Positions 1 to 64,000 of a stretch of 64,000 bases of DNA are shown in pieces; the stretch's first letter is position 1; each line of letters opens with the position of its first letter. The notes under the pieces were generated by a model, which saw only the letters and a list, made by a program, of their open reading frames with translations, was not told the DNA's origin and made no database searches. A program made the position numbers and the translations under genes. Origin of the DNA: Quadrisphaera sp. RL12-1S (GTDB taxonomy: Bacteria; Actinomycetota; Actinomycetes; Actinomycetales; Quadrisphaeraceae). The stretch spans positions 62,001 to 126,000 of the forward strand of contig NZ_JACNME010000012.1 in assembly GCF_014270065.1 (NCBI RefSeq), in the 5' to 3' direction.

Positions 1-239
1 GTGTCCGCCGACGCCAGGGCGGACAGGTCGCCGTCCACCGTGATCGAGAAGCCGCTGGTGGTCCGGACCGGGCGCCCGTCGACGCTCACCAGGTGCACGC
101 GGTAGCCCACGTCCCCGTGGCCGAAGACGTGGGTGGCGATGGTCAGGTCGAGGGCGACGACGTCGGCGAGCGCGAGCACCACCAGCACGTGGCGCCCGTC
201 GTCGTCCTCGTGTGCGCTTCTGACGAGATCGTTGCCCAC
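1..239 (-). CDS. GlxA-family transcriptional regulator, 5' part only (runs off the window edge)
   Basis: Reading leftwards from a GTG at 239, 79 codons are open to the window edge. They match the N-terminal DJ-1/PfpI-like half of GlxA/FtrA-type AraC regulators: a hydrophobic strand with LALADVVALDL, then THVFG, then YRVHLVSVDG and RTTSGFSI. The C-terminal AraC helix-turn-helix expected in this family lies outside the window, so it is inferred. A CACGTT minus-10-like box sits 7 nt before the GTG, which suggests a leaderless transcript. The gene is divergent from the DJ-1/PfpI gene at 293, the usual arrangement for these regulators and their targets. No other in-frame start is better placed. 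Confidence 0.72.
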   Translation of the reverse strand, partial: MGNDLVRSAHEDDDGRHVLVVLALADVVALDLTIATHVFGHGDVGYRVHLVSVDGRPVRTTSGFSITVDGDLSALASAD

Positions 240-257
240 AGTGGCGAACGTGCCACT
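240..257. promoter_or_regulatory. Dyad AGTGGC-N6-GCCACT between divergent GlxA-type and DJ-1 genes
   Basis: Perfect 6-bp inverted arms (240-245 and 252-257) with a 6-nt spacer lie immediately upstream of the GTG at 239. They overlap the proposed minus-10 box of the regulator (247-252). Position suggests an autoregulatory operator that could also act on the gene at 293. The binding protein is inferred, not seen. Confidence 0.45.
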
Positions 258-292
258 CCCACCCACCTCGGGGGAAGCGGCAGCCTGGCCGC

Positions 293-937
293 ATGCGCAT
301 CGAGATCGTGGTGTTCGACGGGTTCGACGAGCTGGACGTCTTCGGGCCCCTGGAGCCGCTGGCGAACGTCGCCGGCCAGGGGGCGGACCTCTCCGTGCAG
401 CTCGTCGGGGCGCACGGCCCCGGCACCGTGCTGGCGCAGCACGGCACGCGGATCGTGGTCGAGCACGGGCTGGGGGCCGGCGCGGAGGTGCCCGACGCCG
501 TCGTCGTCCCCGGCGGTGGGTGGCTGAACCGCGCCCCGCAGGGCGCGTGGGCGCAGGCGCAGGACGGCGCTCTGCCCGCGCGGCTGGCGGAGCTCGCGCC
601 GGGCCTGCGGTGGGTGGCCTCGGTCTGCACCGGTGCGTTCCTGCTGTCCGCTGCGGGGCTGCTCACCGGGCGTCCGGCGACGACGAACAGGTCGGCGAAG
701 GCCGAGCTGGCGGCCGCCGGCGCGCGCGTCCTCGACCACCGGGTGGTCGACGACGGAGACGTCGTCACCGCGGGAGGCCTGAGCGCCGGCATCGACCTGG
801 GCCTCCACCTCGTGGAGCGCGAGGCGGGGGCCGCGCTGGCGGACCGGGTCACCGCGGCGCTGGAGCACCAGCGGTCCACCGACACGTGGCGGCGCGACGC
901 CGGACGGCCGGTCTCGATGCTCGGCGACCCGCGGTGA
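293..937 (+). CDS. DJ-1/PfpI family protein (isonitrile hydratase / GATase1-like)
   Basis: A 214-aa protein of the DJ-1/PfpI (glutamine amidotransferase class I-like) fold. The N-terminus IEIVVFDGFDELDVFGPLE is typical of the isonitrile-hydratase/GlxA-N branch. The nucleophile elbow is S-V-C-T-G-A-F with Cys112, followed by LLSAAGLLTGRPATTN. Acidic residues near the N-terminus would complete the active site. The substrate cannot be read from sequence. The ATG at 293 follows a weak CAGCCT box by 6 nt and has no close Shine-Dalgarno, so the mRNA may be leaderless. Its divergent regulator of the same fold suggests it is a regulated stress or catabolic enzyme. Confidence 0.82.
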   Translation: MRIEIVVFDGFDELDVFGPLEPLANVAGQGADLSVQLVGAHGPGTVLAQHGTRIVVEHGLGAGAEVPDAVVVPGGGWLNRAPQGAWAQAQDGALPARLAELAPGLRWVASVCTGAFLLSAAGLLTGRPATTNRSAKAELAAAGARVLDHRVVDDGDVVTAGGLSAGIDLGLHLVEREAGAALADRVTAALEHQRSTDTWRRDAGRPVSMLGDPR

Positions 938-950
938 CCGCGCCTCGCCG

Positions 951-1196
951 TCAGTACCTGCTGGCGGCGCCGGCGCCGGCGTCGGGGCGCTGGGCGGGGC
1001 GGAAGCGCTGGCAGGCGCACGCGTCGCAGACGGTGCGGACGTAGGGGTGCTCGTGCAGGTGCCACATGTGGCCGCAGGTGCACAGGGTCATGGCCACGGA
1101 GGCGCGGCGGTCGAGCTCGAGCAGCTCGGGCGGCCACTCCTCCTCGACCGGTCCGACCAGCCGCGCGAGCAGCCGGCGCAGCGCCTCCTTGAGCAC
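951..1196 (-). CDS. Small zinc-ribbon-like protein with CxCGH...H...CxxCxC pattern
   Basis: The conserved part is the C-terminal half: CTCGHMWHLHEHP, then VCDACACQRF. This Cys/His spacing is found in small actinobacterial proteins thought to bind zinc. The N-terminal half is a charged helix (LKEALRRLLARLVGPVEEEW). I chose the GTG at 1196 (81 aa). The frame stays open to 1307, but that would run through the promoter and start of the divergent MFS gene at 1321, and the extra residues look like non-coding translation. No clear ribosome binding site is visible. Function unknown; the metal site is inferred from Cys/His spacing. Confidence 0.55.
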   Translation of the reverse strand: MLKEALRRLLARLVGPVEEEWPPELLELDRRASVAMTLCTCGHMWHLHEHPYVRTVCDACACQRFRPAQRPDAGAGAASRY

Positions 1197-1307
1197 GTCA
1201 CAGGGTGGAACGCGGGGGCCACCAGCACAAGTGCCAGCGGTCCCCCCCGCAGGCCCGACCGGCTGAGAGCTGGACCACGCGCCAGGTCCGGTGTCGGTGA
1301 TCGCCAC

Positions 1308-1313
1308 TACGGT
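1308..1313 (+). promoter_or_regulatory. Minus-10 box TACGGT of the leaderless MFS gene
   Basis: TACGGT is followed by 7 nt and then the GTG at 1321, so transcription would begin at or next to the start codon. The same geometry recurs at several other genes here. No convincing minus-35 is visible. Confidence 0.55.
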
Positions 1314-1320
1314 GCGGGCC

Positions 1321-2763
1321 GTGCGAGGAGGACACGGCGCCCCACCGCCGCGAGCCGCGCTGCGGGACCTGTTCCGCGGCGCCCGCGGGCGCCTGCTCGG
1401 CGCGTTCCTGCTGACGGAGTTCGCCGCCGGCGTCGGCGGCCTCAGCTACTCGGCGGTGCTGCCGGTGGCGGCCCGCGAGCTCGGGGGCACCGCGCTGTAC
1501 GGCCCGGCGGTCACCGCCTCCGGCGTGGTGAGCATCGCGTTCATGGCGTTCGGGGCGTACCTGCACGGGCGGCTCGGCCCGCAGGTGCAGCTGTGGGCGT
1601 CCACGCTCGTGTTCCTGCTCGGCGTCGCCGTCACGGTCACCGCGCCGAGCATGGTGTGGGTCGTCGCCGGGCTCGCGCTGCGCGGCGTGGCCGCTGGCCT
1701 CATGGCCGGGCTGGGGCTGGGGGTGCTCGCGCAGCTCTACCCCGACGCCCGTGAGCGCGAGCGCGCGTTCGGCCTCTTCGCGCTCATGTGGGTGGTGCCG
1801 TCCCTCGTGGCACCGCTGGTGAACAGCGCACTGCTGCTGAGCCTGGGCTGGAGGACGGCGATGGCGTGGCCGGCGCTGCTGCTCCTGGCGGGCCGTCTGG
1901 GGATCTCCCGGGCCATGCGCGTGGTGGTGCGGGAGCCGCCCGCTGAGCCGACGAGGGTCCGCGGCCCCGGGGCGTTCCTCGCTGTGGCCGGCGGGCTCGC
2001 GGTGGTGCAGGTGGCCGTCGGCGCACAGGCGCGTCTCGGACCTGCGCTGGGCGTCGTCGCCGCCCTCGTCCTCTGCGTCCTGGTGCTGGTGCTGCCGTTC
2101 CGGCGGGCGCTGCGACTGACCGTGCCCGGGCAGCGGCGCGTGCAGGCCGGTGGCTGGGTGCTGGCGCTGGTGTGCGGGTGCTACTTCTCCCTCGACGCGC
2201 TTTTGCCGCTGCTGGCGGTCACCTACCTGGACCGCACGGGAGTGCTGGCCGCGGTGCTCGTGGCGGTGAGCGCCCTGACGTGGGCGCTGGTCAGCGGCGG
2301 AGGGCATGGCGCTCGGCTCTCGGCGAGGGCGGCCCACCGCGTGGCCGGGGTGGCCTTCCCGGTGTGCGGGCTGCTGCTCGTGGTGTTCGCCGGGGCGCTG
2401 ACCGCGGACGTCGTCGCCGGGAGCGTCGTGCTGTGCCTGGTGGCGGCCGTCAGCGGTCTGGCCGTCGGCGCTTCCTACCCCAGGGTCATGGCACAGGCGC
2501 TGGACGGGTTCGACGTGCGCGACGGGACGACCACCACCCACGGCGGCGTGGCGCTGGAGCTGGGAGAGGACGTCGGGACGGCGGTCGGGGTCAGCCTGCT
2601 CGCCGGGGTCGGTGCGCTGGCCGTCGGCGCCGGGCCCGCGTGCGTAGTAGCGCTGGCGGCGGCGTTCACGGCCGTCGCCGCCGCTGGGTGGGCGCTGTCG
2701 GGGCGCAGCGGGGTCTGGGGACCGGCCGCGTCCCCCGAGGGGGCCGTCAGCGGGCGCGGCTAG
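1321..2763 (+). CDS. MFS transporter
   Basis: A 480-aa major facilitator with about 12 hydrophobic segments. The first begins near LLGAFLLTEFAAGVGGLSYSAVLPVAA, and a typical loop-2 region follows (AYLHGRLGPQVQ). This suggests an export-type permease, but the substrate cannot be assigned. I chose the GTG at 1321 rather than the earlier GTG at 1291, because a TACGGT box lies 7 nt upstream of 1321 and the ten extra residues add nothing recognisable. The stop codon TAG (2761-2763) is also the first half of the minus-10 box TAGCGT of the next gene. Confidence 0.78.
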   Translation: MRGGHGAPPPRAALRDLFRGARGRLLGAFLLTEFAAGVGGLSYSAVLPVAARELGGTALYGPAVTASGVVSIAFMAFGAYLHGRLGPQVQLWASTLVFLLGVAVTVTAPSMVWVVAGLALRGVAAGLMAGLGLGVLAQLYPDARERERAFGLFALMWVVPSLVAPLVNSALLLSLGWRTAMAWPALLLLAGRLGISRAMRVVVREPPAEPTRVRGPGAFLAVAGGLAVVQVAVGAQARLGPALGVVAALVLCVLVLVLPFRRALRLTVPGQRRVQAGGWVLALVCGCYFSLDALLPLLAVTYLDRTGVLAAVLVAVSALTWALVSGGGHGARLSARAAHRVAGVAFPVCGLLLVVFAGALTADVVAGSVVLCLVAAVSGLAVGASYPRVMAQALDGFDVRDGTTTTHGGVALELGEDVGTAVGVSLLAGVGALAVGAGPACVVALAAAFTAVAAAGWALSGRSGVWGPAASPEGAVSGRG

Positions 2764-2766
2764 CGT
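2761..2766 (+). promoter_or_regulatory. Minus-10 box TAGCGT of the leaderless DUF402 gene, overlapping the upstream stop codon
   Basis: TAGCGT, 7 nt, then GTG at 2774. The TAG doubles as the stop codon of the MFS gene. This gives the DUF402 gene its own promoter although it looks operonic. Confidence 0.6.
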
Positions 2767-2773
2767 CGTCGTC

Positions 2774-3325
2774 GTGATCGGTGACGAGGTGCAGGTGGCG
2801 TTCACCAAGTACGACGGCTCCCCGCACTGGCACATCGGCACCCGGCTGCTGGGCGAGGACGAGCACGGCACGTGGCTGCACTCCCCCGCGGGCACGTTCA
2901 CGTGGCGGCCGGGGCTGGCGTTCACCTACGACCGCGCCAACGTGCTGTGCGTCCCCCGCGGCCAGCACTGGGCGGCGACCCTCTACGACGGCGGCGGCGC
3001 CTCCGCTGTGACCACGTACGTCGACATCACCACCCCGGCGGTCTGGTCGGCGGGGCGCGTGACGATGTCCGACCTCGACCTCGACGTGGTCCAGCGGGTG
3101 GGCGAGGAGCCGTTCGTCGACGACGAGGACGAGTTCGAGCTGCACCGCGTCCGCTACGCCTACCCCCCGGAGCTGCAGGCGCAGGCGCGCGCCGCCAGCG
3201 CCGCGGTGCTCGCGGCGGTGACGGCGCGCCAGGCCCCGTTCGACGGCGCGACGGCGGCGAGGTGGCTGGCCCTGGCCGAGCCGGCGTGGACGCCGGTCGC
3301 CCCGCCGGCGCGACCGGCGGGTTGA
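2774..3325 (+). CDS. DUF402 domain protein (FomD / nucleotide phosphatase-like)
   Basis: A 183-aa protein with the DUF402 core: WHIGTRLLGEDEHGTWL near the N-terminus, then YVDITTPAVW and the acidic VTMSDLDLDVV near the middle. Known members such as FomD and SA1684-type proteins are metal-dependent nucleoside di/triphosphate hydrolases, and the acidic DLDLD stretch fits the metal site. No C-terminal extra domain is present. Translation very likely begins at the 5' end of the mRNA, since TAGCGT precedes the GTG by 7 nt. It converges with the DUF952 gene, leaving only 16 bp between stops and no visible terminator. Confidence 0.8.
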   Translation: MIGDEVQVAFTKYDGSPHWHIGTRLLGEDEHGTWLHSPAGTFTWRPGLAFTYDRANVLCVPRGQHWAATLYDGGGASAVTTYVDITTPAVWSAGRVTMSDLDLDVVQRVGEEPFVDDEDEFELHRVRYAYPPELQAQARAASAAVLAAVTARQAPFDGATAARWLALAEPAWTPVAPPARPAG

Positions 3326-3341
3326 CCGACGTCGCCGCCCC

Positions 3342-3740
3342 TCAGCGTCGGGGCGGGCTGACGGCCACGTCGAGACCGCCGAGGTCAGGCAGGACCAGCA
3401 CGCCGTCGTCGTCACGCGAGACCCCGAGCGCCTCGACCACGGCGTCCACGGGGACCGGGCCGTAGACGTGCGGGTAGGAGGGCTGGCCCGCCGACGCCTG
3501 CTCCCACCGCACCGGAGAGCCTGCGGCCTCGCACGCGGCGACGTCCACGACGAGCAGCACGTGGTCTGCCAGGTCCTCGCCGTCGTAGAGGGCCGCCACC
3601 ACCGCCGGGAGCTGGCTCGCGGTCGAGGCGTGGACGAACCCCACGTCGTCGAGGTCCGCGCCGAGGGTGGACCCCCGGTACTCACCGAGCTGGCGGGCCC
3701 GCTCCCACGCGGCCGCCTGCGCCAGGTGGAGGACCCTCAC
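3342..3740 (-). CDS. DUF952 domain protein
   Basis: A 132-aa protein that matches DUF952 over its whole length: LHLAQAAAWERARQLGEYRGS, GFVHAST, then the C-terminal PSYPHVYGPVPVDAVVEAL. DUF952 proteins are small, soluble and of unknown function; they resemble ADP-ribosyl/glutathione-transferase-type folds only loosely, so I assign no activity. Start is the GTG at 3740; no clear ribosome binding site. Its upstream region (3741-3951) is shared with the divergent FkbM gene and contains two hairpins. Confidence 0.8.
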   Translation of the reverse strand: MRVLHLAQAAAWERARQLGEYRGSTLGADLDDVGFVHASTASQLPAVVAALYDGEDLADHVLLVVDVAACEAAGSPVRWEQASAGQPSYPHVYGPVPVDAVVEALGVSRDDDGVLVLPDLGGLDVAVSPPRR

Positions 3741-3797
3741 GAGACCGGCCTCACGGGTGCGGTCGAGGTCACGGGGACAGGCTCGGTGCCGGCCGCC

Positions 3798-3814
3798 GGC
3801 CCGTCAACCGGGCC
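3798..3814. repeat. Short inverted repeat GGCCCG-N5-CGGGCC
   Basis: Six-bp perfect arms around TCAAC lie in the divergent region between the DUF952 and FkbM genes, 5 bp before a larger inverted repeat. No T-tract follows on either strand. Role unknown. Confidence 0.4.
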
Positions 3815-3819
3815 ACCGC

Positions 3820-3868
3820 GGTGCAGTCCAGGGTCAGGGACGGGCTTCTCCTGCCCCTGGACTGCACC
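3820..3868. repeat. 14-bp perfect inverted repeat in the DUF952/FkbM intergenic region
   Basis: GGTGCAGTCCAGGG at 3820-3833 is repeated as its exact reverse complement at 3855-3868, around a 21-nt loop. It lies between two divergent genes, where a terminator is not expected. An operator, an RNA leader structure or a remnant of a mobile palindromic element are all possible. Confidence 0.6.
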
Positions 3869-3896
3869 AGCGCGGGCGACCTTGGCGCCGCCGCCG

Positions 3897-3902
3897 TAAC
3901 GT
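3897..3902 (+). promoter_or_regulatory. Likely minus-10 box TAACGT for the FkbM methyltransferase gene
   Basis: TAACGT lies 49 nt before the GTG at 3952, which would give a leader of about 40 nt. The leader ends in an AGAGGGGA ribosome binding site, so this gene is not leaderless. Confidence 0.45.
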
Positions 3903-3951
3903 GCCGAAGACCGGGGTCCGTCGGCACCGGCAGCCGACCAGAGGGGACCCC

Positions 3952-4827
3952 GTGACGCGCACCTGGACCGACCTGCTGGCCCCCGAGCGGCTCACCGCCG
4001 TGGTGGACATCGGCGCCAACCCCATCGACGGCGACCCGCCCTACGTCGACATGCTGCGCGCCGGCCTGTGCACGGTCACCGGGTTCGAGCCGCAGCCGGA
4101 GGCGCTACAGCTCCTCCTCGACGCCGCCGGCCCGCACGAGCGGTACCTGCCGCACGCCGTCGGCGACGGCGGCGAGCACGAGCTCAAGGTCACGTGGATG
4201 AACGGCATGACCAGCCTGCTGGAGCCCGACGTCGCGCGGCTGTCCACCCTCAACGAGTTCGCCCGCTACGGCGAGGTGCTGAGCCGCACCACCCTGCAGA
4301 CCACGCGCCTGGACGACATCACCGACCTCGGCCCGATGGACCTGCTCAAGATCGACGTGCAGGGCTCGGAGCTGCCCATCTTCCAGAACGGCCGCGCCAC
4401 CCTGGCGGGTGCGGTGGCCGTGCACACCGAGATGTCGTTCGCGCCGCTGTACGAGGGGCAGCCGCTGTTCGGCGAGGTCGACGCCGAGCTGCGCGCCCAG
4501 GGCTTCGTGCTGCACACCTTCGCCACGCTCAAGAAGTGGCCGATCGCCCCCGCGGTCATCGACGGCTACATCTTCACCAACCACCAGCAGGTCATCGAGG
4601 CCGACGTCGCCTACGTCAAGGACTTCGGCCGCCTGGACGAGCTCTCCGCGGAGCAGCTCACGCACCTCGCGCTGCTGGCCCACCACGTGTACGCCTCGCC
4701 GGACCTCGCGGTCCGCTGCCTGGTGCAGCTGGTGGCCGACGGCGCCGTGGACGACGCCGTGGTGCCCGCCTACGCCGAGGCGCTCGGCCGTTCCGTGGCG
4801 ACGAACGGCGTGCGCTCGGACCGGTGA
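3952..4827 (+). CDS. FkbM family methyltransferase
   Basis: A 291-aa SAM-dependent methyltransferase of the FkbM type. Motif I is VVDIGANPIDGDPPYVDML near residue 15, and the acidic strand VTGFEPQPEAL follows. The family hallmark appears as MDLLKIDVQGSELPIFQNG near residue 125, then TEMSF. FkbM enzymes O-methylate sugars or hydroxyls of natural products and surface glycans. Placement beside glycosyltransferase operons suggests glycan methylation. The start is supported by AGAGGGGA 5 nt before the GTG. Its 3' end overlaps the convergent GT2 gene by 58 bp. Confidence 0.85.
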   Translation: MTRTWTDLLAPERLTAVVDIGANPIDGDPPYVDMLRAGLCTVTGFEPQPEALQLLLDAAGPHERYLPHAVGDGGEHELKVTWMNGMTSLLEPDVARLSTLNEFARYGEVLSRTTLQTTRLDDITDLGPMDLLKIDVQGSELPIFQNGRATLAGAVAVHTEMSFAPLYEGQPLFGEVDAELRAQGFVLHTFATLKKWPIAPAVIDGYIFTNHQQVIEADVAYVKDFGRLDELSAEQLTHLALLAHHVYASPDLAVRCLVQLVADGAVDDAVVPAYAEALGRSVATNGVRSDR

Positions 4828-6092
4828 GCAGGCCGCTGGAAGCGGGGCTCGTGCTGGTGGTCGGCCCGGCCCCAGGCCCGCTGCAGGTCGACCTCCTGCG
4901 GCACGTCGGCTGACACGCCGGCCACGTCGAGCGCCAGCACGTCCGCACCGTCAGCGCGGTGGTCGTCACGGGTGCGCCGCACCAGCAGGTGCTCCCCCAC
5001 GGCCACCGGCGCCACCTCCGCCAGCTCGGCCAGCGTCGCACCGGCCAGCACCACGGGCCGGTCGAGGTCCACCCGGTAGCGGCAGCGCCCCAGCACCGCT
5101 CGCGGCGGCTCGCCGACGTGCACGCGCGGGTCGTCCAGGAGCTCGGCCACCCGCCCCTCGCGCAGCCACACGCCCGCGTCGCTGCCCGCGAGCAGGGACG
5201 CCACACAGGCGACCACGTCCGCAGGGTCAGCAGTCGCGTCGTCGAGGACGACGACGACGTCGGGGTGGTCCCACACCAGCGCTCCACCCGGCTGCCCGCG
5301 CGTGGCCGGGCCGGCCACGAACCGCGCCAGCGCGAGCCCCTCCACGTTGCGGGAGCGGCGCGCGTCGTCGTCGTCGGTGCGGCCGGCGAAGTCCTCGCCG
5401 TCGTGCCAGGCCACCGCGGACGGCTCGTGGCGGAAGGTGGCGCCGGCCAGCCAGCAGCGGTGCGCGAGCTCCCAGTCCTCCCCGCCGTACGCGGTGAACG
5501 ACTCCTCGAAGCCACCCACCCGCTCGAACAGGGCGCGCGTGGTGCTGAGCACGGCGGAGATGACGAAGCGGTAGGCGTCGTCGCCCGCGCTGCGCAGGTG
5601 GTCGGTGCGCTCGTAGGCCTCGAGCAGCCACGCCGGCTCCTCGAACTCCCGCGGCGCGGCGCCGGCGTCACCGGAACCGAGCCAGCGGCGCAGCTGGTCC
5701 GGCGACGTGGCGGCGAGGTCGCCGTGGCGGCGCCGGCCCACCACGAGGTCGGCGCCCGCCTCGACCGCGCGGACCACCGCGGAGACGTAGCCGGGCTCGG
5801 GCACGGTGTCGGCGTCGAGGAAGCAGATGACCTCCCCGGTGCTCGCGGCGGCGCCGAGGTTGCGCGCGGCGGCGGCGCGGAAGCCCTCGTCGGCCTGCGC
5901 GACCACGCGCACCCGGTAGGGCCGCTCGCCGGGGTCGGGCGCCTGCGCCGAGCCGTCGTCGGCCACCACCACGTCGAGCAGGTGCAGCGGGTGGTCCTGC
6001 AGCTCCAGCGCCGTGAGCACCAGCGCCAGGTCGTGCGGCAGCTCGTAGTGCGGCACCACCACCGAGACGGTGGTGGTGCTCGGGCCGCTCAC
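4770..6092 (-). CDS. Glycosyltransferase family 2 protein
   Basis: A 440-aa GT-A enzyme. The N-terminus is VSVVVPHYELPHDLALVLTAL, the nucleotide-sugar/metal motif is CFLDADTVPEPGYV, and the acceptor-side motif is FTAYGGEDWELAHR. The C-terminal 150 residues are variable and carry no recognised domain. GTG at 6092 overlaps the stop of the upstream glycosyltransferase by 4 bp (GTGA), so the two are translationally coupled. It is the last gene of the operon WcbI - GT4-like - GT2, and its 3' end overlaps the FkbM gene on the other strand. The sugar and acceptor are unknown. Confidence 0.85.
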   Translation of the reverse strand: MSGPSTTTVSVVVPHYELPHDLALVLTALELQDHPLHLLDVVVADDGSAQAPDPGERPYRVRVVAQADEGFRAAAARNLGAAASTGEVICFLDADTVPEPGYVSAVVRAVEAGADLVVGRRRHGDLAATSPDQLRRWLGSGDAGAAPREFEEPAWLLEAYERTDHLRSAGDDAYRFVISAVLSTTRALFERVGGFEESFTAYGGEDWELAHRCWLAGATFRHEPSAVAWHDGEDFAGRTDDDDARRSRNVEGLALARFVAGPATRGQPGGALVWDHPDVVVVLDDATADPADVVACVASLLAGSDAGVWLREGRVAELLDDPRVHVGEPPRAVLGRCRYRVDLDRPVVLAGATLAELAEVAPVAVGEHLLVRRTRDDHRADGADVLALDVAGVSADVPQEVDLQRAWGRADHQHEPRFQRPAHRSERTPFVATERPSASA

Positions 6093-7132
6093 GCGAGCCC
6101 GTCCAGCACCGCGCGCACCTGCGCCGCGGTCTCCTCCACGGTCGGTCCGGTCGGCGCACCGGGAGCCGCCCACGTGCTGGCCGGGTCGGCCCACGCGCGC
6201 GCCAGGGCGCCTGGCAGGTCGTCGTAGACCAGCACGCAGCCCGGGGTGCGCTCCAGCAGCTCGTCCGCGTAGTCGCTGCGCGGCACCAGCGGGCGCCGGC
6301 CCGCCGCGACCCACGCGTTGATGGAGCCCGACGCCGACAGGTGCGCGTGCGGCGCCACCGGCACCACGGGTGAGCGCAGCAGGCCCGGCAGGTCCTCCAC
6401 CGGCACCCAGCCGGTCACCTCGGCGGTCCGGCCGAGCGCACCGGCCTGCTCCCGCAGGGCCTCGACCAGGTCCTCGTGCCCGGGTGACGGCCTGCCCCAC
6501 GCCAGCAGCCCGACGCCCGGGGGCAGCACGTCGAGCGCATCGACCACGGCGTCGTGCCCCTTGCCCGGGTACAGGTAGCCGAGCACCGCCACCGCCTGCA
6601 GCGGGGCGTCCGGGTCAGCGGGTGCCCCGGCCGCCTGCGCGAGACCGCCCGCGAGCACCGGCACCGGCAGGGGGACGACGACGACGTCGAGCCCGTCCGG
6701 CCCGTCCCCGGGCCAGCACGCGCGCAGCAGCCTCTCCTCGTGGCGGCTCGCCACCACCACGGCGGCCGCGGCCTGCGCCACGCGCCGGTACGCGGCGGCG
6801 CGCCGCGGGTGGTTCACCGCGCCGTCGCTGGCCTGCGGCAGGTCGTGCAGCGCCACCACCAGGCGCCGCTCCCCGGCCAGCGCGACGAGCGCGTCGGCGG
6901 CCTCCTCGGGCCCCCGGCCGAAGAGCTTGTCGGTGACGTGCACGAGCACCGGACCGGGCGGTGCCGCCCGCACGGCCTCGAGCAGGGCCTCGCTCCCGGG
7001 GCGCTCGGCGAGACGCACCAGGTGCACCGGCGCCGCGTCGGACGCGCTCCGGGCCAGCGCGCGGTGCTGGTCGAGGGCGACCTCCACCACGCCGTGCTCC
7101 TCGGGGCCGACCACCAGGCAGACGACGCTCAC
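6089..7132 (-). CDS. GT-B glycosyltransferase (GT4-like)
   Basis: A 347-aa protein with a GT-B look. The N-terminal half holds VLVHVTDKLFGRGPEEAADALVAL and VVVASRHEERLL. The C-terminal half has AVAVLGYLYPGKGHDAVVDAL, a typical glycosyltransferase group 1 linker strand, then EVTGWVPVEDLPGLL and ASGSINAWVAAGRRPLVPRSDYADELL. The catalytic E-x7-E motif is degenerate. GTG at 7132 overlaps the WcbI-like stop by 4 bp, and its own stop overlaps the next GT start by 4 bp. A role in the same surface-glycan assembly is inferred. Confidence 0.75.
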   Translation of the reverse strand: MSVVCLVVGPEEHGVVEVALDQHRALARSASDAAPVHLVRLAERPGSEALLEAVRAAPPGPVLVHVTDKLFGRGPEEAADALVALAGERRLVVALHDLPQASDGAVNHPRRAAAYRRVAQAAAAVVVASRHEERLLRACWPGDGPDGLDVVVVPLPVPVLAGGLAQAAGAPADPDAPLQAVAVLGYLYPGKGHDAVVDALDVLPPGVGLLAWGRPSPGHEDLVEALREQAGALGRTAEVTGWVPVEDLPGLLRSPVVPVAPHAHLSASGSINAWVAAGRRPLVPRSDYADELLERTPGCVLVYDDLPGALARAWADPASTWAAPGAPTGPTVEETAAQVRAVLDGLA

Positions 7133-8127
7133 GCGGCCCGGCCCGGTCCGGCAGCGCCGCCACCCGCGAGCCCCGCGTGGGCCGCGGCGGCAGCGGCGTG
7201 GCGCGCCAGGCCGGCCTCGGCGACGCCGGGGTGCTCGGCGTACCAGCGCAGGTGGGCCTCGCGCACCTCGTCGTCGTCGACCTCTCGCCCGGCCACGGTC
7301 CACGAGGCGCGAGCGGCGCCCGGGTCCGCGGCCAGGCCCAGGGCGTCGAGCACCTCGGGCAGCACGGGCGCGTGGACGCTGTCCAGCAGGGTCCGGCCGG
7401 GGTCGGTGACGCGGTCGGGCAGGCCGACGGCGGCCAGCACGCGGCCGGCGAGCCCGAGGAGCACCGCGTTGCCGGGGTGGTTGACGGTGTGGGTGGCCCG
7501 CGCTCCGGCCTCGGTGAAGAGGTCGACCACGGGCAGCGAGCCGTGGCGGGTCTGGCGCGTGCGCAGCTCGGCCGCGGACAGGTCGCGCACAGCGCGCACG
7601 GCCTGCGCGGAGGGGACCTCCGGCAGCGGCGCGGCTCCCGCGGCCAGGGCCAGGGTGCGCAGGTCGTGGTAGGGCACCAGCGGTGGCTCGCCCGCCCCGG
7701 GCGACCTCACGACCACCTGGAACGGGTGCAGCGCGGCCCAGCGCAGCACGGGCACCACCACGAGCTGCGGGCGGCGCAGCGCGCGGGACGCGACCTCGGC
7801 GGTGCCGAGCGGGAGACCGCGGTAGCCGTCCGCCACGGGCTGGGAGACCAGCACGTCGACCTGGGCGAGCAGCGCGTCCAGGTGGGGCAGGTCCTCGGCG
7901 GTGAGCTCGTGCACGGGCGGCACGCGCACCGTCCGCACCGGCGAGGGGGGCTGCGTCTGCGAGGGAGGCTGCGTCTGCGAGGGACCGCCGGCCAGCAGCA
8001 CGCGCAGCGACTCCGCCTGGCAGTTGCCGTGCACGAGCACCAGCGGGCGCTCGTCCTGCGGCACCGGTTCCAGGCCGTAGAAGATCCCGTAGTGCCGGTG
8101 CCGGCCCGTCACCTCACCCGTCAGCAC
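7129..8127 (-). CDS. WcbI family polysaccharide biosynthesis putative acetyltransferase
   Basis: A 332-aa protein with LVLVHGNCQAESLRVLL near residues 30-45. The GNCQ motif is the mark of WcbI, a CoA-binding protein of capsule clusters that is thought to acylate the polysaccharide. A short low-complexity insert (SQTQPP twice) follows, encoded by a tandem DNA repeat near 7940-7985. The GTG at 8127 has TACTGT 7 nt upstream, so the operon mRNA is probably leaderless. This is the first gene of a three-gene operon with two glycosyltransferases. The catalytic role is inferred from the family. Confidence 0.75.
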   Translation of the reverse strand: MLTGEVTGRHRHYGIFYGLEPVPQDERPLVLVHGNCQAESLRVLLAGGPSQTQPPSQTQPPSPVRTVRVPPVHELTAEDLPHLDALLAQVDVLVSQPVADGYRGLPLGTAEVASRALRRPQLVVVPVLRWAALHPFQVVVRSPGAGEPPLVPYHDLRTLALAAGAAPLPEVPSAQAVRAVRDLSAAELRTRQTRHGSLPVVDLFTEAGARATHTVNHPGNAVLLGLAGRVLAAVGLPDRVTDPGRTLLDSVHAPVLPEVLDALGLAADPGAARASWTVAGREVDDDEVREAHLRWYAEHPGVAEAGLARHAAAAAAHAGLAGGGAAGPGRAA

Positions 8128-8134
8128 CTCCAGA

Positions 8135-8140
8135 ACAGTA
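8135..8140 (-). promoter_or_regulatory. Minus-10 box TACTGT of the leaderless WcbI-glycosyltransferase operon
   Basis: On the minus strand TACTGT is followed by TCTGGAG (7 nt) and then GTG at 8127. It lies in the 85-bp region shared with the divergent glycosyltransferase gene at 8213. Confidence 0.6.
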
Positions 8141-8212
8141 GGGGCGTGCGACCGTCCGGCCAGTCGGCCGACCACGGCGGGCGCAGGGGGGCCGAGGTGG
8201 TTGCATCGAGGC

Positions 8213-9451
8213 GTGACGCCCCGCTCGCCGAGCCGCCCCACCGCCCTCGGCGCAGCGATCTCCCCCGTGGTCTCCCCCGTCGCCTCGGGCCGGCGGCTGA
8301 CGGTCGCCGTCCTCGGTCCGAGCCGCTACCCCATCGCGGAGCCGTACTCGGGCGGCCTGGAGTCGTTCGTCGGCGGGCTGGTGACGGGGCTGCGCGCGCG
8401 GGGGCACCGGGTGCTGCTGTTCGCCGCGGCCGGGTCCAGCGCGGCGCAGCCGGAGCTGCTGGCCGGTGGCGGGTGGCGCCCGGACGAGCTGTCCCGGCAG
8501 GACACCTCGATGCCCGCCGAGGCCTTCCTGCGCGAGCACCACGCGCACCTGAACGTGCTGACGGCGCTGCGCACCACGTACGCGCACGAGGTGGACGTGG
8601 TGCACAACAACTCCCTGCACCACCTGCCGCTGTCGATGGCCGACACACTGCCGTTCCCCACCCTCACCACGCTGCACACCCCGCCCACGCCGTGGCTGAC
8701 CTCGGCGCTGGACGCCGGGGGCTCCTCGCACGCGTTCTCCAGCGTCAGCCGGTACACCGCGCGGCAGTGGGCGCCCTGGGTGGGCTCCGCCGACGTCGTG
8801 CACAACGGGGTGGACCCGCGCCGCTGGCCGCTCGGCCCGGGCGGCGGCGGGCTGCTGTGGTTCGGGCGGATCGTGCCGGAGAAGGCCCCGCACCTGGCGC
8901 TGGCCGCGGCCGCGGCCGCGGGGCACCACCTGCACCTGGTGGGCCCGGTGCTGGACCGGCACTACTTCTCCGCCTACGTGGCCCCCCACCTGGGCGCCGC
9001 CGCCACCTGGCACGGCCACCTCGGCGGCGACGACCTCGTGCGCGCGGTCGGTGCGGCCAGCGCCGTGCTCGTGACGCCCGCGTGGGACGAGCCGTTCGGC
9101 CTGGTGGCCGCCGAGGCCGCCATGTGCGGCACCCCCGTGGTGGCCTTCGACCGCGGCGGCCTGTCCGAGGTGCTGCGCCTGGGCGCGGGCCAGCAGGTGG
9201 GCGCGGTGGTCCCGCCCGACGACATCCTCGCGATGGCCGCGGCCATCGACCCCGTGCTCTCCCTCGACCGCCGCGCCGTGCGCGCGGCGGCGCTGGCCCA
9301 CCTGTCGTCCGACGCGATGGTCGACGGCTACGAGCAGCTGCTCCTGGACGTCGCGGCGTCCGGCCCGGTGTCCGGCGCTCTGTCCAGCACTCTGTCCGGC
9401 GGCAGGGGCCTGGGGCCCGCGAGCGACCAGGTGTCGGTCGCGGCGTCGTAG
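8213..9451 (+). CDS. Glycosyltransferase family 4 protein
   Basis: A GT-B enzyme of about 412 aa. RLTVAVLGPSRYPIAEPYSGGLESFVGGL gives the N-terminal acceptor domain. LLWFGRIVPEKAPHLAL opens the donor domain. EPFGLVAAEAAMCGTPVVAF carries the catalytic E-x7-E pattern, followed by GGLSEVL. I prefer the GTG at 8213 (TTGCAT box 6 nt upstream); a TTG at 8201 in the same frame is possible. It is divergent from the WcbI operon. Its last 124 bp overlap the 3' end of the convergent GT2 gene, an unusually long antisense overlap. Donor sugar unknown. Confidence 0.85.
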   Translation: MTPRSPSRPTALGAAISPVVSPVASGRRLTVAVLGPSRYPIAEPYSGGLESFVGGLVTGLRARGHRVLLFAAAGSSAAQPELLAGGGWRPDELSRQDTSMPAEAFLREHHAHLNVLTALRTTYAHEVDVVHNNSLHHLPLSMADTLPFPTLTTLHTPPTPWLTSALDAGGSSHAFSSVSRYTARQWAPWVGSADVVHNGVDPRRWPLGPGGGGLLWFGRIVPEKAPHLALAAAAAAGHHLHLVGPVLDRHYFSAYVAPHLGAAATWHGHLGGDDLVRAVGAASAVLVTPAWDEPFGLVAAEAAMCGTPVVAFDRGGLSEVLRLGAGQQVGAVVPPDDILAMAAAIDPVLSLDRRAVRAAALAHLSSDAMVDGYEQLLLDVAASGPVSGALSSTLSGGRGLGPASDQVSVAAS

Positions 9452-10329
9452 TCCACCAGGCCGTCGGCGCGGAAGGCCTCCAGCCAACCGGTCATCGGCC
9501 ACCAGCCCCAGCGGCGGCGGAACACCGCCCCGTTGCGCACGACGGCCGCCAGGTGCTGCACCGGCGGGCTCGACACCGGGTGGTGCTGGTGGTGGGCGTG
9601 GGCGCCGCCCACCCAGAACAGGGACCCGCCGAGGTCGCGCACGGTGGCGGCGACGTCGGTGTCCTCCCCGCCGTAGCCGGTGTACTCCTCGCAGAAGCCG
9701 CCGAAGCGCTGCCAGTCGCGCGCGGTCACCGCGAACGACAGGGACCAGAACAGCCACCACTGGTCCTCACCGGCCAGCAGCACCTGCCCGTCGGGCGGAG
9801 AGGGACGCGCGGCGTGCGGCGCCGCGGCCCCGGGCAGCGCCGCCAGGTCCGCCGGCCCGGTGACCCGCACGTGCGGCGGCAGGTACGCGACCGGCCCGCA
9901 CAGCAGCGACGGCCCCGCGGCCGCGCGGACCTCCCGCGACGCCGAGGCCCGCTGGTAGGTGGCCACGAGCTCGGGCGAGGGGACGCAGTCGACGTCGAGG
10001 AGCACCAGCAGCTCAGCGCCGTGCGCGACGGCCGCCGCGGCGGCCGCGTTGCGGGCGCGGGCCAGCGGCAGCTCCCCCGCTCCCTCCCCGCGGTCGGGGC
10101 CGTCAGCGTCGACGTCGACGTCGACGACGACGCGCCGCGTGCCGGCCGCCGCAGGCACCTCGTCCAGCACCGAGCGGACCACCGGGTCGCCCATGGTGGC
10201 GACCACGTGCAGCTCCGGCGGTGAGGTCTGCGCCGCCAGGCCGTGCAGCTGGCCGCGCAGGTGGTCGTGGCGCCCCGCCACGATCGTCTGGACCGCCGTC
10301 CTCGCCGTCCCCGTCGTCCCCGTCGTCAC
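9328..10329 (-). CDS. Glycosyltransferase family 2 protein
   Basis: A 333-aa GT-A enzyme. The metal-binding motif is ELLVLLDVDCVPSPELV near residue 110, and the later acceptor motif is FCEEYTGYGGEDTDVAATV. The tail is unusual in having a His-rich AHAHHQHHP segment followed by GWWPMTGWLEAF. Compared with classic GT2 proteins the N-terminal Rossmann segment carries an acidic insert (VVVDVDVDADG). GTG at 10329 overlaps the stop of the upstream MurG-like gene by 4 bp. It is the third gene of the operon 12460-9328; its 3' end overlaps the GT4 gene on the plus strand. Confidence 0.82.
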   Translation of the reverse strand: MTTGTTGTARTAVQTIVAGRHDHLRGQLHGLAAQTSPPELHVVATMGDPVVRSVLDEVPAAAGTRRVVVDVDVDADGPDRGEGAGELPLARARNAAAAAAVAHGAELLVLLDVDCVPSPELVATYQRASASREVRAAAGPSLLCGPVAYLPPHVRVTGPADLAALPGAAAPHAARPSPPDGQVLLAGEDQWWLFWSLSFAVTARDWQRFGGFCEEYTGYGGEDTDVAATVRDLGGSLFWVGGAHAHHQHHPVSSPPVQHLAAVVRNGAVFRRRWGWWPMTGWLEAFRADGLVDYDAATDTWSLAGPRPLPPDRVLDRAPDTGPDAATSRSSCS

Positions 10330-11363
10330 GCCAGCCGCCCGCCGGTGGCGGCCATCGCGTCGAGGTGGGCCGCGGCGCGCTGGGCGCCGTCACCCGGGGC
10401 CCAGCGCCGCCAGGGTCCGGCGCCCACCTCCCGGGCCCGCTCCAGCAGCGCCGGCCACTCGTGGGCCTGCGGCCAGGCGTCCAGCGCCACCAGTCCCTCG
10501 CCGCGCAGCAGCTGCGCGCGGCGCACCTGCTCTCCGAACGGCCGCTGCTGGGCGACGACGACGGCGGCGCGGCGAGCGGCGGCGACCTCCGCCACGGCGT
10601 TGTGCCCGCCGTGGACGACCACCACCTCCGCGCGCAGCAGCGAGTCCCAGACACCGTCACCAGAGGCTGACGGGGCTGGCAGGGCTGACGGCGCTGACGG
10701 CGCTGACAAGGCCGAGCCCGGCACCCGGTGCTCCCAGCGCCACCCCGGGGTGGCCTCGACGGCGGCGCGCAGGTCGGCGTCGGTGACGTCCCGCCCGCCG
10801 CTGCCCCACAGCACGAGCACGCGGCCCGGCTCGGACGCGTCCGCCGGAGCGTCGCGGCCGTCGAAGCGGGAGAACGCCCCGACGTGCAGCACGGGCGTCT
10901 CGTCGTCGTCGTCCTGGGTCCCACCGCGGGGGGCGGGCCACGGCGCCAGCAGCGCCTGGGCGAGGGAGCGGCCCAGCCGGTGCGCGGGGTCGTGGCGGTC
11001 CCCGAGCATCGCCGCCACCACCACCGGCACCCCGAGCAGGCGCACCAGCGCGGTCATCTCCACCGAGACGTCGGTGACCACCAGCTGCGGCCGCTCCCGC
11101 GCCACCCACTCGGCCACCGCGGCGCCGCGCGAGCGCAGGCCGTCGTGGTGCAGCGGCACCCAGTGCAGCGCGCCGCCGGCCGTGGCCGTGGAGCGGTCGA
11201 CCGGCTCGTCGTCGTCGCGGTCCAGCTGCACCCACTGCCCCGCGAAGCCCGCGGGCCGCGGCGCGGAGCTCAGCGCGGTGACGGGCGTGCGCAGGTGCCG
11301 GGTGATGGCCACCAGCCGCTGCAGGTGCCCCACCCCGTGGTGGTGCACGTACCAGCCGATCAC
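10326..11363 (-). CDS. MurG-like (GT28-type) glycosyltransferase
   Basis: A 345-aa GT-B protein. The N-terminus GWYVHHHGVGHLQRLVAI resembles the Gly/His-rich loop of MurG-like enzymes. The C-terminal VVVHGGHNAVAEVAAARRAAVVVAQQRPFGEQ is the GT28 donor-site motif. A stretch encoded by near-tandem CTGACGGCG-type repeats (about 10665-10715) makes a Ser/Ala/Pro linker. It is too divergent to be the essential cell-wall MurG. GTG at 11363 overlaps the previous stop (GTGA), and its own stop overlaps the next start the same way. Part of the surface-glycan operon. Confidence 0.75.
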   Translation of the reverse strand: MIGWYVHHHGVGHLQRLVAITRHLRTPVTALSSAPRPAGFAGQWVQLDRDDDEPVDRSTATAGGALHWVPLHHDGLRSRGAAVAEWVARERPQLVVTDVSVEMTALVRLLGVPVVVAAMLGDRHDPAHRLGRSLAQALLAPWPAPRGGTQDDDDETPVLHVGAFSRFDGRDAPADASEPGRVLVLWGSGGRDVTDADLRAAVEATPGWRWEHRVPGSALSAPSAPSALPAPSASGDGVWDSLLRAEVVVVHGGHNAVAEVAAARRAAVVVAQQRPFGEQVRRAQLLRGEGLVALDAWPQAHEWPALLERAREVGAGPWRRWAPGDGAQRAAAHLDAMAATGGRLA

Positions 11364-12460
11364 GCGCGGGCCGCCGAGCTGGTGAGGCGCCGGTAGAGGT
11401 CGCGGTGGGCGCCGGCCACCTCGCGGCGCTGCTCGCGGCGCTGCGCCGCGGTGGCGGCCGCGCCCGGCACGCCGTCGAGCGCGCGCCGCAGGCCGCGGGC
11501 GACGTCGTCGGGGTCGAGCAGGTCCACCTCCACCAGCGGCTGCTGCTCGTGCAGGTAGCCGGTCCGGCCCGCGAGCACGGGGGTGCCGAGGTCGTGGCAG
11601 AGCTCCAGCCAGCCCGAGTGGGTGCCGTGGCCGTAGGCGAGCACGGAGACGTCGAGGGAGCGCAGGTAGTCGCTCAGCTGCGCGTCGTCGAAGCGGTCGT
11701 GGACGTGCAGGTCGATGTCGCCGCGGTCGTGGGCCTCGCTCAGCCAGCGGGCCAGCTCCGGGTCGTGGCGGCCGAAGCCGGGGTCGAGCGCCTCGGCGTG
11801 CACGTCCACGCGCAGCCGCACCCCCGCGAGGCCCTGCACCGCGGCGGCGAGGCTCCGCAGCACCGGCACCGCCACGAGGTTGGCGCGCAGGCTCTTGAGG
11901 TGCACCCCCACGAGGCGGTCGCCCTCGGGACGGGGACCGCGGGGCCGGCCGATCTCCTCCAGCGGGGCGATGTGCGGGTGCGGCACCACGAGCGCCTCGA
12001 CGCCCCAGCGCCGGGCGACCTCCGCCGCGGCACCGGGGGTCAGCGTCACGACGGCGTCCGCCCCGGGCACCAGCACGTCGAGCAGCGCGGTGTAGGGGCG
12101 CTGGTCGGTGAGGTGGGGGTTCTCCAGGTCGTGCACCGTCAGCACCAGGGCCCTGCCGGCGCGGTGGACGGCGGTGAGGAGGTCGTGCAGCTGCTGCGGC
12201 GTGCGCCCCTCGAAGCCGAAGTGCAGGTGCAGCACGTCGAAGCGGTGGGCGTTCTCCGTCACCCACGCGGCGTCCAGCGCCGGGGAGGGCGCCCACCCGC
12301 TGCCCGGCGCCCGGGGGGACTCGAGGACGACGACGCCGGGCACGCGCGGGTCACCGGTGTGCTCGACGTAGTCGTGGTCACCGGGCACGTGCAGCACGGT
12401 GACGGCGCCGGTGGTCCCTGGCGTCGGCGTCGCCGTCGTCGGGGTGGGGTCGCCGAGCAC
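11360..12460 (-). CDS. Glycosyltransferase family 4 protein, first gene of operon
   Basis: A 366-aa GT-B enzyme: FDVLHLHFGFEGRTPQQLHDLL and LVLTVHDLENPHLTDQRPY in the N-terminal domain, then GVHLKSLRANL and a donor domain ending in VLAYGHGTHSGWLELCHDLGTPVLAGRTGYLHEQ. The family EPFG motif is replaced by GTHSGWLELC, which still offers an E-x-C/E-like pattern. GTG at 12460 has CAGACT 7 nt upstream, a weak leaderless box. It leads the operon GT4 - MurG-like - GT2. The upstream 84 bp separate it from the HD-GYP gene on the same strand. Confidence 0.8.
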   Translation of the reverse strand: MLGDPTPTTATPTPGTTGAVTVLHVPGDHDYVEHTGDPRVPGVVVLESPRAPGSGWAPSPALDAAWVTENAHRFDVLHLHFGFEGRTPQQLHDLLTAVHRAGRALVLTVHDLENPHLTDQRPYTALLDVLVPGADAVVTLTPGAAAEVARRWGVEALVVPHPHIAPLEEIGRPRGPRPEGDRLVGVHLKSLRANLVAVPVLRSLAAAVQGLAGVRLRVDVHAEALDPGFGRHDPELARWLSEAHDRGDIDLHVHDRFDDAQLSDYLRSLDVSVLAYGHGTHSGWLELCHDLGTPVLAGRTGYLHEQQPLVEVDLLDPDDVARGLRRALDGVPGAAATAAQRREQRREVAGAHRDLYRRLTSSAARA

Positions 12461-12544
12461 GTCGGGCAGTCTGCATCACGTGTTCGAACCCGGCACCCGG
12501 TCGGGCTGTCGAGGTGCGGGGGCCCCGGTCGACCGCCGCGCCGG

Positions 12545-14359
12545 TCAGCGCCCGAACACCGGCGGCAGCGTGATCCTCGGAACCGAGGTGGGTGCGGAGG
12601 AGGGCTGCGAGGTCGGCTGCGAGGTCGGCTGCGACGGTGCGACGCTCACCCGCGGCACGGTCACGGACGGCACCGAGACGGACGGCACCGAGACGGACGG
12701 CACCGACACCGGGGGCACGGTCACGGACGGCACCGAGACCGGCGGCACCGAGACGGACGGCACCGACACCGGAGGCACGGTCCCCCCCGGCACCGACACC
12801 CGAGGCACGGTCACGCCGGGCACCGAGACGGACGGCACGGACACCGACGGCCCCGACACGCCCGGCACGGACACCCCCGGCACCGACACCGACGGTCCCG
12901 CCAGCGGCACCCCGGACGACGACGCGCCGGTCCGCACCTCCGCCGCTGAGGTGCCCGCCCCAGCGGCCGACGGCGCTGCGGGCGTGCCGCCGGCGAGTGC
13001 GGCGCTGCCCGACGGGGTCCCCACAGCGCCGGACTGGCCCGCGGCGGGTGCCCCTGCGGCATCCGGTGCCGCCGCTGCGGCCGCACCGCCGGTGACGGCC
13101 GGCGTCGCGGACCGGCCGAGCGCCGGATCCGCTCCCGACCCGCTCCCGGGGGCCGCGGCGGTGCTCGGGGACGCAGCGCCGCCGTCGTCGTCCCCGAGCA
13201 CCGCTGCCACGAGCTGGGTGCGCGCGGCAGCCGTGGCCGCGGGGAGGTCGAAGGCGCCGGCCGCGGTCACCGCTCCCCCGACGCCCGCCGCGGCCACGGC
13301 CACCGCCGTCAGCGCGTGGGCGCCGGCGGTGGAGGCGGCGGAGGTCACCGCGGTGGCGGCCTGCGCGGGGGCGGCCAGGCCGAAGGGCAGGGCGGCGAGC
13401 AGCGTCGCCGGGCCGGCCACCCGGCGCAGAGAGCCGATGCCCACGCCCAGCAGGGCCCGGACGACCGCGGGGTCGAACTGCTCCCCCGCGCAGCGCGTGA
13501 TCTCAGCGCGGGCCTGCTCGGCGGTCATGGGCTTCTTGTAGGAGCGGGCGGAGGTGATGACGTCGTAGGTGTCGGCCACCGCGATGATGCGGGCTGCCAG
13601 CGAGATGTCCTCCCCCGCCAGCGCGCGGGGGTAGCCGCGGCCGTCCCAGCGCTCGTGGTGCTGCTCGACGCCGTCCAGCCAGTCGCCCAGCCAGTCGCGC
13701 AGCGGCGCCACCAGCTCACCGCCGTGGTGCGGGTGGCCCTGGAGCTGGGCCCACTCCTCCTCGCTGGGGCGCCCGGTCTTGTTGATGACCTCCACCGGCA
13801 CGTGCACCTTGCCGACGTCGTGCAGCAGCGCCACCCAGCTGAGGCGGTCGACGTCCGGCTCTGACAGGCCCAGCTCCCGGCCGATGAGCGCGGCGTAGGC
13901 CTGCACCCGCTCGCCGTGGGCGCGTGTGCGGTCGTCGTGGGCGGCGAGGGTGGCCACCAGCGCCAGCACCCGCTGGCCGGAGGCCTCTCCCCCGCGGTGG
14001 GACCCCTCCAGGGCCCCCGGTGACCAGCGGCGCCGCGCGAGGGTGAAGCGGTGCGGCACACCGTCGGGCAGCACCAGGGTGAGGCGCAGCAGCGCCGACA
14101 GCGGAGCCAGCCGTCGCAACCAGCGCGAGCACACGAACAGCGCACCGGAGGTGAGGAGCACCACCCCGCCCAGCCACAGCCACACGGGCAGCCCGAGCCG
14201 GTCCGGCGGGAGGGCGACGGCCGCCACCAGCCCCACCACCAGCGCCAGCACGAACGGGCCGACGACGACGGCGACCCGCACGGCCATCGCGAGCAGCGGG
14301 CGGGCGCGCCGGGCGGTGAGCGTCGGGTCGGCGTAGTTCTGGGTGGGACCAGTGATCAC
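12545..14359 (-). CDS. Membrane HD-GYP domain protein with C-terminal P-x-V-S/T-V pentapeptide repeats
   Basis: A 604-aa protein. Hydrophobic segments lie at about residues 25-50 and 60-78. An HD-GYP domain covers about 130-305: HGERVQAY, the LLHDVGK His-Asp pair (H180-D181), HPHHGGEL, then HHERWDGRGYP at 234-244. HD-GYP enzymes hydrolyse cyclic di-GMP. Two more hydrophobic stretches (about 315-335 and 348-368) follow, then an Ala/Gly/Ser-rich region and 17 exact-length repeats of P-x-V-S/T-V (489-573), ending in PSQPTSQPTSQPSSAP. The repeats look like an extended cell-wall-spanning stalk; that is inference. Start is a GTG with weak support. It lies just upstream of a glycan operon, so c-di-GMP control of that operon is a possibility. 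Confidence 0.82.
   Translation of the reverse strand: MITGPTQNYADPTLTARRARPLLAMAVRVAVVVGPFVLALVVGLVAAVALPPDRLGLPVWLWLGGVVLLTSGALFVCSRWLRRLAPLSALLRLTLVLPDGVPHRFTLARRRWSPGALEGSHRGGEASGQRVLALVATLAAHDDRTRAHGERVQAYAALIGRELGLSEPDVDRLSWVALLHDVGKVHVPVEVINKTGRPSEEEWAQLQGHPHHGGELVAPLRDWLGDWLDGVEQHHERWDGRGYPRALAGEDISLAARIIAVADTYDVITSARSYKKPMTAEQARAEITRCAGEQFDPAVVRALLGVGIGSLRRVAGPATLLAALPFGLAAPAQAATAVTSAASTAGAHALTAVAVAAAGVGGAVTAAGAFDLPAATAAARTQLVAAVLGDDDGGAASPSTAAAPGSGSGADPALGRSATPAVTGGAAAAAAPDAAGAPAAGQSGAVGTPSGSAALAGGTPAAPSAAGAGTSAAEVRTGASSSGVPLAGPSVSVPGVSVPGVSGPSVSVPSVSVPGVTVPRVSVPGGTVPPVSVPSVSVPPVSVPSVTVPPVSVPSVSVPSVSVPSVTVPRVSVAPSQPTSQPTSQPSSAPTSVPRITLPPVFGR
12641..12895 (-). repeat. Coding minisatellite: 17 tandem 15-bp units
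   Basis: The units encode P-x-V-S/T-V at the end of the HD-GYP protein. Unit length is constant at 15 bp; third bases and the x residue (S, G, P, R) vary. Such arrays can change copy number by slippage, so protein length may differ between strains. Confidence 0.85.
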
Positions 14360-14480
14360 GCCCCGGCTGTCGGCGCGAGGAGCGTCCGGGTTGAGCGGTC
14401 TCGGGCCGGTCCACCCGTCCGGCCCAGCGGCGCGGCGCAGCGCGCGCCGAGGGGTCCTCCGGAGCGTCTGGTGCGGGTGC

Positions 14481-14486
14481 TACTGT
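14481..14486 (+). promoter_or_regulatory. Minus-10 box TACTGT of tRNA-Leu
   Basis: TACTGT ends 13 nt before the mature tRNA 5' end, placing the start point about 6 nt upstream of it and leaving a short leader for RNase P. Confidence 0.55.
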
Positions 14487-14499
14487 CGTCCACGCACTC

Positions 14500-14587
14500 G
14501 TCCGGGTGGCGGAATAGGCAGACGCGCTAGCTTGAGGTGCTAGTGCCCGTATAGGGCGTGGGGGTTCAAGTCCCCCCTCGGACACCA
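14500..14587 (+). tRNA. tRNA-Leu (anticodon GAG)
   Basis: A class II tRNA. The acceptor arm GTCCGGG pairs with CTCGGAC (one G-T pair). The anticodon stem is CTAGC/GCTAG with loop TTGAGGT, giving anticodon GAG, which reads CUC and CUU. A long variable arm (GTGCCCGTATAGGGCGT) and a TTCAAGT T-loop follow. The CCA end is encoded (14585-14587). It is single, with no neighbouring tRNAs and no integrase beside it. Confidence 0.95.
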
Positions 14588-14588
14588 C

Positions 14589-14624
14589 GAAGAGCCCCTG
14601 ACCAGCACCGCTGGCAGGGGCTTC
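14589..14624. terminator. Hairpin terminator between tRNA-Leu and the LuxR gene
   Basis: GAAGAGCCCCTG and CAGGGGCTTC pair around an inner CCAGC-ACC-GCTGG stem, followed by TCGTC. It can serve the tRNA on the plus strand and the LuxR-type gene ending at 14665 on the minus strand. Confidence 0.75.
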
Positions 14625-14664
14625 GTCGTGCCCGGGCCGCGACGGGCCGGTGCCGGCGGGAGCC

Positions 14665-17535
14665 TCACACCCTGTCGAGACGGGCGCTGAGCTGCTGGCG
14701 GCCGGTGATGCCGAGCTTGGCGTAGACCTTCTGCAGGTGGTGCGCCACGGTGCGCGAGCTGATGCCCAGGCTCAGCGCCACCTCGGCGTTGCTGGCCCCC
14801 TGCGCTGCCAGGTGCGCCACCTCGCGCTCCTGGCTGGTGAGCTCGCGCGACCCCACGCGCCGCAGCGGCCGCTGCGGCGCGGTGGCCGCCAGCTCTCGCT
14901 GCGCCTGCCGGGCGAAGCCGGGCATGCCTGCACCCTCGAAGACCTCGGCGGCGCGCTGGAGCGGGTCCCGGGCGGCCACCGCGCGGCGCGCCCGGCGCAG
15001 GAGCATCCCCAGCGCGAGCTGGGCGGTGCCCGTCACCAGGGCGGGACCTCCCTGCGCCGCGGCGGTCGTGAGCAGTGCCTCCTGCTCGGCCAGGTCGTCG
15101 CTGGTCAGCGCTTCGCACAGGAGCCTGCTCACGCGCGCCAGCGGCGCGCCGCTGCCCTGCGCCCACGCGGCCACCTGGTCGAGGACGGCGCGCAGCTCGG
15201 CGGGGTCGGCACCGGACGCCTTGAGGGACATCACGTAGGGGATGGAGCTCACGAGCGCGCCGGTGCTGGGCGCCCGCCCGGCGACCCACAGGGGGCGCAG
15301 CGCCTGCGCCGCCAGCTGTACCTCTCCGCGCAGGCGGTGGCTCTGGGCGTGCGCCCAGCGGGCGCCGTCCGTCTCGGTGGTGAGGGGCTCCACCGGCGGC
15401 AGCGGTCCCTCCAGCTCGCTCGCGCTGTAGCAGCGCACCACGTCCACCACCGCCTGGGCCTGCGCCACCGCCGGGGCCAGCTCCGGGGCGTGCCGCAGCT
15501 GGCCGCGCGCGGCCTCGATGTGCCGCTCCGCCCGGGCGATCGAGCTGTCCAAGCTGGCCGCGTACCGCGCGAGGTGCAGGTCCACCGCCGCGGGACCGGT
15601 GAGGTGCGGCGCCCGAGATCCCGCCACGGCCAGCACGAGGTCACCGCGTCCCAGCGCCCGGGCGACGTCCGCGGCCCACCGGAGCACGGGCACCGGACCG
15701 CGGTCGAGCACGTCGAGCGCCTCGAGCAGCGCCTCCAGCTGCTCCTCCGGCACCGCGTCCCGCCACGGCACCAGCAGGCTCGCCAGGCGCCGGACCCTCG
15801 CGGCGAGGGAGTCCGGCAGCCGCTCGCCCGCACCGCGCAACGCCCGCCCGGCGCTGCTGTCGGTGGTGCTGTCGGCGCTGCGCCGAGCCACCACCGCCAG
15901 CACCGCCGCCGTGAGCAGCGCCTCGTCCTGCGCCAGGGCCGCTGCTCCCCCGGGTCCTCGGTCGCCGTCGTGCTCCTGCCCCGCGCCGTCCGTGCCGGAC
16001 GGCTCGAGGGACTGGCCGACGGCGTCCGCGCAGCGCTGCAGGGCCCGGACCAGCTGGCCCGCGGCCGCCTCGTGCTCTCCCCGCGCCAGGGCCCGCACCG
16101 CGTCCGTGCGCGCCGCGACGGCCTCGTCCAGCGGGGTGCGCGGGGCGCCGGCCCGCTCGGTGAGCACGCCGGCGAGCAGCGTGCGTCCCAGGGCGGAGGC
16201 GACCTCCGCGGCGCGGAGCAGGTCGGTGCGGCGCGCGTCGTCGTCCTCCAGCTGCGCGGCGAGGGTGAGCAGGTCGCCGGCGCGACGCGGGTCGTGGCGC
16301 ACCAGCTCCCGCGCCGCGGCGCGCAGCCGGGGCGCCGCCGCGCCCCGCCGTGCGGTCTCGTCGTGCTCGGGCGGCGCGGAGGGCGCAGCCAGCACGAGGG
16401 CCAGCCCTTCCTGCCGCCGCGCTTCCGCGGCCAACCGCACGGCGAGCTCCGCACGGCCCTGGTCCCGCGCCGTGGCCGCGGCGGGCTCGAGCACCGCCAC
16501 CCAGGCCCGGTGCGCCCGGGACCGCTCCTCGGGCTCCACCCCCTCCGCGGCCACCTCCGCCAGGAGCGGGTCGGGCACGGCCTCGGCCAGCGGCTCGGTC
16601 AGCCCCTCGACGTAGCGGGCGTCCGCGGGGGCGTCGGGGCGGGCGCCACCGGCGAGGAGGTGCTCGGCGCGCCGGACGAGCGGCGCCCCGGCCGGGTCGT
16701 CCAGCAGCCCGGCCAGCAGCAGCCTGCGGCGCTCGGGCTCCGGACGCGTCCGGAGCTCCTGCACCGCTCGCTGCACCCACGGCAGCGCGGCGCTGTGCAG
16801 GGCGACCGTGGTGGCGGTGGGGGCGGAGGCCTGCGCGAGCCGGCCCAGGTCCACCAGCCGGCGGGGGCGGCCCGCCGCGAGCCGCACCACGCGCTCGCGC
16901 GCGTGCGGACCGGAGTCCGGGGCGACCCGCGCCAGCAGCGCCTCGGCCGCCGCGGGCTCCAGCGGGGCCAGCTCCAGCACGCGGTCCGCGTCCGGCCAGT
17001 CCAGGGCCGGCTCCGCTCCCGGGGCCGCCAGGAGCAGGCAGGCCGAGACCCCGGACAGGCGACGGGTGAGGAACCGCAGCACCTCCAGCGAGGCGGGGTC
17101 CGCCCACGGGACGTCGTCGACCGCCAGCAGCACCGGCCGGCTGCGCGCCACGACCTCCAGGCCCCAGAGCACCGCCATGGACAGCGGCACCTGTCCGGGG
17201 GCAGGCACCGCCCAGCCGCTCGCGGTGTCCAGGGCCGCGCGCGGGGCGGGCGCGAGCTCCTCCCCGGCGGCCGCGAGCCGGTCCAGCTCCTCCACGAGGG
17301 GGCTCACCAGCTGCTGCAGCAGGGCGCGTTCGATGCCGGCCTCCTCCTGGACCGCGCGAGCGCGCACCAGGAGCCAGCGGGGCGTGGCCCGCGCGGTGTG
17401 CGCGGCGGCCTCCAGCACGGCGCTGAACCCCGCACCGGGTGGTCCGGTGAGCACCACGGTCGTGCCGCGCCGGGCCGCGGCGCCCTCGAGCGCTGCGGTG
17501 ATGGCGCCCAGCTGCGCCGTCCTGTCGAGGAGCAC
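14665..17535 (-). CDS. LuxR-family regulator with AAA/NB-ARC-like ATPase domain; Walker A lysine missing
   Basis: A large (about 956 aa) LAL-type regulator. The N-terminal NTPase has a Walker A written G-P-P-G-A-G-F-S, with Phe where Lys is required (codon TTC at 17425-17427). The Walker B strand RPVLLAVDDVPWAD is intact. A long TPR-like helical middle follows. The C-terminus is a LuxR helix-turn-helix: LTSQEREVAHLAAQGASNAEVALSLGISSRTVAHHLQKVYAKLGI. I chose GTG 17535 (TACCTG box 7 nt upstream; family-like N-terminus LLDRTAQLGAI); GTG 17559 is the alternative. It is monocistronic and divergent from the USP gene. Ligand and targets unknown. Confidence 0.82.
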   Translation of the reverse strand: MLLDRTAQLGAITAALEGAAARRGTTVVLTGPPGAGFSAVLEAAAHTARATPRWLLVRARAVQEEAGIERALLQQLVSPLVEELDRLAAAGEELAPAPRAALDTASGWAVPAPGQVPLSMAVLWGLEVVARSRPVLLAVDDVPWADPASLEVLRFLTRRLSGVSACLLLAAPGAEPALDWPDADRVLELAPLEPAAAEALLARVAPDSGPHARERVVRLAAGRPRRLVDLGRLAQASAPTATTVALHSAALPWVQRAVQELRTRPEPERRRLLLAGLLDDPAGAPLVRRAEHLLAGGARPDAPADARYVEGLTEPLAEAVPDPLLAEVAAEGVEPEERSRAHRAWVAVLEPAAATARDQGRAELAVRLAAEARRQEGLALVLAAPSAPPEHDETARRGAAAPRLRAAARELVRHDPRRAGDLLTLAAQLEDDDARRTDLLRAAEVASALGRTLLAGVLTERAGAPRTPLDEAVAARTDAVRALARGEHEAAAGQLVRALQRCADAVGQSLEPSGTDGAGQEHDGDRGPGGAAALAQDEALLTAAVLAVVARRSADSTTDSSAGRALRGAGERLPDSLAARVRRLASLLVPWRDAVPEEQLEALLEALDVLDRGPVPVLRWAADVARALGRGDLVLAVAGSRAPHLTGPAAVDLHLARYAASLDSSIARAERHIEAARGQLRHAPELAPAVAQAQAVVDVVRCYSASELEGPLPPVEPLTTETDGARWAHAQSHRLRGEVQLAAQALRPLWVAGRAPSTGALVSSIPYVMSLKASGADPAELRAVLDQVAAWAQGSGAPLARVSRLLCEALTSDDLAEQEALLTTAAAQGGPALVTGTAQLALGMLLRRARRAVAARDPLQRAAEVFEGAGMPGFARQAQRELAATAPQRPLRRVGSRELTSQEREVAHLAAQGASNAEVALSLGISSRTVAHHLQKVYAKLGITGRQQLSARLDRV

Positions 17536-17768
17536 CTCCACACAGGTACCAGAGGACACCGTTGATCACAGCCGGTGACTGGACGTCGCCTGTAAGGCTG
17601 CTGCGCTCATGGGTCCGTCCGCGTCCGGGAGTCCGGCAGCACCGGCAGAGGGGCTACCGGCAGGGATACGGAGTCACCAACAGTGAGACCCCGGGTCATG
17701 GGCAGAGCCCCGGCGGACCTCCTGCGGGGGCTGCCCGTCAGCCTCTTCCCCCCGGCGGGCGCCGGTCG

Positions 17769-17774
17769 TAGCGT
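17769..17774 (+). promoter_or_regulatory. Minus-10 box TAGCGT of the universal stress protein gene
   Basis: TAGCGT lies 55 nt before the GTG at 17830, giving a leader of roughly 50 nt that ends in an AGGGAGGG ribosome binding site. The rest of the 294-bp region shared with the LuxR gene has no other clear signal. Confidence 0.5.
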
Positions 17775-17829
17775 GCGGGGCTCCCGACCGGGCGAGGGCG
17801 CCCGGTCTGAGCAGGCAGGGAGGGCCCGC

Positions 17830-18798
17830 GTGTCCACCTCGGAGCAGCACCGCGACGTCCGCCGCCGACCCGCACCGCCGCCGCCCGGCAGGCGCCACGT
17901 GGTGACCGGGTACGACGGCTCCGAGGGCGCCGAGCGAGCCCTCGCCTGGGCGGCCCGGGAGGCCGAGCGGCTGGACGCCCCGCTGCGGGTGGTGGTGTGC
18001 GTCGACTGGCACCCCGTGGCCAGCCCGGAGGCCGCCGGCGCCCTGCTGGCACCGCCGGACCTGCGCCGACTCGGCGAGGAGCTCGCCGAGCGGGCCGCCA
18101 CCCGGGTCCACGAGGAGCACCCGGGGCTGGCCCTGACCACCGCCGTGCACGACTGGGCCTCCGCCGTCCCGGTGCTGCTGGAGGAGAGCGGCGCGGCGCG
18201 GCTGGTGGTGCTGGGCTCGCGCGGCCACGGCGCCTTCGCCGACCTCATGCTCGGCTCCACCAGCGCGCAGGTGGCCGTGCACGCGCGCTGCCCCGTCGTC
18301 GTCGTCAGACCCCCCGAGGGGCGACCAGCGGGGACGACGACGGCGATGACGATGGTGGAGCGCGGCGTCGTCGTGGGCGCCGACAGCTCACCGACCGCCC
18401 GGTGCGCCCTGCGCTTCGCCCTGCGGGCGGCCGCGGTGCGCGGCACCGAGGTGACGGCCGTGCGCGCGTGGCAGCCGCCGTCCCTGTGGGGTGCCAGCCA
18501 GCACGGGCCCGCGCACCAGCAGCTGCTGGCGCTGGAGCGCGCCCAGGCCGACCTGCTCGAGGAGGTGGTCCGCGAGGCGCAGGCGGCGGACGGGACGGGC
18601 GTGGTGGTGCACCGGCGGGTGGTGCGCGAGCACCCCGCAGCGGCGCTGCTGCACGCCGCCGCCGGGGCGGAGCTGCTGGTGGTGGGCTCACGCGGGTCCG
18701 GCGGGTTCCGCGGCCTGCTGCTGGGGTCGGTGAGCCGCGCGGTCATCCACCACGCGCGCACCGCCGTGGCCGTGGTGCACGGGGACCGGGACGACTGA
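17830..18798 (+). CDS. Universal stress protein with two USP domains
   Basis: A 322-aa tandem UspA protein. Domain 1 (about 20-165) starts HVVTGYDGSEGAERALAWA and ends with the ATP-binding pattern GSRGHGAFADLMLGSTSAQVAVHARCPVVVV. Domain 2 (about 178-318) starts VVVGADSSPTARCALRFAL and ends GSRGSGGFRGLLLGSVSRAVIHHARTAVAVV. Both keep the G-x2-G-x9-G-S/T motif, so both probably bind ATP. In actinobacteria such proteins are usually induced by hypoxia or stationary phase. The start is backed by AGGGAGGG. Divergent from the LuxR gene, followed after 38 bp by HelD. Confidence 0.9.
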   Translation: MSTSEQHRDVRRRPAPPPPGRRHVVTGYDGSEGAERALAWAAREAERLDAPLRVVVCVDWHPVASPEAAGALLAPPDLRRLGEELAERAATRVHEEHPGLALTTAVHDWASAVPVLLEESGAARLVVLGSRGHGAFADLMLGSTSAQVAVHARCPVVVVRPPEGRPAGTTTAMTMVERGVVVGADSSPTARCALRFALRAAAVRGTEVTAVRAWQPPSLWGASQHGPAHQQLLALERAQADLLEEVVREAQAADGTGVVVHRRVVREHPAAALLHAAAGAELLVVGSRGSGGFRGLLLGSVSRAVIHHARTAVAVVHGDRDD

Positions 18799-18821
18799 CC
18801 CACCGCACCGGCGGGGCGCGG

Positions 18822-18827
18822 TAGGTT
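18822..18827 (+). promoter_or_regulatory. Minus-10-like box TAGGTT before the HelD gene
   Basis: TAGGTT is followed by 9 nt and the GTG at 18837, slightly longer than the 7-nt gap of the other leaderless genes here. No Shine-Dalgarno is visible, so a leaderless or nearly leaderless mRNA is likely. Confidence 0.45.
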
Positions 18828-18836
18828 CTCCGGCTC

Positions 18837-20909
18837 GTGGCTCGCTCCGACGCAAGCACCTCCCCCCTCCCCCCTGATCCCGTGCTCGCCGCCGAGGGCG
18901 CCTTCCTCGAGCACGTCGGCGACTGCCTGGCGCACATGCGCAGCACCGCCGAGGCGCTCGTGGACGTCGGCGGTGACGCCTACGCCTCCGAGCGGCTCGG
19001 GGCCCAGCGCGCCGAGCGGCTGCGCGCCCTGGCCGACCTGCCCGACGTCCCGGCGTTCTTCGGGCGCATCGACGACCCGGGGCGCGCGCTGCACATCGGG
19101 CGCCGCCACGTGGTGGACCCGGCGGGCGACCCGCAGGTCATCGACTGGCGCGCGCCCGTCAGCCGCACCTACTACCAGGCCAGCGCCGCCGACCCCCAGG
19201 GCCTGCTGCTGCGCCGGCGCTTCGGCTTCTCCCGCGGCGAGCTGACCAGCTACGAGGACGAGGACCTCGCCGGAGCGGGCGGCCCGCCACCGGAGGACGA
19301 CGGCGGGCCCGCGCTCGGGGCTCTGGTGGTCGCGGAGATCGAGCGCCCGCGCAGCGGGCCCATGCGCGACATCGTCGCCACCATCCAGCCCGACCAGGAC
19401 GACATCGTCCGCGCCCCGATCGAGGAGTCCGTCTGCATCCAGGGTGCCCCGGGCACCGGCAAGACCGCCGTCGGGCTGCACCGCGCGGCGTTCCTGCTCT
19501 ACAGCCACGCGGAGCGGCTGCGCCGCAGCGGCGTGCTGGTGGTGGGCCCGAACCGGGCGTTCCTGCACTACATCGACCAGGTGCTGCCCGCCCTGGGCGA
19601 GGTGGACGTCACCCAGCGCACGGTCGCCGACCTCGGCCCCGCGGTGGCGGTCCGCGCCGTCGACGCCCCTGAGGTCGAGGCCGTCAAGGCCGACCCGCGC
19701 CTGGCTCAGGTGCTCCTGCGGGCGCTGCTGGACGGCGTGCGCGAGCCCGTCGGGGACGTCGAGGACGTCGTCCTGGAGCTGGCGGACCGGCGCTACCGGG
19801 TGCGGGCGCACCGGGTGGCGGCCGTGGTGCGCACCCTGGCGGAGAAGGTCGCCGCCCCGGCGGAGCGCCGCGAGGTCTACTACGCCGCGGCGCGCACCCG
19901 GCTGGCGAGGGCCGTCGCCGAGGACGCCCGCCGCCAGGGCGAGGCCGCCGGCTTCGCCCCCACCGACGGCGAGACCGCGCGGGCCGCGCGCAGCAAGCCG
20001 GTCAAGGCCGCGGTCGACGCCCTCTGGCCGGCGCGCCGCGCCGTCGACCTGCTCGCGGACCTCTACAGCGACCCGGCGCTGCTGGCCCGGGCCGCCGAGG
20101 GGCTCCTGGACGCCGACGAGCAGGCCGCCCTGCGCTGGGAGACGCGCCCCCGCTCGCTGGCCCGCGCCCCCTGGACGGCGGCCGACGTCGTCCTGCTCGA
20201 CGAGGTCGAGGGGCTGCTGGAGCGCCCGGAGACCTTCGAGCACATCGTCGTCGACGAGGCCCAGGACCTCACCGCCATGCAGTGCCGCGCGATCGGGCGG
20301 CGGCTGGCCACCGGGTCGCTCACGGTCCTCGGCGACCTCGCGCAGGCCACCCACCACGCCTCCCTGGGGCGCTGGTCCGCGGTGATGAGCCACCTGGGCC
20401 GACCGCAGGCGACCGTGCGGCCCCTCACGGTCGGCTACCGCGTGCCGGGTGAGGTGCTCGACTTCGCCGCCCGGCTGCTGCCCTCGATCGCCCCCGACCT
20501 GCCCGGTCCGCGGGCGGCCCGGCGCGCCCCCGGCTCGCTGCGGCTGCGTGAGGCCGCCGACCTGGTGGAGGTGACCGCCGAACGCGCCGCCCAGGAGGGG
20601 TCGACGGCCGTCATCTGCACCGACGCCGCCGTCGAGGCCACCGCCGACGCGCTGCGGGCGGCGGGTCTCGACGTCGCCGTGCTCGGGGACAGCGGCACCG
20701 GAGACCAGCTCTCCGGTCACGTGGTGGTGGTCCCGGCCGGCCTCGCGAAGGGCCTCGAGCACGACCACGTCGTCGTGCTCGACCCCGCCGCCGTCGTCGC
20801 GGCCGAGCCCCGCGGCCTGCAGCGCCTCTACGTGGTGCTCACCCGAGCCGTCACGAGCCTCACGGTGGTCGGCGCCGAGGGCCTCCCCGCCCCCCTCACC
20901 CCACCGTGA
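18837..20909 (+). CDS. helD: HelD-type RNA polymerase recycling ATPase (UvrD/Rep superfamily 1)
   Basis: A 690-aa superfamily 1 helicase-like protein. The N-terminus has the long helical arm (AFLEHVGDCLAHMRSTAEALV), then VIDWRAPVSRTYYQA, a pattern typical of HelD. Walker A is GAPGTGKTAVGLHR (about 203-216). Motif II is VVDEAQDLTAMQ, and motifs IV-VI include LTVGYRVPGEVLDFA, LAKGLEHDHVVVL and LYVVLTRA. HelD binds RNA polymerase, pries DNA out and recycles stalled complexes; actinobacterial forms can also give rifampicin tolerance. Its TGA stop lies inside a direct repeat shared with the convergent gene. Distinguished from UvrD by length and the N-terminal arm. Confidence 0.85.
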   Translation: MARSDASTSPLPPDPVLAAEGAFLEHVGDCLAHMRSTAEALVDVGGDAYASERLGAQRAERLRALADLPDVPAFFGRIDDPGRALHIGRRHVVDPAGDPQVIDWRAPVSRTYYQASAADPQGLLLRRRFGFSRGELTSYEDEDLAGAGGPPPEDDGGPALGALVVAEIERPRSGPMRDIVATIQPDQDDIVRAPIEESVCIQGAPGTGKTAVGLHRAAFLLYSHAERLRRSGVLVVGPNRAFLHYIDQVLPALGEVDVTQRTVADLGPAVAVRAVDAPEVEAVKADPRLAQVLLRALLDGVREPVGDVEDVVLELADRRYRVRAHRVAAVVRTLAEKVAAPAERREVYYAAARTRLARAVAEDARRQGEAAGFAPTDGETARAARSKPVKAAVDALWPARRAVDLLADLYSDPALLARAAEGLLDADEQAALRWETRPRSLARAPWTAADVVLLDEVEGLLERPETFEHIVVDEAQDLTAMQCRAIGRRLATGSLTVLGDLAQATHHASLGRWSAVMSHLGRPQATVRPLTVGYRVPGEVLDFAARLLPSIAPDLPGPRAARRAPGSLRLREAADLVEVTAERAAQEGSTAVICTDAAVEATADALRAAGLDVAVLGDSGTGDQLSGHVVVVPAGLAKGLEHDHVVVLDPAAVVAAEPRGLQRLYVVLTRAVTSLTVVGAEGLPAPLTPP

Positions 20910-20947
20910 TCATGGGCGTTGTGCGCACACCCCACCGTGATCATGGG
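20897..20947. repeat. Two 20-bp direct repeats CACCCCACCGTGATCATGGG, period 31
   Basis: Copies at 20897-20916 and 20928-20947 are identical. Each contains TGATCA. In copy 1 the TGA ends HelD on the plus strand; in copy 2 the TCA is the stop of the DUF6328 gene on the minus strand. The core CGTGATCATG appears again at 22255-22264 at the edge of a long inverted repeat. Confidence 0.8.
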
Positions 20948-21474
20948 GTGGGCTGGCGGGTGGTGCGCAGCGCGCGGCGGCGCAGCGTGAACGGCAGCAC
21001 GCCCCACAGCCCGGCGAAGACGACGACGGCGACACCACCGGCCACGAGGCCCGGGCCGCCGCCCAGGAGCACCGCCACCACCAGCAGGACGACGGCGACC
21101 AGCGCCCCCGCCAGGCACGCCAGCCCCGCCACGGCGCAGCGGTGCCCGACGGCCACCAGCTCCGCGCGAGCGCGGCGCCGGAACAGGGCCCGGTGCACGC
21201 TGACCGGCGCGGCGAACAGGGCCGTGGCCAGCACCGCCAGCCCCACCGCCACGAGGTAGACCACCACCTGCCAGGTGGGCGCCTGCTCGAAGCGGGACTG
21301 GAACGGCAGCGTCAGCAGGAAGCCGGTGAGCACCTGCACGCCGGTCTGGACCACGCGCAGCTCCTGGAGCAGCTCGACCCAGTGGCGGTCCAGCTGCGCC
21401 AGCGCGGTCTCACCGCGCTCGTCGCGCCACCCGGCGCTGGTCGTCGGCTGTCCGGGCTGCTCCACGCCGGCCAT
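20941..21474 (-). CDS. DUF6328 family membrane protein
   Basis: A 177-aa protein with a soluble N-terminus (DERGETALAQLDRHWVELLQELRVVQTGVQVLTGFLLTLPFQSRF) and about four transmembrane helices, the layout of DUF6328 proteins of actinobacteria. The charged helix before the first membrane span is the most conserved part. Function unknown. I chose the ATG at 21474, preceded by GGGGA; an upstream in-frame extension to 21513 is unlikely. It is divergent from the gene at 21516 and converges with HelD. Confidence 0.75.
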   Translation of the reverse strand: MAGVEQPGQPTTSAGWRDERGETALAQLDRHWVELLQELRVVQTGVQVLTGFLLTLPFQSRFEQAPTWQVVVYLVAVGLAVLATALFAAPVSVHRALFRRRARAELVAVGHRCAVAGLACLAGALVAVVLLVVAVLLGGGPGLVAGGVAVVVFAGLWGVLPFTLRRRALRTTRQPTP

Positions 21475-21515
21475 GGTCGCTGGTCCCCGTCGAGGCCGCC
21501 CGGGAGGATGCACCG

Positions 21516-22247
21516 GTGGATGATCCGCTGCTCGCCGTGGCCCCCGCGGAGGTGGGCCTGCTGCTGCAGCGCAGGTCGCACCCGCGGCTGGTGGGGGCGG
21601 CGCTGCTCGGCCTCGCCGGTCGCGGACTCCTGCGCGTGGAGTGCACCTCGCCGAACCGGTTCCAGGTGGAGCCGTCGTGGCACCTGGAGGTCGTCGACGA
21701 CGGCGGCGGCAGTCCGAGCCTGCGGTCGCACGAGGAACAGCTGCTGGAGGTGGTGCAGCGCCTGGTGTCCAGGCGCACCGGCGCGCGTCGCGAGGTGCGG
21801 GACCTCGACGACGTCGACGAGCTGCGGGGCTCCGCCGGGTCCACGCGCGTCGAGCGGGCTCTGCGACGTGACGCGGCGGAGCGCGGCTGGCTCACCGCTC
21901 CCCCGCGCCGCAGGCCCACGGCGTCAGCGCGGGCACTGCGGCCGCTGGCCCTCGAGACCCGTGAGCGCCTGCTGGCCGGTGGCGCGCCGTGGACGTCGCC
22001 GCTGCTCGCCCTGGCTACGGCGCTGGACGCGCTGCCCCCCGAGCGCGCCGGCGCCCCGCGGTCGGGCACCCCGGCAGCGGACGAGGACGGGCCGGCCTGG
22101 TTCGTCCCCGGGCGCCGCCCGCAGGACCGGGGGTGGCCGGGAGCGCTGCAGCTGGCGCGAGCCGTGGCGGCGCCGCACGCCTCCGGAGGCCTCGACTGGG
22201 GCTCGGTGCCGGAACTGGTGGGGTCGCTGCTCGACCTGTGGCGCTGA
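21516..22247 (+). CDS. Hypothetical protein, partly resembling the DUF2207/TIGR04222 C-terminal region
   Basis: A 243-aa soluble protein. The opening PAEVGLLLQRRSHPRLVGAALLGLAGRGLLRVE resembles the winged-helix-like segment repeated in DUF2207 and TIGR04222 membrane proteins, but the membrane segments of those families are missing. A second similar segment starts at LRSHEEQLLEVVQRLV. The C-terminal 80 residues are Pro/Gly-rich with no motif. A GGGAGGA ribosome binding site 4 nt upstream supports the GTG. It is divergent from the DUF6328 gene and ends just before the 25-bp inverted repeat. I do not know its role. Confidence 0.6.
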   Translation: MDDPLLAVAPAEVGLLLQRRSHPRLVGAALLGLAGRGLLRVECTSPNRFQVEPSWHLEVVDDGGGSPSLRSHEEQLLEVVQRLVSRRTGARREVRDLDDVDELRGSAGSTRVERALRRDAAERGWLTAPPRRRPTASARALRPLALETRERLLAGGAPWTSPLLALATALDALPPERAGAPRSGTPAADEDGPAWFVPGRRPQDRGWPGALQLARAVAAPHASGGLDWGSVPELVGSLLDLWR

Positions 22248-22257
22248 TCGCCCACGT

Positions 22258-22312
22258 GATCATGCAGAAGACCCGCACCTGAGCGCGTCAGGTGCGGGTC
22301 TTCTGCATGATC
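22258..22312. terminator. Perfect 25-bp inverted repeat between convergent genes
   Basis: The arm at 22258-22282 (starting GATCATGCAGAAGACC) is repeated as its exact reverse complement at 22288-22312 around a 5-nt loop GCGCG. It lies between the stop at 22247 (plus) and the stop at 22367 (minus), so it can end transcription both ways, although no U-tract follows. The outer bases GATCATG match the direct repeats at 20.9 kb. Confidence 0.75.
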
Positions 22313-22366
22313 GGCGACCGCGCGACCAGGAGATCAGGTGACCGCGAGGTCGGAGGGCGGGTCCCG

Positions 22367-22729
22367 TCAGCTGGCGGCGGACAGGAACGCGGCGACCGCG
22401 TCGGGGTTGGACAGCGCGATGGACAGGTCGAGCAGGTCGTCCATGGTGAGGACGGGTCCGGCGTGGTCCTCCAGCGCTTCCAGGGGCAGGCTCGCCACGC
22501 GGACGCCGCGGGCGGACAGGCCGGTGACCACGCGCTCGGAGGCCTGCTTGGTGACCAGGCCGGAGCACTTGGGGCAGGTGAACTGGTAGAAGCTGCGCGC
22601 CGCGTCGGAGGCGCACACCACCAGGTCGAAGCTGTCGGCCGGCAGGGTCATGGCCCCGCAGACCGGGCACGAGCACGTGATCCGCGCCGGCTCGCCGGCA
22701 CGGGGGGCGGGAGTGGTCGGGTCGGGCAC
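22367..22729 (-). CDS. Small zinc-ribbon protein, function unknown
   Basis: A 120-aa protein with two CxxC pairs, SCPVCGAM near residue 20 and TCPKCSG near residue 51, spaced like a zinc ribbon. The C-terminal half is acidic and helical (LEALEDHAGPVLTMDDLLDLSIAL). It occurs as a stand-alone small protein and no enzyme domain is present. GAGGAGG lies 5 nt before the GTG at 22729, a strong start. It is monocistronic and shares the inverted-repeat terminator with the convergent gene at 21516. Metal binding is inferred from the cysteines. Confidence 0.7.
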   Translation of the reverse strand: MPDPTTPAPRAGEPARITCSCPVCGAMTLPADSFDLVVCASDAARSFYQFTCPKCSGLVTKQASERVVTGLSARGVRVASLPLEALEDHAGPVLTMDDLLDLSIALSNPDAVAAFLSAAS

Positions 22730-22860
22730 GGTGGCCTCCTCGGGTCCTGCGGTCCGTGGTCAGACGCTAGGCCTCCGACCCCCCTCTTCGCGGGAGGCTC
22801 GCCGAACTCGTGGTGGCAGATCGGTCACAGCGCGCACCCACGCCTCCTCAGGTCGACAGA

Positions 22861-22879
22861 TGCATAAGCGAGTGATACA
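22861..22879. promoter_or_regulatory. Imperfect dyad TGCATAAGCGAGTGATACA, likely MarR operator
   Basis: The ends TGyAT and ATrCA are symmetric and the centre is not. It is strikingly AT-rich for this genome and lies 9-27 nt before the GTG of the MarR gene, overlapping the probable minus-10 (TACAAA at 22876-22881). Autorepression of the MarR/MFS operon is inferred. Confidence 0.5.
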
Positions 22880-22887
22880 AATGACGG

Positions 22888-23343
22888 GTGCCTGCAGCAA
22901 CCGACGCCTCCGCCGAGTTCTCGGCGGCGCTCGAGGACCTGCTCAGCTGGGCCCGGCGCCTGGCACCCCCCGGTGACCTGAGCCTGGCCTCCACCACACT
23001 GCTCGCCCGCCTCGCGCGGGACGGCGGCTCGGGCGTCTCGGCCCTGGCCGCCGCCGAGGGCGTCAGCCAGCCGGCGATGAGCCAGATGGTCGCCCGCCTC
23101 GAGCGCGACGGCCTCGTCGCCCGCACGGCGCACCCGCAGGACGGGCGGGCCCTCGTCGTCGTCCTGACCGACGCGGGCCGCGAGCTGGTGGGCGCGCGCC
23201 GCGCAGCCCGCGCCGCGGCGCTGGCCGACCTGCTCGAGACCGCCCCCGACGGCGACGCCGAGGTGCTCCTGGCCGCAACGCCCGCCCTCACGCGCCTGGC
23301 GCGCGCGGCGACCGACCGGCGCGGCGCCCTCGCACTCGCCTGA
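22888..23343 (+). CDS. MarR-family transcriptional regulator
   Basis: A 151-aa winged-helix repressor. The recognition helix region reads VSALAAAEGVSQPAMSQMVARLERDGLVARTAHPQDGRALVVVLTDAG, a classic MarR DNA-binding and wing segment (about residues 45-100). The flanking helices form the dimer interface. MarR proteins release DNA on binding phenolic or lipophilic ligands. It precedes an MFS efflux gene by 44 bp in the same direction, so it very likely represses that pump. The GTG at 22888 has no Shine-Dalgarno; a TACAAA box 6 nt upstream suggests a leaderless mRNA. Confidence 0.88.
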   Translation: MPAATDASAEFSAALEDLLSWARRLAPPGDLSLASTTLLARLARDGGSGVSALAAAEGVSQPAMSQMVARLERDGLVARTAHPQDGRALVVVLTDAGRELVGARRAARAAALADLLETAPDGDAEVLLAATPALTRLARAATDRRGALALA

Positions 23344-23387
23344 CCCACCCCAGAACACCCCCAGAACCCCCGGAAGGACTCGCTCCC

Positions 23388-24683
23388 GTGAGCTCCCACG
23401 CCCCCACGTCGATGCGCGACATGCTCAAGCAGCCGCGCGCCGTCTGGGCCGTCGCCTTCGCCTGCGTCATCTCGTTCATGGGCATCGGCCTGGTCGACCC
23501 GATCCTGCCGGTCATCAAGGACGAGCTCGGCGCCACGCCCGGGCAGGTCTCCCTGCTCTTCACCAGCTACCTCGTGGTCACCGCCGTCGCGATGCTCTTC
23601 GTCGGCGCGGTCTCCAGCCGCATCGGCGCCAAGAAGACCCTCATCGCCGGCCTCGCGGTGATCGTGGTGTTCGCCGGGCTCGCCGGCATGAGCGGCGGCG
23701 TCGACGGCATCGTCGGCTTCCGCGCCGGCTGGGGCCTGGGCAACGCCCTGTTCATCGCCACCTCGCTGGCCGTCATCGTGGCCAGCGCCACCGGCGGCTT
23801 CGCCGGCGCGATCATCCTCTACGAGGCCGCCCTCGGCCTCGGCATCGCCGTGGGTCCGCTGGTCGGCGGCCTGTTGGGTGGCATCTCCTGGCGCGGCCCG
23901 TTCTTCGGCGTCTCGGGTCTCATGCTCATCGCCCTCGTGGCGACGGCGCTGCTCGTGCCGTCCACGCCCAAGCCAGCGCACCCGACGCCGGTCTTCGCCT
24001 CCCTGAAGGCGCTGCGCCACCGCTCGCTGCTGACGATGGCGCTGGCCGCCCTCGCCTACAACTGGGGCTTCTTCACCCTCCTCGGCTACGCGCCGTACCC
24101 GATGGAGCTGGGCGTGCACCAGCTCGGCTGGGTCTTCTTCGGCTGGGGCCTGCTGGTCGCCGCCTTCAGCGTCTGGGTGGCCCCGCGCCTGCAGGCGCGC
24201 TTCGGCACCGCGCCCACCATGTACGCCGTCTTCGCCGGCCTGGCCGTGCTCATGGGCGTCATCGCCGCAGGGGTGGCGCACCCGGCCGTCGTCATCGTGG
24301 CCACCATCGCCACCGGCGCCTTCATCGGCATCAACAACACGCTCATGACGCAGGCCGTCATGCTCGTCTCGCCCGTCGAGCGCCCGGTCGCCTCCTCCGC
24401 CTACGGCTTCCTGCGCTTCATCGGCGGCGGCCTGGCCCCGTTCGTGGCCGGCAAGCTCGCCGCCGCCAGCGGCTTCGGCCTGCCGTTCTGGGTGGGCGCC
24501 GCCTCCTTCCTCGTGGCCATCGCGATCCTCGCGACCGGGCACCGGATGCTCGCCCGCGCCGAGGCGGCGGCCCCCGCCGCCCACGGCGACACCCCCGAGG
24601 AGGAGCTGGCCGTGCCCGAGCCCGCCGGCGAGGGCCTCGACCTCGAGCGCCTGGCTGACGAGGCCCCCGCCGCCCGTCGCTGA
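23388..24683 (+). CDS. MFS drug-efflux transporter (DHA1 type)
   Basis: A 431-aa, 12-helix major facilitator. Helix 1 is VWAVAFACVISFMGIGLVDPILPVI, and the loop 2-3 motif reads GAVSSRIGAKKTLIAGL. The motif C-like LGIAVGPLVGGLLGGISWRGPF in helix 5 marks an antiporter-type exporter. The last 45 residues are an acidic cytoplasmic tail. A GGAAGGA site precedes the GTG at 23388. It follows a MarR regulator in one operon. Its TGA stop is back to back with the stop of the convergent oxidoreductase in a single TGATCA (24681-24686), with no room for a terminator. Confidence 0.87.
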   Translation: MSSHAPTSMRDMLKQPRAVWAVAFACVISFMGIGLVDPILPVIKDELGATPGQVSLLFTSYLVVTAVAMLFVGAVSSRIGAKKTLIAGLAVIVVFAGLAGMSGGVDGIVGFRAGWGLGNALFIATSLAVIVASATGGFAGAIILYEAALGLGIAVGPLVGGLLGGISWRGPFFGVSGLMLIALVATALLVPSTPKPAHPTPVFASLKALRHRSLLTMALAALAYNWGFFTLLGYAPYPMELGVHQLGWVFFGWGLLVAAFSVWVAPRLQARFGTAPTMYAVFAGLAVLMGVIAAGVAHPAVVIVATIATGAFIGINNTLMTQAVMLVSPVERPVASSAYGFLRFIGGGLAPFVAGKLAAASGFGLPFWVGAASFLVAIAILATGHRMLARAEAAAPAAHGDTPEEELAVPEPAGEGLDLERLADEAPAARR

Positions 24684-25502
24684 TCACCGCCTGAGGGCCA
24701 GCACGTCCGCCGCGAGCTCCTCGGGGACGACGAGCTCCCCGATCCCGCACCGCCGCACGAGGCCCGCGATCTGCTCGCGGGCCTCGTGCGCGTCCGCGGG
24801 CAGCGCACCGGCGGCCCCAGCGGCCCGCAGCCCGGCACCGGTGGCGCCGGACCGCGCGACGAAGGCGCTGGTCCGGTCCCCCACGGCGACCAGCTGCCAC
24901 GCCAGCCGCGGTGACCGCTGGCCGCCGCTGGGGCCACCCGCACCGGTGGCGGTTGCGGCGAGCGCCGTGACGTCGTCGCCGGTCGCGTGCGGCGGTGTGG
25001 CCAGGGCGACGACGTCGGCCACCCGGCCCGCCACCGCGAGCGCCTTCGGCCCGGCCGCGGCGACGACGACGGGCGCGTCCGGCACGCCCTCGCGCACCGC
25101 GGAGACGACGGCCTCCAGCTGGGCGAGCCGCTCGGAGGCCCGCGCGGGCCACGGCACGCCCAGCGCGGCGGCGTCGGCGGCCGCGTCCGGGCGACCGGTG
25201 CCGATCCCCAGCTCCGCGCGTCCGTCGGACAGGTGCTGCAGCGCCGCGACCTCGCGGACCACCACCTGCGGGCTGCGCAGCGGTGCCGCGAGCACCCACG
25301 GGCGCAGCCGGATGCGCGTGGTGACGGCCGCGGCCGCTGCGAGCGCCGGCACCACCGACGGCAGCCCGGCGGCGTCGGGCACGAGGAGGGTGTCGACGCC
25401 GGCGGCGTCCCAGGCCACGACCTGCTCGAGCCAGGACCGGGCAGGGCGGCGCGGGTGCGGCGCGGAGACCACCGAGACCGGCAGCCCGAACAGCCCCGTC
25501 AT
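24684..25502 (-). CDS. LLM-class flavin-dependent oxidoreductase (luciferase-like)
   Basis: A 272-aa TIM-barrel protein with a compressed luciferase-like monooxygenase core: WDAAGVDTLLVPD, TTRIRLRPWVLAAPLRSPQVVVREVAALQHLSDGRAELGIGTGRP, then PVVVAAAGPKALAVAGRVADVVAL. Members use reduced FMN or F420, often F420 in actinobacteria; the cofactor here is inferred. It is shorter than the usual 320-350 aa. Its ATG overlaps the stop of the SHOCT gene by 4 bp (ATGA), so the two are translationally coupled behind the two-component system. Confidence 0.8.
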   Translation of the reverse strand: MTGLFGLPVSVVSAPHPRRPARSWLEQVVAWDAAGVDTLLVPDAAGLPSVVPALAAAAAVTTRIRLRPWVLAAPLRSPQVVVREVAALQHLSDGRAELGIGTGRPDAAADAAALGVPWPARASERLAQLEAVVSAVREGVPDAPVVVAAAGPKALAVAGRVADVVALATPPHATGDDVTALAATATGAGGPSGGQRSPRLAWQLVAVGDRTSAFVARSGATGAGLRAAGAAGALPADAHEAREQIAGLVRRCGIGELVVPEELAADVLALRR

Positions 25503-25798
25503 CGCCGGGTGCTCCTCAGCACGGCGAGGCGGGCGCGGTAGCCCTCCTCGTCGACCTCGCCGCGGGCGAACGCCTCGCGCAGCACGTGCTCGGCGCTGCG
25601 GGAGCGGTGGCGCCGGACGGTGACGACGACGGCGCCGATGACGAGCACCCAGAAGAGCAGCGGCACGAGCAGCCAGGGGCCGGGGCCGCCGCCGTGCCAG
25701 GGGCCGTAGCCCCAGCGCGGGTCGGTCGCGGTGCTCGTGAGGGTGCTGGCGACGGTGGTGGAGATCGGGCTGGTCAGGAGTGCGTCCATGCCGTCCAC
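25499..25798 (-). CDS. Small membrane protein with C-terminal SHOCT domain
   Basis: About 99 aa: a short N-terminal region, a Gly/Pro/Trp stretch, one membrane span (PWLLVPLLFWVLVIGAVVVTV) and a C-terminal SHOCT motif AEHVLREAFARGEVDEEGYRARLAVL. SHOCT is a short oligomerisation/membrane-linked motif. I chose the GTG at 25798, preceded by GGAG; the ATG at 25789 is the alternative. It lies 71 bp downstream of the response regulator and overlaps the luciferase-like gene by 4 bp. Function unknown. Confidence 0.78.
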   Translation of the reverse strand: MDGMDALLTSPISTTVASTLTSTATDPRWGYGPWHGGGPGPWLLVPLLFWVLVIGAVVVTVRRHRSRSAEHVLREAFARGEVDEEGYRARLAVLRSTRR

Positions 25799-25869
25799 GG
25801 TGCTCCGCCGACCCCGTCCGCCGCGTCGGCCTGGGTGCGTCACTGCGGCTGCGCCTGGCGGCGTACGGC

Positions 25870-26559
25870 TCAGCCCTGCCAGCCGGGGCGCACCAGCCCG
25901 GTCTCGTAGGCCAGCACCACCAGCTGCGTCCGGTCGCGGGCCCCGAGCTTGGCCAGCACCCGGCCCACGTGGGTGCGGGCGGTGGCGGGGCTCAGCACGA
26001 GCCGCGCGGCGACCTCCTCGTTCGACAGCCCCTCGGCCACCAGCGCCATGACCTCCCGCTCCCGGGCGGTGAGCACGTCCAGCGCTGCGGCGCGCGGGCC
26101 GGCGCCGGTGGGCGGCGCGGCGGAGCGGGCGGCGAACTCCGCCACCAGCCGCCGCGTCGCGCCGGGGCTCAGCAGCGCCTCCCCCGCCGCGGCCACCCGC
26201 ACGGCCCGCACCAGCTCCGCCGGCTCGGTGTGCTTGACCAGGAAGCCCGTGGCGCCCGCGCGCAGCGCGTCGAAGACGTACTCGTCCAGCTCGAAGGTCG
26301 TCAGGACGACGACGCGGACGCCGCCCAGCGCCGGGTCCGCGGTGATGCGCCGCGTCGCCTCGATGCCGTCCAGGCGCGGCATGCGGACGTCCATGAGCAC
26401 GACGTCGGGCCGCAGCTCGCGGGCCAGGGCGAGCGCCTGCTCGCCGTCGTCGGCCTGGCCCACCACCACGATGCCGTCCTGCGCGTCGAGCAGGGCGGCG
26501 AAGCCGGCGCGGACCAGCTGCTGGTCGTCGGCGACGAGCACACGGACCGTCTCGCTCAC
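25870..26559 (-). CDS. NarL/FixJ-family response regulator
   Basis: A 229-aa regulator. The receiver domain holds the acidic pair [10 protein letters not shown] near residue 10, the phospho-acceptor in [14 protein letters not shown], and the switch Thr/Lys in [13 protein letters not shown] and GFLVKHTEP. The C-terminus is a LuxR helix-turn-helix: [48 protein letters not shown]. The GTG at 26559 overlaps the kinase stop by 4 bp. It should be phosphorylated by the kinase encoded upstream, whose frame is broken in this sequence. Confidence 0.9.
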
Positions 26560-27745
26560 AGCGGCAGCACCCCCTCCACGCGCCACCCTCCCCCGGGGCG
26601 CGGGCCGGCGTCGAGGCTGCCACCCAGCGCGCGGGCGCGCTCGCGCATCCCGGGCAGGCCGCTGCCCCGGTGCGCGCGGGCGCGGCAGCGCCCGGTCCGT
26701 CGTCGTCGACGACGACGACGAGCCGGTCGTGCGTGCGGCGCAGCAGCACGCGCGCCGCCGACCCGCCGGCGTGGCGGGCCACGTTGGTCAGCGCCTCCTG
26801 CACGATCCTCGCGGCGGCCAGGTCGACGGCCACCGGCAGGCCCGCGAGCTCCCCCTCGGCCGTGGCGCTGACCTGCAGGCCCGCGGCGCGCGGGCGGGCG
26901 AGGAGGCTGTCGAGGTCGGCGACCGACGGCGCGGGGGCCCGAGGCGGGCGCTCGTCGTCGGGGGCGTCGCCGCGCAGGGAGGCCAACACGCCGTGCACCT
27001 CTACCAGGGCGTCGCGGCTGGCGGCGCGGATCGCGGTGAGCGCCTCGCGGGCCACCTCGGGGCGGCCGTCCATGAGCTCCAGGGCCACCCCGGACTGCAC
27101 GGTGATCATGGAGAGGCTGTGGCCGATGACGTCGTGCAGCTCCCGGGCGACGGCGAGGCGCTCGTCGCTGGCGCGGCGGCGCCGCTCCTGCTCGCGGGCC
27201 AGCGCCTCCTGCTCGGCCTGCCGGCGGCGGTCGGCGGCGGCTGCGCGACGGGCCCGCACCCCCTCGCCGACGGCGACGACGAGCAGCCAGGCCAGCGACC
27301 CGGCCACCGACGACCACGCCGCGGGTGCGAAGTACCAGCTCAGCAGCCAGGTGGCGGCGAGGAGGCCGTAGGCCGTGCCTCGCTGGCCCAGCCCCTCGCG
27401 CCCGAGCGGCGAGCCCGCGACGGCGCTCACGGTCGCCACCGCCACCGACAGCCAGACCGGCCCGGTGACCCCGGTCAGCGCGGCCCACACCAGCAGCGCC
27501 AGACCGGCGACCAGCTGCGCGACGTGGGGCCACCGGCGGCGCAGGAGCAGCGATGCCGGTCCGGCGAGCAGCAGCGGCAGGTGGGCCGGGAAGGGGCTGA
27601 GGTCCAGCTGGAGCGCGAAGGACATCGCGCGCGTGCCGGCCACCTGCACCACCGCCGTCGCGAGCGCCGGCGCCGCGAGCCGCAGGCGGGCGCGGCGCTG
27701 CGCGGCGCGGTCGGCCGCCCGGTCGGGCGGCGGCGCAGGGGTCAC
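26556..27745 (-). pseudogene. Two-component sensor histidine kinase (HisKA_3), frameshifted near 26675
   Basis: From GTG 27745 the frame encodes several membrane helices, the HisKA_3 phosphorylation site ERLAVARELHDVIGHSLSMITVQ, the N box [13 protein letters not shown] and the G1 box VVDDDGPG. It then goes out of frame. The G2 box [16 protein letters not shown] and the terminal WRVEGVLPL lie in another frame that ends at 26556, overlapping the response-regulator start by 4 bp. One missing base between about 26664 and 26680 (a GCGCGC/GGGG stretch) would restore a kinase of about 396 aa. Left uncorrected, the first frame runs on through the regulator region into the SHOCT gene. It may be a sequencing error or a recent inactivation. 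Confidence 0.85.
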
Positions 27746-27751
27746 CGCTCG

Positions 27752-27757
27752 ACGCTA
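27752..27757 (-). promoter_or_regulatory. Minus-10 box TAGCGT of the leaderless kinase operon
   Basis: On the minus strand TAGCGT is followed by CGAGCG (6 nt) and GTG 27745. Confidence 0.55.
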
Positions 27758-27886
27758 GCCAGCGCGGGCGGTCGCCGTCGTCGTCCTGGGAGCGCAGCCG
27801 CCCGTACGCCGCGCTGCGTACCCATCCCCCTCGTGGCGTCTCAGCACTGGCGGCGCGGCGGCCACGACCCGGCGACCGTCCGTGAC

Positions 27887-27892
27887 TAGCGT
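27887..27892 (+). promoter_or_regulatory. Minus-10 box TAGCGT for the YdjM-like gene
   Basis: TAGCGT would start transcription near 27900. That excludes the early GTG at 27893 and supports the GTG at 27947, which has a GGGGAGG site 8 nt upstream. Confidence 0.5.
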
Positions 27893-27946
27893 GTGACGCC
27901 GGGTGGCCTGTGGTCACCCGGCGGAGCGATCGGGGAGGCGAGACGG

Positions 27947-28720
27947 GTGCTGGGTCACTCGCACGCGATGTCAGGGCTGGCCGCCGGTGCGGCGATGCTG
28001 CCGTTCGCCGGGCAGGTCGGGGTCAGCGGACCCGTCGAGCAGGTCGCCTGGGTGGCGGCCTGGGGCGGCTTCGCGATGCTGCCCGACCTCGACCAGGGCG
28101 GCATCCACTGGCGCGGGGTCATGCCCAGCTCCACCGGCTCCACGGTGGCCCGCATGTGGGGGCCGATCACCACCACCCTCGCGAAGGTGGTCGGCAAGAT
28201 CGCGGGGGGCCACCGCCAGGGCACCCACGACATCCTGCTCGCACCCGCGATCTTCGGGCTGCTCACGGTGCTGGCCGCGCAGAACCCCTGGGCGTCGATG
28301 GCGGTGATCGCGCTCGGCATCGGGCTGGCGCTGCAGGCGCTGCACGTGGTCATCCCCGGCAAGGTCGAGCAGACGGTCATCGGCAACCTCGTCATCTCCG
28401 CGGCGGGCGCCTACTGGGTCACCCACACCGCCGACCACGCGCTGCCGTGGCTGCCGTACGCGGTGGCCGGCGGCGTGGTCGTCCACATCCTCGGCGACTG
28501 GCTCACCGTGGGCGGCGTGCCCGTGCCCCTGACCTGGGTGGGCGGGCACTCCGCGCGCCTGAGCGCCAGCCTGTTCAAGACCGGCGCCAAGCCGGAGCAC
28601 GTGCTGGCCACGATGTTCGGCATCGCCGCGATCGTGCTGGTCATCGTGTTCTCGCCGCTGCAGGGCTACGTCGCGCCCGTGATCCAGCCCGTGCTCACCA
28701 GCGCGCAGACCTCCCCGTAG
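27947..28720 (+). CDS. YdjM-like membrane-bound metal-dependent hydrolase (DUF457)
   Basis: A 257-aa membrane protein with several hydrophobic helices. Its putative metal ligands match the YdjM/DUF457 pattern: GHSHAMSGLAAGAAMLP at the N-terminus, FAMLPDLDQGGIHWRG, GHRQGTHDILLAP and HILGDWLTVGGVP. His and Asp in these loops would bind the metal. E. coli YdjM is LexA-regulated, and some members act on membrane lipids; the substrate here is unknown. The start is fixed by GGGGAGG and the upstream promoter. A strong terminator follows at once. Confidence 0.82.
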   Translation: MLGHSHAMSGLAAGAAMLPFAGQVGVSGPVEQVAWVAAWGGFAMLPDLDQGGIHWRGVMPSSTGSTVARMWGPITTTLAKVVGKIAGGHRQGTHDILLAPAIFGLLTVLAAQNPWASMAVIALGIGLALQALHVVIPGKVEQTVIGNLVISAAGAYWVTHTADHALPWLPYAVAGGVVVHILGDWLTVGGVPVPLTWVGGHSARLSASLFKTGAKPEHVLATMFGIAAIVLVIVFSPLQGYVAPVIQPVLTSAQTSP

Positions 28721-28731
28721 GACGACGACGA

Positions 28732-28774
28732 CGAGGGCCCCGCCCCGGTCGCACCGACCGGAGCGGGGCCCTCG
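28732..28774. terminator. Strong bidirectional terminator
   Basis: CGAGGGCCCCGC and GCGGGGCCCTCG pair (12 bp), with an inner CGGTC/GACCG stem, followed by TTC. It lies between the convergent YdjM-like and DEAD-box genes and serves both. Confidence 0.85.
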
Positions 28775-28793
28775 TTCGTGGGCGGGCGGGCGG

Positions 28794-30593
28794 TCAGTAG
28801 CGCTCGGGGCGCACGCGCACCTTGCGGCCGCGGATGAGCCCGCTCTGCAGCCCGGTCACCACGTCGTCGACGGCCCCGGAGGGCACCTCGACGAGGCTGT
28901 AGCGCTCGTGCACCTCGATGGCGCCGACCTCGCCGCCGTCCAGCCGGGTCTCGCCGGTGACGGCGCCGACCAGGTCCTGCGGGCGCACCCCGGCCTGGCG
29001 GCCCAGGCCCACCCACACGCGGGAGACCTCCCCGCCGATGCGCGGCTTGCGCGGACCGCCCGCGCCGCCCGCCGGCCGGCCGGAGGGCGCGCGCCGCCCC
29101 TCGCCGCGGGCTCCGCCCACCGGGCGGGCCCCCCGCTCGGCGCCGGCGCGCGGGCCGGAGCGCAGCGGGCGGCCGGAGGAGGCGTCGGGGACGTCGGGCT
29201 CGTCGGCCCGCTCGCCGCGGGCCTGCGCCAGCAGCACCAGGGCGGCGGCCAGCACCTCGCCGGGGTCGCGCTCGGCGGTGAGCTTGGCGGCCAGCTCGCG
29301 GGCGGCGCCGTCGACGTCGGCGGCCTCCAGCGCCGCGGCCGTCCGCTCGGCGCGCCGCCCCCGCAGCACCTCCGCCGTCGGCACCGGCAGCACGGCGATG
29401 GACCCGCGCGAGGCGCGCTCCAGCCCGGAGATGTACCGCGCCTCGCGGGGCTCGGCGATGGTGATGGCCACCCCGGAGCGGCCGCCGCGGCCCACGCGGC
29501 CGATGCGGTGCACGTACGCCTCGGAGGAGGCCGGCACGTCGTAGTTGATGACGTGGGTGAGCTGCTCGACGTCCAGGCCGCGGGCCGCGACGTCGGTGGC
29601 CACCAGCAGCTGCGCCACGCCGGCGCGCAGCCGGCCCATGACGCGGTCGCGCTGGTCCTGGCTCATGCCGCCGTGCAGGGCCTCGGCGCGCATGCCGCGG
29701 CCGTTGAGGGACTCGGTGAGCTCGTCGACCTCGCCGCGGCTGCGGCAGAAGATGATCGCGGCGGTGGGCGCCTCCACGTCGAGCACGCGGCGCAGCGCCG
29801 GCAGCTTCCACGCGCGCTGCACCACGTGAGCGCGCTGCTCCACCAGGGGCGCGCCGCCCTCGGGCACCTCGCGCTGCAGCACCACGCGCACCGGGTCGGT
29901 CTGGTGGGTGCGGGCGATCCGCTCGATGCGCCCGGCCATCGTGGCGCTGAAGAGCACCGTCTGCCGCTCGCGCGGAGCACGCTCGAGGATGCCCTCGATG
30001 TCCTCCTGGAAGCCGGCGTCGAGCATCTCGTCGGCCTCGTCGAGCACCACGGTCTGCACGCCGGACAGGTCCAGGCTGCCGCGGGAGAGGTGGTCGAGCA
30101 CGCGGCCGGGGGTGCCCACCACCACGTCCACGCCGCGCTGCAGCTCGCGCAGCTGCCCGCCGATGGGGGCGCCGCCGTACACGGCGAGCACCCGCACGCC
30201 CAGCCCGGTGCCGTAGGACTCGGTGGCCGAGGCGACCTGCAGCGCCAGCTCGCGCGTGGGGGCCAGCACCAGCGCCGACGGCCCCTTCCCGGCGGGGGCG
30301 CCGGAGCGGCTGGCGTCGGCGAGGCGCTGCAGCAGCGGCAGGGCGAACGCCGCCGTCTTGCCGGTGCCCGTGGCGGCCTGGCCCAGCAGGTCCCGGCCGG
30401 CCAGCAGGTGCGGCACGGCCTCGGCCTGCACCGGGGTCGGCTCCTCGTAGCCGAGGTCGTTCAGCGCCGCCAGCAGCTCCGGACCGAGCCCGAGGTCGGC
30501 GAACCTCGTCGAGGTGGAGGAGGACGACGACGACGACGAGGACGACGGCTCAGAGGGGGCGGACTGGTCAGGCGCGGAGCTCACGTGCCCCAT
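28794..30593 (-). CDS. DEAD-box ATP-dependent RNA helicase (DeaD/CsdA type)
   Basis: A 599-aa helicase. Q motif and FADLGLGPELLAALNDLGYEEPTPVQAEA, motif I ATGTGKTA, Ia PTRELALQ, motif II VLDEADEML, motif III FSATM, motifs V-VI ATDVAARGLD and HRIGRVGRGGRSG are all intact. A basic, Gly/Arg-rich linker follows. The C-terminus (RVWVGLGRQAGVRPQDLVGAVTGE...VHERYSLVEVPSGAVDDVV) is a DbpA-type RNA-binding domain. The N-terminus has a poly-Ser tract coded by a TCG/TCC run. Such helicases act in ribosome assembly, RNA decay and cold growth. The 5' leader contains a large hairpin at 30682-30745. Confidence 0.92.
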   Translation of the reverse strand: MGHVSSAPDQSAPSEPSSSSSSSSSSTSTRFADLGLGPELLAALNDLGYEEPTPVQAEAVPHLLAGRDLLGQAATGTGKTAAFALPLLQRLADASRSGAPAGKGPSALVLAPTRELALQVASATESYGTGLGVRVLAVYGGAPIGGQLRELQRGVDVVVGTPGRVLDHLSRGSLDLSGVQTVVLDEADEMLDAGFQEDIEGILERAPRERQTVLFSATMAGRIERIARTHQTDPVRVVLQREVPEGGAPLVEQRAHVVQRAWKLPALRRVLDVEAPTAAIIFCRSRGEVDELTESLNGRGMRAEALHGGMSQDQRDRVMGRLRAGVAQLLVATDVAARGLDVEQLTHVINYDVPASSEAYVHRIGRVGRGGRSGVAITIAEPREARYISGLERASRGSIAVLPVPTAEVLRGRRAERTAAALEAADVDGAARELAAKLTAERDPGEVLAAALVLLAQARGERADEPDVPDASSGRPLRSGPRAGAERGARPVGGARGEGRRAPSGRPAGGAGGPRKPRIGGEVSRVWVGLGRQAGVRPQDLVGAVTGETRLDGGEVGAIEVHERYSLVEVPSGAVDDVVTGLQSGLIRGRKVRVRPERY

Positions 30594-30681
30594 GGTCTCG
30601 CAGATCAGCGCCCCCGCGTGACGCCCGGTCCCCGGGGACGCAGGGGGCGTGCTCGAGGGGTGGTGGGGTGGTGGTCAGACA

Positions 30682-30745
30682 CCTCGGAGGATGCGCCCCT
30701 TCAGCGTGAGCAGACGACTACCCGCAAGGGGCCGATCCTCCGAGG
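30682..30745 (-). promoter_or_regulatory. Large stem-loop in the leader of the DEAD-box helicase gene
   Basis: Arms of 20 nt at 30682-30701 and 30726-30745 match with only two adjacent mismatches, around a 24-nt loop. On the minus strand it lies 89 nt upstream of the helicase ATG, in the 233-bp gap after the GGDEF-like gene. There is no U-tract. An autoregulatory RNA element for the helicase is inferred; a terminator for the upstream gene is the alternative. Confidence 0.5.
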
Positions 30746-30826
30746 CACCGACAGGACCGCCACGGACCGCCCCTGACCGCCGCAGAGCTCCGGCGTCCAG
30801 CCTGCTGAGGAGGTCCTCATCAACTC

Positions 30827-31693
30827 TCACGGCGTGGGCAGCGTCCCGCGCTCCATGGCCCGCTCCACCACGGCGAGCATCTCCGCGGCGGTCAGGGGGC
30901 CTCCGGCGTCGGCGTCGTCGGGCTCGTCGGCGCCGGGGTGGACGAGCGCGCCCACCACCGCGCGCAGCGGGTACAGCCCGTCGGCGGTGGCCGCCGGCTC
31001 GCGCAGGGCGTCGCGCACCGAGGCGACCACCCGGGTCACCGCGTCCTCCCCCGAGGGCAGCGGCAGGTCGGGCAGCAGCGCCACGAAGCGCCCCGCCCCG
31101 CAGTGCGCCAGGACGTCGCTGCGGCGCAGGTGGCCGCGCACCCGCGAGGCCACCACGCCCAGCACGGCGCCGCCGAGGTCGCCCTCGCCGACCGTGCAGA
31201 ACAGCAGGGCGGTGGTGGTGCCGGGGCGCTGGTGCTCCAGCGCCCGCTCGAGGGATCCCAGCAGCTCGGCGCGGTGCGGCAGGGACGCGGTCGGCTCCGG
31301 CCGCTCCACCGCGGGCCCGGCGGCCGTCGTCGTCGTGGGCTCCTCACCCGAGGGCGGGACTGACGGTGCTGACGGCGCGGACGGTGAGGGGAAGGACGGG
31401 GCCGCGGCCTCGCCGAGGGGTGCGGCGGGCAGGCCGGCGGCGGCGGCGCGCAGCAGCGCCGCGACGTCCCCGCGGACCACGGAGGCGTGCGGTGCCACGC
31501 GGGCCACGTCCACGGCCAGCGGGGCGGCCAGGAGCCGCAGCGCGGCGTGGGCGCGGGCGTCCGGGGTGTGCAGCTCCAGGCGCGGGGCGTGGTCGACGAG
31601 CTCAGGGGTGCAGGCGCAGTGGCGGGCGCCGTCGTGGTGGCAGGTCACTCCCGCCCATCGGCAGCACCGCGCGGGTCCTCCAGCGCCGGACAT
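30827..31693 (-). CDS. Degenerate GGDEF-like domain protein
   Basis: About 288 aa. The C-terminal 160 residues follow the GGDEF layout: LPHRAELLGSLERALEHQRPGTTTALLFCTVGEGDLGG, LRRSDVLAHCGAGRFVALLPDLP, then AEMLAVVERAMERG. The signature GGDEF has become GAGRF and the I-site is absent, so diguanylate cyclase activity is unlikely. The N-terminus has a Cys/His cluster (CHHDGARHCAC) that could bind metal, joined by a Pro/Ser-rich linker. The start is uncertain; ATG 31693 and an internal GTG at 31648 are both possible. A role as a c-di-GMP effector or scaffold is speculative. Confidence 0.6.
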   Translation of the reverse strand: MSGAGGPARCCRWAGVTCHHDGARHCACTPELVDHAPRLELHTPDARAHAALRLLAAPLAVDVARVAPHASVVRGDVAALLRAAAAGLPAAPLGEAAAPSFPSPSAPSAPSVPPSGEEPTTTTAAGPAVERPEPTASLPHRAELLGSLERALEHQRPGTTTALLFCTVGEGDLGGAVLGVVASRVRGHLRRSDVLAHCGAGRFVALLPDLPLPSGEDAVTRVVASVRDALREPAATADGLYPLRAVVGALVHPGADEPDDADAGGPLTAAEMLAVVERAMERGTLPTP

Positions 31694-31733
31694 GCAGCCG
31701 GGCCGCGGTTCACCTCACCGGGTGCCTGCCGCC

Positions 31734-32450
31734 TCAGCGGGTGCTGGCGCGCTCCTGCGCCGCGAGCGCGGCGGCGCGCTCCGCGCGGCGCTGGGCGCGG
31801 TGCTTGCGCACCCGTCGCACCGCGAGCAGCGCGACCGCCAGGACGACGGCCCCGATGACCACCTTGTCGAGCACGTCGGCGTAGCCGGAGACGCGGTCCC
31901 ACTGGGAGCCGAGGGCGTACCCGCCGCCGATGAGCAGCGCGTTCCACAGCGCCGTCCCGGCGGTGGTGAACAGCAGGAACTGCCCCAGGGGCATCCCCGC
32001 GGCACCGGCGGGCAGGGAGATGAGGCTGCGCACGCCCGGGATGAGCCTGCCGAAGAACACCGCCGAGCGGCCGTGCCGGCGGAACCAGCGGTTGGCGGCG
32101 TCGGCGTCGTCGGCGTCGACCAGGGGCATCCTGGCCAGCAGGGCGATGGCGCGGCGCTGGCCGATCCGCCGCGCCAGCTCGTACAGCAGCAGGGCCCCGA
32201 GCACGCCGCCCGCGGTCGCGGCGAGGAAGACGGCCACGAGGTCCATCCGCCCGTCGTAGGCGAGGAAGCCGCCCAGCGGGAGCACCACCTCGCTGGGGAT
32301 GGGCGGGAACACCGTCTCCAGCAGGGTCAGCAGGAAGACGCCGGGCCAGCCGAGGGCGTCCATGACGTCGGCCACCCACCCCGACAGTCCCGTCAGTCCG
32401 CTGGCAGCGGCGGTGCTGTCGGCCGAGGCGCTGGCGAGCACGGGGATCAC
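31734..32450 (-). CDS. DedA family membrane protein
   Basis: A 238-aa DedA/VTT-superfamily protein. [25 protein letters not shown] is the DedA re-entrant segment with the E-x-P pattern. [39 protein letters not shown] is the second conserved hallmark. DedA proteins recycle polyprenyl phosphate or phospholipids across the membrane. GTG at 32450 is preceded by TACCGT and 7 nt, so the transcript should be leaderless. The C-terminus is strongly basic. It is divergent from the small acidic protein gene at 32528. Confidence 0.87.
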
Positions 32451-32457
32451 CGTCCCC

Positions 32458-32463
32458 ACGGTA
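32458..32463 (-). promoter_or_regulatory. Minus-10 box TACCGT of the leaderless DedA gene
   Basis: On the minus strand TACCGT is followed by GGGGACG (7 nt) and GTG 32450. Confidence 0.58.
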
Positions 32464-32527
32464 GGTGAGGACGCCCCCACCGACCCGCTGGAGTGCGCCC
32501 CGGGCCCCCGCTTGGCACAGTGGCGAC

Positions 32528-32737
32528 GTGACCAGCGACCCGGACCAGCGCGCCGCCGAGGACCCCCTCGGCGTGGCCACCCAGCTCGACGCCGCCGAGG
32601 AGGACCCCGCGGCGGACGCCACCGCGGGGCTGCCCGGCCACGGCGCCGACGAGGTGGTGGACGCCTCCGCCGACGGCCGCCACGGTCCGGTGCAGGACGC
32701 CCGCGTCGGCTCGCCCGCGCAGGACCACCCGCGCTGA
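32528..32737 (+). CDS. Small acidic hypothetical protein
   Basis: A 69-aa soluble protein rich in Asp, Glu and Ala (for example [17 protein letters not shown]) with no known domain; probably disordered. The GTG at 32528 follows a weak CACAGT box by 6 nt. The frame is open earlier, to 32465, but those residues overlap the DedA promoter region. It lies 50 bp before the PEBP gene and may be cotranscribed with it. Function unknown. Confidence 0.5.
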
Positions 32738-32787
32738 CCACAGCTTCCCGCCCGCACCCCCCGAAGAAGCCCGGAGGAGACCCACCC

Positions 32788-33321
32788 GTGGACCTCGACC
32801 GCCCCCTCGCCCCGGAGCCCTACGGCCAGCTGCCGCAGGTGCCGTCCTTCACGCTCACCAGCACCGACGTCGCCGAGGGCGAGCCCATGGCCGACCGCCA
32901 CTCCGCCGAGGGCGGCAGCACCTCGCCGCAGCTGGCGTGGAGCGGCTTCCCCGAGGGGACGAAGTCGTTCCTGGTGAGCTGCTTCGACCCGGACGCCCCG
33001 ACCCCGGCCGGCTTCTGGCACTGGACCGTGTTCGACGTGCCCGCCTCCACCACGGAGCTGCCCACGGGCGCCGGCGACGAGGGCAGCACGGCGCTGGCCG
33101 GCGGCACCACCGTCCGCAACGACATGGGTGGCGCCTCGTTCACCGGTGCCGCCCCGCCGCCCGGTGACCGCCCGCACCGGTACGTCTTCGCGGTGCACGC
33201 GCTGGACACGGACGACCTGGGCCTGGATGCCTCGGCCTCCCCCACGGTGGTGCACTTCACGGCGCTGTTCCACACCATCGCGCGCGCCACGCTCTCGCCG
33301 ACCTACCAGGTGCAGGGCTGA
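32788..33321 (+). CDS. YbhB/YbcL family protein (PEBP-like)
   Basis: A 177-aa phosphatidylethanolamine-binding-protein-like protein. The ligand-pocket motifs are present: [42 protein letters not shown] (DPD and the GFWHW loop) and [18 protein letters not shown]. Bacterial members have no settled role; some inhibit kinases or proteases. GGAGGAG lies 7 nt before the GTG at 32788. It leads a run of plus-strand genes (PEBP, YbaK, SRPBCC). Confidence 0.9.
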
Positions 33322-33344
33322 GCGCCCTCGACGGCGGACGGCCG

Positions 33345-33899
33345 GTGACGGGGCCGGGCGGGCTCGCGTGGGAGCCCGCCCCGCCCCGCGCCGACCTGCT
33401 CGCCCCGCCCGTGGCGGCGGCGCTGGAGGCGTGGGGAGCGGCGGCGCAGCAGGTGCTGGTCGCCGAGATCGACCCGGACCTCGCCGACACCGCCGCCCTC
33501 GTCGAGGCCACTGGCGCGCCCGCGTCGGTCATGGCCAACTGCGTGGTGGTCAACGGCCGCCGCGGTGACGTCGAGCGGATCGCCGGGTGCGTGGTCCTCG
33601 CCACCACCCGCGCCGACGTCAACGGCCTCGTGCGCAAGCGCCTCGACGCGCGCAAGGCGTCCTTCCTCGACCACGACCGCGCGGTCTCCGGCTCCGGCAT
33701 GGAGTTCGGCGGCATCACGCCGGTCGGGCTGCCGCCCGAGTGGCAGGTGCTGGTCGACGCCGCGGTGCTGGAGGTGGACGTCGTCGTCATCGGCTCCGGT
33801 GTCCGGCGCTCCAAGCTCGCGCTGCCCGGCGCCCTCCTGGGGCAGCTCCCCGGCGCCGAGGTGGTCGAGGGCCTCGGGGTGCCGCTGCCGCCCTCGTGA
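33345..33899 (+). CDS. YbaK/EbsC-type aminoacyl-tRNA deacylase domain protein
   Basis: A 184-aa YbaK-fold protein. ADLVRKRL-like segment NGLVRKRLDARKASFLD carries the conserved lysines. FGGITPVGLPPEWQVLVDAAVLEVDVVVIGSGVRRSKLAL is the C-terminal hallmark of the family. Members hydrolyse mischarged tRNAs such as Cys-tRNA(Pro). Cysteines are few, so thiol catalysis is not implied. The GTG start has only a weak GGCGGA site, 23 bp after PEBP. Confidence 0.85.
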   Translation: MTGPGGLAWEPAPPRADLLAPPVAAALEAWGAAAQQVLVAEIDPDLADTAALVEATGAPASVMANCVVVNGRRGDVERIAGCVVLATTRADVNGLVRKRLDARKASFLDHDRAVSGSGMEFGGITPVGLPPEWQVLVDAAVLEVDVVVIGSGVRRSKLALPGALLGQLPGAEVVEGLGVPLPPS

Positions 33900-33906
33900 C
33901 GGCGCT

Positions 33907-34341
33907 GTGAGGCGAGAGCTCGCGGTCACCGGTACCGCTCCCCCGCCGCTGGCGTGGGAGCGGTACGCGGACCCGTCACTGTGGGCGACGTGGTCCCCGC
34001 AGATCGCGTCCGTGACCGCGAGCACCGCCCGCCTCGAGACGGGGACGACGGGCGTCGTGCGCGGCCACGGCGGACTGCGGCTCGACTTCACCGCCGAGGA
34101 CGTCGACGACGACGCCCGCCGCTGGACGTGGCGCGTAGAGCCGACGCACGCGCTGGGCGTGCCGCTGCCGGCCGTCCTGCGGTGCTGCGGCCGGCTCCGC
34201 CTCGAGCACGGCGTCGTCCCGAGCGCCCTCGCGGACGGCGGCTCCACCACCACGCTGTCGCTGGAGGGCTGGGCGCCCGTGGTGCTGGCCTACGCCCCGC
34301 TGGCCGCCCTCGCCCTGCGCCGCCTCGTCGCCCTCCCCTGA
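33907..34341 (+). CDS. SRPBCC-fold protein (polyketide cyclase/START-like)
   Basis: A 144-aa protein. AWERYADPSLWATWSPQIASV is the typical first helix of SRPBCC proteins. TGVVRGHGGLRLDFTAEDVDDDARRWTWRV continues the beta-sheet, and the long C-terminal helix is rich in Ala and Leu. It would bind a hydrophobic ligand. GTG at 33907 starts 8 bp after the YbaK stop, so they are probably cotranscribed. Ligand unknown. Confidence 0.72.
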   Translation: MRRELAVTGTAPPPLAWERYADPSLWATWSPQIASVTASTARLETGTTGVVRGHGGLRLDFTAEDVDDDARRWTWRVEPTHALGVPLPAVLRCCGRLRLEHGVVPSALADGGSTTTLSLEGWAPVVLAYAPLAALALRRLVALP

Positions 34342-34560
34342 TCCGCGCCCCCTGCGCCGCGGGCGAGGTGCGGTCGCGCCGGAGTGGGGAACCCCGGCAC
34401 CGGCGGGGAGCCTCGGCCCCGCTTCCAGCGCCGGAACCGGGGTCCAGCCTGCCCACCGGGCCTGAGCCTGCCCAGCAGGTCGACCCCGCGCGGAGTAGCG
34501 CGGCCTGCGGCGGTCCGTCAGCGGGCCTGAAGGTCCACCCGAGCCGCAGCTGCCCGGCCA

Positions 34561-34618
34561 GACCGTGGACGCTGTGCTCCGGTACGAGCTCGCACAGCGG
34601 AGCACAGCGACCACGGTC
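34561..34618 (+). promoter_or_regulatory. 21-bp stem-loop directly before the ribosome binding site of the DUF6578-like gene
   Basis: Arms at 34561-34581 and 34598-34618 are complementary over 20 of 21 positions (one A-A mismatch), with a 16-nt loop. The GGAGGGGG site follows immediately and the GTG is at 34632. The stem would sit at the 5' edge of the ribosome-binding region. A protein operator or an RNA switch is inferred. Nothing else is recognised in the 290-bp gap before this gene. Confidence 0.55.
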
Positions 34619-34631
34619 GGAGGGGGTCCCG

Positions 34632-34976
34632 GTGGACGTCGTCGTCGAGATCGGTGGCTGGGAGCACAGCTGCTGCGGGAGCGCGGTCGAGCGCGGCCAG
34701 CTCGTCGACCTCGGATGCCTGCGGGTCGACGGCCGAGACGGCTCGCCCGCGCTGTCCGAGACCCACCACGACCTCGAGGCTGAGGTGAGGGTGCGAGGGC
34801 GGGTCGTGGAGGTCGCCGTCGTGAGGGACGACGGGAGCTCACAGCCCATCGACCGGATCCCGAGCGGTCGCGAACTGAGACAGCTGGACGACGACCCGGT
34901 GCTCCTCGAGGCGGCGTGGACCGGCGAGCTGCTGCCCGGCGGGACCGAGTTCCTCGTGGTGGTGCGGACGGCCTGA
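34632..34976 (+). CDS. DUF6578-like small protein, copy 1
   Basis: A 114-aa protein. IGGWEHSCCGSAVERGQLVDLGCL matches the DUF6578 opening (aromatic residue, CCG, then a small beta-rich domain). It resembles the gene at 38689, where the equivalent reads VEDWQLECCGEHVQIGSSVAWHL. The two cysteines could bind metal or form a disulfide, but that is inference. GGAGGGGG lies 6 nt before the GTG, and a large stem-loop lies just upstream. Function unknown. Confidence 0.65.
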   Translation: MDVVVEIGGWEHSCCGSAVERGQLVDLGCLRVDGRDGSPALSETHHDLEAEVRVRGRVVEVAVVRDDGSSQPIDRIPSGRELRQLDDDPVLLEAAWTGELLPGGTEFLVVVRTA

Positions 34977-34991
34977 AGCGCGCCGGACCAC

Positions 34992-35010
34992 TACTAGGCA
35001 AGACCTATTA
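34992..35010. promoter_or_regulatory. Likely PadR operator: TAcTAGG-N5-CCTAtTA
   Basis: Seven-bp arms with one mismatch, AT-rich in a GC-rich context, centred 18 nt upstream of the PadR minus-10 box. The position fits autorepression by blocking the minus-35 region. Confidence 0.5.
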
Positions 35011-35018
35011 CCAGCAGC

Positions 35019-35024
35019 TACTGT
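35019..35024 (+). promoter_or_regulatory. Minus-10 box TACTGT of the leaderless PadR gene
   Basis: TACTGT, 7 nt, then ATG 35032. This fixes the start at the ATG rather than the GTG at 35023, which lies inside the box. Confidence 0.6.
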
Positions 35025-35031
35025 GCGAGGC

Positions 35032-35415
35032 ATGGCACCAGAGCTCGACCGCAGGACCCAGCTGCTGCGCGGCGCTCTGGACACCTGCCTGCTCGCTCTG
35101 CTGGCCCGCAACCCCACCCACGCCTACGACCTCGTCGTCCAGCTGGAGAGGCACGGGCTGCCTGACATCAGCTACGGCACCGTCTACCCGCTCATGACCC
35201 GCCTGCGCAGCCAGGGGCTGGTGCGCGACGAGACGCGTCCTAGCGACAGCGGGCCCCCGCGCAAGGTCTTCCACCTCACCGATGACGGCCATCGCACCCT
35301 GCGCGCCTGGAGCGAGCAGTGGACGCAGACCACCACCACCATCACCGCGCTCCTGCGCACCGCAGGTGCCGTGCCCGCTCTCGAGCCCGAGGAGCCTGCT
35401 CGTGTCCACGCCTGA
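35032..35415 (+). CDS. PadR-family transcriptional regulator
   Basis: A 127-aa winged-helix protein. LLRGALDTCLLALLARNPTHAYDLVVQLERHGLPDISYGTVYPLMTRLRSQGLVRDETRPSDSGPPRKVFHLTDDGHRTL is the complete PadR DNA-binding and wing region. A dimerisation helix follows. It is cotranscribed with a membrane protein whose start lies inside its last codons (14-bp overlap). PadR plus a HAAS/DUF1700-like membrane partner is a common pairing in sensing of membrane or antibiotic stress. Leaderless, with a dyad just upstream. Confidence 0.9.
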   Translation: MAPELDRRTQLLRGALDTCLLALLARNPTHAYDLVVQLERHGLPDISYGTVYPLMTRLRSQGLVRDETRPSDSGPPRKVFHLTDDGHRTLRAWSEQWTQTTTTITALLRTAGAVPALEPEEPARVHA

Positions 35416-36112
35416 GCGCCCCAGCCGCCGCCACGCCGGCACCGATGCCGACCCCTGCAGCGACGCCGACACCGTCGCGCACACAGCCGATCGACGCCTG
35501 CGCCGGATGGGGGTCGGCCGCGCAGACCGCTCCGCCATCGTCGAGACCCTGCACACCGACCTCCGCGCGGCCCAGGCGGACGGCCGCCGTCCCGCTGACC
35601 TGCTGGGCCCCGACCTCGACGACTTCCTGCGCAGGACCCTTGCCGAGGGCGGCCACACGCCCGACCGTCCCGGTGCGGCCCGGCTGGCCCTGGTCGGGAC
35701 CGCGGTCGCCGTGCCCGCCGTCGTCGTCGCCAGCAGCGTCGTGTGGTCCGGGCTGGTGCCGCTGTTCACCGCGACGGTCAGCCCCCTGCTCCACCTGCCG
35801 CACACCGGGGTCGCCGGTGGATGGGTCGGTGTGGGCCTGGTGTCCTTCGTGGCCGCGCTGGCCGCGCTCTGGCTGCTGGTCCGCGGCCGCACCGGTGCCC
35901 GGCCCACGGTCGCAGCGGGGGCCGTCACGCTCCTCGTCGCTGCCGCCGCAGGCATCGGCTGCAACCTCGTGGTCCTCCAGCAGGGCTGGCGGATCACCCC
36001 TGCCAGCATCTCCCTGCAGGTCGCCAGTGCCCTCGTCCCCCTCGCCCTGGCTCTGCTCGCCGCCCGCTGGTGGGGTCTGCGCCGCGCCGCGGGGGCAGGC
36101 TCCGACGCGTGA
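35402..36112 (+). CDS. HAAS/DUF1700-like membrane protein partner of PadR
   Basis: A 236-aa protein. The first 90 residues are soluble and helical (DRRLRRMGVGRADRSAIVETLHTDLRAAQ...LGPDLDDFLRRTLAEGG), as in the HAAS/DUF1700 sensory segment encoded beside PadR genes. Four hydrophobic helices follow. It probably transmits a membrane signal to, or is controlled by, the PadR repressor; this rests on gene pairing. GAGGAG lies 6 nt before GTG 35402, inside the PadR gene. No enzymatic motif. Confidence 0.7.
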   Translation: MSTPERPSRRHAGTDADPCSDADTVAHTADRRLRRMGVGRADRSAIVETLHTDLRAAQADGRRPADLLGPDLDDFLRRTLAEGGHTPDRPGAARLALVGTAVAVPAVVVASSVVWSGLVPLFTATVSPLLHLPHTGVAGGWVGVGLVSFVAALAALWLLVRGRTGARPTVAAGAVTLLVAAAAGIGCNLVVLQQGWRITPASISLQVASALVPLALALLAARWWGLRRAAGAGSDA

Positions 36113-36139
36113 GCCGCATCGCCGCTGCGCGGCCAGACC

Positions 36140-37153
36140 GTGACCGCTGAGCAGGACGACGAGGCCGCGACCGTCGTCAGCCACCTCCACGCGCTGACGG
36201 GGCTCCGCGCCAGCAACTGGCGGGACCTCGGCGGGGGGTTCACCACCAACCTCGCGCTGCAGGTGCCCGGGCAGACGCTCGTGGCACGGGTCCACCCCGC
36301 CACGACCTGCCGGGAGCGCGTGCGAGCGCTGCAGGCCGCTCGGCAGGCCGCTGCCGCCGCAGGCGTGCCTGCGGTGGAACCCCTCGCGCTGCTGGCCCTG
36401 CCCGACGGCCGTCAGGTGGAGCTGGAGCCGTTCGTCGAGGCCCCCGACCCGATGAGGACACCTCGCCGCCTGGTCGCAGGAGCACCGGTGCTCGCCCGCC
36501 TGCACGACGCGCTGCGCACCGCCGACCTGCCGCCCGCGGCCCACGTCGTCGCCTTCTCCAACCACGTCCCGGCACCGGAGGCGGTCTCGGTGACCGCGGC
36601 GGCGGTGGAGCGCCTGCGCGCGGAACCAGCAGCCGCGCCCGAGGACTTCGCGGAGGAGCTGCTCGAGCACGTCGGGCAGGTCGCCGAGGGGGAAGCAGCG
36701 CTCCTCGCCGAGCAGGTGGAGCACCTCACCTACGGCGACTTCTGGGACGGGAACGTCCTCCTCTCCCGCGGTGAGGTGGCCGCCGTCCTGGACTTCGGGT
36801 TCCTGGCCGACCGGGCGCGCGTGGACGACGTGGCCCTCCCGTTCTGGTTCTGGCTGCTGGAGCCGGGCCACGGCCTCCCGTCGTCGGACGACGTCGACCT
36901 GCTGGTCCGGATCGCCGACGCCTACGACGCCGGCGCCCAGCAGCCGCTGAGCGATGCTGAGCGCGCCTCGCTGCCGCTCGCGCTGGCGCGGCAGCCGGCG
37001 TGGGCGGGCCGCCAGTGGCTCGCCGACCCGAGGCCGGGCGCCGTGTCGGCGCACGCCCGCAAGGCCGCCGCAGAGCTGCCCGTCGCCCAGCACGTGCTGG
37101 CCCACCTGGGGACCTGGCAGAACGCGCTCACCAGGGCCCGGCGCGGGCCATGA
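36140..37153 (+). CDS. Aminoglycoside phosphotransferase (APH)-fold kinase
   Basis: A 337-aa APH/choline-kinase-like protein. The N-lobe has LGGGFTTNLALQV and TLVARVHP with the putative ATP-binding lysine replaced by Arg. The catalytic loop is LTYGDFWDGNVLLS (Asp then Asn; the usual His-Gly-Asp is Tyr-Gly-Asp). The metal motif is AVLDFGFLADRARVDDVAL. The natural substrate may be a small hydroxyl compound rather than an antibiotic. GTG at 36140, 27 bp after the previous stop; no strong ribosome site. Divergence from the canonical residues leaves the activity unproved. Confidence 0.75.
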   Translation: MTAEQDDEAATVVSHLHALTGLRASNWRDLGGGFTTNLALQVPGQTLVARVHPATTCRERVRALQAARQAAAAAGVPAVEPLALLALPDGRQVELEPFVEAPDPMRTPRRLVAGAPVLARLHDALRTADLPPAAHVVAFSNHVPAPEAVSVTAAAVERLRAEPAAAPEDFAEELLEHVGQVAEGEAALLAEQVEHLTYGDFWDGNVLLSRGEVAAVLDFGFLADRARVDDVALPFWFWLLEPGHGLPSSDDVDLLVRIADAYDAGAQQPLSDAERASLPLALARQPAWAGRQWLADPRPGAVSAHARKAAAELPVAQHVLAHLGTWQNALTRARRGP

Positions 37154-37160
37154 TCAGGTG

Positions 37161-37622
37161 GTGACCCGCCGCAGGAGCAGTTCGCGACCCCTCGCAGCTC
37201 GGCTGGTCCGGGTGGTGCTGCAGCACCCCCTGGTCGCTCGTCGCCTGCGCCGCGTCGCGGTCGAGCTGCCCCCTTCGGACGTGGTCGACACCCCGGCTGC
37301 GTGGACCCTCCTGTCCGCCAGGCGCATCACGGCAGCGGGCGGTGCGCAGCTCGTCGTCGTCCACCTGGCCTCGCGGGTGGGGATCCAGTGGGGTCTGTGG
37401 CGGCTGGACACCGGTGAGCTGCTGACCGGACTCCACGCCACCGGTCAGCTCACCGAGGCGCGGCTGCTGGAGCTGGGGGTCGAGCAGCTCACAGACGCCC
37501 CCGTCGCGCAGACCGAGCTCGAGGAGCTTCGGTCCGTGCTGCGGCTCGAGGAGGCCCGCTGGTCGCCCCGCGGCCCCGAGAGCTGGGCCTTCTCGGCGCG
37601 CGGCCGCTTCTGGGGGGCCTGA
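37161..37622 (+). CDS. Hypothetical protein
   Basis: A 153-aa protein with a basic N-terminus (RRRSSSRPLAARLVRVVLQHPLVARRLRRVAVEL) and an alpha/beta C-terminus (RITAAGGAQLVVVHLASRVGIQWGLWRLDTGELLTGL). No known domain and no membrane span. Two in-frame GTGs (37158, 37161) are possible starts, 7 bp after the APH-like stop, so it is probably cotranscribed with it. I do not recognise the family. Confidence 0.5.
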   Translation: MTRRRSSSRPLAARLVRVVLQHPLVARRLRRVAVELPPSDVVDTPAAWTLLSARRITAAGGAQLVVVHLASRVGIQWGLWRLDTGELLTGLHATGQLTEARLLELGVEQLTDAPVAQTELEELRSVLRLEEARWSPRGPESWAFSARGRFWGA

Positions 37623-37669
37623 CGCAAACCCGTGGACGGGACCGCGCCGGCCGGACAGGATGACCGGCC

Positions 37670-38683
37670 GTGATCACCGACAGCCCCGTCGACCAGGACG
37701 AGGACGACGACGAGGGCTCCGACCTGTACTGCGAGGGCTACGACCTCGCCGAGGCCGGTGAGCACGAGCGCGCCGTCGAGGTCTTCACCCGCTCCGCCGA
37801 GCTCGGGTACGCGGACGCGCTGCACGCGCTCGGCAACTCCCTGCAGGAGCTCGGACGCACTGAGGACGCCGTCCGCGCCTTCGCCGCCGCCGAGGCGGCC
37901 GGGGTCACCGAGTCGGTCCTCAACCTCGGTCACGCCCTCCGGCAGCTGCACGACGCCGACGCCGCAGCCGCGGCGTACCAGCGCGCCCGCGAGGCTGGCG
38001 ACCCGCGAGCGAGCATGTGCCTGGCGGACGTCTGGCGCCGCCAGGGAGACGCCGCCGGTGCGCGAGCCCTGCTCGAAGGTTCGGCAGCGGCTGGAAACGC
38101 CTGGTCTGCTGGTGAGCTGGCGCTGTGGATGCTCGACGACGTCGACCACGACCTCACCGCGGTGGAGCCCGGAGGTGAGGTGGAGACCCTCCTGCGGCAG
38201 GCCGCGGACGTCGACGGTGACGCCCGCGCGGACCTGGCGTGGGTGCTGCGACACCGCGGTGCGCTCGACGAGGCGGAGTCGCTGCTGCGCTCCGGCCACG
38301 CCGGCGGCCACAGCGACTGCTCGATCAAGCTGGCCCTGCTCCTCGACGAGGACCGCGGCGAGGTCGCCGAGGCCGAGCAGGTGCTGCGGGCGGCAGCTGA
38401 CGCCGGTGAGCTGTTCGCCTGGAACAACCTCGCTCGCCTGCTGCGCGACCAGGGCCGGCTGCTGGAGGCGGAAGCGGCGTTCCGGCGCGGTGCTCGTGGC
38501 GGTGACGCGCTGGCCGCGAGGAACCTGCGAGCGCTCCGGCGGGACCACCGCCGGCAGCTCGGCCGCGCCCACCGCCGCAAACGCCGGCAGGCCGTGGGCA
38601 GCGGGGAACGGGTGGCCGGCCCCTCAGCTGCGCACACCGCCGCTGGACCGGCTCGACCCGTCGCGGTCCCCGACCGAGGATGA
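37670..38683 (+). CDS. Tetratricopeptide/Sel1-like repeat protein
   Basis: A 337-aa protein made of helical repeats of about 34-36 residues: DLYCEGYDLAEAGEHERAVEVFTRSAELGYADALHALGNSLQELGRTEDAVRAFAAAEAAGV and onwards to FAWNNLARLLRDQGRLLEAEAAFRRGARGGDALA. The N-terminus is very acidic, the last 50 residues basic and disordered. No signal peptide. Such proteins are binding scaffolds. The start motif AGGATGACCGGC-(C)-GTGATC is repeated at the next gene. It lies between two DUF6578-like genes; a joint role is only a guess. Confidence 0.78.
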   Translation: MITDSPVDQDEDDDEGSDLYCEGYDLAEAGEHERAVEVFTRSAELGYADALHALGNSLQELGRTEDAVRAFAAAEAAGVTESVLNLGHALRQLHDADAAAAAYQRAREAGDPRASMCLADVWRRQGDAAGARALLEGSAAAGNAWSAGELALWMLDDVDHDLTAVEPGGEVETLLRQAADVDGDARADLAWVLRHRGALDEAESLLRSGHAGGHSDCSIKLALLLDEDRGEVAEAEQVLRAAADAGELFAWNNLARLLRDQGRLLEAEAAFRRGARGGDALAARNLRALRRDHRRQLGRAHRRKRRQAVGSGERVAGPSAAHTAAGPARPVAVPDRG

Positions 38684-38688
38684 CCGGC

Positions 38689-39069
38689 GTGATCGTCCCG
38701 GTGCACGTCGAGGACTGGCAGCTGGAGTGCTGTGGGGAGCACGTCCAGATCGGCTCGAGCGTGGCGTGGCACCTCGAGGACGCCGACGAGGTGCACGTCG
38801 TCACCACCGTCCGGCAGCTCGTGCCGGCGTGGTCCGTCGTCCTCCCGGTCCTGGAGGTCGTGAAGCAGCTCCCCGACGGGTCAGAGACCGTCGTGGCTGG
38901 TGGGTCAGGACCCTTCGTGGAGGGGTGGCGCGGCGGGTCCGTGTTGCGGGTGGGCACCGGCCTCGCCAGACTCACCGCGCCCGCCGATCACCGTGGAGGC
39001 CGGGTCCCCCGCTCACCGAGGAGCCCGCGTGCCGTTCGTCCTCACCGCGCAGACCTCGACGCACGCTGA
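38689..39069 (+). CDS. DUF6578-like small protein, copy 2
   Basis: A 126-aa protein starting VIVPVHVEDWQLECCGEHVQIGSSVAWHL, which matches DUF6578. It is a paralogue of the gene at 34632. I prefer GTG 38689 (GAGG 9 nt upstream); ATG 38680, overlapping the TPR stop as ATGA, is also possible. The last 40 residues (HRGGRVPRSPRSPRAVRPHR) are basic and overlap the first codons of the permease gene by 41 bp, so the true stop-proximal part may not matter for fold. Function unknown. Confidence 0.65.
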   Translation: MIVPVHVEDWQLECCGEHVQIGSSVAWHLEDADEVHVVTTVRQLVPAWSVVLPVLEVVKQLPDGSETVVAGGSGPFVEGWRGGSVLRVGTGLARLTAPADHRGGRVPRSPRSPRAVRPHRADLDAR

Positions 39070-40420
39070 CCACACGCAGCTGGTGGTCGCCGCGGTCCTC
39101 GGGATCGCAGCGATCGTCACGCTCATCACCTGGCTGAAGCTCCACCCCTTCCTCGCCCTGGTGCTGGGGACGGCGGTGCTCGCGCTGGTGGCCGGCGTCC
39201 CCCTGGCCGAGACTTTCGACAGCTTCACCGACGGGCTGGGCAGCACCATCGGCAGCGTCGGCGTGCTCATCGCCCTCGGGTCGATCATCGGCAAGCTGCT
39301 GGTGGACAGCGGCGGCGCTGACGCGATCGTCGACGCGGTCCTGGCCCGGACGTCCGAGAAGCGCTTGCCGTGGGCGATGGCGCTCATCGCCTTCCTCGTG
39401 GGCATCCCGCTGTTCTTCGAGGTCGGCGTGGTGCTGCTCGTCCCGGTGGTGCTGCTCGTCGCGCACCGCACCCGGCGGCCGGTGCTGCTGCTGGGCATCC
39501 CCGCGCTGGCGGGCCTGTCGGTGCTGCACGGGTTCGTCCCACCCCACCCGGGTCCGCTGATCGCCGTCGAGGCGCTCCACGCCGACGTCGGCCTGACCCT
39601 GGGCCTGGGGCTGCTCGTCGCCGTCCCCACCGTCCTCGTGTCCGGCCCTCTGCTGGCACGGCCCCTGGCCCGCTGGGTGCCGCTGGCGGCTCCCGAGCCG
39701 GCATCCGGCGCCAGCACGGCCGCGGAGCCGGCGAGCGACGCCCCCGCACGCCGGCCGACCGTGGCCGTGGCGGTCGGGATCGTGCTGCTGCCGGTGGTGC
39801 TGATGCTGCTGAGGGCGGTGGTCGAGCTGGTGCCCAGCACTTCGGGCACGCCCCTGCGCAGCGCGACGGACCTCGTGGGGACCCCGCTGGTCGCCCTCCT
39901 CATCAGCGCCCTGGTGGGCCTGCTGGTGCTCGGTCGCGGGAGCGGGCGCAGCCGGGCAGGCCTGTCGAGCCTCGTCGACGCCTCCTTCGTCTCGGTGGCG
40001 AGCATCCTGCTCATCGTCGGTGCCGGCGGAGGCTTCAAGCAGACCCTGGTCGACACCGGCGTCGGACAGGTCGTCGGTGACGCGATGGCCGGTGCCCCGC
40101 TGTCCCCCCTGGTCGCGGCGTGGCTGATCGCCGTGGTCATCCGCGTGGCCACCGGTTCCGCGACCGTGGCCACGGTGACCGCCTCCGGGCTCGCCGTGCC
40201 CCTGGTCAGCGGGCTCGGCGGACCGGAGGTGGCGCTGGTGGTGCTCGCCATCGGCGCGGGGTCGCTGTTCCTCAGCCACGTCAACGACGCGGGCTTCTGG
40301 CTGGTCAAGGAGTACTTCGGCATGACCGTCGGCCAGACCTTCAAGACCTGGTCGCTCATGGAGTGCGTCGTCTCCGTGGTGGGGCTGCTCTGCGTGCTCC
40401 TGCTCTCGCTGGTGGTCTGA
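39029..40420 (+). CDS. GntP-family gluconate:H+ symporter
   Basis: A 463-aa permease with about 12-14 helices. Family landmarks are ITWLKLHPFLALVLGTAVLALVAGVPL near the N-terminus, VLIALGSIIGKLLVDSGGADAIVD, GIPLFFEVGVVLLVPVV, HGFVPPHPGPLIAVEAL, ATGSATVATVTASGL and LFLSHVNDAGFWLVKEYFGMTVGQTFKTWSL. GntP proteins import gluconate or related sugar acids. GAGGAG lies 5 nt before GTG 39029. No gluconokinase gene is nearby. The 139 bp after it hold no recognisable gene or terminator. Confidence 0.9.
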   Translation: MPFVLTAQTSTHADHTQLVVAAVLGIAAIVTLITWLKLHPFLALVLGTAVLALVAGVPLAETFDSFTDGLGSTIGSVGVLIALGSIIGKLLVDSGGADAIVDAVLARTSEKRLPWAMALIAFLVGIPLFFEVGVVLLVPVVLLVAHRTRRPVLLLGIPALAGLSVLHGFVPPHPGPLIAVEALHADVGLTLGLGLLVAVPTVLVSGPLLARPLARWVPLAAPEPASGASTAAEPASDAPARRPTVAVAVGIVLLPVVLMLLRAVVELVPSTSGTPLRSATDLVGTPLVALLISALVGLLVLGRGSGRSRAGLSSLVDASFVSVASILLIVGAGGGFKQTLVDTGVGQVVGDAMAGAPLSPLVAAWLIAVVIRVATGSATVATVTASGLAVPLVSGLGGPEVALVVLAIGAGSLFLSHVNDAGFWLVKEYFGMTVGQTFKTWSLMECVVSVVGLLCVLLLSLVV

Positions 40421-40559
40421 GAGGAGCCGGGGCGGGACTGCCCTTCCAGCACAGGCACGACGGGGCGTCGGCCCTGGCCACGGCGTCGGCCACCACGCGG
40501 TGCTCCTCTGCCGCCACCCCCGTGGGCGCGGTGCTGTTCCTCGCCGGTGGGGCGCGTCC

Positions 40560-41792
40560 TCAGGCCCCGGGCATCCCCGCGTCCTGACCGACGGGTCGAC
40601 CGGCGGGCCCCGTGCCCGCGGTCCACCCGGGACGCGGGCCGTGGGTGAGCCGACGCAGCAGCACCTCGGCCGGACCCGCCCGCCCGGCGCGCTCGAGGCC
40701 CACGGCCACCGCCGCGGTGAGCAGGTAGGTGACGACGGCGACGGCGGACACCACCGCGGTGCCCGTCCCGTCGCCCAGCCCGAGCCCCCACGGCGCGAGC
40801 ACCGGCGCCATGACCACGCTCTGCAGCAGGTAGCAGGTCAACGACCGCCTGCCGACGGCCACCAGCGCCCCGACCACCGCTCCTGGCACCGCACCGGCAG
40901 GGCGCCGCACGGCCGCGAACCACGAGACCCCGGCGAGGAACGCCATCGCCCCCGCCAGCCCGGTGAGGCCGTGCAGCGCACCCGCGAGCACGTCGCCCCA
41001 CCCCGGCCAGGCGACCAGCTGCAGCGACGCGGCCACCAGCGGCAGCGCGCCCAGCACGCTGACCGCGAGGCCCGCCACCGTCACGCGTCGCAGCAGCGGC
41101 AGGTGCTCCTCAGGGCGGGTCAGCACGCCGCGGCGCTCCGCAAGCAGCCCCAAGGCCGCTGCCGGCAGCAGGCAGACGACGAGCAGCGGCCCGCTCACCA
41201 GCAGTCCGACGGCGGACAGGGCCCTCAGGCCGAGCCCGCCCAGGTAGGTCGCCGGCGTGAGCCCGAAGACGCCTCCGGCGGCGTCGGGCGCGGAGGTGCC
41301 GTCCAGGGCGGAGAGGGCGGCGTACGCCAGCAGCGCGGCGCCGCCCCACCACAGCAGCGCGCGGTCCGACGCCCGCAGCCAGAGGGCCACCACCGCCAGC
41401 CCGAGCATCCCGTAGGTCAGCAGGATGTCGCCCTCGAAGAGCAGCAGCGCGTGCGCCAGCCCGAACACCCCCAGCCACCCGCACCGGCGCAGCAGCACCC
41501 CGCGGGTCTGCGGCCACGGCGCGCCGCGCGTCTGCGCCCGCCGCGCGATCACGGTCAGCCCGAAGGCGAACAGCGCCGTGAACACCGGGAACGCCCGGTT
41601 GTCCACGAACGTCCCGACCACGGCGTCCACCGCGCGGTCGGCCAGCCCCGCCTCGACCGGACGGCCGCTCGGCCCGAGCGCCAGCCCGGTCAGGTGGATC
41701 GGGGCGTTGGCCAGCGCGATGCCCAGCAGCGCCAGCCCGCGGGCGAGGTCGGGCGCGAGGGAGCGCTCGGCGGTCGGGAGGGGGCCGCTCAC
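40560..41792 (-). CDS. DUF418 domain membrane protein (YeiB-like)
   Basis: A 410-aa protein with about ten helices. LAPDLARGLALLGIALANAPIHL is the conserved N-terminus of YeiB/DUF418 proteins. DNRAFPVFTALFAFGLTVIARRA and VGRRSLTCYLLQSVVMAPVL near the C-terminus are family hallmarks. Function is unknown, possibly acyl or small-molecule transport. GTG 41792 has AGAGGG 9 nt upstream. Divergent from the P-loop kinase-like gene at 41872. Confidence 0.82.
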   Translation of the reverse strand: MSGPLPTAERSLAPDLARGLALLGIALANAPIHLTGLALGPSGRPVEAGLADRAVDAVVGTFVDNRAFPVFTALFAFGLTVIARRAQTRGAPWPQTRGVLLRRCGWLGVFGLAHALLLFEGDILLTYGMLGLAVVALWLRASDRALLWWGGAALLAYAALSALDGTSAPDAAGGVFGLTPATYLGGLGLRALSAVGLLVSGPLLVVCLLPAAALGLLAERRGVLTRPEEHLPLLRRVTVAGLAVSVLGALPLVAASLQLVAWPGWGDVLAGALHGLTGLAGAMAFLAGVSWFAAVRRPAGAVPGAVVGALVAVGRRSLTCYLLQSVVMAPVLAPWGLGLGDGTGTAVVSAVAVVTYLLTAAVAVGLERAGRAGPAEVLLRRLTHGPRPGWTAGTGPAGRPVGQDAGMPGA

Positions 41793-41871
41793 GCCGTCCA
41801 CCCTCTCCCGGCGGGAGGGACGGAGGAAAACCCGCTGGCGCAGGGCCCACGCACCGCCCACCCTGGTGCGC

Positions 41872-42453
41872 GTGAGCACCGACGCCGCCGTCGTCTTCAT
41901 GCTCGGCTACCCCGGCACGGGCAAGCGGACCGTCGGCGGTCACGTCGCCGCGCAGCTCGGCGGGGTGCTCGTCGACAACGCCCTCATCAACAGGCCCGTG
42001 CTCGAGGTGCTGCAGTGGGACGGCGTCGCCCCTCTGCCACCAGGGATCTGGGACCGCGTGGTCCCCGTCCGCGACGCGGTGCTCGGAACGATCGAGGACC
42101 TGGCACCACCGACCACGAGCTTCGTGGTCACCAACGTCCTCGAGGACGAGCCCGCTGCCGCCGGGGCCTACGAGCGCATCCGCTCCCTCGCCCGGCGCCG
42201 CGGCTCGCTGTTCCTCGCCGTGATGACCGAGTGCGACGTCGACGTGCAGGTCAGCCGCATCGACACCCCCGACCGGGTCGCGCTGCGCAAGGGCTCCGAC
42301 CCCGAGGGCTACCGCCGCCACCGGCTTGCCACCCGGCTCTTCCAGCCTCCGGCGGAGGAGGTGCTCACCATCGACACCACGACGACGACGCCCGCCGCCA
42401 GCGCCGCCCGCGTCGTCGACGAGCTGCGCTCCCGAGGCCTGCACGGCGGCTGA
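41872..42453 (+). CDS. P-loop NTPase / kinase-like protein
   Basis: A 193-aa single-domain protein. VVFMLGYPGTGKRTVGGHVAAQLGGVLVDNALI gives an intact Walker A (GYPGTGKRT). SLFLAVMTECDVDVQVSRIDTPDR resembles the lid and acceptor region of small kinases such as shikimate, gluconate or chloramphenicol kinases. Arginines in PEGYRRHRLATRLF could be the lid. The substrate is unknown. GTG at 41872 follows a weak CACCCT box by 7 nt. Divergent from the DUF418 gene. Confidence 0.72.
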   Translation: MSTDAAVVFMLGYPGTGKRTVGGHVAAQLGGVLVDNALINRPVLEVLQWDGVAPLPPGIWDRVVPVRDAVLGTIEDLAPPTTSFVVTNVLEDEPAAAGAYERIRSLARRRGSLFLAVMTECDVDVQVSRIDTPDRVALRKGSDPEGYRRHRLATRLFQPPAEEVLTIDTTTTTPAASAARVVDELRSRGLHGG

Positions 42454-42465
42454 AGGTCTGAGCCG

Positions 42466-43050
42466 TCAGCCCCTCCCGGAGGCGTTCAGCGCTGCGACGA
42501 GACGCGCGAACACCTCCTGGTCGAAGGGGTCCTCGTCGTCGGCGGTGACCACGGTGATAGTGCTCAGCCCGACCGGAACCACGACCGCCGTGTACGAAAG
42601 CTCGTCCTCGTGTCGACCGCACGAGCAGTCGGTCCGGCGCGTCTCGTCGATGGTCACGCGGAGGTCGTCCGCGGCCGAGAGCGGCGAGTAGATGACGTAC
42701 ACGGGCCCTTCACCGTGCTCGTCGAGCGCGTAAGCGTTGTCGTCGGTGAACGCGTTCATCTCTTCGTCCCGCAGCAGGTAGACCGAGCCGTGCGTCTCGG
42801 GGAGGAGGTGGCGGGTCGTCGGCCACGCTCGGACGCCGCCCTCGACGTCGTCGAGCGGCATGCCCTCGTGGTCACCGATGATGACGAGCATGCGCGGCCA
42901 GCGCAGAGAGAGCTCGTCCACGAAGCGCTTGATGCCGGGCCCCGCCGGACCCGCCGTGATGAACACCGAGTCGACACCGGTGAACACCGTCGGCTCGTAG
43001 TCGAGGGACGCGTCGTCCACCGACTCGTCGCTGCTCTGCTCGTCGTCCAC
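42466..43050 (-). CDS. Hypothetical acidic protein
   Basis: A 194-aa soluble protein with an acidic N-terminus (DDEQSSDESVDDASLDYEP) and an alpha/beta middle (SVFITAGPAGPGIKRFVDELSLRWPRMLVIIGD, VYVIYSPLSAADDL). Late CSCGRHED could bind metal. I do not recognise the family. Its codon use is slightly less GC-rich than its neighbours (more A/T in third positions around 42540-42720), a possible sign of transfer. Start GTG 43050 is uncertain. It converges with the P-loop gene with only 12 bp between. Confidence 0.6.
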   Translation of the reverse strand: MDDEQSSDESVDDASLDYEPTVFTGVDSVFITAGPAGPGIKRFVDELSLRWPRMLVIIGDHEGMPLDDVEGGVRAWPTTRHLLPETHGSVYLLRDEEMNAFTDDNAYALDEHGEGPVYVIYSPLSAADDLRVTIDETRRTDCSCGRHEDELSYTAVVVPVGLSTITVVTADDEDPFDQEVFARLVAALNASGRG

Positions 43051-43133
43051 AGCTCGGACCTCTGCACCCCGCGCGCGGGAGCCCGCTGCTCACCGCGGTG
43101 ATCGCCGCGCGAGCATGCCACGCCCGGGCATCA

Positions 43134-45860
43134 TCAGCGGCGCCTCCAGCGCCTCACCACGACGACACCGACGACGAGCGCCGCCGCGCCGCCCGCGACC
43201 AGCACCCAGCGCGACCGGGACCACCTGGCCTGGGAGCGGGCCCCACCAGGAGCGACGCGCTCGTCGTCGTCCCCGCCCTCCCCGTCGTCCCCGTCGTCCC
43301 CGCCGTCGGAGTCCAGCGGGGTGACGGTGCCGGCGTCGCCGTCCACGGTGACCAGCGTCCCGTCGGTCAGCCGCTGCGTGGCCACGCCCGTGCCGAGCAC
43401 GGCGGGGATGCCGTACTCGCGGGCCACGATCGAGCTGTGCGACAGCGGCCCGCCCACGTCGGTGACGACGGCGGAGGCCATCGCGAACAGCGACGTCCAC
43501 GCCGGCGTCGTCATCCGCGCCACGAGCACGTCACCGGGCTGCAGGCGGGCGGAGTCCTCGGGGCCGTGCAGGACGCGCGCGACCGCGGTGACGCGCCCGC
43601 CGCTCGCGCCGACGCCGCGCACCACCGGGCCGGTCTGGGCCTCGTCGCCGCCGGGCATCGCCCACACCAGCGACCGTCGCACCAGGGCCGGCGGCTGCGG
43701 CAGCAGCTGCGGCGGGCTCGCCAGGCGCTGGCCGCGCCAGACCTCCCGGCGCTGCGCCACCCGATCGGCCAGCGGCGTGCGGTCGCCCGCACCGGCCACC
43801 TCCAGCTCGGTGCGGCGCAGCCAGAAGACGTCGTCCGCGTCGTCCACCACCCCGGAGGCCGCCAGGCGGCGGCCGGACTCGCGCAGAAACCGCCGGATGG
43901 TCGGCCACGCCAGGCCGATGTCGGCGAGGGCGTCCTCCCGGGCTGCCCCGGCGTCCTGCGCGGCGCGCAGCAGCCGCACGAGCAGGGCGCGCCGCACCGG
44001 GTCGAGCCGCCCCAGCACGGTCGCGGTCGCCGCCTCCCGGCGCTCGGCGGCCCGCTGCTGGCGCTCGTGCGGGTCGTCGCCGTGGCCCTCCACGTACTGG
44101 CGCAGCGTGGCGAGCAGCGGCTCGGGGTGGTCGGCCGGCGTGCTGACCGCGACGTCCAGGGTGTAGAGCGCGTGCCCGTACCGGCGCAGGTGGTCGTGGA
44201 GCAGCTGGTGCCACGTGGGGTCGTCGGGGACGCGCCCCGCCCGCAGCGCCACGGCCGTCGCCGGGTGGCGGTGCGCCCACTCCGCGAGGTCCCACAGCGA
44301 CTGCTCCGCCCGGATCGGGGCGCTGTCGAGCCCGAGCAGCAGGTCGAGCGAGGGCGGGTCGCCGTCGCGGCGGGCCAGGCGGTCGTAGGCGGCGCGGAAC
44401 GCCGCCTCCGACAGCACCGCCGCGGGCACCACCGACTGCACGGCCGTGTAGTAGGTGCACCCGGCCTCCAGCAGCTCCGCGGCGGCGCCCAGCAGCTCCG
44501 CGTGGCTCATCGCGCGTTCGTCTCGCCCCGGCCAGACCGCGACCCGCGCCGCGTACTCGGGGTGGGCGTGCTCGCGCCAGCCGCGCACCCCGGTGCGGTC
44601 CCTCTCCCGGACGAGCCAGGCGGTGGCGCGGGGCGTCGCGGCGAGCATCCGCGCGAAGGCACCGTTGCTGAAGAAGTAGTAGGCGTAGCCGTTGACCGTG
44701 GGGAAGCGGATGTCGTCGTCGTCGACGGCGCTGCCGAGGGCGCGGGCGACCAGCGCCCGCAGCGACCGCGGCACGGCGACGGCGGCGAGGTCGGCGAACA
44801 GCGGCGTCAGCGGGTCGGGCAGCTGCTCCACGATGCTCGCGCGCCAGTACGTGCCGCCGCGCAGCGGCACGGTCCAGTCGGTGGGCACCGGACCCGTCGG
44901 CTCCGGCAGCGCCGTGATGGGCCGCGCCTGCAGCAGCGCCAGCGCGCCGGTGGTCTCGCGCGCCCACTCGACGTCCACCGGGCAGCCGAGGTGCTCCTGC
45001 ACGCGCTGCCCCAGGTCGGCCAGGGCCAGCGCCTCGGCGTCGGTGAGCACGGCGCGGCGGCGCAGGTGCTCGGGCACGGGCTCCTCGCGCGTACCGCCGT
45101 CCGCCGTGGCGCCGGCGCGGGTGCGGACCTGCTTGTCCGCCGTCGTCCTGCTCACCACCACGCCCCGGGCGGTGTCGACGACGACGTCGTCCGTGGTCAC
45201 CGCCCCGGACACCACGGCCTCCCCCAGGCCCCACGCGGCGCTGATGACAGCCCGCTGCCGCTGCCCGGTGGTCGGGTCGGCGGTGAAGAGGACCCCGGCG
45301 GCGTCCGCGTCCGCCATCTGCTGGACGACGACGGCGAGCGCGAGCGCGTCCCCGTCGCCGCGGTCCTGGCCGTGGCGGGCGCGGTAGTCGATGGCGCGGG
45401 CGGTCCACAGCGACGCCCAGCACGCCCGGACGGCGTCCAGCAGGGCGGCCTCGGTGCGGACGTCGAGGAACGTGTCCTGCTGGCCGGCGGAGCTGGCGGC
45501 CGCGAGGTCCTCCGACGTCGCGGAGGAGCGCACGGCCACCGGCGGCGCGCCGAGGTCGCGCCACGCGCGGACCACCGCCGCGGCCAGCGCCGGCGGCACC
45601 GCGGCGGAGGTGAAGAGCCTGCGGACATCGTCGGAGGCGGCGGGACCGCGGGCCGCCACCAGGCGCGCGACCTGCGGCGCGATGCCCGCGCCGTCCACGA
45701 ACTCCTCGTACGCCGAGGTGAGCACCACGAAGCCGGGCGGCACGGGGAACCCGGCCGCCAGCAGCTCACCCAGGGCGGCGGCCTTGCCGCCGGCGACGGT
45801 GACGTCGGTGCGGCGCAGCGCGGACAGCGCCACCACCGGTGCCGAGGAGGACGCGTCCAC
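43134..45860 (-). CDS. PEP synthase / rifampicin phosphotransferase-like protein with C-terminal membrane anchor
   Basis: A 908-aa three-part enzyme. Residues about 1-310 form a PEP/pyruvate-type ATP-grasp domain (VAGGKAAALGELLAAGFPVPPGFVVLT, VAVRSSATSEDLAAASSAGQQDTFLDV). A divergent central domain follows. The C-terminal swivelling His domain contains DVGGPLSHSSIVAREYGIPAVLGTG with the phospho-acceptor His. The order and length match Rph, which phosphorylates rifampicin, as well as truncated PEP synthases lacking the PEP domain. Unusually, an acidic linker (DGGDDGDDGEGG) and one membrane span (WVLVAGGAAALVVGVVVV) end the protein. It starts 10 nt after an MFS gene. GTG 45860; substrate unproved. 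Confidence 0.82.
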   Translation of the reverse strand: MDASSSAPVVALSALRRTDVTVAGGKAAALGELLAAGFPVPPGFVVLTSAYEEFVDGAGIAPQVARLVAARGPAASDDVRRLFTSAAVPPALAAAVVRAWRDLGAPPVAVRSSATSEDLAAASSAGQQDTFLDVRTEAALLDAVRACWASLWTARAIDYRARHGQDRGDGDALALAVVVQQMADADAAGVLFTADPTTGQRQRAVISAAWGLGEAVVSGAVTTDDVVVDTARGVVVSRTTADKQVRTRAGATADGGTREEPVPEHLRRRAVLTDAEALALADLGQRVQEHLGCPVDVEWARETTGALALLQARPITALPEPTGPVPTDWTVPLRGGTYWRASIVEQLPDPLTPLFADLAAVAVPRSLRALVARALGSAVDDDDIRFPTVNGYAYYFFSNGAFARMLAATPRATAWLVRERDRTGVRGWREHAHPEYAARVAVWPGRDERAMSHAELLGAAAELLEAGCTYYTAVQSVVPAAVLSEAAFRAAYDRLARRDGDPPSLDLLLGLDSAPIRAEQSLWDLAEWAHRHPATAVALRAGRVPDDPTWHQLLHDHLRRYGHALYTLDVAVSTPADHPEPLLATLRQYVEGHGDDPHERQQRAAERREAATATVLGRLDPVRRALLVRLLRAAQDAGAAREDALADIGLAWPTIRRFLRESGRRLAASGVVDDADDVFWLRRTELEVAGAGDRTPLADRVAQRREVWRGQRLASPPQLLPQPPALVRRSLVWAMPGGDEAQTGPVVRGVGASGGRVTAVARVLHGPEDSARLQPGDVLVARMTTPAWTSLFAMASAVVTDVGGPLSHSSIVAREYGIPAVLGTGVATQRLTDGTLVTVDGDAGTVTPLDSDGGDDGDDGEGGDDDERVAPGGARSQARWSRSRWVLVAGGAAALVVGVVVVRRWRRR

Positions 45861-45870
45861 GAGGACCGGT

Positions 45871-47199
45871 CTACTCCTGCGCCGCGGCCCTGACGAGCCC
45901 TCCCGGGTGGACCGCGTGCTCCGGCAGGCGACGCCCCACCAGCGGCACCACCGCGGCCCCGACCAGCGCGGCCGCGCCGAGCAGCAGCCACGGCAGCCAC
46001 AGCGCCACGGCCATCGCCGAGACCAGCAGCGGTGCGGCCAGGCCCGCGGCGGTGAACGCATACTGGAACGCGGCCAGGTGCCGCCCGCGAGTGGCGGGGG
46101 GCGCGGCGGCCTCGGCGAGGGCGTTGACGCGGGAGCCGATCAGCAGGCTGCCCCCGGCGAGCAGCACCACCGACGCGAGCACCCACGGTCCCACCCAGCT
46201 GGTGGGCAGCCAGATCGCCACCGCGCACACCGCGGCCCACGCCACGAGGCAGCAGCCGCCCAGCGCCATGGAGGTGGTGCGCCGCCAGTGCCCCGTGAGC
46301 CGGACCACGGTCACCGTGAGCAGCGAGGTCGCGGTCAGGGCCGTGATGCCGGCCCCCGCCGCCCACGCGGCCCCGGGGGCCAGCTCGCGCAGGTACACGG
46401 CCATGCCCACCAGCAGGAAGTCGCTGGGGAGCGCCAGCAGGGCGGTGACCGCGACGAGCGCCAGGTAGGGGCGGTTGGTGAGCACGGATTCGGGGGTGCG
46501 CGAGGGAGGGATGCGCGAGGCCGGAGCCCTGTCGGACACGGCTCCGGCCTCCGGACCCCCTCCCGGTCGGGGGTCAGCGCCAGCAGTGGAGGCGGTCGCG
46601 GAGGTGTGGTGGCGGGCCGGGTGCACCAGAGCCAGCAGCAGTCCCGCGCAGACCACGAACGACCCCGCGTCCACGGCCAGCACCACCCTCAGCACCGCGG
46701 GGTCCACCAGCGAGACGAGCAGCGCCGCGATCAGCGCACCCGCGCCGAACGCCGTCGACCTCACCACCTCCACCGCCGCGAAGGCGCGGTCCTTCGGCCC
46801 GGCCGGCGCGACGTCGGCGATGAGGGCGAAGACGGAGGAGTAGAAGGTCTGCGTCCCCGCCGCGACCAGCGCGGCGGCCACCAGCACCCCCGTGGTGGCC
46901 GTCAGCCAGCGGTCGGCCAGCAGGTACACCAGCACGCCCGCCGCCTGCAGCGCCTGGCTCACGACGACGACGGCCTTCGGCCCCACCCGGTCCACCAGGC
47001 CTCCGGCCAGCGGCGGCGCCAGCAGGCCCACGAGCGTGCCGAGCGTGAGGAGCAGGCCGGCCCTGCCGAGCGGCACCCCGACGACACCCGTCACGTAGAC
47101 GAGCACGAGCGGCAGCACCAGCCCGGACCCGAGGTTGTCGACGCCGAGCGCCACCAGCAGCGCGTTCCGGCTCCGCGAGGCCCTGGCGTCGTCGCTCAC
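45871..47199 (-). CDS. MFS transporter
   Basis: A 442-aa, 12-helix facilitator. The N-terminus NALLVALGVDNLGSGLVLPLVLVYVTGVVG, the loop motif PPLAGGLVDRVGPKAVVVV and a long, poorly conserved central loop (about residues 195-235) are seen. It resembles exporters of the drug/multidrug class, though the substrate is unknown. GTG 47199 is 7 nt after TAGCGT, so it is probably leaderless. It forms an operon with the Rph-like gene downstream (10-nt gap), an arrangement that suggests a resistance pair. Confidence 0.82.
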   Translation of the reverse strand: MSDDARASRSRNALLVALGVDNLGSGLVLPLVLVYVTGVVGVPLGRAGLLLTLGTLVGLLAPPLAGGLVDRVGPKAVVVVSQALQAAGVLVYLLADRWLTATTGVLVAAALVAAGTQTFYSSVFALIADVAPAGPKDRAFAAVEVVRSTAFGAGALIAALLVSLVDPAVLRVVLAVDAGSFVVCAGLLLALVHPARHHTSATASTAGADPRPGGGPEAGAVSDRAPASRIPPSRTPESVLTNRPYLALVAVTALLALPSDFLLVGMAVYLRELAPGAAWAAGAGITALTATSLLTVTVVRLTGHWRRTTSMALGGCCLVAWAAVCAVAIWLPTSWVGPWVLASVVLLAGGSLLIGSRVNALAEAAAPPATRGRHLAAFQYAFTAAGLAAPLLVSAMAVALWLPWLLLGAAALVGAAVVPLVGRRLPEHAVHPGGLVRAAAQE

Positions 47200-47206
47200 C
47201 CGGCCG

Positions 47207-47212
47207 ACGCTA
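47207..47212 (-). promoter_or_regulatory. Minus-10 box TAGCGT of the leaderless MFS/Rph-like operon
   Basis: On the minus strand TAGCGT is followed by CGGCCGG (7 nt) and GTG 47199. Confidence 0.6.
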
Positions 47213-47307
47213 CGGACACCCCCGCCCCGGCGGCCGAGTTCCCGCAGACCTCCACAACTCCCGCACGACCACGCACCTGCGCGCCACCTCCCGCCCGAGG
47301 GCCGGGC

Positions 47308-47787
47308 TCAGGCGGCGGGCGCAGGGCGGGCGGCCAGCGCGGCGAAGAACCCGTCCGTCCGGGAGCTGAGCAGCGCGAGCTGGAGCGTGGCCCCCGTCGT
47401 CGTCGCCACGGGGATGATCCGCGATCCCGGCCTCACCCCGGCCATGTCCTTCAGCCCCGCCTCGACCTCAGCGGTGAGGTCCACCCCCTGCACAGCGACG
47501 CTCACCCGCGTGCCCGGCACGATCTTGAGGCCCATGAGGTACGGGCGGAGGGTCAGCACGCCGGGCTCCGCCACCACGCGACCGTGGCGCCACCTGCGCG
47601 ACACACCCGGCGCGTCACCACCGACCAGTCGCAGGCCTCCGTCGACGACCCAGCGCTCCACGCCGTCCGCACCGCGACGCACCCGCGGATGGGCGCTGCG
47701 GTGGCGGTGGACCAGCGCGGCCACCCAGAGAGCCGCCAGACCGAGGAAGACGAGCACCACCAGCACCAGGAACACCGAGTCGCTCAC
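47308..47787 (-). CDS. Single-span membrane protein (DUF2550-like)
   Basis: A 159-aa protein: an N-terminal membrane helix (SVFLVLVVLVFLGLAALWVAALVH), a basic segment, then a beta-rich domain (RWRHGRVVAEPGVLTLRPYLMGLKIVPGTRVSVAVQGVDL). Layout and length resemble actinobacterial DUF2550 proteins, but I cannot confirm the family. GGAGG lies 5 nt before GTG 47787. The orientation implies a cytoplasmic or extracytoplasmic beta domain anchored at the N-terminus. Divergent from the chorismate mutase gene. Function unknown. Confidence 0.6.
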   Translation of the reverse strand: MSDSVFLVLVVLVFLGLAALWVAALVHRHRSAHPRVRRGADGVERWVVDGGLRLVGGDAPGVSRRWRHGRVVAEPGVLTLRPYLMGLKIVPGTRVSVAVQGVDLTAEVEAGLKDMAGVRPGSRIIPVATTTGATLQLALLSSRTDGFFAALAARPAPAA

Positions 47788-48032
47788 AGGGACCTCCACG
47801 CACGTCAGCGGCGTGGAAGATCCACACCCGATGGCTGCACCGTCGCGGTCGCGGCGGCGGCTGGGCAAGGGCGTGCCGCCGGGCTGACCCGCCTCTGCGG
47901 CCGCGGGTGGCCCGGCCGGGTGAACCGACCCCGCAGGAGTCACCACCCGTGCTCCCGGCAGCCGGCGCAGCGGGGTGCGGCAGGATGCGCTGCTGCCCCC
48001 CCGCACCGACTCCCCCGCGCGAGGCCAGCCCG

Positions 48033-48362
48033 ATGAGCAGCTCCCCCGTCCCGCCCGAGCTCGCCGAGCTGCGCCGCAGCATCGACAACCTCGACGCGGC
48101 GCTCGTGCACACCCTCGCCGAGCGGTTCCGGTGCACCCGGGCCGTCGGCGAGCTCAAGGCGCGGCTCGAGCTGCCCGCCGCGGACCCGGCGCGCGAGGAG
48201 CGGCAGATCGCGCGGCTGCGCGCCCTCGCCACCGAGTCGGGGCTGGACGCGGACTTCGCGGAGAAGTTCCTCACCCTGGTCATCGAGGAGGTCATCCGCC
48301 ACCACCTGCACCTCAGCGGGTCGGCCGACGGACCCGGCGAGGCGCCGTCGGTCAGCCGCTGA
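48033..48362 (+). CDS. Chorismate mutase, type II (AroQ)
   Basis: A 109-aa helical protein. ELRRSIDNLDAALVHTLAERFRCTRAVGELKARLELPAADPAREERQIARL shows the AroQ fold with the catalytic Arg, Lys (VGELKAR) and Glu/Gln-region residues. It converts chorismate to prephenate for Phe and Tyr synthesis. No signal peptide, so it is the cytosolic form. ATG 48033 has GAGG 8 nt upstream. A CAGGAT minus-10-like box lies near 47982. Its last 11 bp overlap the convergent MOSC gene. Confidence 0.9.
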   Translation: MSSSPVPPELAELRRSIDNLDAALVHTLAERFRCTRAVGELKARLELPAADPAREERQIARLRALATESGLDADFAEKFLTLVIEEVIRHHLHLSGSADGPGEAPSVSR

Positions 48363-49137
48363 TGTCGCCGAGCTGCATCCCGTCCCCGAGCTGCAGGGTG
48401 CCCCCGTCCAGCACCTCGGCGTAGACGCCCAGGTAGGTGTGGCCGCAGTGCTCGGCCAGCAGGCGCGGCACGGGCAGGTCCCGCTCACCGGTGCCCGGGG
48501 AGACCTCGGTGGCGGCGCACCGCTCGGTGATGGCCGTCCCCCGCAGCCGCACCCCGCCGAGGGTGAACTCCCGGCCGAGGAGCTTCAGCTCCCGCCACGG
48601 CGGGATGCCGGCGAGGTGCACGTTGCCGCGGAAGCGCAGCGGGTCCACCTCGACGCCCGCGCGGCGGCCGAGGTCGGCCACCGAGGCGAGGTTGATGATC
48701 GAGACGAACTCCATGGCGCGGTCGGAGTCCGGGGCCATGTCGGTGAAGCGCCGGCCCTCCTCCCGCGCCACCACGGGGACGACGCCGTCGGGCAGCTCCA
48801 GGACGCGGGCGAGCAGCGCCGCGGCGTCGGCCCGGCCGGCCTCGGTGGTGAGGTCCGCTGTGAGCCTCTCGCCCCCGGCGTCCGCGGTGAGCACGCCGGT
48901 GTCGCCGTCGACGTGGGTGCGCACCCCCGCGAGCGCGGCCTCCTGGGCCAGCACGTAGTAGTGGCGCTTGGCGATGCCGCGCTGCAGTCCCGGGGCGTAG
49001 GCGCCGTCCGGCCTGGCGAGGGCGAAGACCCTGTCGCCGGGGAACGCGCGCCCGGGCTCCAGCCGCACGGAGGTCAGCGGCTGCGGGCTGAGCCCTTTGA
49101 CCGGGTAGACGAACAGCCCGTCGACGCGTCCGCTCAC
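48352..49137 (-). CDS. MOSC domain protein
   Basis: A 261-aa protein. The N-terminal MOSC beta-barrel begins VSGRVDGLFVYPVKGLSPQPL. The C-terminal MOSC domain has DPLRFRGNVHLAG and the conserved Cys in GTAITERCAATEVSPGTGERD. MOSC proteins such as YiiM and mARC bind molybdenum cofactor sulfur and reduce N-hydroxylated compounds. The GTG at 49137 has GGAGG 9 nt upstream and overlaps the stop of a small ORF by 4 bp; ATG 49146 is the alternative start. Confidence 0.87.
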   Translation of the reverse strand: MSGRVDGLFVYPVKGLSPQPLTSVRLEPGRAFPGDRVFALARPDGAYAPGLQRGIAKRHYYVLAQEAALAGVRTHVDGDTGVLTADAGGERLTADLTTEAGRADAAALLARVLELPDGVVPVVAREEGRRFTDMAPDSDRAMEFVSIINLASVADLGRRAGVEVDPLRFRGNVHLAGIPPWRELKLLGREFTLGGVRLRGTAITERCAATEVSPGTGERDLPVPRLLAEHCGHTYLGVYAEVLDGGTLQLGDGMQLGDISG

Positions 49138-49325
49138 CCGCGCCATCCTCCGCCTCGCCGCTGGTCGTGGGCGTCCTGGGGTGGGTCCGCCCAGCCGGGG
49201 TCCGCGTCGGCTCCGGGGCCGGGCGCGGGGCCCGCGGCAGCCGTCCCGCGACCGCCCGCGTCGTCGTCGTCCCCGGTCACCGCGGAGGACGACGACGCGA
49301 GCGCGCGCGGGCGTGAGGTGCGCAC
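49134..49325 (-). CDS. Small Gly/Ala/Asp-rich ORF coupled to the MOSC gene
   Basis: A 63-aa frame, low in complexity (VTGDDDDAGGRGTAAAGPAPGPGADAD). Its stop overlaps the MOSC GTG as GTGA, the same coupling used by many true gene pairs in this window, and its start lies 12 nt after the exporter stop. It may be a real disordered peptide or a coupling leader. There is no domain and no homologue I can name. Confidence 0.35.
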   Translation of the reverse strand: MRTSRPRALASSSSAVTGDDDDAGGRGTAAAGPAPGPGADADPGWADPPQDAHDQRRGGGWRG

Positions 49326-49337
49326 CGCGCCCCGGTC

Positions 49338-50822
49338 TCAGACGTGGACGGCGGGGACGCCAGCGTCCGAGGCGCCGGAGACGCGCGTGCCTCGCGGCAC
49401 GGCCACGGCGGCTGCGACCGCCGCGAGCACGAGCAGGGCGGCGCCGCCCCAGAAGACCACGGCGTAGCCGTCCACGAGGCGCTCCGGGGCGCCGGTGGTC
49501 CCGGCCACCGCCACGTACGCCGTGGTGAGCACGGCCAGGCCCACCGAGCCGCCGAGCTGGTTGGCCGCGGTGACGGCCGCCGAGGCTGCGCCGGAGTCGC
49601 GGGCGTCCACGCCGAGCAGGGCCACGTTCTGCAGCGGCACCAGCGTCAGGCCCATGCCCACGCCGAAGACGAGCAGGCCGGGCAGCACCTGCGTCCAGTA
49701 GCTGCCGCCCACGCTGACCTGGGTGAGCAGCCCGACGCCGAGCGCGCCCACCAGCGGTCCCACCACGAGCTGGCGGCGCGGACCGAGCCGGTCGAGCATG
49801 CGGGCCGCCTGCGGGACGGTCGCGGAGATGGCGAGGGTGATGGGCAGGGTGCCCAGGCCCGACAGCAGCGGGCTGAGCTGCAGCACCACCTGCAGGTGGA
49901 AGGTGAGGTAGAGCATCGCGCCCACCATCACCGCGCCCACGAGGGCCTGGACGGCCAGGGCGCCGGCGCGCACGCGGTCGGTGACCACGCGCAGCGGCAG
50001 CAGGGGGTGGGCGCTGCGGTGCTCGACCAGCACGAACAGCGCCAGCAGCAGCGCCCCGGCGGCCACCAGGACCACGGCGAGGGCGGTGCGCGAGGCGTCC
50101 TCGAACGCCGTCAGCCCGTAGACGAGCAGCCCGAACCCGGCGGTCACCGCGACGGCGCCGGGCACGTCGTACCGGCGTTCACCGGCGGCGCGGCTCTCCT
50201 GGAGCAGCAGCGCCCCGGCGACCACCCCGGCGAGGACGAACGGCACGTTCACCAGCAGGCACCACCGCCAGGACAGCAGGTCGGTGAGCACGCCGCCGCC
50301 GAGCAGGCCCACCGCGGCGCCCGCCCCCGAGACGGCGCCGAAGACGGCGAACGCGCGGGTGCGCTCGGGGCCGCCGGGGAACGTGGTGGTGAGGATGGCC
50401 AGGGCAGCGGGCGCCATGAGAGCGGCGAACACGCCCTGCCCGGCGCGGGCGAGCACCAGCTCGGCGCCGGTGCCGGCGAGGCCTCCCCACACGGAGGCGG
50501 CGCCGAACCCGACGAGCCCCGCGAGGAAGGTGCGCTTGCGCCCGGCGAAGTCGGCGACGCGCCCGCCGAGCAGCAGCAGCGCGCCGAACGCGAGGGCGTA
50601 CGCCGTCACCACCCACTGGCGCGCGGAGTCCGACAGGCCCAGGTCGGCCTGGGCGTGCGGCAGCGCCACCCCGACGATCGTGCCGTCGAGGACCACGAGC
50701 AGCTGGGTGACGGAGGTGATGACCAGCACCCACGTCGCGCGGCGGCCGGAGCCGTCCGGGCGGGGGGCTGCGGGGACAGGCCCCGAGGGCGGTGCGACCC
50801 GGGGGTCGGTGGAGGTGGGCAC
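49338..50822 (-). CDS. MFS drug transporter, DHA2 (EmrB/QacA) type with 14 helices
   Basis: A 494-aa protein. Helix 1 holds SVTQLLVVLDGTIVGVALPHAQADLGLSDSARQWVVTAYALAFGALLLLGGRVADFAGRKRTFLAG, with the DHA2 signature (LDxTIVxVALP and motif A). SWRWCLLVNVPFVLAG is motif C. The acidic residue in helix 1 (Asp of VLDGT) couples to protons. It likely exports drugs or dyes. AAGGAG precedes GTG 50822 by 8 nt. Followed closely by a small ORF and MOSC. The 232-bp upstream region contains TTCGAA near the site and nothing else clear. Confidence 0.9.
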   Translation of the reverse strand: MPTSTDPRVAPPSGPVPAAPRPDGSGRRATWVLVITSVTQLLVVLDGTIVGVALPHAQADLGLSDSARQWVVTAYALAFGALLLLGGRVADFAGRKRTFLAGLVGFGAASVWGGLAGTGAELVLARAGQGVFAALMAPAALAILTTTFPGGPERTRAFAVFGAVSGAGAAVGLLGGGVLTDLLSWRWCLLVNVPFVLAGVVAGALLLQESRAAGERRYDVPGAVAVTAGFGLLVYGLTAFEDASRTALAVVLVAAGALLLALFVLVEHRSAHPLLPLRVVTDRVRAGALAVQALVGAVMVGAMLYLTFHLQVVLQLSPLLSGLGTLPITLAISATVPQAARMLDRLGPRRQLVVGPLVGALGVGLLTQVSVGGSYWTQVLPGLLVFGVGMGLTLVPLQNVALLGVDARDSGAASAAVTAANQLGGSVGLAVLTTAYVAVAGTTGAPERLVDGYAVVFWGGAALLVLAAVAAAVAVPRGTRVSGASDAGVPAVHV

Positions 50823-51054
50823 AGCGGCGCTCCTTCGAAGATCGAGGGTGCCGTCGGCGGGGTTTCCAGCCCGGACCGCCCCGGAGGGCGACCACTCCGG
50901 CACGACGCGGCCGGACGATCAACGGAAGGGGTGCGGGCCGCCAGCTCTCGCCGGACCGAGTCCGCACGCCGGTGCTCAGGGTACCGGTCGCCGTCCGCCC
51001 GGCGCGGTAGCCGCTCGCGAGGCGCCGACGGGAGCGCGGTGGTTGGCTCGCCGG

Positions 51055-51972
51055 ATGCGCATCTTCTTCACCGGCGGCAGCGGCAAGGCCGGACACCACG
51101 TGGCGCCCTTCCTCGCCTCGCAGGGACACCACGTCACCAACGCCGACCTCACCGCGCTGCGCCACGCGGACGTCACGGACCTGCGGGTGGACCTCACCGA
51201 CGCCGGCCAGGTGTACTCGGCGATGGCGGGCACCCCCTCCGGCGCCGACCTGGACGGCCCGGCCCGGTCGACGGGCACCGCCTCGGCCTACGACGCCGTC
51301 GTCCACTACGCCGCCATCCCCAGCGAGTTCATCGCGCCGGACGCCACCACGTTCGCCACCAACACCACCGCCCACTACAACGTGCTCGAGGCGGCCACCC
51401 GGCTCGGCATCCGCAAGGTGGTGTTCGCCTCCTCGGAGACCACGTACGGCATCTGCTTCGCCCAGGGCGAGCGCAAGCCGCTGTACGTGCCGGTGGACGA
51501 GGAGCACCCGGTGGTCCCGGAGGACTCCTACGCGATGTCCAAGGTGGCCGGGGAGGTGGTGTCGCGCTCCTTCCAGGCCCGCTCCGGCGCCGACGTGTAC
51601 GGCCTGCGGATCAACAACGTCATCGAGCCGCACGAGTACGCCGAGAAGTTCCCGGCCTTCCTGGCCGACCCCTCGCTGCGGCGCCGCAACGTCTTCGCCT
51701 ACATCGACACCCGCGACCTGGGCCAGATGACGCTGCGCGCGCTGGAGACCGACGGGCTCGGCTTCCAGGTGTTCAACGTGGCCAACGCGGACATGTCGGT
51801 GGCCGCGACCACGCAGGAGGTCATCGAGCGGTTCTACAGCGGCGTGGAGGTGCGCCGCGAGATGGGCCGCGACGAGACCTTCTACAGCATCGACAAGGCC
51901 CGTGAGCTGCTCGGCTACGCGCCGCAGCACTCCTGGCGGGACGTGCTGGCCGACCCGCGCGCCGGGGCCTGA
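51055..51972 (+). CDS. NAD-dependent epimerase/dehydratase (extended SDR)
   Basis: A 305-aa extended short-chain dehydrogenase. The Rossmann motif is TGGSGKAGHHVAPFLA at the N-terminus. VVHYAAIPS, the catalytic serine region (FASSETTYGI), YAMSK (Tyr and Lys) and GLRINNVIEPHEYAEKF follow. It would oxidise and epimerise a nucleotide sugar or related hydroxy compound. The N-terminal 90 residues contain an insert (DLDGPARSTGTASAYD). ATG 51055 follows a weak TTGGCT box by 6 nt. Monocistronic; a hairpin follows. Confidence 0.85.
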   Translation: MRIFFTGGSGKAGHHVAPFLASQGHHVTNADLTALRHADVTDLRVDLTDAGQVYSAMAGTPSGADLDGPARSTGTASAYDAVVHYAAIPSEFIAPDATTFATNTTAHYNVLEAATRLGIRKVVFASSETTYGICFAQGERKPLYVPVDEEHPVVPEDSYAMSKVAGEVVSRSFQARSGADVYGLRINNVIEPHEYAEKFPAFLADPSLRRRNVFAYIDTRDLGQMTLRALETDGLGFQVFNVANADMSVAATTQEVIERFYSGVEVRREMGRDETFYSIDKARELLGYAPQHSWRDVLADPRAGA

Positions 51973-51980
51973 CGGCACCT

Positions 51981-52015
51981 CGCGGGGGCCTGGGTAGCGT
52001 CTCCAGGCCCCCGCG
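51981..52015. terminator. 13-bp hairpin whose loop contains a promoter minus-10 box
   Basis: Perfect arms 51981-51993 and 52003-52015 flank a 9-nt loop GTAGCGTCT. It lies 9 bp after the SDR stop and can end that transcript. The loop holds TAGCGT, the likely minus-10 of the downstream methyltransferase. Confidence 0.65.
51995..52000 (+). promoter_or_regulatory. Minus-10 box TAGCGT for the TrmH-type methyltransferase gene
   Basis: TAGCGT would start transcription near 52007, giving a leader of about 60 nt that begins with the right arm of the hairpin. The GGAG ribosome site lies 5 nt before GTG 52069. Confidence 0.5.
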
Positions 52016-52068
52016 CCCCGGACGGTCCCGGGCCATCGCGCGACACGACCGACACCTGCGGAGCAGCC

Positions 52069-52896
52069 GTGATCCACCTCGACAGCCCCGACGACCCGCG
52101 CCTGGTCGACTACACCGGCCTCACGGACGTGGCCCTGCGCCGCGTCCGCGAGCCCGCCGAGGGCCTGTTCATCGCCGAGTCCAGCCAGGTCATCCGGCGC
52201 GCGCTGCACGCCGGGCACCGGCCGCGCTCCCTGCTGACCGCGCCGCGCTGGCTGCCGGACCTCACCGACGTCCTCAGCGCCTGCGAGGACGCCGACGCCG
52301 AGGTGTTCGTGGCCGAGGAGCCCGTGCTCGAGGCCATCACCGGCTTCCACGTCCACCGGGGCGCCATCGCCTCCATGCACCGCCCGGCGCCCGCGCCCGT
52401 GGCGGACCTGCTGCGCGGCGCGCGGACCGTCGTCGTCCTGGAGGACGTCGTCGACCACACCAACGTCGGCGCCGTGTTCAGGTCAGCGGCCGGGCTCGGC
52501 GTGGACGCCGTGCTCGTGACGCCGCGCTGCGCCGACCCCCTCTACCGCCGCAGCGTGCGCGTCAGCATGGGCACCGTCTTCCAGGTGCCGTGGACCCGCA
52601 TCGACCCCTGGCCGGCCGGCATCGAGGCGCTCACGGCGGCCGGCTTCCACGTCGCAGCGCTCGCCCTGTCCGACGACTCCGTGGCCCTGCAGGACTTCGC
52701 CGCGCACCGCCCCGACAGGCTCGCCCTCCTGCTCGGCACCGAGGGCGCGGGCCTGACCCCCGCCAGCGTCGCCGCCGCCGACACCGTGGTGCGCATCCCC
52801 ATGCACGGCGGGGTGGACTCCCTCAACGTCGCCGCCGCCAGCGCCGTCGCCTTCTGGGCCCTCGGCGCCGACGCGGCCGGTCCCCCGCCGGCGTAG
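52069..52896 (+). CDS. TrmH/SpoU-family RNA 2'-O-methyltransferase
   Basis: A 275-aa SPOUT enzyme. The N-terminal L30e-like RNA-binding part is about 1-110 (GLFIAESSQVIRRALHAGHRPRSLL). The trefoil-knot catalytic part has VVVLEDVVDHTNVGAVFRSAAGLGVDAVLV (Asn and Arg of motif 1), LALLLGTEGAGLTPASVAAADTVVRIPMHGGVDSLNVAAASAVAFW (motifs 2 and 3). It methylates rRNA or tRNA ribose using SAM; the exact site is unknown. Members include rRNA Gm2251 and thiostrepton-resistance enzymes. Its own promoter lies in the hairpin loop upstream. Confidence 0.9.
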   Translation: MIHLDSPDDPRLVDYTGLTDVALRRVREPAEGLFIAESSQVIRRALHAGHRPRSLLTAPRWLPDLTDVLSACEDADAEVFVAEEPVLEAITGFHVHRGAIASMHRPAPAPVADLLRGARTVVVLEDVVDHTNVGAVFRSAAGLGVDAVLVTPRCADPLYRRSVRVSMGTVFQVPWTRIDPWPAGIEALTAAGFHVAALALSDDSVALQDFAAHRPDRLALLLGTEGAGLTPASVAAADTVVRIPMHGGVDSLNVAAASAVAFWALGADAAGPPPA

Positions 52897-53377
52897 CCCG
52901 GCACCGACGGGGCTCCTCCCTCGAGCACCGGGGCCCAGGCCCGCCGACTCCCCCAGCCGCTGCGCGCGACCGCACCGTCCTGCGCCGGAGAGCCGTGCAG
53001 ATGGCGTCTTGGCCGCGATCGCCGTTCGACACCACACCCACCAGCTGCCTCGCACCGTCAAGAGACGGAGCGCGAAGGCCCGCGCCGAAGCACGAACGCT
53101 CGTCCGCCGGTGCAGCGGTGACGATCTTCGCAGGGCGGGGGCTGAGCGAGACGGACCACCGCACAGGGCATATGAGACTTGAGCACTCGGTGTGACGAGG
53201 TGGTCGGCGTCGGGCCGACGGCTGTTCGGTGAGCGGTCCCGTGTGAGACGTCCAGGGGTATCACTTCCTGATGCTCATAGGGCGGCTGCGGCGTGGGACA
53301 AGCGGTCCTAGCCCGAGGCGCTGCTCGGGACATCGTCAGCGCAGATGCCGCCCCACCAGCTGTCGTGGCCCTGCGCC
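52897..53377. other. 481-bp gap with lower GC content; no gene recognised
   Basis: Between the TrmH stop and the DUF4396 stop I see no protein domain, tRNA or inverted repeat. The stretch 53150-53340 is clearly richer in A/T than its surroundings. A weak open frame on the minus strand (52823-53164) reads MRWSVSLSPRPAKIVTAAPAD but overlaps the TrmH gene and looks like a decayed or spurious frame. It may mark the edge of the redox/transport island to its right. Confidence 0.6.
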
Positions 53378-54067
53378 TCACATCGCCTCTTTGACGCCCC
53401 TGCGGATCAGCCACCAGTTCATCGGGTAGCTCGTCAGGTAGCCGATGCACATCCCCACCGCCATGAGGAACCAGAACGCGGCGCTGTCCGGGCGCAGCGG
53501 GTCGGCGGGGAAGAGCGCGAATCGCATCACGGCCATCCACCCGAACAGGCCCACCTCGAAGGCCGTCAGGCTCAGCACGTCCGCCTTGAGCGCCTCCCAC
53601 AGGCCCTCGGCCACCCCGAGGTCCCGCATCGGGGCGATGGCGAAGTACTGGAAGACCACCCCCAGGGCCAGGGCGAGCACGTAGCTCCAGAAGAACTCCG
53701 CGTACAGGTGCTCCCCGAACAGCTCCCAGCCCAGCAGGAAGACACCGGTCTCGGCGATGATGTCCCCGAGGGTGCACCCGGCTCCGCAGTGGGTCACCCC
53801 GACGGCCACCGAGGCCCAGAACGGCTTGCCGGGCATCTTCCCGCCGTTCGCCTCCGCGGCCCGAGCGGTGGAGGCGCGCCCCCAGCGGAGGTAGGCCCAC
53901 ACCGCCAGCGGCCCGGCGTACAGTGCTGTGACCGGCCACACCCACTCCATCACCGCCATCCGCTGGCGCCAGCCCGCCACCCGGGCGTCGTAGACGATCC
54001 ACGCCGCGCAGAGGAATGCCACGGTCAGCGCCGCCCACGACAGGACGGTCAGCCATGCAGGTGCCAC
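53378..54067 (-). CDS. DUF4396 membrane protein with THCGAGC motif
   Basis: A 229-aa protein with about six helices. The conserved DUF4396 core WVWPVTALYAGPLAVWAYLRWG, then VGVTHCGAGCTLGDIIAETGVFLL (His, two Cys and Asp in a membrane context) and the C-terminal FLMAVGMCIGYLTSYPMNWWLI are intact. The His/Cys set could bind a metal or a thiol-reactive ligand. DUF4396 genes often lie beside metal or redox systems; that is family knowledge of low depth. I chose GTG 54067; ATG 54124 is the alternative. It ends the minus-strand operon after the FAD oxidoreductase. Confidence 0.8.
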   Translation of the reverse strand: MAPAWLTVLSWAALTVAFLCAAWIVYDARVAGWRQRMAVMEWVWPVTALYAGPLAVWAYLRWGRASTARAAEANGGKMPGKPFWASVAVGVTHCGAGCTLGDIIAETGVFLLGWELFGEHLYAEFFWSYVLALALGVVFQYFAIAPMRDLGVAEGLWEALKADVLSLTAFEVGLFGWMAVMRFALFPADPLRPDSAAFWFLMAVGMCIGYLTSYPMNWWLIRRGVKEAM

Positions 54068-54167
54068 AGCGAACGATCGTGCGGTGAGTGTTCGGGGAGC
54101 GCATCTTCGGCACGTTGATGACATCGGGACTCATGTGCCGCATCCGCGGGCGACCTCACATCGCTGA

Positions 54168-55259
54168 TCACCTCTGTCGGTAGGAGCGCAGCCACCTCTC
54201 ATCGATGCGCCGCTTGAGGTGCAACGGCGCGCGGCCGTACCACCACCAGCGGCCGCGCACGGCCATTCCGACACCCGCGCCGAGGTCGAGGACCGCCAGC
54301 GCGCGGTGCTGGGGCCGGTACTGCGGAAGCGGCTGACCGCGCCGGCGGGCCAGGAGGCTTTTGAGTAGGACGGGCCCCTGCCGCACGCCGTGCACGCCGA
54401 TGCGTGGCAGCGGCTGGGGCAGGAAGTGCGCGCAGTCGCCGGTGGCGTAGACCTCCTCATGATGAACGTGCTGGAGCGTCGCCCGCACCGGTATGCCGCG
54501 CTCGTCACCCAGACCCAGCCGGTTGAGCAGCGGCGGTGCTGCCAGCCCGGTCGCCACCAGAGCGACGTCGTGCTGACTCGTGCTCCCGTCGAGGTATGCG
54601 ACCTCGGCTGCGCTCACGCGTGTGACCTGACAGCTGGTGCGCACGTCGACACCGCGCCTCTCCAGCAGCGCCGCCAGCCGCCGACGCGCCCCGTCCGGCA
54701 GGTCAGCGCCGATGGTGGGCCCGGCTTGCAGCAACCGGACCCGGGCCACGTCGGGCCGCACTGACAGGTGCGCCGCCAGCTCCAACCCCGTCGAGCCGCC
54801 TCCAAGGACGGTGACGCTGGCGCCGGACCCGTCGATGGCGCTGGGTGAGGCGCGCAGGCGGGCATCGAGGTCGCTCAGCTCCGTCAAGGGCTTGACCTTG
54901 AGCACGCCAGCGTCGACGTCGATCCCGGGGAGCGCCACGACGCTGCCGATGGCCATGCACAGCACGTCGTAGGGAAGCTGCGCCCCTTCGGAGGTCATGG
55001 CGAGCCTGCCCTGAAAATCCAGGCCGACCATGGTCCCCTCGTGCAGCTGCACCCCGTGGGAGGTGGCCAGGGCAGCCACGTCGATGCGTCCAGCTCCGGC
55101 GGGCAGGGCCCCTGCGGCTGTGGCCGATGCCATGCCGCTGTAGTGGAAGTAGCGGGGCGCCAGCAGGTGCACTCGGTAGCCCGCCGCACGCAGCACTGCT
55201 GCGCGGCGCAGGAGGTGCAGGTGGCTGTGGCCGGCGCCCACCAGCAGGACGGTGGTCAC
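54168..55259 (-). CDS. FAD-dependent pyridine nucleotide oxidoreductase, NDH-2/SelD-fusion type
   Basis: A 363-aa flavoprotein. The FAD-binding start is VLLVGAGHSHLHLLRRAA; the GHSH variant is typical of the oxidoreductase fused to some SelD proteins and of related stand-alone enzymes. The NAD-binding motif is SVTVLGGGSTGLELAAHLS, and the C-terminal FAD motif is EVYATGDCAHF. There is no CxxxxC disulfide, so electrons pass from NAD(P)H to a quinone or unknown acceptor. The C-terminal RGRWWWYGRAPLHLKRRIDERWLRSY is amphipathic and may dock on the membrane, as in NDH-2. GTG 55259 overlaps the upstream stop (GTGA). Confidence 0.82.
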   Translation of the reverse strand: MTTVLLVGAGHSHLHLLRRAAVLRAAGYRVHLLAPRYFHYSGMASATAAGALPAGAGRIDVAALATSHGVQLHEGTMVGLDFQGRLAMTSEGAQLPYDVLCMAIGSVVALPGIDVDAGVLKVKPLTELSDLDARLRASPSAIDGSGASVTVLGGGSTGLELAAHLSVRPDVARVRLLQAGPTIGADLPDGARRRLAALLERRGVDVRTSCQVTRVSAAEVAYLDGSTSQHDVALVATGLAAPPLLNRLGLGDERGIPVRATLQHVHHEEVYATGDCAHFLPQPLPRIGVHGVRQGPVLLKSLLARRRGQPLPQYRPQHRALAVLDLGAGVGMAVRGRWWWYGRAPLHLKRRIDERWLRSYRQR

Positions 55260-55927
55260 GGGCGACCACTTGCTGCTGGCCTGCGCAGGAGGCGGTAGCC
55301 CGTGATGATCCGCTGGGTGGCGCTGAGGGCCACCACCGCGGCCCAGGCCCAGGCGATCTGCTCCGCCCAGAAGGGCACCAGGCACCAGGCGGTGTGCACG
55401 AGCACGGTCTCGGTGCCTTCGGCCAAGCCGCCCAGGAAGGACAGCGACCGCCCGTCGTCGATGTGGTGGCCGGTTCGTTCGGCGATGGAGGAGAAGGCCA
55501 GGAACGTCGAGCCGTTGACGTAGTAGGTCAGCATGACCAGCAGGAACGGCAGCAGTGAGGCCCCTTCGGTGCTGACGCCCACTCCCACGCCCACGACGAA
55601 GGCGCCGTAGACGGTGAAGTCCGCGGCGATGTCCAAGAAGCCGCCGGCCTCGCTGGGGGGAACACCTCGCTGTGCGGCGTTTTCGCTGTGGAGGGCCGTG
55701 CGGCGCCGCCGGGCGAGGGGACCGTCCAGCCCGTCTGCGGCACGGGACAGCAGCCACAGCGCCAACGCGGGTGCCCACAGCCCGCCCGCGGCCGCGCCGG
55801 CGCCGACCAGCCCCAGGGCCAGACCGGCGATGGTCAGCCGGTCGGGTGTGACGTGCGGCCGGTCCAGGACACCGGCAGCGCGGCCCAGCGGGCCCTGCAG
55901 CAGTCGGCGGGCGGTGCTGTCGAGCAT
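55256..55927 (-). CDS. CDP-alcohol phosphatidyltransferase (YnjF-like)
   Basis: A 223-aa membrane enzyme. The family motif D-x2-D-G-x2-A-R...G-x3-D-x3-D is present as D65, D68, A72-R73, G95, D99 and D103. The gap between AR and G is 21 residues instead of about 8, filled by a polar insert (TALHSENAAQRGVPPSEA). It joins an alcohol head group to a CDP-diacylglycerol lipid. The enzyme is shorter than PgsA and has about six helices. ATG 55927 shares its A with the stop of the VTT gene (TGATG). E. coli YnjF is the nearest named relative by context. Confidence 0.82.
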   Translation of the reverse strand: MLDSTARRLLQGPLGRAAGVLDRPHVTPDRLTIAGLALGLVGAGAAAGGLWAPALALWLLSRAADGLDGPLARRRRTALHSENAAQRGVPPSEAGGFLDIAADFTVYGAFVVGVGVGVSTEGASLLPFLLVMLTYYVNGSTFLAFSSIAERTGHHIDDGRSLSFLGGLAEGTETVLVHTAWCLVPFWAEQIAWAWAAVVALSATQRIITGYRLLRRPAASGRP

Positions 55928-56685
55928 CAGGTGCCGTCCCGGCCGTTGGTGGACTTCGCCTGTCGAGCAGTTGGAGAACTGGGACGCGTCGCTGACAGGT
56001 CCTTCGGCCTTCGGTGGCGCCGTCGGGCCGCCACAGCGGCGACCAGGGTCAACACGACCAGGACGGCGGTGGCCGTCAGGAACGGCAGCGATGTGGGATC
56101 GGTGCCGTAGGCGCCCAGGGCCACGAAGGCCAGGGTGCCGGGAAGGATGCCCACCGCGGTGGCGAGCAGGTAGCTGCCGAAGCGCACGGCGGTGAACCCG
56201 CTGGCGTAGTTCACCGCGGTGAACGGCACCACCGGGACCAGGCGCAACCCCAGCACGGCGAACAGGCCGTGGCGCTGCACGAGGTCGTCAACGCGCGCCA
56301 GGTGCCCGCGTGTCAGCCGGGTAGCGGCATCGCGCCCCAGCAGGCGAGCCAACCAGAAAGCCATCCCCGCCCCGACCACGGCCGCCGCCCAGACGACGGC
56401 GGCACCCAGCGGCAACCCGAAGACCGCCCCTGCTGCAGCGGACATCAGGCTCTTCGGCAGCGGCGCGAGGGTCGCTGCGGCGTAGACAGCCCCGAACAGC
56501 AGCGGAGCCCATGGGCCGGAGACCAGCGCACTGTTCGAGCCGGGGCCAGCGCCAGGGCTCGAGCCGGGCAGGGGCAGGCGCGAGGCGATCACGGCCGCGG
56601 CGGCCACCAGGGCGACCAGCAGCAGAGGGCGAGCCCATGTCCGCCACGCAGACCGGACCGGACCCGGAGTGGGTGCTGCCGGCAC
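55927..56685 (-). CDS. TVP38/TMEM64 family (VTT domain) membrane protein, YdjX/YdjZ-like
   Basis: A 252-aa membrane protein. After a basic N-terminus and one helix, the VTT core reads APLPKSLMSAAAGAVFGLPLGAAVVWAAAVVGAGMAFWLARLLGR. The later RLVPVVPFTAVNYASGFTAVRFGSYLLATAVGILPGTLAFVALGAYG is the second hallmark. VTT proteins are scramblase-like and related to DedA; in several bacteria they are encoded with or fused to MerA-like flavoproteins. The last 40 residues are basic and soluble. I chose GTG 56685, with AAGGAG 5 nt upstream. First gene of the minus-strand operon. Confidence 0.87.
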   Translation of the reverse strand: MPAAPTPGPVRSAWRTWARPLLLVALVAAAAVIASRLPLPGSSPGAGPGSNSALVSGPWAPLLFGAVYAAATLAPLPKSLMSAAAGAVFGLPLGAAVVWAAAVVGAGMAFWLARLLGRDAATRLTRGHLARVDDLVQRHGLFAVLGLRLVPVVPFTAVNYASGFTAVRFGSYLLATAVGILPGTLAFVALGAYGTDPTSLPFLTATAVLVVLTLVAAVAARRRHRRPKDLSATRPSSPTARQAKSTNGRDGT

Positions 56686-56737
56686 GGCGGCTCCTTCGAT
56701 GGTGGTCGGCGTGGGCCGGGTCGACCAGCGCCAGTGC

Positions 56738-56768
56738 GGGAAGGCCGTGGCGGTGCTGTTGTGTTCCC
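56738..56768. promoter_or_regulatory. GGGAA-N21-TTCCC dyad in the divergent island promoter region
   Basis: On the plus strand GGGAAG (56738-56743) is followed after 19 nt by GTT (56763-56765), the spacing of a SigR-type ECF promoter (GGGAAT-N18/19-GTT). A mirror-image GGGAAC starts on the minus strand at 56768. It lies between the VTT start (56685) and the YnjB-like start (56831). Control by the ECF sigma factor of this island is a hypothesis. Confidence 0.35.
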
Positions 56769-56830
56769 ACACCACCACAGCTGATCACGCCGCCCGGTGT
56801 GACGGCGCCATCTTCCAGGAGGCCAGCGCA

Positions 56831-58123
56831 GTGCCCACCGCCCACCAGGTCCCACGGCGAGCGCTCAGGTCGAGGAAGGTGCGTGTCACGGCGCTGGTCC
56901 TTGCGTGCGCCGGCTTGCTGGCGGCCTGCGCCGGAGCCGAACCCGGCCCGCAGCCGCAGGAGTCAGCGAGCGGCGGCGGTGGAGCTCAGAGCTGGGAGCA
57001 GGTGATGGAGGAGGCCCGAGGCCAGACGGTCGACCTGTGGATGTACGGCGGGGACCAGAAGGGCAACACCTACGTCGATGAGGTCCTCGCCCCGGCGGCG
57101 GCCGAGCTCGGGGTCACCCTGCGCCGGGTGCCTGTGGCCGACACCGCCGACGCGCTCAACCGCGTGCTGTCCGAGCTGCAGGCCGGGCGCCGCGACAGCG
57201 GGAGCGTGGACCTGGTCTGGGTCAACGGGGAGAACTTCCGCAGCGGCCAGCAGGCCGGTGCCTGGCTGTGCGGGTGGACCAGCCAGCTGCCGAACATGCG
57301 CTACACCGACCCAGCCGACCCGCTGCTGAGCAGCGACTTCGGAACACCGGTCCAGGGATGTGAGGCGCCGTGGCACAAGGCCCAGTTCGTCCTGGCCTAC
57401 GACTCCGCTGATGTGACCGACCCGCCCAGGTCGGTGGAGGAGCTGTTCGCCTGGGCCAGGCAGCACCCGGGCAGGTTCACCTACCCCGCGCCCCCCGACT
57501 TCACCGGCTCGGCCTTCCTGCGGCAGGCGCTGTACGCCAGCGCCGGGGGCCAGGGCGAGGTTCCGGCCGACTACGACGAGGCCGCCTTCAACGAGCTCAC
57601 CCCCGCGCTGTACCAGCAGCTGCTCGACGTGGCGCCCAGTCTGTGGCGCTCTGGCCAGACCTACCCGCGTGACCTGGCCCAGCTGGAGGACCTGTACGCC
57701 TCCGACCAGGTCGACATCACCATGACCTACGGCCCGGCCACCCTGGAGGACGCCGTCGCGCGGGGCGTCTTCCCCGCATCGACCCGAGTCCTGGGCCTCG
57801 AAGGGGGCACCCTCGGCAACGCCAGCTTCCTGGCGGTCCCGGTCAACGCCGGTGACCGGGCCGCCGCCCAGGTGGTCGCCGACCTGGCGCTGTCGCCACA
57901 GCAGCAGCTGGCCAAGGCACGCCCAGAGGTGTGGGGCCAGTACACCGTCCTGGACCAGGACCGGCTGCCCGAACAGGTCCGCCAGGACTTCGCCGCCCTG
58001 CCGACCTCCCAGGTGGTGCCATCCTTCGCCGAGCTCTCCCGGGGGGCGCTGCCGGAGCTGGGTGCCGGGTGGGTCGCCCCGCTGGAGGACGGGTGGCGCA
58101 CCACGGTCCTGCCCGGGCGATGA
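56831..58123 (+). CDS. YnjB-like ABC transporter substrate-binding lipoprotein
   Basis: A 430-aa exported lipoprotein. The basic start VPRRALRSRKVR precedes a hydrophobic stretch and the lipobox LLAAC (Cys33). The mature part carries the YnjB hallmark SVDLVWVNGENFRSGQQAG, then LPNMRY and PAPPDFTGSAFLRQAL. It belongs to a thiamine/spermidine-like periplasmic-binding superfamily but is a distinct branch with unknown ligand. AGGAGG at 56817-56822 lies 8 nt before GTG 56831. It leads a four-gene ABC operon with ATGA/GTGA overlaps. Confidence 0.87.
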   Translation: MPTAHQVPRRALRSRKVRVTALVLACAGLLAACAGAEPGPQPQESASGGGGAQSWEQVMEEARGQTVDLWMYGGDQKGNTYVDEVLAPAAAELGVTLRRVPVADTADALNRVLSELQAGRRDSGSVDLVWVNGENFRSGQQAGAWLCGWTSQLPNMRYTDPADPLLSSDFGTPVQGCEAPWHKAQFVLAYDSADVTDPPRSVEELFAWARQHPGRFTYPAPPDFTGSAFLRQALYASAGGQGEVPADYDEAAFNELTPALYQQLLDVAPSLWRSGQTYPRDLAQLEDLYASDQVDITMTYGPATLEDAVARGVFPASTRVLGLEGGTLGNASFLAVPVNAGDRAAAQVVADLALSPQQQLAKARPEVWGQYTVLDQDRLPEQVRQDFAALPTSQVVPSFAELSRGALPELGAGWVAPLEDGWRTTVLPGR

Positions 58124-58989
58124 GCCGCACCCGCTCCCGCGGGCGGGCCGGGCTGCTGGTGCTGCCCGCGGTGGTCCCCACGGTGGCGGTCCTGGGGGCC
58201 GGCACCGGCGTGGCCCTGCTGCAGAGCACCGGGCTGATGCCCCTGGTCGGGGCGCCGGAGGCGACGACGGCGACGTACCGGATGCTGGCCGGGGATCGTG
58301 CCTTGCGAGACGGACTGGTCATCTCCCTGGGCGTGGCCACGGCCAGCACGGTGCTGGCGGTGGTCATCGGGGTGGGCGTGGCACTGCTGGTGCGCACCAC
58401 GCGCGCCGGCGGACGCCTGCTGCACCTGGCGGCAGCAGCGACGGTGCCGGTACCCCACCTCATCGGCGCTGCCGCGGTGGGACTGCTGCTGGCCGACTCG
58501 GGCTTGCTGGCCAGGGTCCTGGGCCTCGGGCCGGACTCCTTCCCGCCCCTGGTCGCAGGACCGTGGTGGGTGGCAGTGGTGGCGGAGTACGCCTGGAAGG
58601 AGTCGGCCTTCGTCGCGCTCGTGGTGCTGGCCGCGGTCGCTGTCCACGAGCGGGAGCTGGACGAGGCTGCGGCAGTTCTGGGTGCTGGACCCTGGCAGCG
58701 GCTGCGGCGGGTCTTCCTGCCGCTGGCCGCTCCCGCCGCGACTGCGGCCGGGGGCATCGTGTTCGCCTACGTGGTGGGTTCCTACGAAGTGGCGTGGCTG
58801 CTGGGGCGCACCTACCCCGAGCCCTTGCCGGTGCTGGCCTACCGGCTGTACAGCGACGTCGACCTGGCGAGCCGCCAGGAGGCGATGGCGGTCGCGCTGA
58901 TGACCACGGCCCTGTCGGTCACCGCGCTCGTGGTGACCGCGGCGCTGCTGCGCCGCAGCGCCGCAGTGCGCTCCGGGGACCTGGTGTGA
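58120..58989 (+). CDS. ABC transporter permease, first (YnjC N-half-like)
   Basis: A 289-aa BPD permease with about six helices. The ATPase-contact EAA loop is ERELDEAAAVLGAGPWQRLRRVFLPLAAPA. Together with the next gene it makes the two-permease set that in E. coli is one long protein, YnjC. ATG 58120 overlaps the lipoprotein stop by 4 bp (ATGA). The second gene overlaps its end the same way (GTGA). Confidence 0.87.
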   Translation: MSRTRSRGRAGLLVLPAVVPTVAVLGAGTGVALLQSTGLMPLVGAPEATTATYRMLAGDRALRDGLVISLGVATASTVLAVVIGVGVALLVRTTRAGGRLLHLAAAATVPVPHLIGAAAVGLLLADSGLLARVLGLGPDSFPPLVAGPWWVAVVAEYAWKESAFVALVVLAAVAVHERELDEAAAVLGAGPWQRLRRVFLPLAAPAATAAGGIVFAYVVGSYEVAWLLGRTYPEPLPVLAYRLYSDVDLASRQEAMAVALMTTALSVTALVVTAALLRRSAAVRSGDLV

Positions 58990-59801
58990 GCGCGCCCGCC
59001 GGCACGCGGGTCGAGCCGACCGGTCGCCGGGTCCTGCGGGACTCGGCCACCGCTGCGGCCGCGATCGCGCTGGTGGTCCCGCTGCTGGCTCTGGCGCTGT
59101 GGGCGGTGGCTGCTCGCTGGCCCTTCCCGGAGGTGCTGCCCACCACCTGGGGGCTGGCGGGGTGGCGAGAGGTCCTGGCCCAGGGGGCCCTGCCCGCCGC
59201 GGGACGCTCGACGGTGCTGGCTCTGGGGGTGGCGCTGCTGGCCACCCCCGCGGGGGCCCTGGCCGGTCGTGCCCTGGCCGGGCGTCAGGTGCCGCTGGCC
59301 CGTCTGGTCGAGGGCGTGCTGATCGCCCCGGTGGCCGTGCCACCCTTCGCCGTGGTGATGGGGCTGAACATCGTGGCGCTGCGGGTGGGCCTGCCCGCCA
59401 CCGCGGCGTTGGTGGTGGTGCTCGTGGTGGCCGCCCTGCCCTACACGACCTGGGTCATGCGCTCGGCCTACGCCGGGTACGACCGCGGCTATGAGGACGC
59501 CGCCCGAAGCCTGGGGGCCGGCCCCGGCCAGGTGCTGTGGCGGGTGCACCTGCCGCTGATCGCTCCGGCGCTGGCCGCCGCCGCGTTCCTGGCGTTCCTG
59601 GTGGGGTGGAGCGACTACGTGGTGACCCTGGTGGTGGGTGGTGGCCAGCTGGTCACCCTCCCGCTGCTGGTGGCTTCCTTGTCCGCCGCCAGCGGCAACG
59701 ACGCCGCCGTGGCTGCTGCGTCACTGGCCGCTGTCGCGCCGCCGCTGGTCCTGCTGGTCATGACCGGGCTGCTCGCCCGTGGGCGAGGGGGTGAGCGGTG
59801 A
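58986..59801 (+). CDS. ABC transporter permease, second (YnjC C-half-like)
   Basis: A 271-aa BPD permease with six helices. The EAA loop is YDRGYEDAARSLGAGPGQVLWRVHLPLIAPAL. WSDYVVTLVVGGGQLVTLPLLV near the end is typical of spermidine/thiamine/iron-type importers. GTG 58986 overlaps the first permease by 4 bp and its stop overlaps the ATPase start by 4 bp, so all four ABC genes are translationally coupled. Confidence 0.87.
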   Translation: MSAPAGTRVEPTGRRVLRDSATAAAAIALVVPLLALALWAVAARWPFPEVLPTTWGLAGWREVLAQGALPAAGRSTVLALGVALLATPAGALAGRALAGRQVPLARLVEGVLIAPVAVPPFAVVMGLNIVALRVGLPATAALVVVLVVAALPYTTWVMRSAYAGYDRGYEDAARSLGAGPGQVLWRVHLPLIAPALAAAAFLAFLVGWSDYVVTLVVGGGQLVTLPLLVASLSAASGNDAAVAAASLAAVAPPLVLLVMTGLLARGRGGER

Positions 59802-60916
59802 GCGCGGCGTGTGGACCGGTGCGAGGGCACCTGCGTCTGGAGGGACTGCGCCGCGCCTTCCCCGGCGGGCAGGCTCCCGTGCTGGACGGTCTCGACCTGG
59901 ACGTGCCCGCCACGGGGTCCGTGGCACTGCTGGGGCCCTCCGGCAGCGGCAAGAGCACCACGTTGCGCCTGGTCGCGGGACTGGACACCCCTGATGCTGG
60001 GCGGGTGGTCCTCGATGGTCGTGACCTGACCCGGGTGGCCCCTGAGCAGCGGCGGATGGCCATGGTCTTCCAGCGGCCGCGCCTGTTCCCCCACCTGGAC
60101 GTGCGTGACAACGTCGCCTTCCCCCTGCAGGTCGCCGGCGCGCCCCGGCGCCGGGCCCGCACGGATGCTGAGCGGTTCTTGGACCTGGTGGGTGCCGGTG
60201 AGCTCCTGCGGCGCCGGCCGCGCTCCCTGAGCGGTGGCCAGGAGCAGAGAGTCGCTCTGGCGCGCAGCCTGGCGGCCCGGCCGCAGGTGATGCTGCTGGA
60301 CGAGGCGTTCAGCGCCCTGGACCCCTCGGTGCGCTCGGAGATGCATGAGCTGCTCAGCGAGCTGCGCGCCACCGTCGAGACGACGCTGCTGCTGGTCACC
60401 CACGACAGGCACGAAGCGGCTGCCGTGGCTGACACCGTCGCGGTGCTGCTGGAGGGGCGCCTGGCCCAGCACGGGCCCATCCAGGAGCTGCACACCAGGC
60501 CCGCGACGCTGGCGGTCAGCCGCTTCCTGGGAGGGCTGAACGAGGTCAGCGGTCACGTGGACCGCGGCGCCCACGTCTCCGAGCTCGGCCAGCTCGCTCT
60601 CCCAACGGGCGCTACCAGAGCTGTCTCAGCCGGTGCTGCCGTGCTGCTGGTGCGCCAGGAGGCGGTGCGGCTGGTGGCGCTCGACGACCCCACCGCCGAC
60701 GCCTTCGGCAGCGTCACGGGCATCAGGTCCCGCGGGGCGCGTGCACTGGTGGAGGTGGCCACCGCTGCCGGACCGCTGCACGCCGAGCTCCCACCAGGAC
60801 AGCACCCGCGTCTTCGACAGCAGGTGGGCCTGGTGCTGCCGGTCGACCAGCGCTGGGTGGTGCCGGCCGCGGCCGATGGCACTCCCGCGCTGCCGGACGT
60901 CGCCGAGCGGGTCTGA
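59798..60916 (+). CDS. ABC transporter ATP-binding protein (YnjD-like)
   Basis: A 372-aa ATPase. Walker A LLGPSGSGKSTTLRL, Q-loop VFQRPRLFPHL, signature LSGGQEQRVALARS, Walker B VMLLDEAFSALD and H-loop LLVTHDRHEA are intact. The C-terminal 130 residues form a TOBE-like regulatory domain, which E. coli YnjD (about 217 aa) lacks. It drives import with the two permeases. The operon ends 11 bp before the stop of the convergent flavoprotein gene, with no terminator visible. Confidence 0.9.
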   Translation: MSAACGPVRGHLRLEGLRRAFPGGQAPVLDGLDLDVPATGSVALLGPSGSGKSTTLRLVAGLDTPDAGRVVLDGRDLTRVAPEQRRMAMVFQRPRLFPHLDVRDNVAFPLQVAGAPRRRARTDAERFLDLVGAGELLRRRPRSLSGGQEQRVALARSLAARPQVMLLDEAFSALDPSVRSEMHELLSELRATVETTLLLVTHDRHEAAAVADTVAVLLEGRLAQHGPIQELHTRPATLAVSRFLGGLNEVSGHVDRGAHVSELGQLALPTGATRAVSAGAAVLLVRQEAVRLVALDDPTADAFGSVTGIRSRGARALVEVATAAGPLHAELPPGQHPRLRQQVGLVLPVDQRWVVPAAADGTPALPDVAERV

Positions 60917-60927
60917 GGTCTCGGCTC

Positions 60928-62502
60928 TCAGCCCGCCAGGGGGGAGTCCAGCCACCGTCGCCGCGCCGCCAGCAGCAGCCGGGTGGCACGTGCCAGGGGC
61001 CCCTCGCCCAGGGACTGCCTGACATCACTCACCGCGGCGTTCCAGACGCCGTCGCTGAAGGTCGGATAGGCGTGGGTGGCAGCTGCGAGGTCACGCGTGC
61101 GCAGGCCCTGGCTCAGCGCCAGCACCACCTCCCCCAGGCTCTCCCCGGCCCTGGGCCCGACGATCGTCGCGCCGACGATGCGGGACCTGCGGTCGAGCAC
61201 CAACCGGGTGAAGCCCTCGCGGCGGTCCTCGGTGACGGCACGGTCGAGGTGAGCGTGCTCGACCGTGACCGTGCGCAGGCCCTCCGGCAGGTGCGGACCG
61301 CTGGGGACCCCGACCGCGGCGACCTCGGGGTCGGTGAAGGTGACCCGAGGCACGATGCCGTCGGTGCGTCGGCGCAGGCCCAGCACGGCGTTCGTCGCTG
61401 CCAGCGAACCGTGCACACCGGCCAGGTGGGTGAACGGCGGGTGCCCGGTGACGTCACCAGCGGCCCAGACACGAGGGTTGCTGGTGCGCAGGTGCCCATC
61501 GACGCGCACGTGCCCGCGCTCGTCGAGGTCCACCGCGGCGTGCTGCAGCCCCAGGCCAGCGGTGCGCGCAGAACGCCCCAGGGCCACCAGCAACCGGTCA
61601 TAGGGCAGACGGGTCCCGTCATCCAGGACCACGCCTCCGCTGCCGTCGCCGCTGGGCTCGACGGCGCTGGCACGGGTCTGGGTGCGGACGTGGACGCCGT
61701 CGCGTTCCAGCGCGGCGCGGACCACGGCCGAGGCGTCGGGGTCCTCGCGTGCCAGGAGGTGCTCACCGGAGTGGAGCAGGGTGACCTGCACGCCCAGGCG
61801 AGCCAGGGCCTGCCCGAGCTCGCAGCCGATGGGGCCGCCACCCAGCACCACCAGACGCCGTGGCAGCTTCGGCATCGCCTCCAGGTGCGACCACAGGTCC
61901 TCACTGGTCAACGCGCCGGCGCTGGCAAGGCCAGGCAGGTCAGGGACGGTGGGGGCTGACCCGGTCGCGATCAGCGCCTGGCGGAAGGTCAGGGCTCGTC
62001 CGTCCACCGAGGCGGTCCGCTCACCTGTGAACACCGCCCGCCCGGCCATCACCTGGGCGCCGGTCTCACGGATGGAGTCGGGGGAGTCCTGCGGCTCGAT
62101 CGTCTCGATGGCGCTGCGCCAGTGCTGGGCCAGGCGGGGCAGGTCGACCTCAGCCGCGGCCCCGGCCACCCCGAGGTGCTCGTGGCGGTCCACCTCCGCG
62201 GCGCGGGCCGCGGCCGCGACCAGCGACTTCGAGGGCACGCAGCCGGTCCACAGGCAGTCCCCGCCCGTGCGGTGGCGCTCCACGAGCACCACCCGTGCTC
62301 CGAAGCGGGCAGCGGTCTTGGCGGCGACCAGGCCTGCGGTGCCGCCACCGACCACGAGCAGGTCCCACGGGTCCTGCCCATCGGCGGTGGCCGTGGTGGC
62401 TGCGGTGGCCGGTGTGGTCGAGGTCGTTGACGAAGGTGGGGTCGAGGGCGCCTGTGCAGGGTCAGCGGGGGTGGCTGTCGTGGACGTCGTGGTGGGGGTC
62501 AC
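60928..62502 (-). CDS. MerA-like class I pyridine nucleotide-disulfide oxidoreductase
   Basis: A 524-aa flavoprotein. A Thr/Pro/Ala-rich tail of about 44 residues comes first. Then FAD motif LLVVGGGTAGLVAAKTA, the redox-active disulfide GGDCLWTGCVPSK (C83, C88), NAD(P) motif VVLGGGPIGCELGQALA, the FAD motif VWAAGDVTG and the active-site HAYPTFSD. There is no N-terminal HMA domain and no C-terminal Cys pair, so it is not a classic mercuric reductase. It probably reduces a thiol/disulfide partner, perhaps the AhpD-like protein of the same operon. GTG 62502 has AGGAGG 6 nt upstream and overlaps the anti-sigma stop by 4 bp. Confidence 0.87.
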   Translation of the reverse strand: MTPTTTSTTATPADPAQAPSTPPSSTTSTTPATAATTATADGQDPWDLLVVGGGTAGLVAAKTAARFGARVVLVERHRTGGDCLWTGCVPSKSLVAAAARAAEVDRHEHLGVAGAAAEVDLPRLAQHWRSAIETIEPQDSPDSIRETGAQVMAGRAVFTGERTASVDGRALTFRQALIATGSAPTVPDLPGLASAGALTSEDLWSHLEAMPKLPRRLVVLGGGPIGCELGQALARLGVQVTLLHSGEHLLAREDPDASAVVRAALERDGVHVRTQTRASAVEPSGDGSGGVVLDDGTRLPYDRLLVALGRSARTAGLGLQHAAVDLDERGHVRVDGHLRTSNPRVWAAGDVTGHPPFTHLAGVHGSLAATNAVLGLRRRTDGIVPRVTFTDPEVAAVGVPSGPHLPEGLRTVTVEHAHLDRAVTEDRREGFTRLVLDRRSRIVGATIVGPRAGESLGEVVLALSQGLRTRDLAAATHAYPTFSDGVWNAAVSDVRQSLGEGPLARATRLLLAARRRWLDSPLAG

Positions 62503-62777
62503 CGGTGCTCCTCCTGGGTCAGGCGTTCGAGAAGGGCGGCCATCCGTCGTACGACGGCGGGGTCTGGCGCCTGGCGCTCGGACCACCCGCGCAGCGCGCG
62601 CTTCACCAGGCGGCTCTCCTGAGCGGCCTGCTGGCAGCGGCGGCACACAGCCAGGTGCTGCTCCAGGCGTCGCGCCTGCGGCGCCGGCAACGGCGCTGCG
62701 GGATCTGCATCCAGATAGCGCTGCAGGCGGCGGGCGGACCAGTGGCAGGTCAGCATGGTGCGTACGGCTGAGATCAC
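62499..62777 (-). CDS. Zinc-binding anti-sigma factor (ZAS), RsrA-like
   Basis: A 92-aa protein with the full ZAS pattern: C11, then H41-x3-C45-x2-C48 (QHLAVCRRC). RsrA of Streptomyces has the same spacing (Cys, then His-x3-Cys-x2-Cys) and releases SigR when its cysteines form a disulfide. Length and helical tail also fit. GTG 62777 overlaps the sigma stop by 4 bp, the normal sigma/anti-sigma pairing. It should hold the ECF sigma factor inactive under reducing conditions; redox control is inferred from the cysteines. Confidence 0.82.
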   Translation of the reverse strand: MISAVRTMLTCHWSARRLQRYLDADPAAPLPAPQARRLEQHLAVCRRCQQAAQESRLVKRALRGWSERQAPDPAVVRRMAALLERLTQEEHR

Positions 62778-63445
62778 GGCGTGCTCCTCGAGCGGTCCAG
62801 CGTCGGGCGCAGCTGGTGGCGCAGCCGTGCCCGGGCTCGGCTGAGCCGGGACATGACCGTGCCGACCGGGACGCCGATGACCTGCGCGGCCTCGGTGTAG
62901 CTGAGCTGGTCGACGTCCACCAGCAGCAGCACCTGCCGAAAGCGCGGGTCCAGTGAGGCCACCGCCACCTCCAGCTCCTCTTCCAAGACCATGGCCAGGA
63001 CGTCATCCTCGGCGCTGTCGGGGCTGACTGCCCCGAACGCCGGGCGAGCCCCGTCGAGCTCCCTGACGTCCTCCACGACGTCGGGCCGGCGCCTGCGGTG
63101 CATGTTGAGGTGGGTGTGGCGCAGGATCGTGAGCAGCCAGGCCCGCGGGTGTCTCCCGTCGAAGCGGTCGACTGCTCTGTAGGCGCGCACCAGCGTCTCC
63201 TGCACGAGGTCTTCGGCGTCCACCGTCGAGCCCGTCACCGTCCGAGCCACCCTCAGCAGCACCGGGATCTCCGGCTCCACGTGCTGGGCGAAGACGGCTG
63301 ACCTGTCCAGGGAGGTGTCCCGTTGTCCAGGCACGTGTGAGGCATCCGCTGGCACCTGCTCATCCTTCCCGGTGCTGGACGTCGGCTGGCGCGTGGCGAT
63401 CCGTGGCCCCGGCGGGTGGGTGTCCCCGCCGGGGCGGGGGCTCAC
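62774..63445 (-). CDS. ECF-type RNA polymerase sigma factor
   Basis: A 223-aa sigma-70 family factor with region 2 (VARTVTGSTVDAEDLVQETLVRAYRAVDRFDGRHPRAWLLTILRHTHLN) and region 4 (SLDPRFRQVLLLVDVDQLSYTEAAQVIGVPVGTVMSRLSRARARLRH), joined by a short linker. There is no C-terminal SnoaL domain, so it is not ECF41. The first 45 residues are a disordered extension. GTG 63445 overlaps the AhpD-like stop (GTGA). It likely controls its own operon and perhaps the two facing operons. Confidence 0.9.
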   Translation of the reverse strand: MSPRPGGDTHPPGPRIATRQPTSSTGKDEQVPADASHVPGQRDTSLDRSAVFAQHVEPEIPVLLRVARTVTGSTVDAEDLVQETLVRAYRAVDRFDGRHPRAWLLTILRHTHLNMHRRRRPDVVEDVRELDGARPAFGAVSPDSAEDDVLAMVLEEELEVAVASLDPRFRQVLLLVDVDQLSYTEAAQVIGVPVGTVMSRLSRARARLRHQLRPTLDRSRSTP

Positions 63446-63984
63446 AGGCCAGGCGCCAGCGGCATGTCCAGGTCGGTCTGCACCAGGTGGTTGAAGTGGT
63501 TGGTGAAGAGGTTCAAGGCGATGTGGACCGAGACCTCGGTGAGCTCGACATCGCTCCAGCCGGCCTCCAGCGCCGCCTGCCAGGTGCGGTCATCGACGTT
63601 GCCCTTGGCTCCGGCGGACTCGCGCACGAGCGCCAGCAGCGCTTCGAGCTTGGGGTCGAAGTCGACCGCTCCGGTCCGGATGGCCACCGTCTGCTCCTGG
63701 GTGAACCCGGCCCGCACGGCGGAGACGGTGTGCGCAGACTGGCAGTACGTGCAGTCGTCGACGTTGCCCACGACCAGCGCGATGGCCTCGCGGGTGGCGG
63801 CGTCGAAGGTGCCCAGGTCGGTGATGACGCGCTGGAGGGCGACGTAGGACTGCAGCACCACCGGGGAGTGGGCCATCGCCCCGTGGATGTTCAGCACCGT
63901 GCCGAAACGGGCCTGCAGCCCCTTCAGCGCGTCGCGGCTGGCTTCGGGGGCGTCAGCAGGGGTGTGGACGGGCACTCGGGACAT
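63442..63984 (-). CDS. AhpD-like / carboxymuconolactone decarboxylase family protein (YnjA-like)
   Basis: A 180-aa all-helical protein. TREAIALVVGNVDDCTYCQSAHTVSAVRAGF gives the AhpD active site: Glu66, C78-x2-C81 and His85. Such proteins are peroxidases or thiol adaptors that take electrons from a disulfide reductase. GAGGAG lies 6 nt before ATG 63984. It heads the operon AhpD-like - ECF sigma - anti-sigma - MerA-like reductase; only 16 bp upstream are in the window, so the operon promoter is outside. E. coli YnjA is the context counterpart. Confidence 0.88.
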   Translation of the reverse strand: MSRVPVHTPADAPEASRDALKGLQARFGTVLNIHGAMAHSPVVLQSYVALQRVITDLGTFDAATREAIALVVGNVDDCTYCQSAHTVSAVRAGFTQEQTVAIRTGAVDFDPKLEALLALVRESAGAKGNVDDRTWQAALEAGWSDVELTEVSVHIALNLFTNHFNHLVQTDLDMPLAPGL

Positions 63985-64000
63985 GCGCAGCTCCTCGCGA

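Follow-up and report, generated by a model that had tools for sequence, protein, structure and literature searches.

A sigma factor-associated version of the ydjXYZ-ynjABCDEF gene set in Quadrisphaera sp. RL12-1S

What would bring a phospholipid-type transferase, an ABC importer, several thiol-redox proteins and a sigma/anti-sigma pair together in one place is the question raised by positions 53378-63984 of the window, the 64,000-nucleotide stretch of Quadrisphaera sp. RL12-1S DNA analysed here. The initial annotation described twelve adjacent genes with overlaps at nearly all junctions, a description borne out in full: the twelve genes form three operons, all at the coordinates it gave, and overlaps of 1-4 bp occur at eight of the nine same-strand junctions, while a 43 bp gap separates the DUF4396 and flavoprotein genes. 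The island represents a regulated form of a gene set also found in Escherichia coli, and its sigma/anti-sigma pair looks like its own stress switch.

Gene content and relation to the E. coli locus

The first operon, on the reverse strand, opens with a VTT/DedA membrane protein of the YdjX/YdjZ type (55927-56778, reverse; PF09335, 93.9 bits; 35% to YdjZ), the true start of which may, judged by eye, lie about 90 bp further in. It is followed by a YnjF-like CDP-alcohol phosphatidyltransferase (55256-55927, reverse; 34% to E. coli YnjF, E 5e-31), which scores below the Pfam gathering score for PF01066 (17.3 versus 22 bits) and found no match at E<=1 in a PDB sequence search, but displays the complete catalytic motif D-x2-DG-x2-AR ... 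G-x3-D-x3-D, its residues being invariant in 21 of 21 aligned sequences. The third gene encodes an FAD/NAD(P) oxidoreductase like the N-terminal partner of SelD (54168-55259, reverse), at 202.9 bits below the TIGR03169 cut-off of 310, with homologues in five fetched neighbourhoods (L045, L046, L053, L104 and L108). A DUF4396 membrane protein (53378-54124, reverse; PF14342, 144.6 bits) completes the operon. The VTT protein shares its domain with the COG0398 (TVP38/YdjX-like) DedA proteins, to which it is likened by its best E. coli matches, YdjZ and YdjX, rather than by COG assignment. According to one study, some 90% of COG0398 DedA proteins consist of this domain alone, and the partner most often fused to it in the remainder is the class of disulfide oxidoreductase to which the MerA-like protein described below belongs (PMC10127716); in the island, VTT is a separate gene, unlike such VTT-reductase fusions.

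The forward-strand operon, which corresponds to the YnjBCD ABC importer (COG4134-4136), encodes two permease domains and an ATPase behind a solute-binding lipoprotein (SBP; 56831-58123, forward), which exceeds the NF008633 cut-off (467.3 versus 203 bits) and is thus a YnjB-family member. The two permeases (58120-58989 and 58986-59801, both forward; PF00528) match the first half of YnjC (residues 33-237) and its second half (residues 388-507), respectively, so that the permease is split over two genes instead of forming one fused protein, and the ATPase (59798-60916, forward; PF00005) is YnjD-like. The structure model of the SBP is good (pLDDT 90), but its best fold matches bind sugars, polyamines, iron, dinucleotides and glycerophosphocholine, and with so many ligand classes represented the attempt to read a ligand from the fold was dropped; a PDB sequence search found no match for the SBP at E<=0.01. 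As late as 2022, YnjBCD was termed an uncharacterised transport system (PMC9207381).

The third operon, again on the reverse strand, comprises an AhpD-like peroxidase-related protein (63442-63984, reverse; TIGR00778, above cut-off) bearing the AhpD motif E...CxxCxxxH, an ECF sigma factor (62774-63445, reverse), a ZAS-type anti-sigma factor (62499-62777, reverse; PF13490, barely above cut-off) and a MerA-like FAD-dependent pyridine nucleotide-disulfide oxidoreductase (60928-62502, reverse). The last of these shares the FAD, NAD and dimerisation domains and the CxxxxC motif of the mercuric reductase/dihydrolipoyl dehydrogenase family, both Cys residues being invariant in 12 of 12 aligned sequences. 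It carries HxYP, whereas lipoyl dehydrogenases carry HxHP. MerA needs a C-terminal Cys pair; none is present here, and this, together with a score below the TIGR02053 (MerA) cut-off (353.5 versus 454.45 bits), led to rejection of a mercuric reductase identity. Its score against PRK06370.1-3 (410 bits) is likewise below cut-off, as are all 25 NCBIfam entries among the matches listed. Families were assigned with Pfam for the first 10 proteins and with NCBIfam for all 12.

The proposed resemblance to E. coli ydjXYZ-ynjABCDE/ynjF holds in part. Comparison by BLASTP and phmmer matched YnjB (39%), YnjF (34%), YdjZ (35%), YnjD (35%), YdjX and YnjC, homologues that likewise lie in one locus in E. coli, but at E<=1 neither program found counterparts of YdjY or YnjE in the island, nor a match between the AhpD-like protein and YnjA, so the suggested equivalence of these two is not supported. 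The island further differs in its split permease, its three operons and the addition of the MerA-like, TIGR03169-like, DUF4396 and sigma/anti-sigma genes. The E. coli operon is activated directly by FNR (PMC3688515); here, the same contig continues past the window end with genes for a small membrane protein (64640-65113) and for a regulator of the Crp/Fnr family (65199-65870). Literature searches on these gene names found no function for YnjB, YnjF or the locus among the matches listed, as far as their available text goes, and queries that combined several terms turned up, again among the matches listed, no paper on the gene set.

Recurrence and origin of the gene set

Neighbourhood comparisons upheld the view that the gene set is conserved. 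The set of YnjBCD, YnjF-like, VTT and MerA-like reductase genes recurs in Actinomycetota, Bacillota and Chloroflexota, with YnjB and a YnjF-like gene no more than 10 kb apart in 12 of 13 long actinobacterial loci (a named set), 12 of 13 Bacillota loci and 2 of 2 Chloroflexota loci, and a MerA-like gene in 12 of 13, 4 of 13 and 2 of 2 of these, respectively. These counts draw on 115 of the 116 neighbourhoods retrieved (L077 lacked an SBP match), with taxon groups assigned by hand from the records and two locus sets counted apart, L073/L095 and L069/L087 looking like the same contigs in both; 25 Enterobacterales were left out of one neighbourhood analysis and 24 of these out of the locus counts of another. 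Genes at other loci were called with a simple caller of our own, which in the window overlooked the VTT and anti-sigma genes. Within a 396-genome sample of the phylum, YnjF-like genes occur in 28 genomes and YnjB in 37, with both in 22 and within 10 kb of one another in 16. The count by genus (YnjB in 14 of 18 genera with a YnjF-like gene versus 21 of 237 overall) is the fairer measure, Fisher values ignoring phylogeny.

Among 26 loci from other Proteobacteria (non-Enterobacterales, including one Pseudodesulfovibrio), just one has a YnjF-like gene near YnjB, so the importer does not always come with the lipid genes. At eight loci of another arrangement, family f19, the ABC genes are accompanied by one kinase-like gene and one with weak similarity to nucleosidases, and no YnjF, VTT or MerA match was found there. 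DUF4396 had been counted in the conserved module, but none of the other neighbourhoods retrieved gave a match to it at E<=1e-6; judged by sequence matching, neither it nor the AhpD-like gene belongs to the recurring set. YnjB is absent from five relatives in the same genus, and the island was therefore probably acquired horizontally from another bacterium.

The sigma/anti-sigma pair and its promoter signature

The pair recalls the SigR-RsrA disulfide stress system, itself an ECF sigma factor with a ZAS anti-sigma factor, in its Cys/His layout and in a promoter signature close to the SigR/SigH consensus. The anti-sigma factor bears the ZAS motif Cys...HxxxCxxC (Cys11, with HxxxCxxC at 41-48), and RsrA has a similar layout of Cys and His residues. 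Both proteins nevertheless lie below the curated cut-offs (92.3 versus 251.55 bits for the sigma factor against TIGR02947, SigR; 21.1 versus 62.5 bits for the anti-sigma factor against TIGR03988, RsrA), and the genome holds a genuine SigR of 360 bits besides. Profile matches and a tree place the island sigma factor in a subfamily of its own, the island-type sigmas separating from the genome's SigR with support of 87/96, under the tool's starred level. In relatives, mycoredoxin-like, thioredoxin-like and PrdB-like genes occur close to this sigma type. Of the phylum genomes with YnjB, 37 in all, just three have their best sigma match adjoining it: Quadrisphaera sp. RL12-1S itself (G000), G236 and G378.

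A SigR-like promoter signature, GGAA[G/T]-N17/18-[G/T]GTT, which is new in this analysis, is enriched in loci with the island sigma family. Nine loci with the sigma gene, which helped define the pattern, contain 38 matches at spacers of 17-18 (26 near a start) against 18 at 15 other spacers, although one of them (L089) lacks any site near a start. Eleven loci without the gene, two of which (L069 and L087) appear to be one contig and some of which come from genomes that carry an island-type sigma on a different contig (G370, G289), contain 10 (4 near a start) against 22. The only independent sample is a hold-out of ten later-fetched loci, picked for a sigma or YnjF-like gene, in which 22 matches have spacers of 17-18 and 8 fall at 11 other spacers; many of these are not near a matched gene, and 16 of the 22 fall in L170, L171 and L183, the only stretches with a sigma gene, while L172, L173 and L182 contain none. 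The Quadrisphaera genome contains 15 matches, compared with 5 in a reversed control, and 2 of the 15 are at the island (P ~8e-4), both already known before the genome-wide count.

The first of these, GGAAG-N18-TGTT (56739-56765, forward), lies 66 bp before the SBP gene, and the second (64041-64066), past the window end on the same contig, precedes the AhpD-sigma-anti-sigma-reductase operon; at the sequence level, the two operons thus share a predicted SigR-like ECF promoter signature. The same element is found upstream of the SBP genes in L079, L081, L084 (312 bp before the called start) and L085. A motif search found no sigma site for the VTT operon; a conserved element on its strand in the VTT/SBP gap proved to be the reverse complement of the SBP site and was rejected as a VTT promoter. 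Of the proposal that a redox sigma factor controls the island, then, the separate sigma subfamily and the sites before the ABC and sigma operons stand, while its extension to the VTT operon is not supported.

Proposed function and competing explanations

The explanation we favour, at roughly even chances, is a horizontally acquired, sigma-switched module for thiol stress and membrane remodelling. Oxidation of the zinc anti-sigma factor would free the sigma factor to transcribe the ABC operon and its own. The YnjBCD importer would bring in a small polar solute, and the CDP-alcohol transferase would join an alcohol head group, perhaps this solute or a derivative, to CDP-diacylglycerol, the lipid presumably being moved across the membrane by the VTT protein. 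Disulfides or other thiol-reactive species would be reduced by the two flavoenzymes (MerA-like and TIGR03169-like) together with the AhpD-like protein, and dithiol reductases may repair damage during import and head-group remodelling.

A possible but rather unlikely alternative is a thiol/metal stress set in which YnjBCD supplies sulfur, a metal or a cofactor precursor and the CDP-alcohol and VTT proteins serve general membrane repair with no special lipid. The thiol-redox neighbours in relatives (mycoredoxin-like, thioredoxin-like, PrdB-like and AhpC-TSA_2), the absence of YnjF-like genes near YnjB in 25 of 26 other-Proteobacteria loci and the clustering of E. coli ynjABCDEFI with Suf iron-sulfur assembly in genetic interactions (PMC3930520) are consistent with it. 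YnjF-like genes without YnjB, however, keep a MerA-like gene beside them in L170 and L173, where the contigs are long, and both a MerA-like and a VTT gene in L172 (a 22 kb contig), which argues for a specific lipid step. It is quite improbable that the operons are neighbours only, having arrived together while the sigma factor regulates its own operon alone or the genome's SigR drives all sites. The SigR consensus GGGAAT(G/C)-16 nt-(C/G)GTTG, quoted in PMC3489674, suggests that the true SigR could read these promoters, and L061 and L066 carry near-start sites with no sigma gene in the fetched stretch. Against this, near-start sites are far commoner where the sigma gene is present (the 26 in nine loci versus 4 in eleven), the signature is absent from L078, L080, L090 and L091, none of which has a sigma match (a looser pattern does give a site before the L090 MerA-like gene), and the SBP gene is preceded by a site not only in the window but also in loci from Promicromonospora, Streptomyces and Kineosporia.

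Least probable, and set aside as the main reading, is synthesis of an arsenic or metalloid lipid, in which the CDP-alcohol transferase would phosphatidylate an arsenosugar-like head group and the reductases would handle trivalent metalloids. Three Streptomyces loci (L081-L083) do add ArsM-like, MTAP/PNP-like, TIGR04282 and TIGR04283 (above cut-off) and two radical SAM genes, the ArsM-like gene of L081 has the sigma motif, and YnjB occurs in 17 of 38 phylum genomes with TIGR04283, mostly as family f19 by hand count. Yet TIGR04283 adjoins YnjB in only one of those 38 genomes (G196), the ArsM-like protein scores 196 against a cut-off of 263, and the Quadrisphaera genome has neither a TIGR04283 match at E<=1e-30 nor a match to the neighbouring radical SAM gene C25, itself not ArsS by NCBIfam. 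The arsenic-lipid gene link is seen only in some relatives.

A bolder extension of the favoured stress and membrane-remodelling module, and an unlikely one, is an inducible pathway, under a dedicated SigR-like sigma factor, that makes a redox-responsive phospholipid not yet described. On this reading, YnjBCD would take up the head-group precursor, which the YnjF-like enzyme would attach, a VTT protein would flip and a membrane-coupled dithiol flavoenzyme would keep reduced, and some Streptomyces would have extended the pathway to metalloid (arsenic) lipids. The island offers three handles beyond those of E. coli, namely a promoter signature that joins genes in one regulon, a sigma/anti-sigma switch that predicts the inducing condition and recurrence across phyla. 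Together these open a widespread orphan gene set to direct tests of its function.

Composition of the island and its counterparts in Escherichia coli

The contig is 132,486 bases long and belongs to a genome of 4.62 Mb; the window takes up its bases 62001-126000. All twelve genes that the initial annotation had assigned to a three-operon island (53378-63984) are found at those positions, four on the minus strand, four on the plus strand and four on the minus strand. Its description of tight junctions also holds, with overlaps of 1-4 bp at eight of the nine same-strand junctions and a 43-bp spacing from the flavoprotein to the DUF4396 gene as the sole exception. The proposed likeness to ydjXYZ-ynjABCDEF was borne out against 15 proteins of the K-12 region (NC_000913), among which YnjB, YnjC, YnjD, YnjF, YdjZ and YdjX were matched. 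The solute-binding protein (SBP) scores 467 bits with the YnjB-type model NF008633 (cut-off 203) and aligns to YnjB at 39% over 371 columns (E 3e-79), the CDP-alcohol protein to YnjF at 34% (E 5e-31), the VTT protein to YdjZ at 35% (E 6e-26) and to YdjX at 32% (E 9e-21), and the ABC ATPase to YnjD at 35% (E 1e-23), while the two permeases each align to one half of YnjC (E 8e-8 and 3e-8). YdjY and YnjE are matched by none of the island proteins, nor does the AhpD-like protein, offered as the ynjA counterpart, match YnjA (E<=1 throughout). The CDP-alcohol protein scores below the Pfam cut-off, and its catalytic residues are invariant in 21/21 aligned sequences (window plus 20 loci). The MerA-like protein bears the CxxxxC disulfide and its sequence lacks the C-terminal cysteine pair; the anti-sigma protein carries Cys11 and HxxxCxxC.

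The YnjBCD importer is a known orphan. Evidence from E. coli is of an indirect kind: ydjXYZ-ynjABCD is activated directly by FNR (PMC3688515), ynjAB is weakly induced by BaeR (PMC2731931), PdhR binds upstream of ydjX (PMC7660256), and ynjABCDEFI clusters genetically with Suf (PMC3930520).

Distribution and probable acquisition

YnjB was found in 37 of the 396 phylum genomes and, among 59 relatives, in two, namely the window's genome and one genome of the same order. The genus is represented by five further genomes and the rest of the family by seven, all of which lack it. The gene preceding the island, encoding a TrmH-like methyltransferase (52069-52896), occurs in 6/6 genus genomes, and DNA similarity to five genus relatives stops at ~52.9 kb (blastn E<=1e-15, pieces >150 bp). 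From there to the contig end nothing matched, at the same settings, in the stretches fetched from these relatives, which extend past the TrmH-like gene by 3 kb in L167 and by 13-15 kb in the other four; this comparison did not locate the island's right border. These comparisons suggest that the island was probably acquired.

Beyond the window, the island is followed on the contig by genes for a small membrane protein (64640-65113) and a Crp/Fnr regulator (65199-65870). Homologues of both adjoin the recurring gene set, or module, in Kineosporia (L093), and a homologue of the regulator adjoins the MerA-like gene in Bacillus and Pontibacillus (L096, L115). At the contig end, a transporter-like reading frame is duplicated head to tail (68987-70006 and from 70133).

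Recurrence of the gene set near YnjB

Neighbourhoods from the phylum (36, of which 35 loci were counted) and 80 others (the best 80 of 286) were compared, and genes within 10 kb of YnjB were taken as co-located. The claimed co-occurrence of YnjB, YnjF-like and VTT proteins recurs in Actinomycetota, Bacillota and Chloroflexota and is nearly absent from a group of 26 other proteobacterial loci, which includes one Pseudodesulfovibrio. Among the best 80 of 286, a YnjF-like gene is co-located in 12/13 long and 1/1 short actinobacterial loci, 12/13 Bacillota, 2/2 Chloroflexota, 25/25 Enterobacterales (close kin of each other) and 1/26 of the proteobacterial group; the corresponding counts for VTT are 9/13 (long actinobacterial loci), 11/13, 1/2, 24/25 and 1/26, and for the MerA-like gene 12/13, 4/13, 2/2, 0/25 and 1/26. 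The sigma gene is co-located in 8/13 of the long actinobacterial loci. In the 35 phylum loci, these genes number 15 (YnjF-like), 15 (VTT), 16 (MerA-like) and two (sigma). Two further genes claimed for the module fall away: DUF4396 lies within 10 kb of YnjB in none of the 35 phylum loci or the best 80 of 286, and AhpD-like or YnjA proteins are near YnjB only in the 25 Enterobacterales and one Marinobacter locus.

Counted by genome, YnjF-like proteins occur in 28 of 396 in the phylum, 22 of which also have YnjB, with the pair within 10 kb in 16; by genus, 14 of the 18 with YnjF-like have YnjB versus ~1.6 expected in the phylum sample. The six genomes with YnjF-like and no YnjB (L170, L172, L173, L175, L176 and L177) have a MerA-like gene in the fetched stretch in five cases and VTT in two. 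Three of the six are short contigs (3-7 kb) that may simply break off before the importer, and long contigs carry L170 and L173.

Several other genes accompany these loci. In seven Bacillus-group loci (L092, L094, L098, L099, L100, L102 and L103, at ~9.0-9.7 kb), a PrdB/GrdB-like gene directly precedes YnjB and has an in-frame TGA at the same position (NPG-stop-YICH) in 7/7, as expected of a UxxC selenoprotein, for which it is a candidate. Streptomyces L081-L083 (0-16 kb) combine the module with ArsM-like, MTAP/PNP-like, TIGR04282/TIGR04283 and two radical SAM genes. The module is also accompanied by a radical SAM protein in L170 and in 13 actinobacterial loci, such as L082:4059-5486, two of the 13 probably being one contig; a representative had no NCBIfam match at E<=0.001, and the window's genome contains no match to the protein. 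A four-gene block near YnjBCD is common to L110 and L146; we take it to resemble BufA/B/C plus DoxX, and it is possibly a metal-binding peptide system. An APH/choline-kinase-like gene lies near YnjB in 13 loci without a YnjF-like match (e.g. L055:7275-8264, L137:2283-3362, L146:4752-5915), two of which (L071, L137) have VTT, a neighbour that may hint at an alcohol ligand.

Promoter signature and the island-type sigma factor

Comparison of upstream regions within sigma-bearing loci yielded a repeated element, counted as GGAA[GT]-N17/18-[GT]GTT with spacers of 10-26 scanned and the reversed pattern as control; it is similar to the consensus that PMC3489674 quotes for SigR and SigH. The nine loci with a sigma gene hold 38 matches at spacers 17-18, 26 of them near a start (within 150 bp upstream of it or up to 30 bp into the gene), versus 18 at the other 15 spacers combined, and the reversed pattern has no spacer peak there. 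Eleven loci whose stretch lacks a sigma gene give 10 matches at 17-18 (four near-start) versus 22 at other spacers. Ten later-fetched loci, kept out of the pattern definition, give 22 versus 8 at 11 other spacers, with L170 alone contributing 10 of the 22 and L172, L173 and L182 having no match; L089 has a sigma gene and no near-start site. Genes downstream of the sites include those for the sigma factor, the SBP, the MerA-like protein and a methyltransferase, and in Streptomyces L081 an ArsM-like gene.

The window's whole genome holds 15 matches versus five for the reversed control. Two are promoter-like sites at the island, one at 56739-56765 (plus strand), 66 bp upstream of the SBP gene, and one at 64041-64066 (minus strand), 57 bp upstream of the AhpD-like gene and just outside the window; for two of 15 genome sites to fall within 13 kb by chance P is ~8e-4, both sites having been seen before the count. 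In the open-licence papers searched, no description was found of the module together with an ECF promoter signature of its own.

A true SigR (360 bits) is also encoded in the window's genome. In a midpoint-rooted tree, twelve island-type sigmas form one group separate from five other sigma-family proteins of that genome, with support of 87/96, below the tool's starred level. Elsewhere, the sigma gene of L170 neighbours genes for MerA-like, YnjF-like, radical SAM and mycoredoxin-like proteins, and for what is presumably a CcdA-like protein, with no NCBIfam match at E<=1e-5; that of L183 neighbours thioredoxin-like and PrdB-like genes. All of these assignments score below curated cut-offs. These neighbours point to a link between the island-type sigma factor and thiol or disulfide stress.
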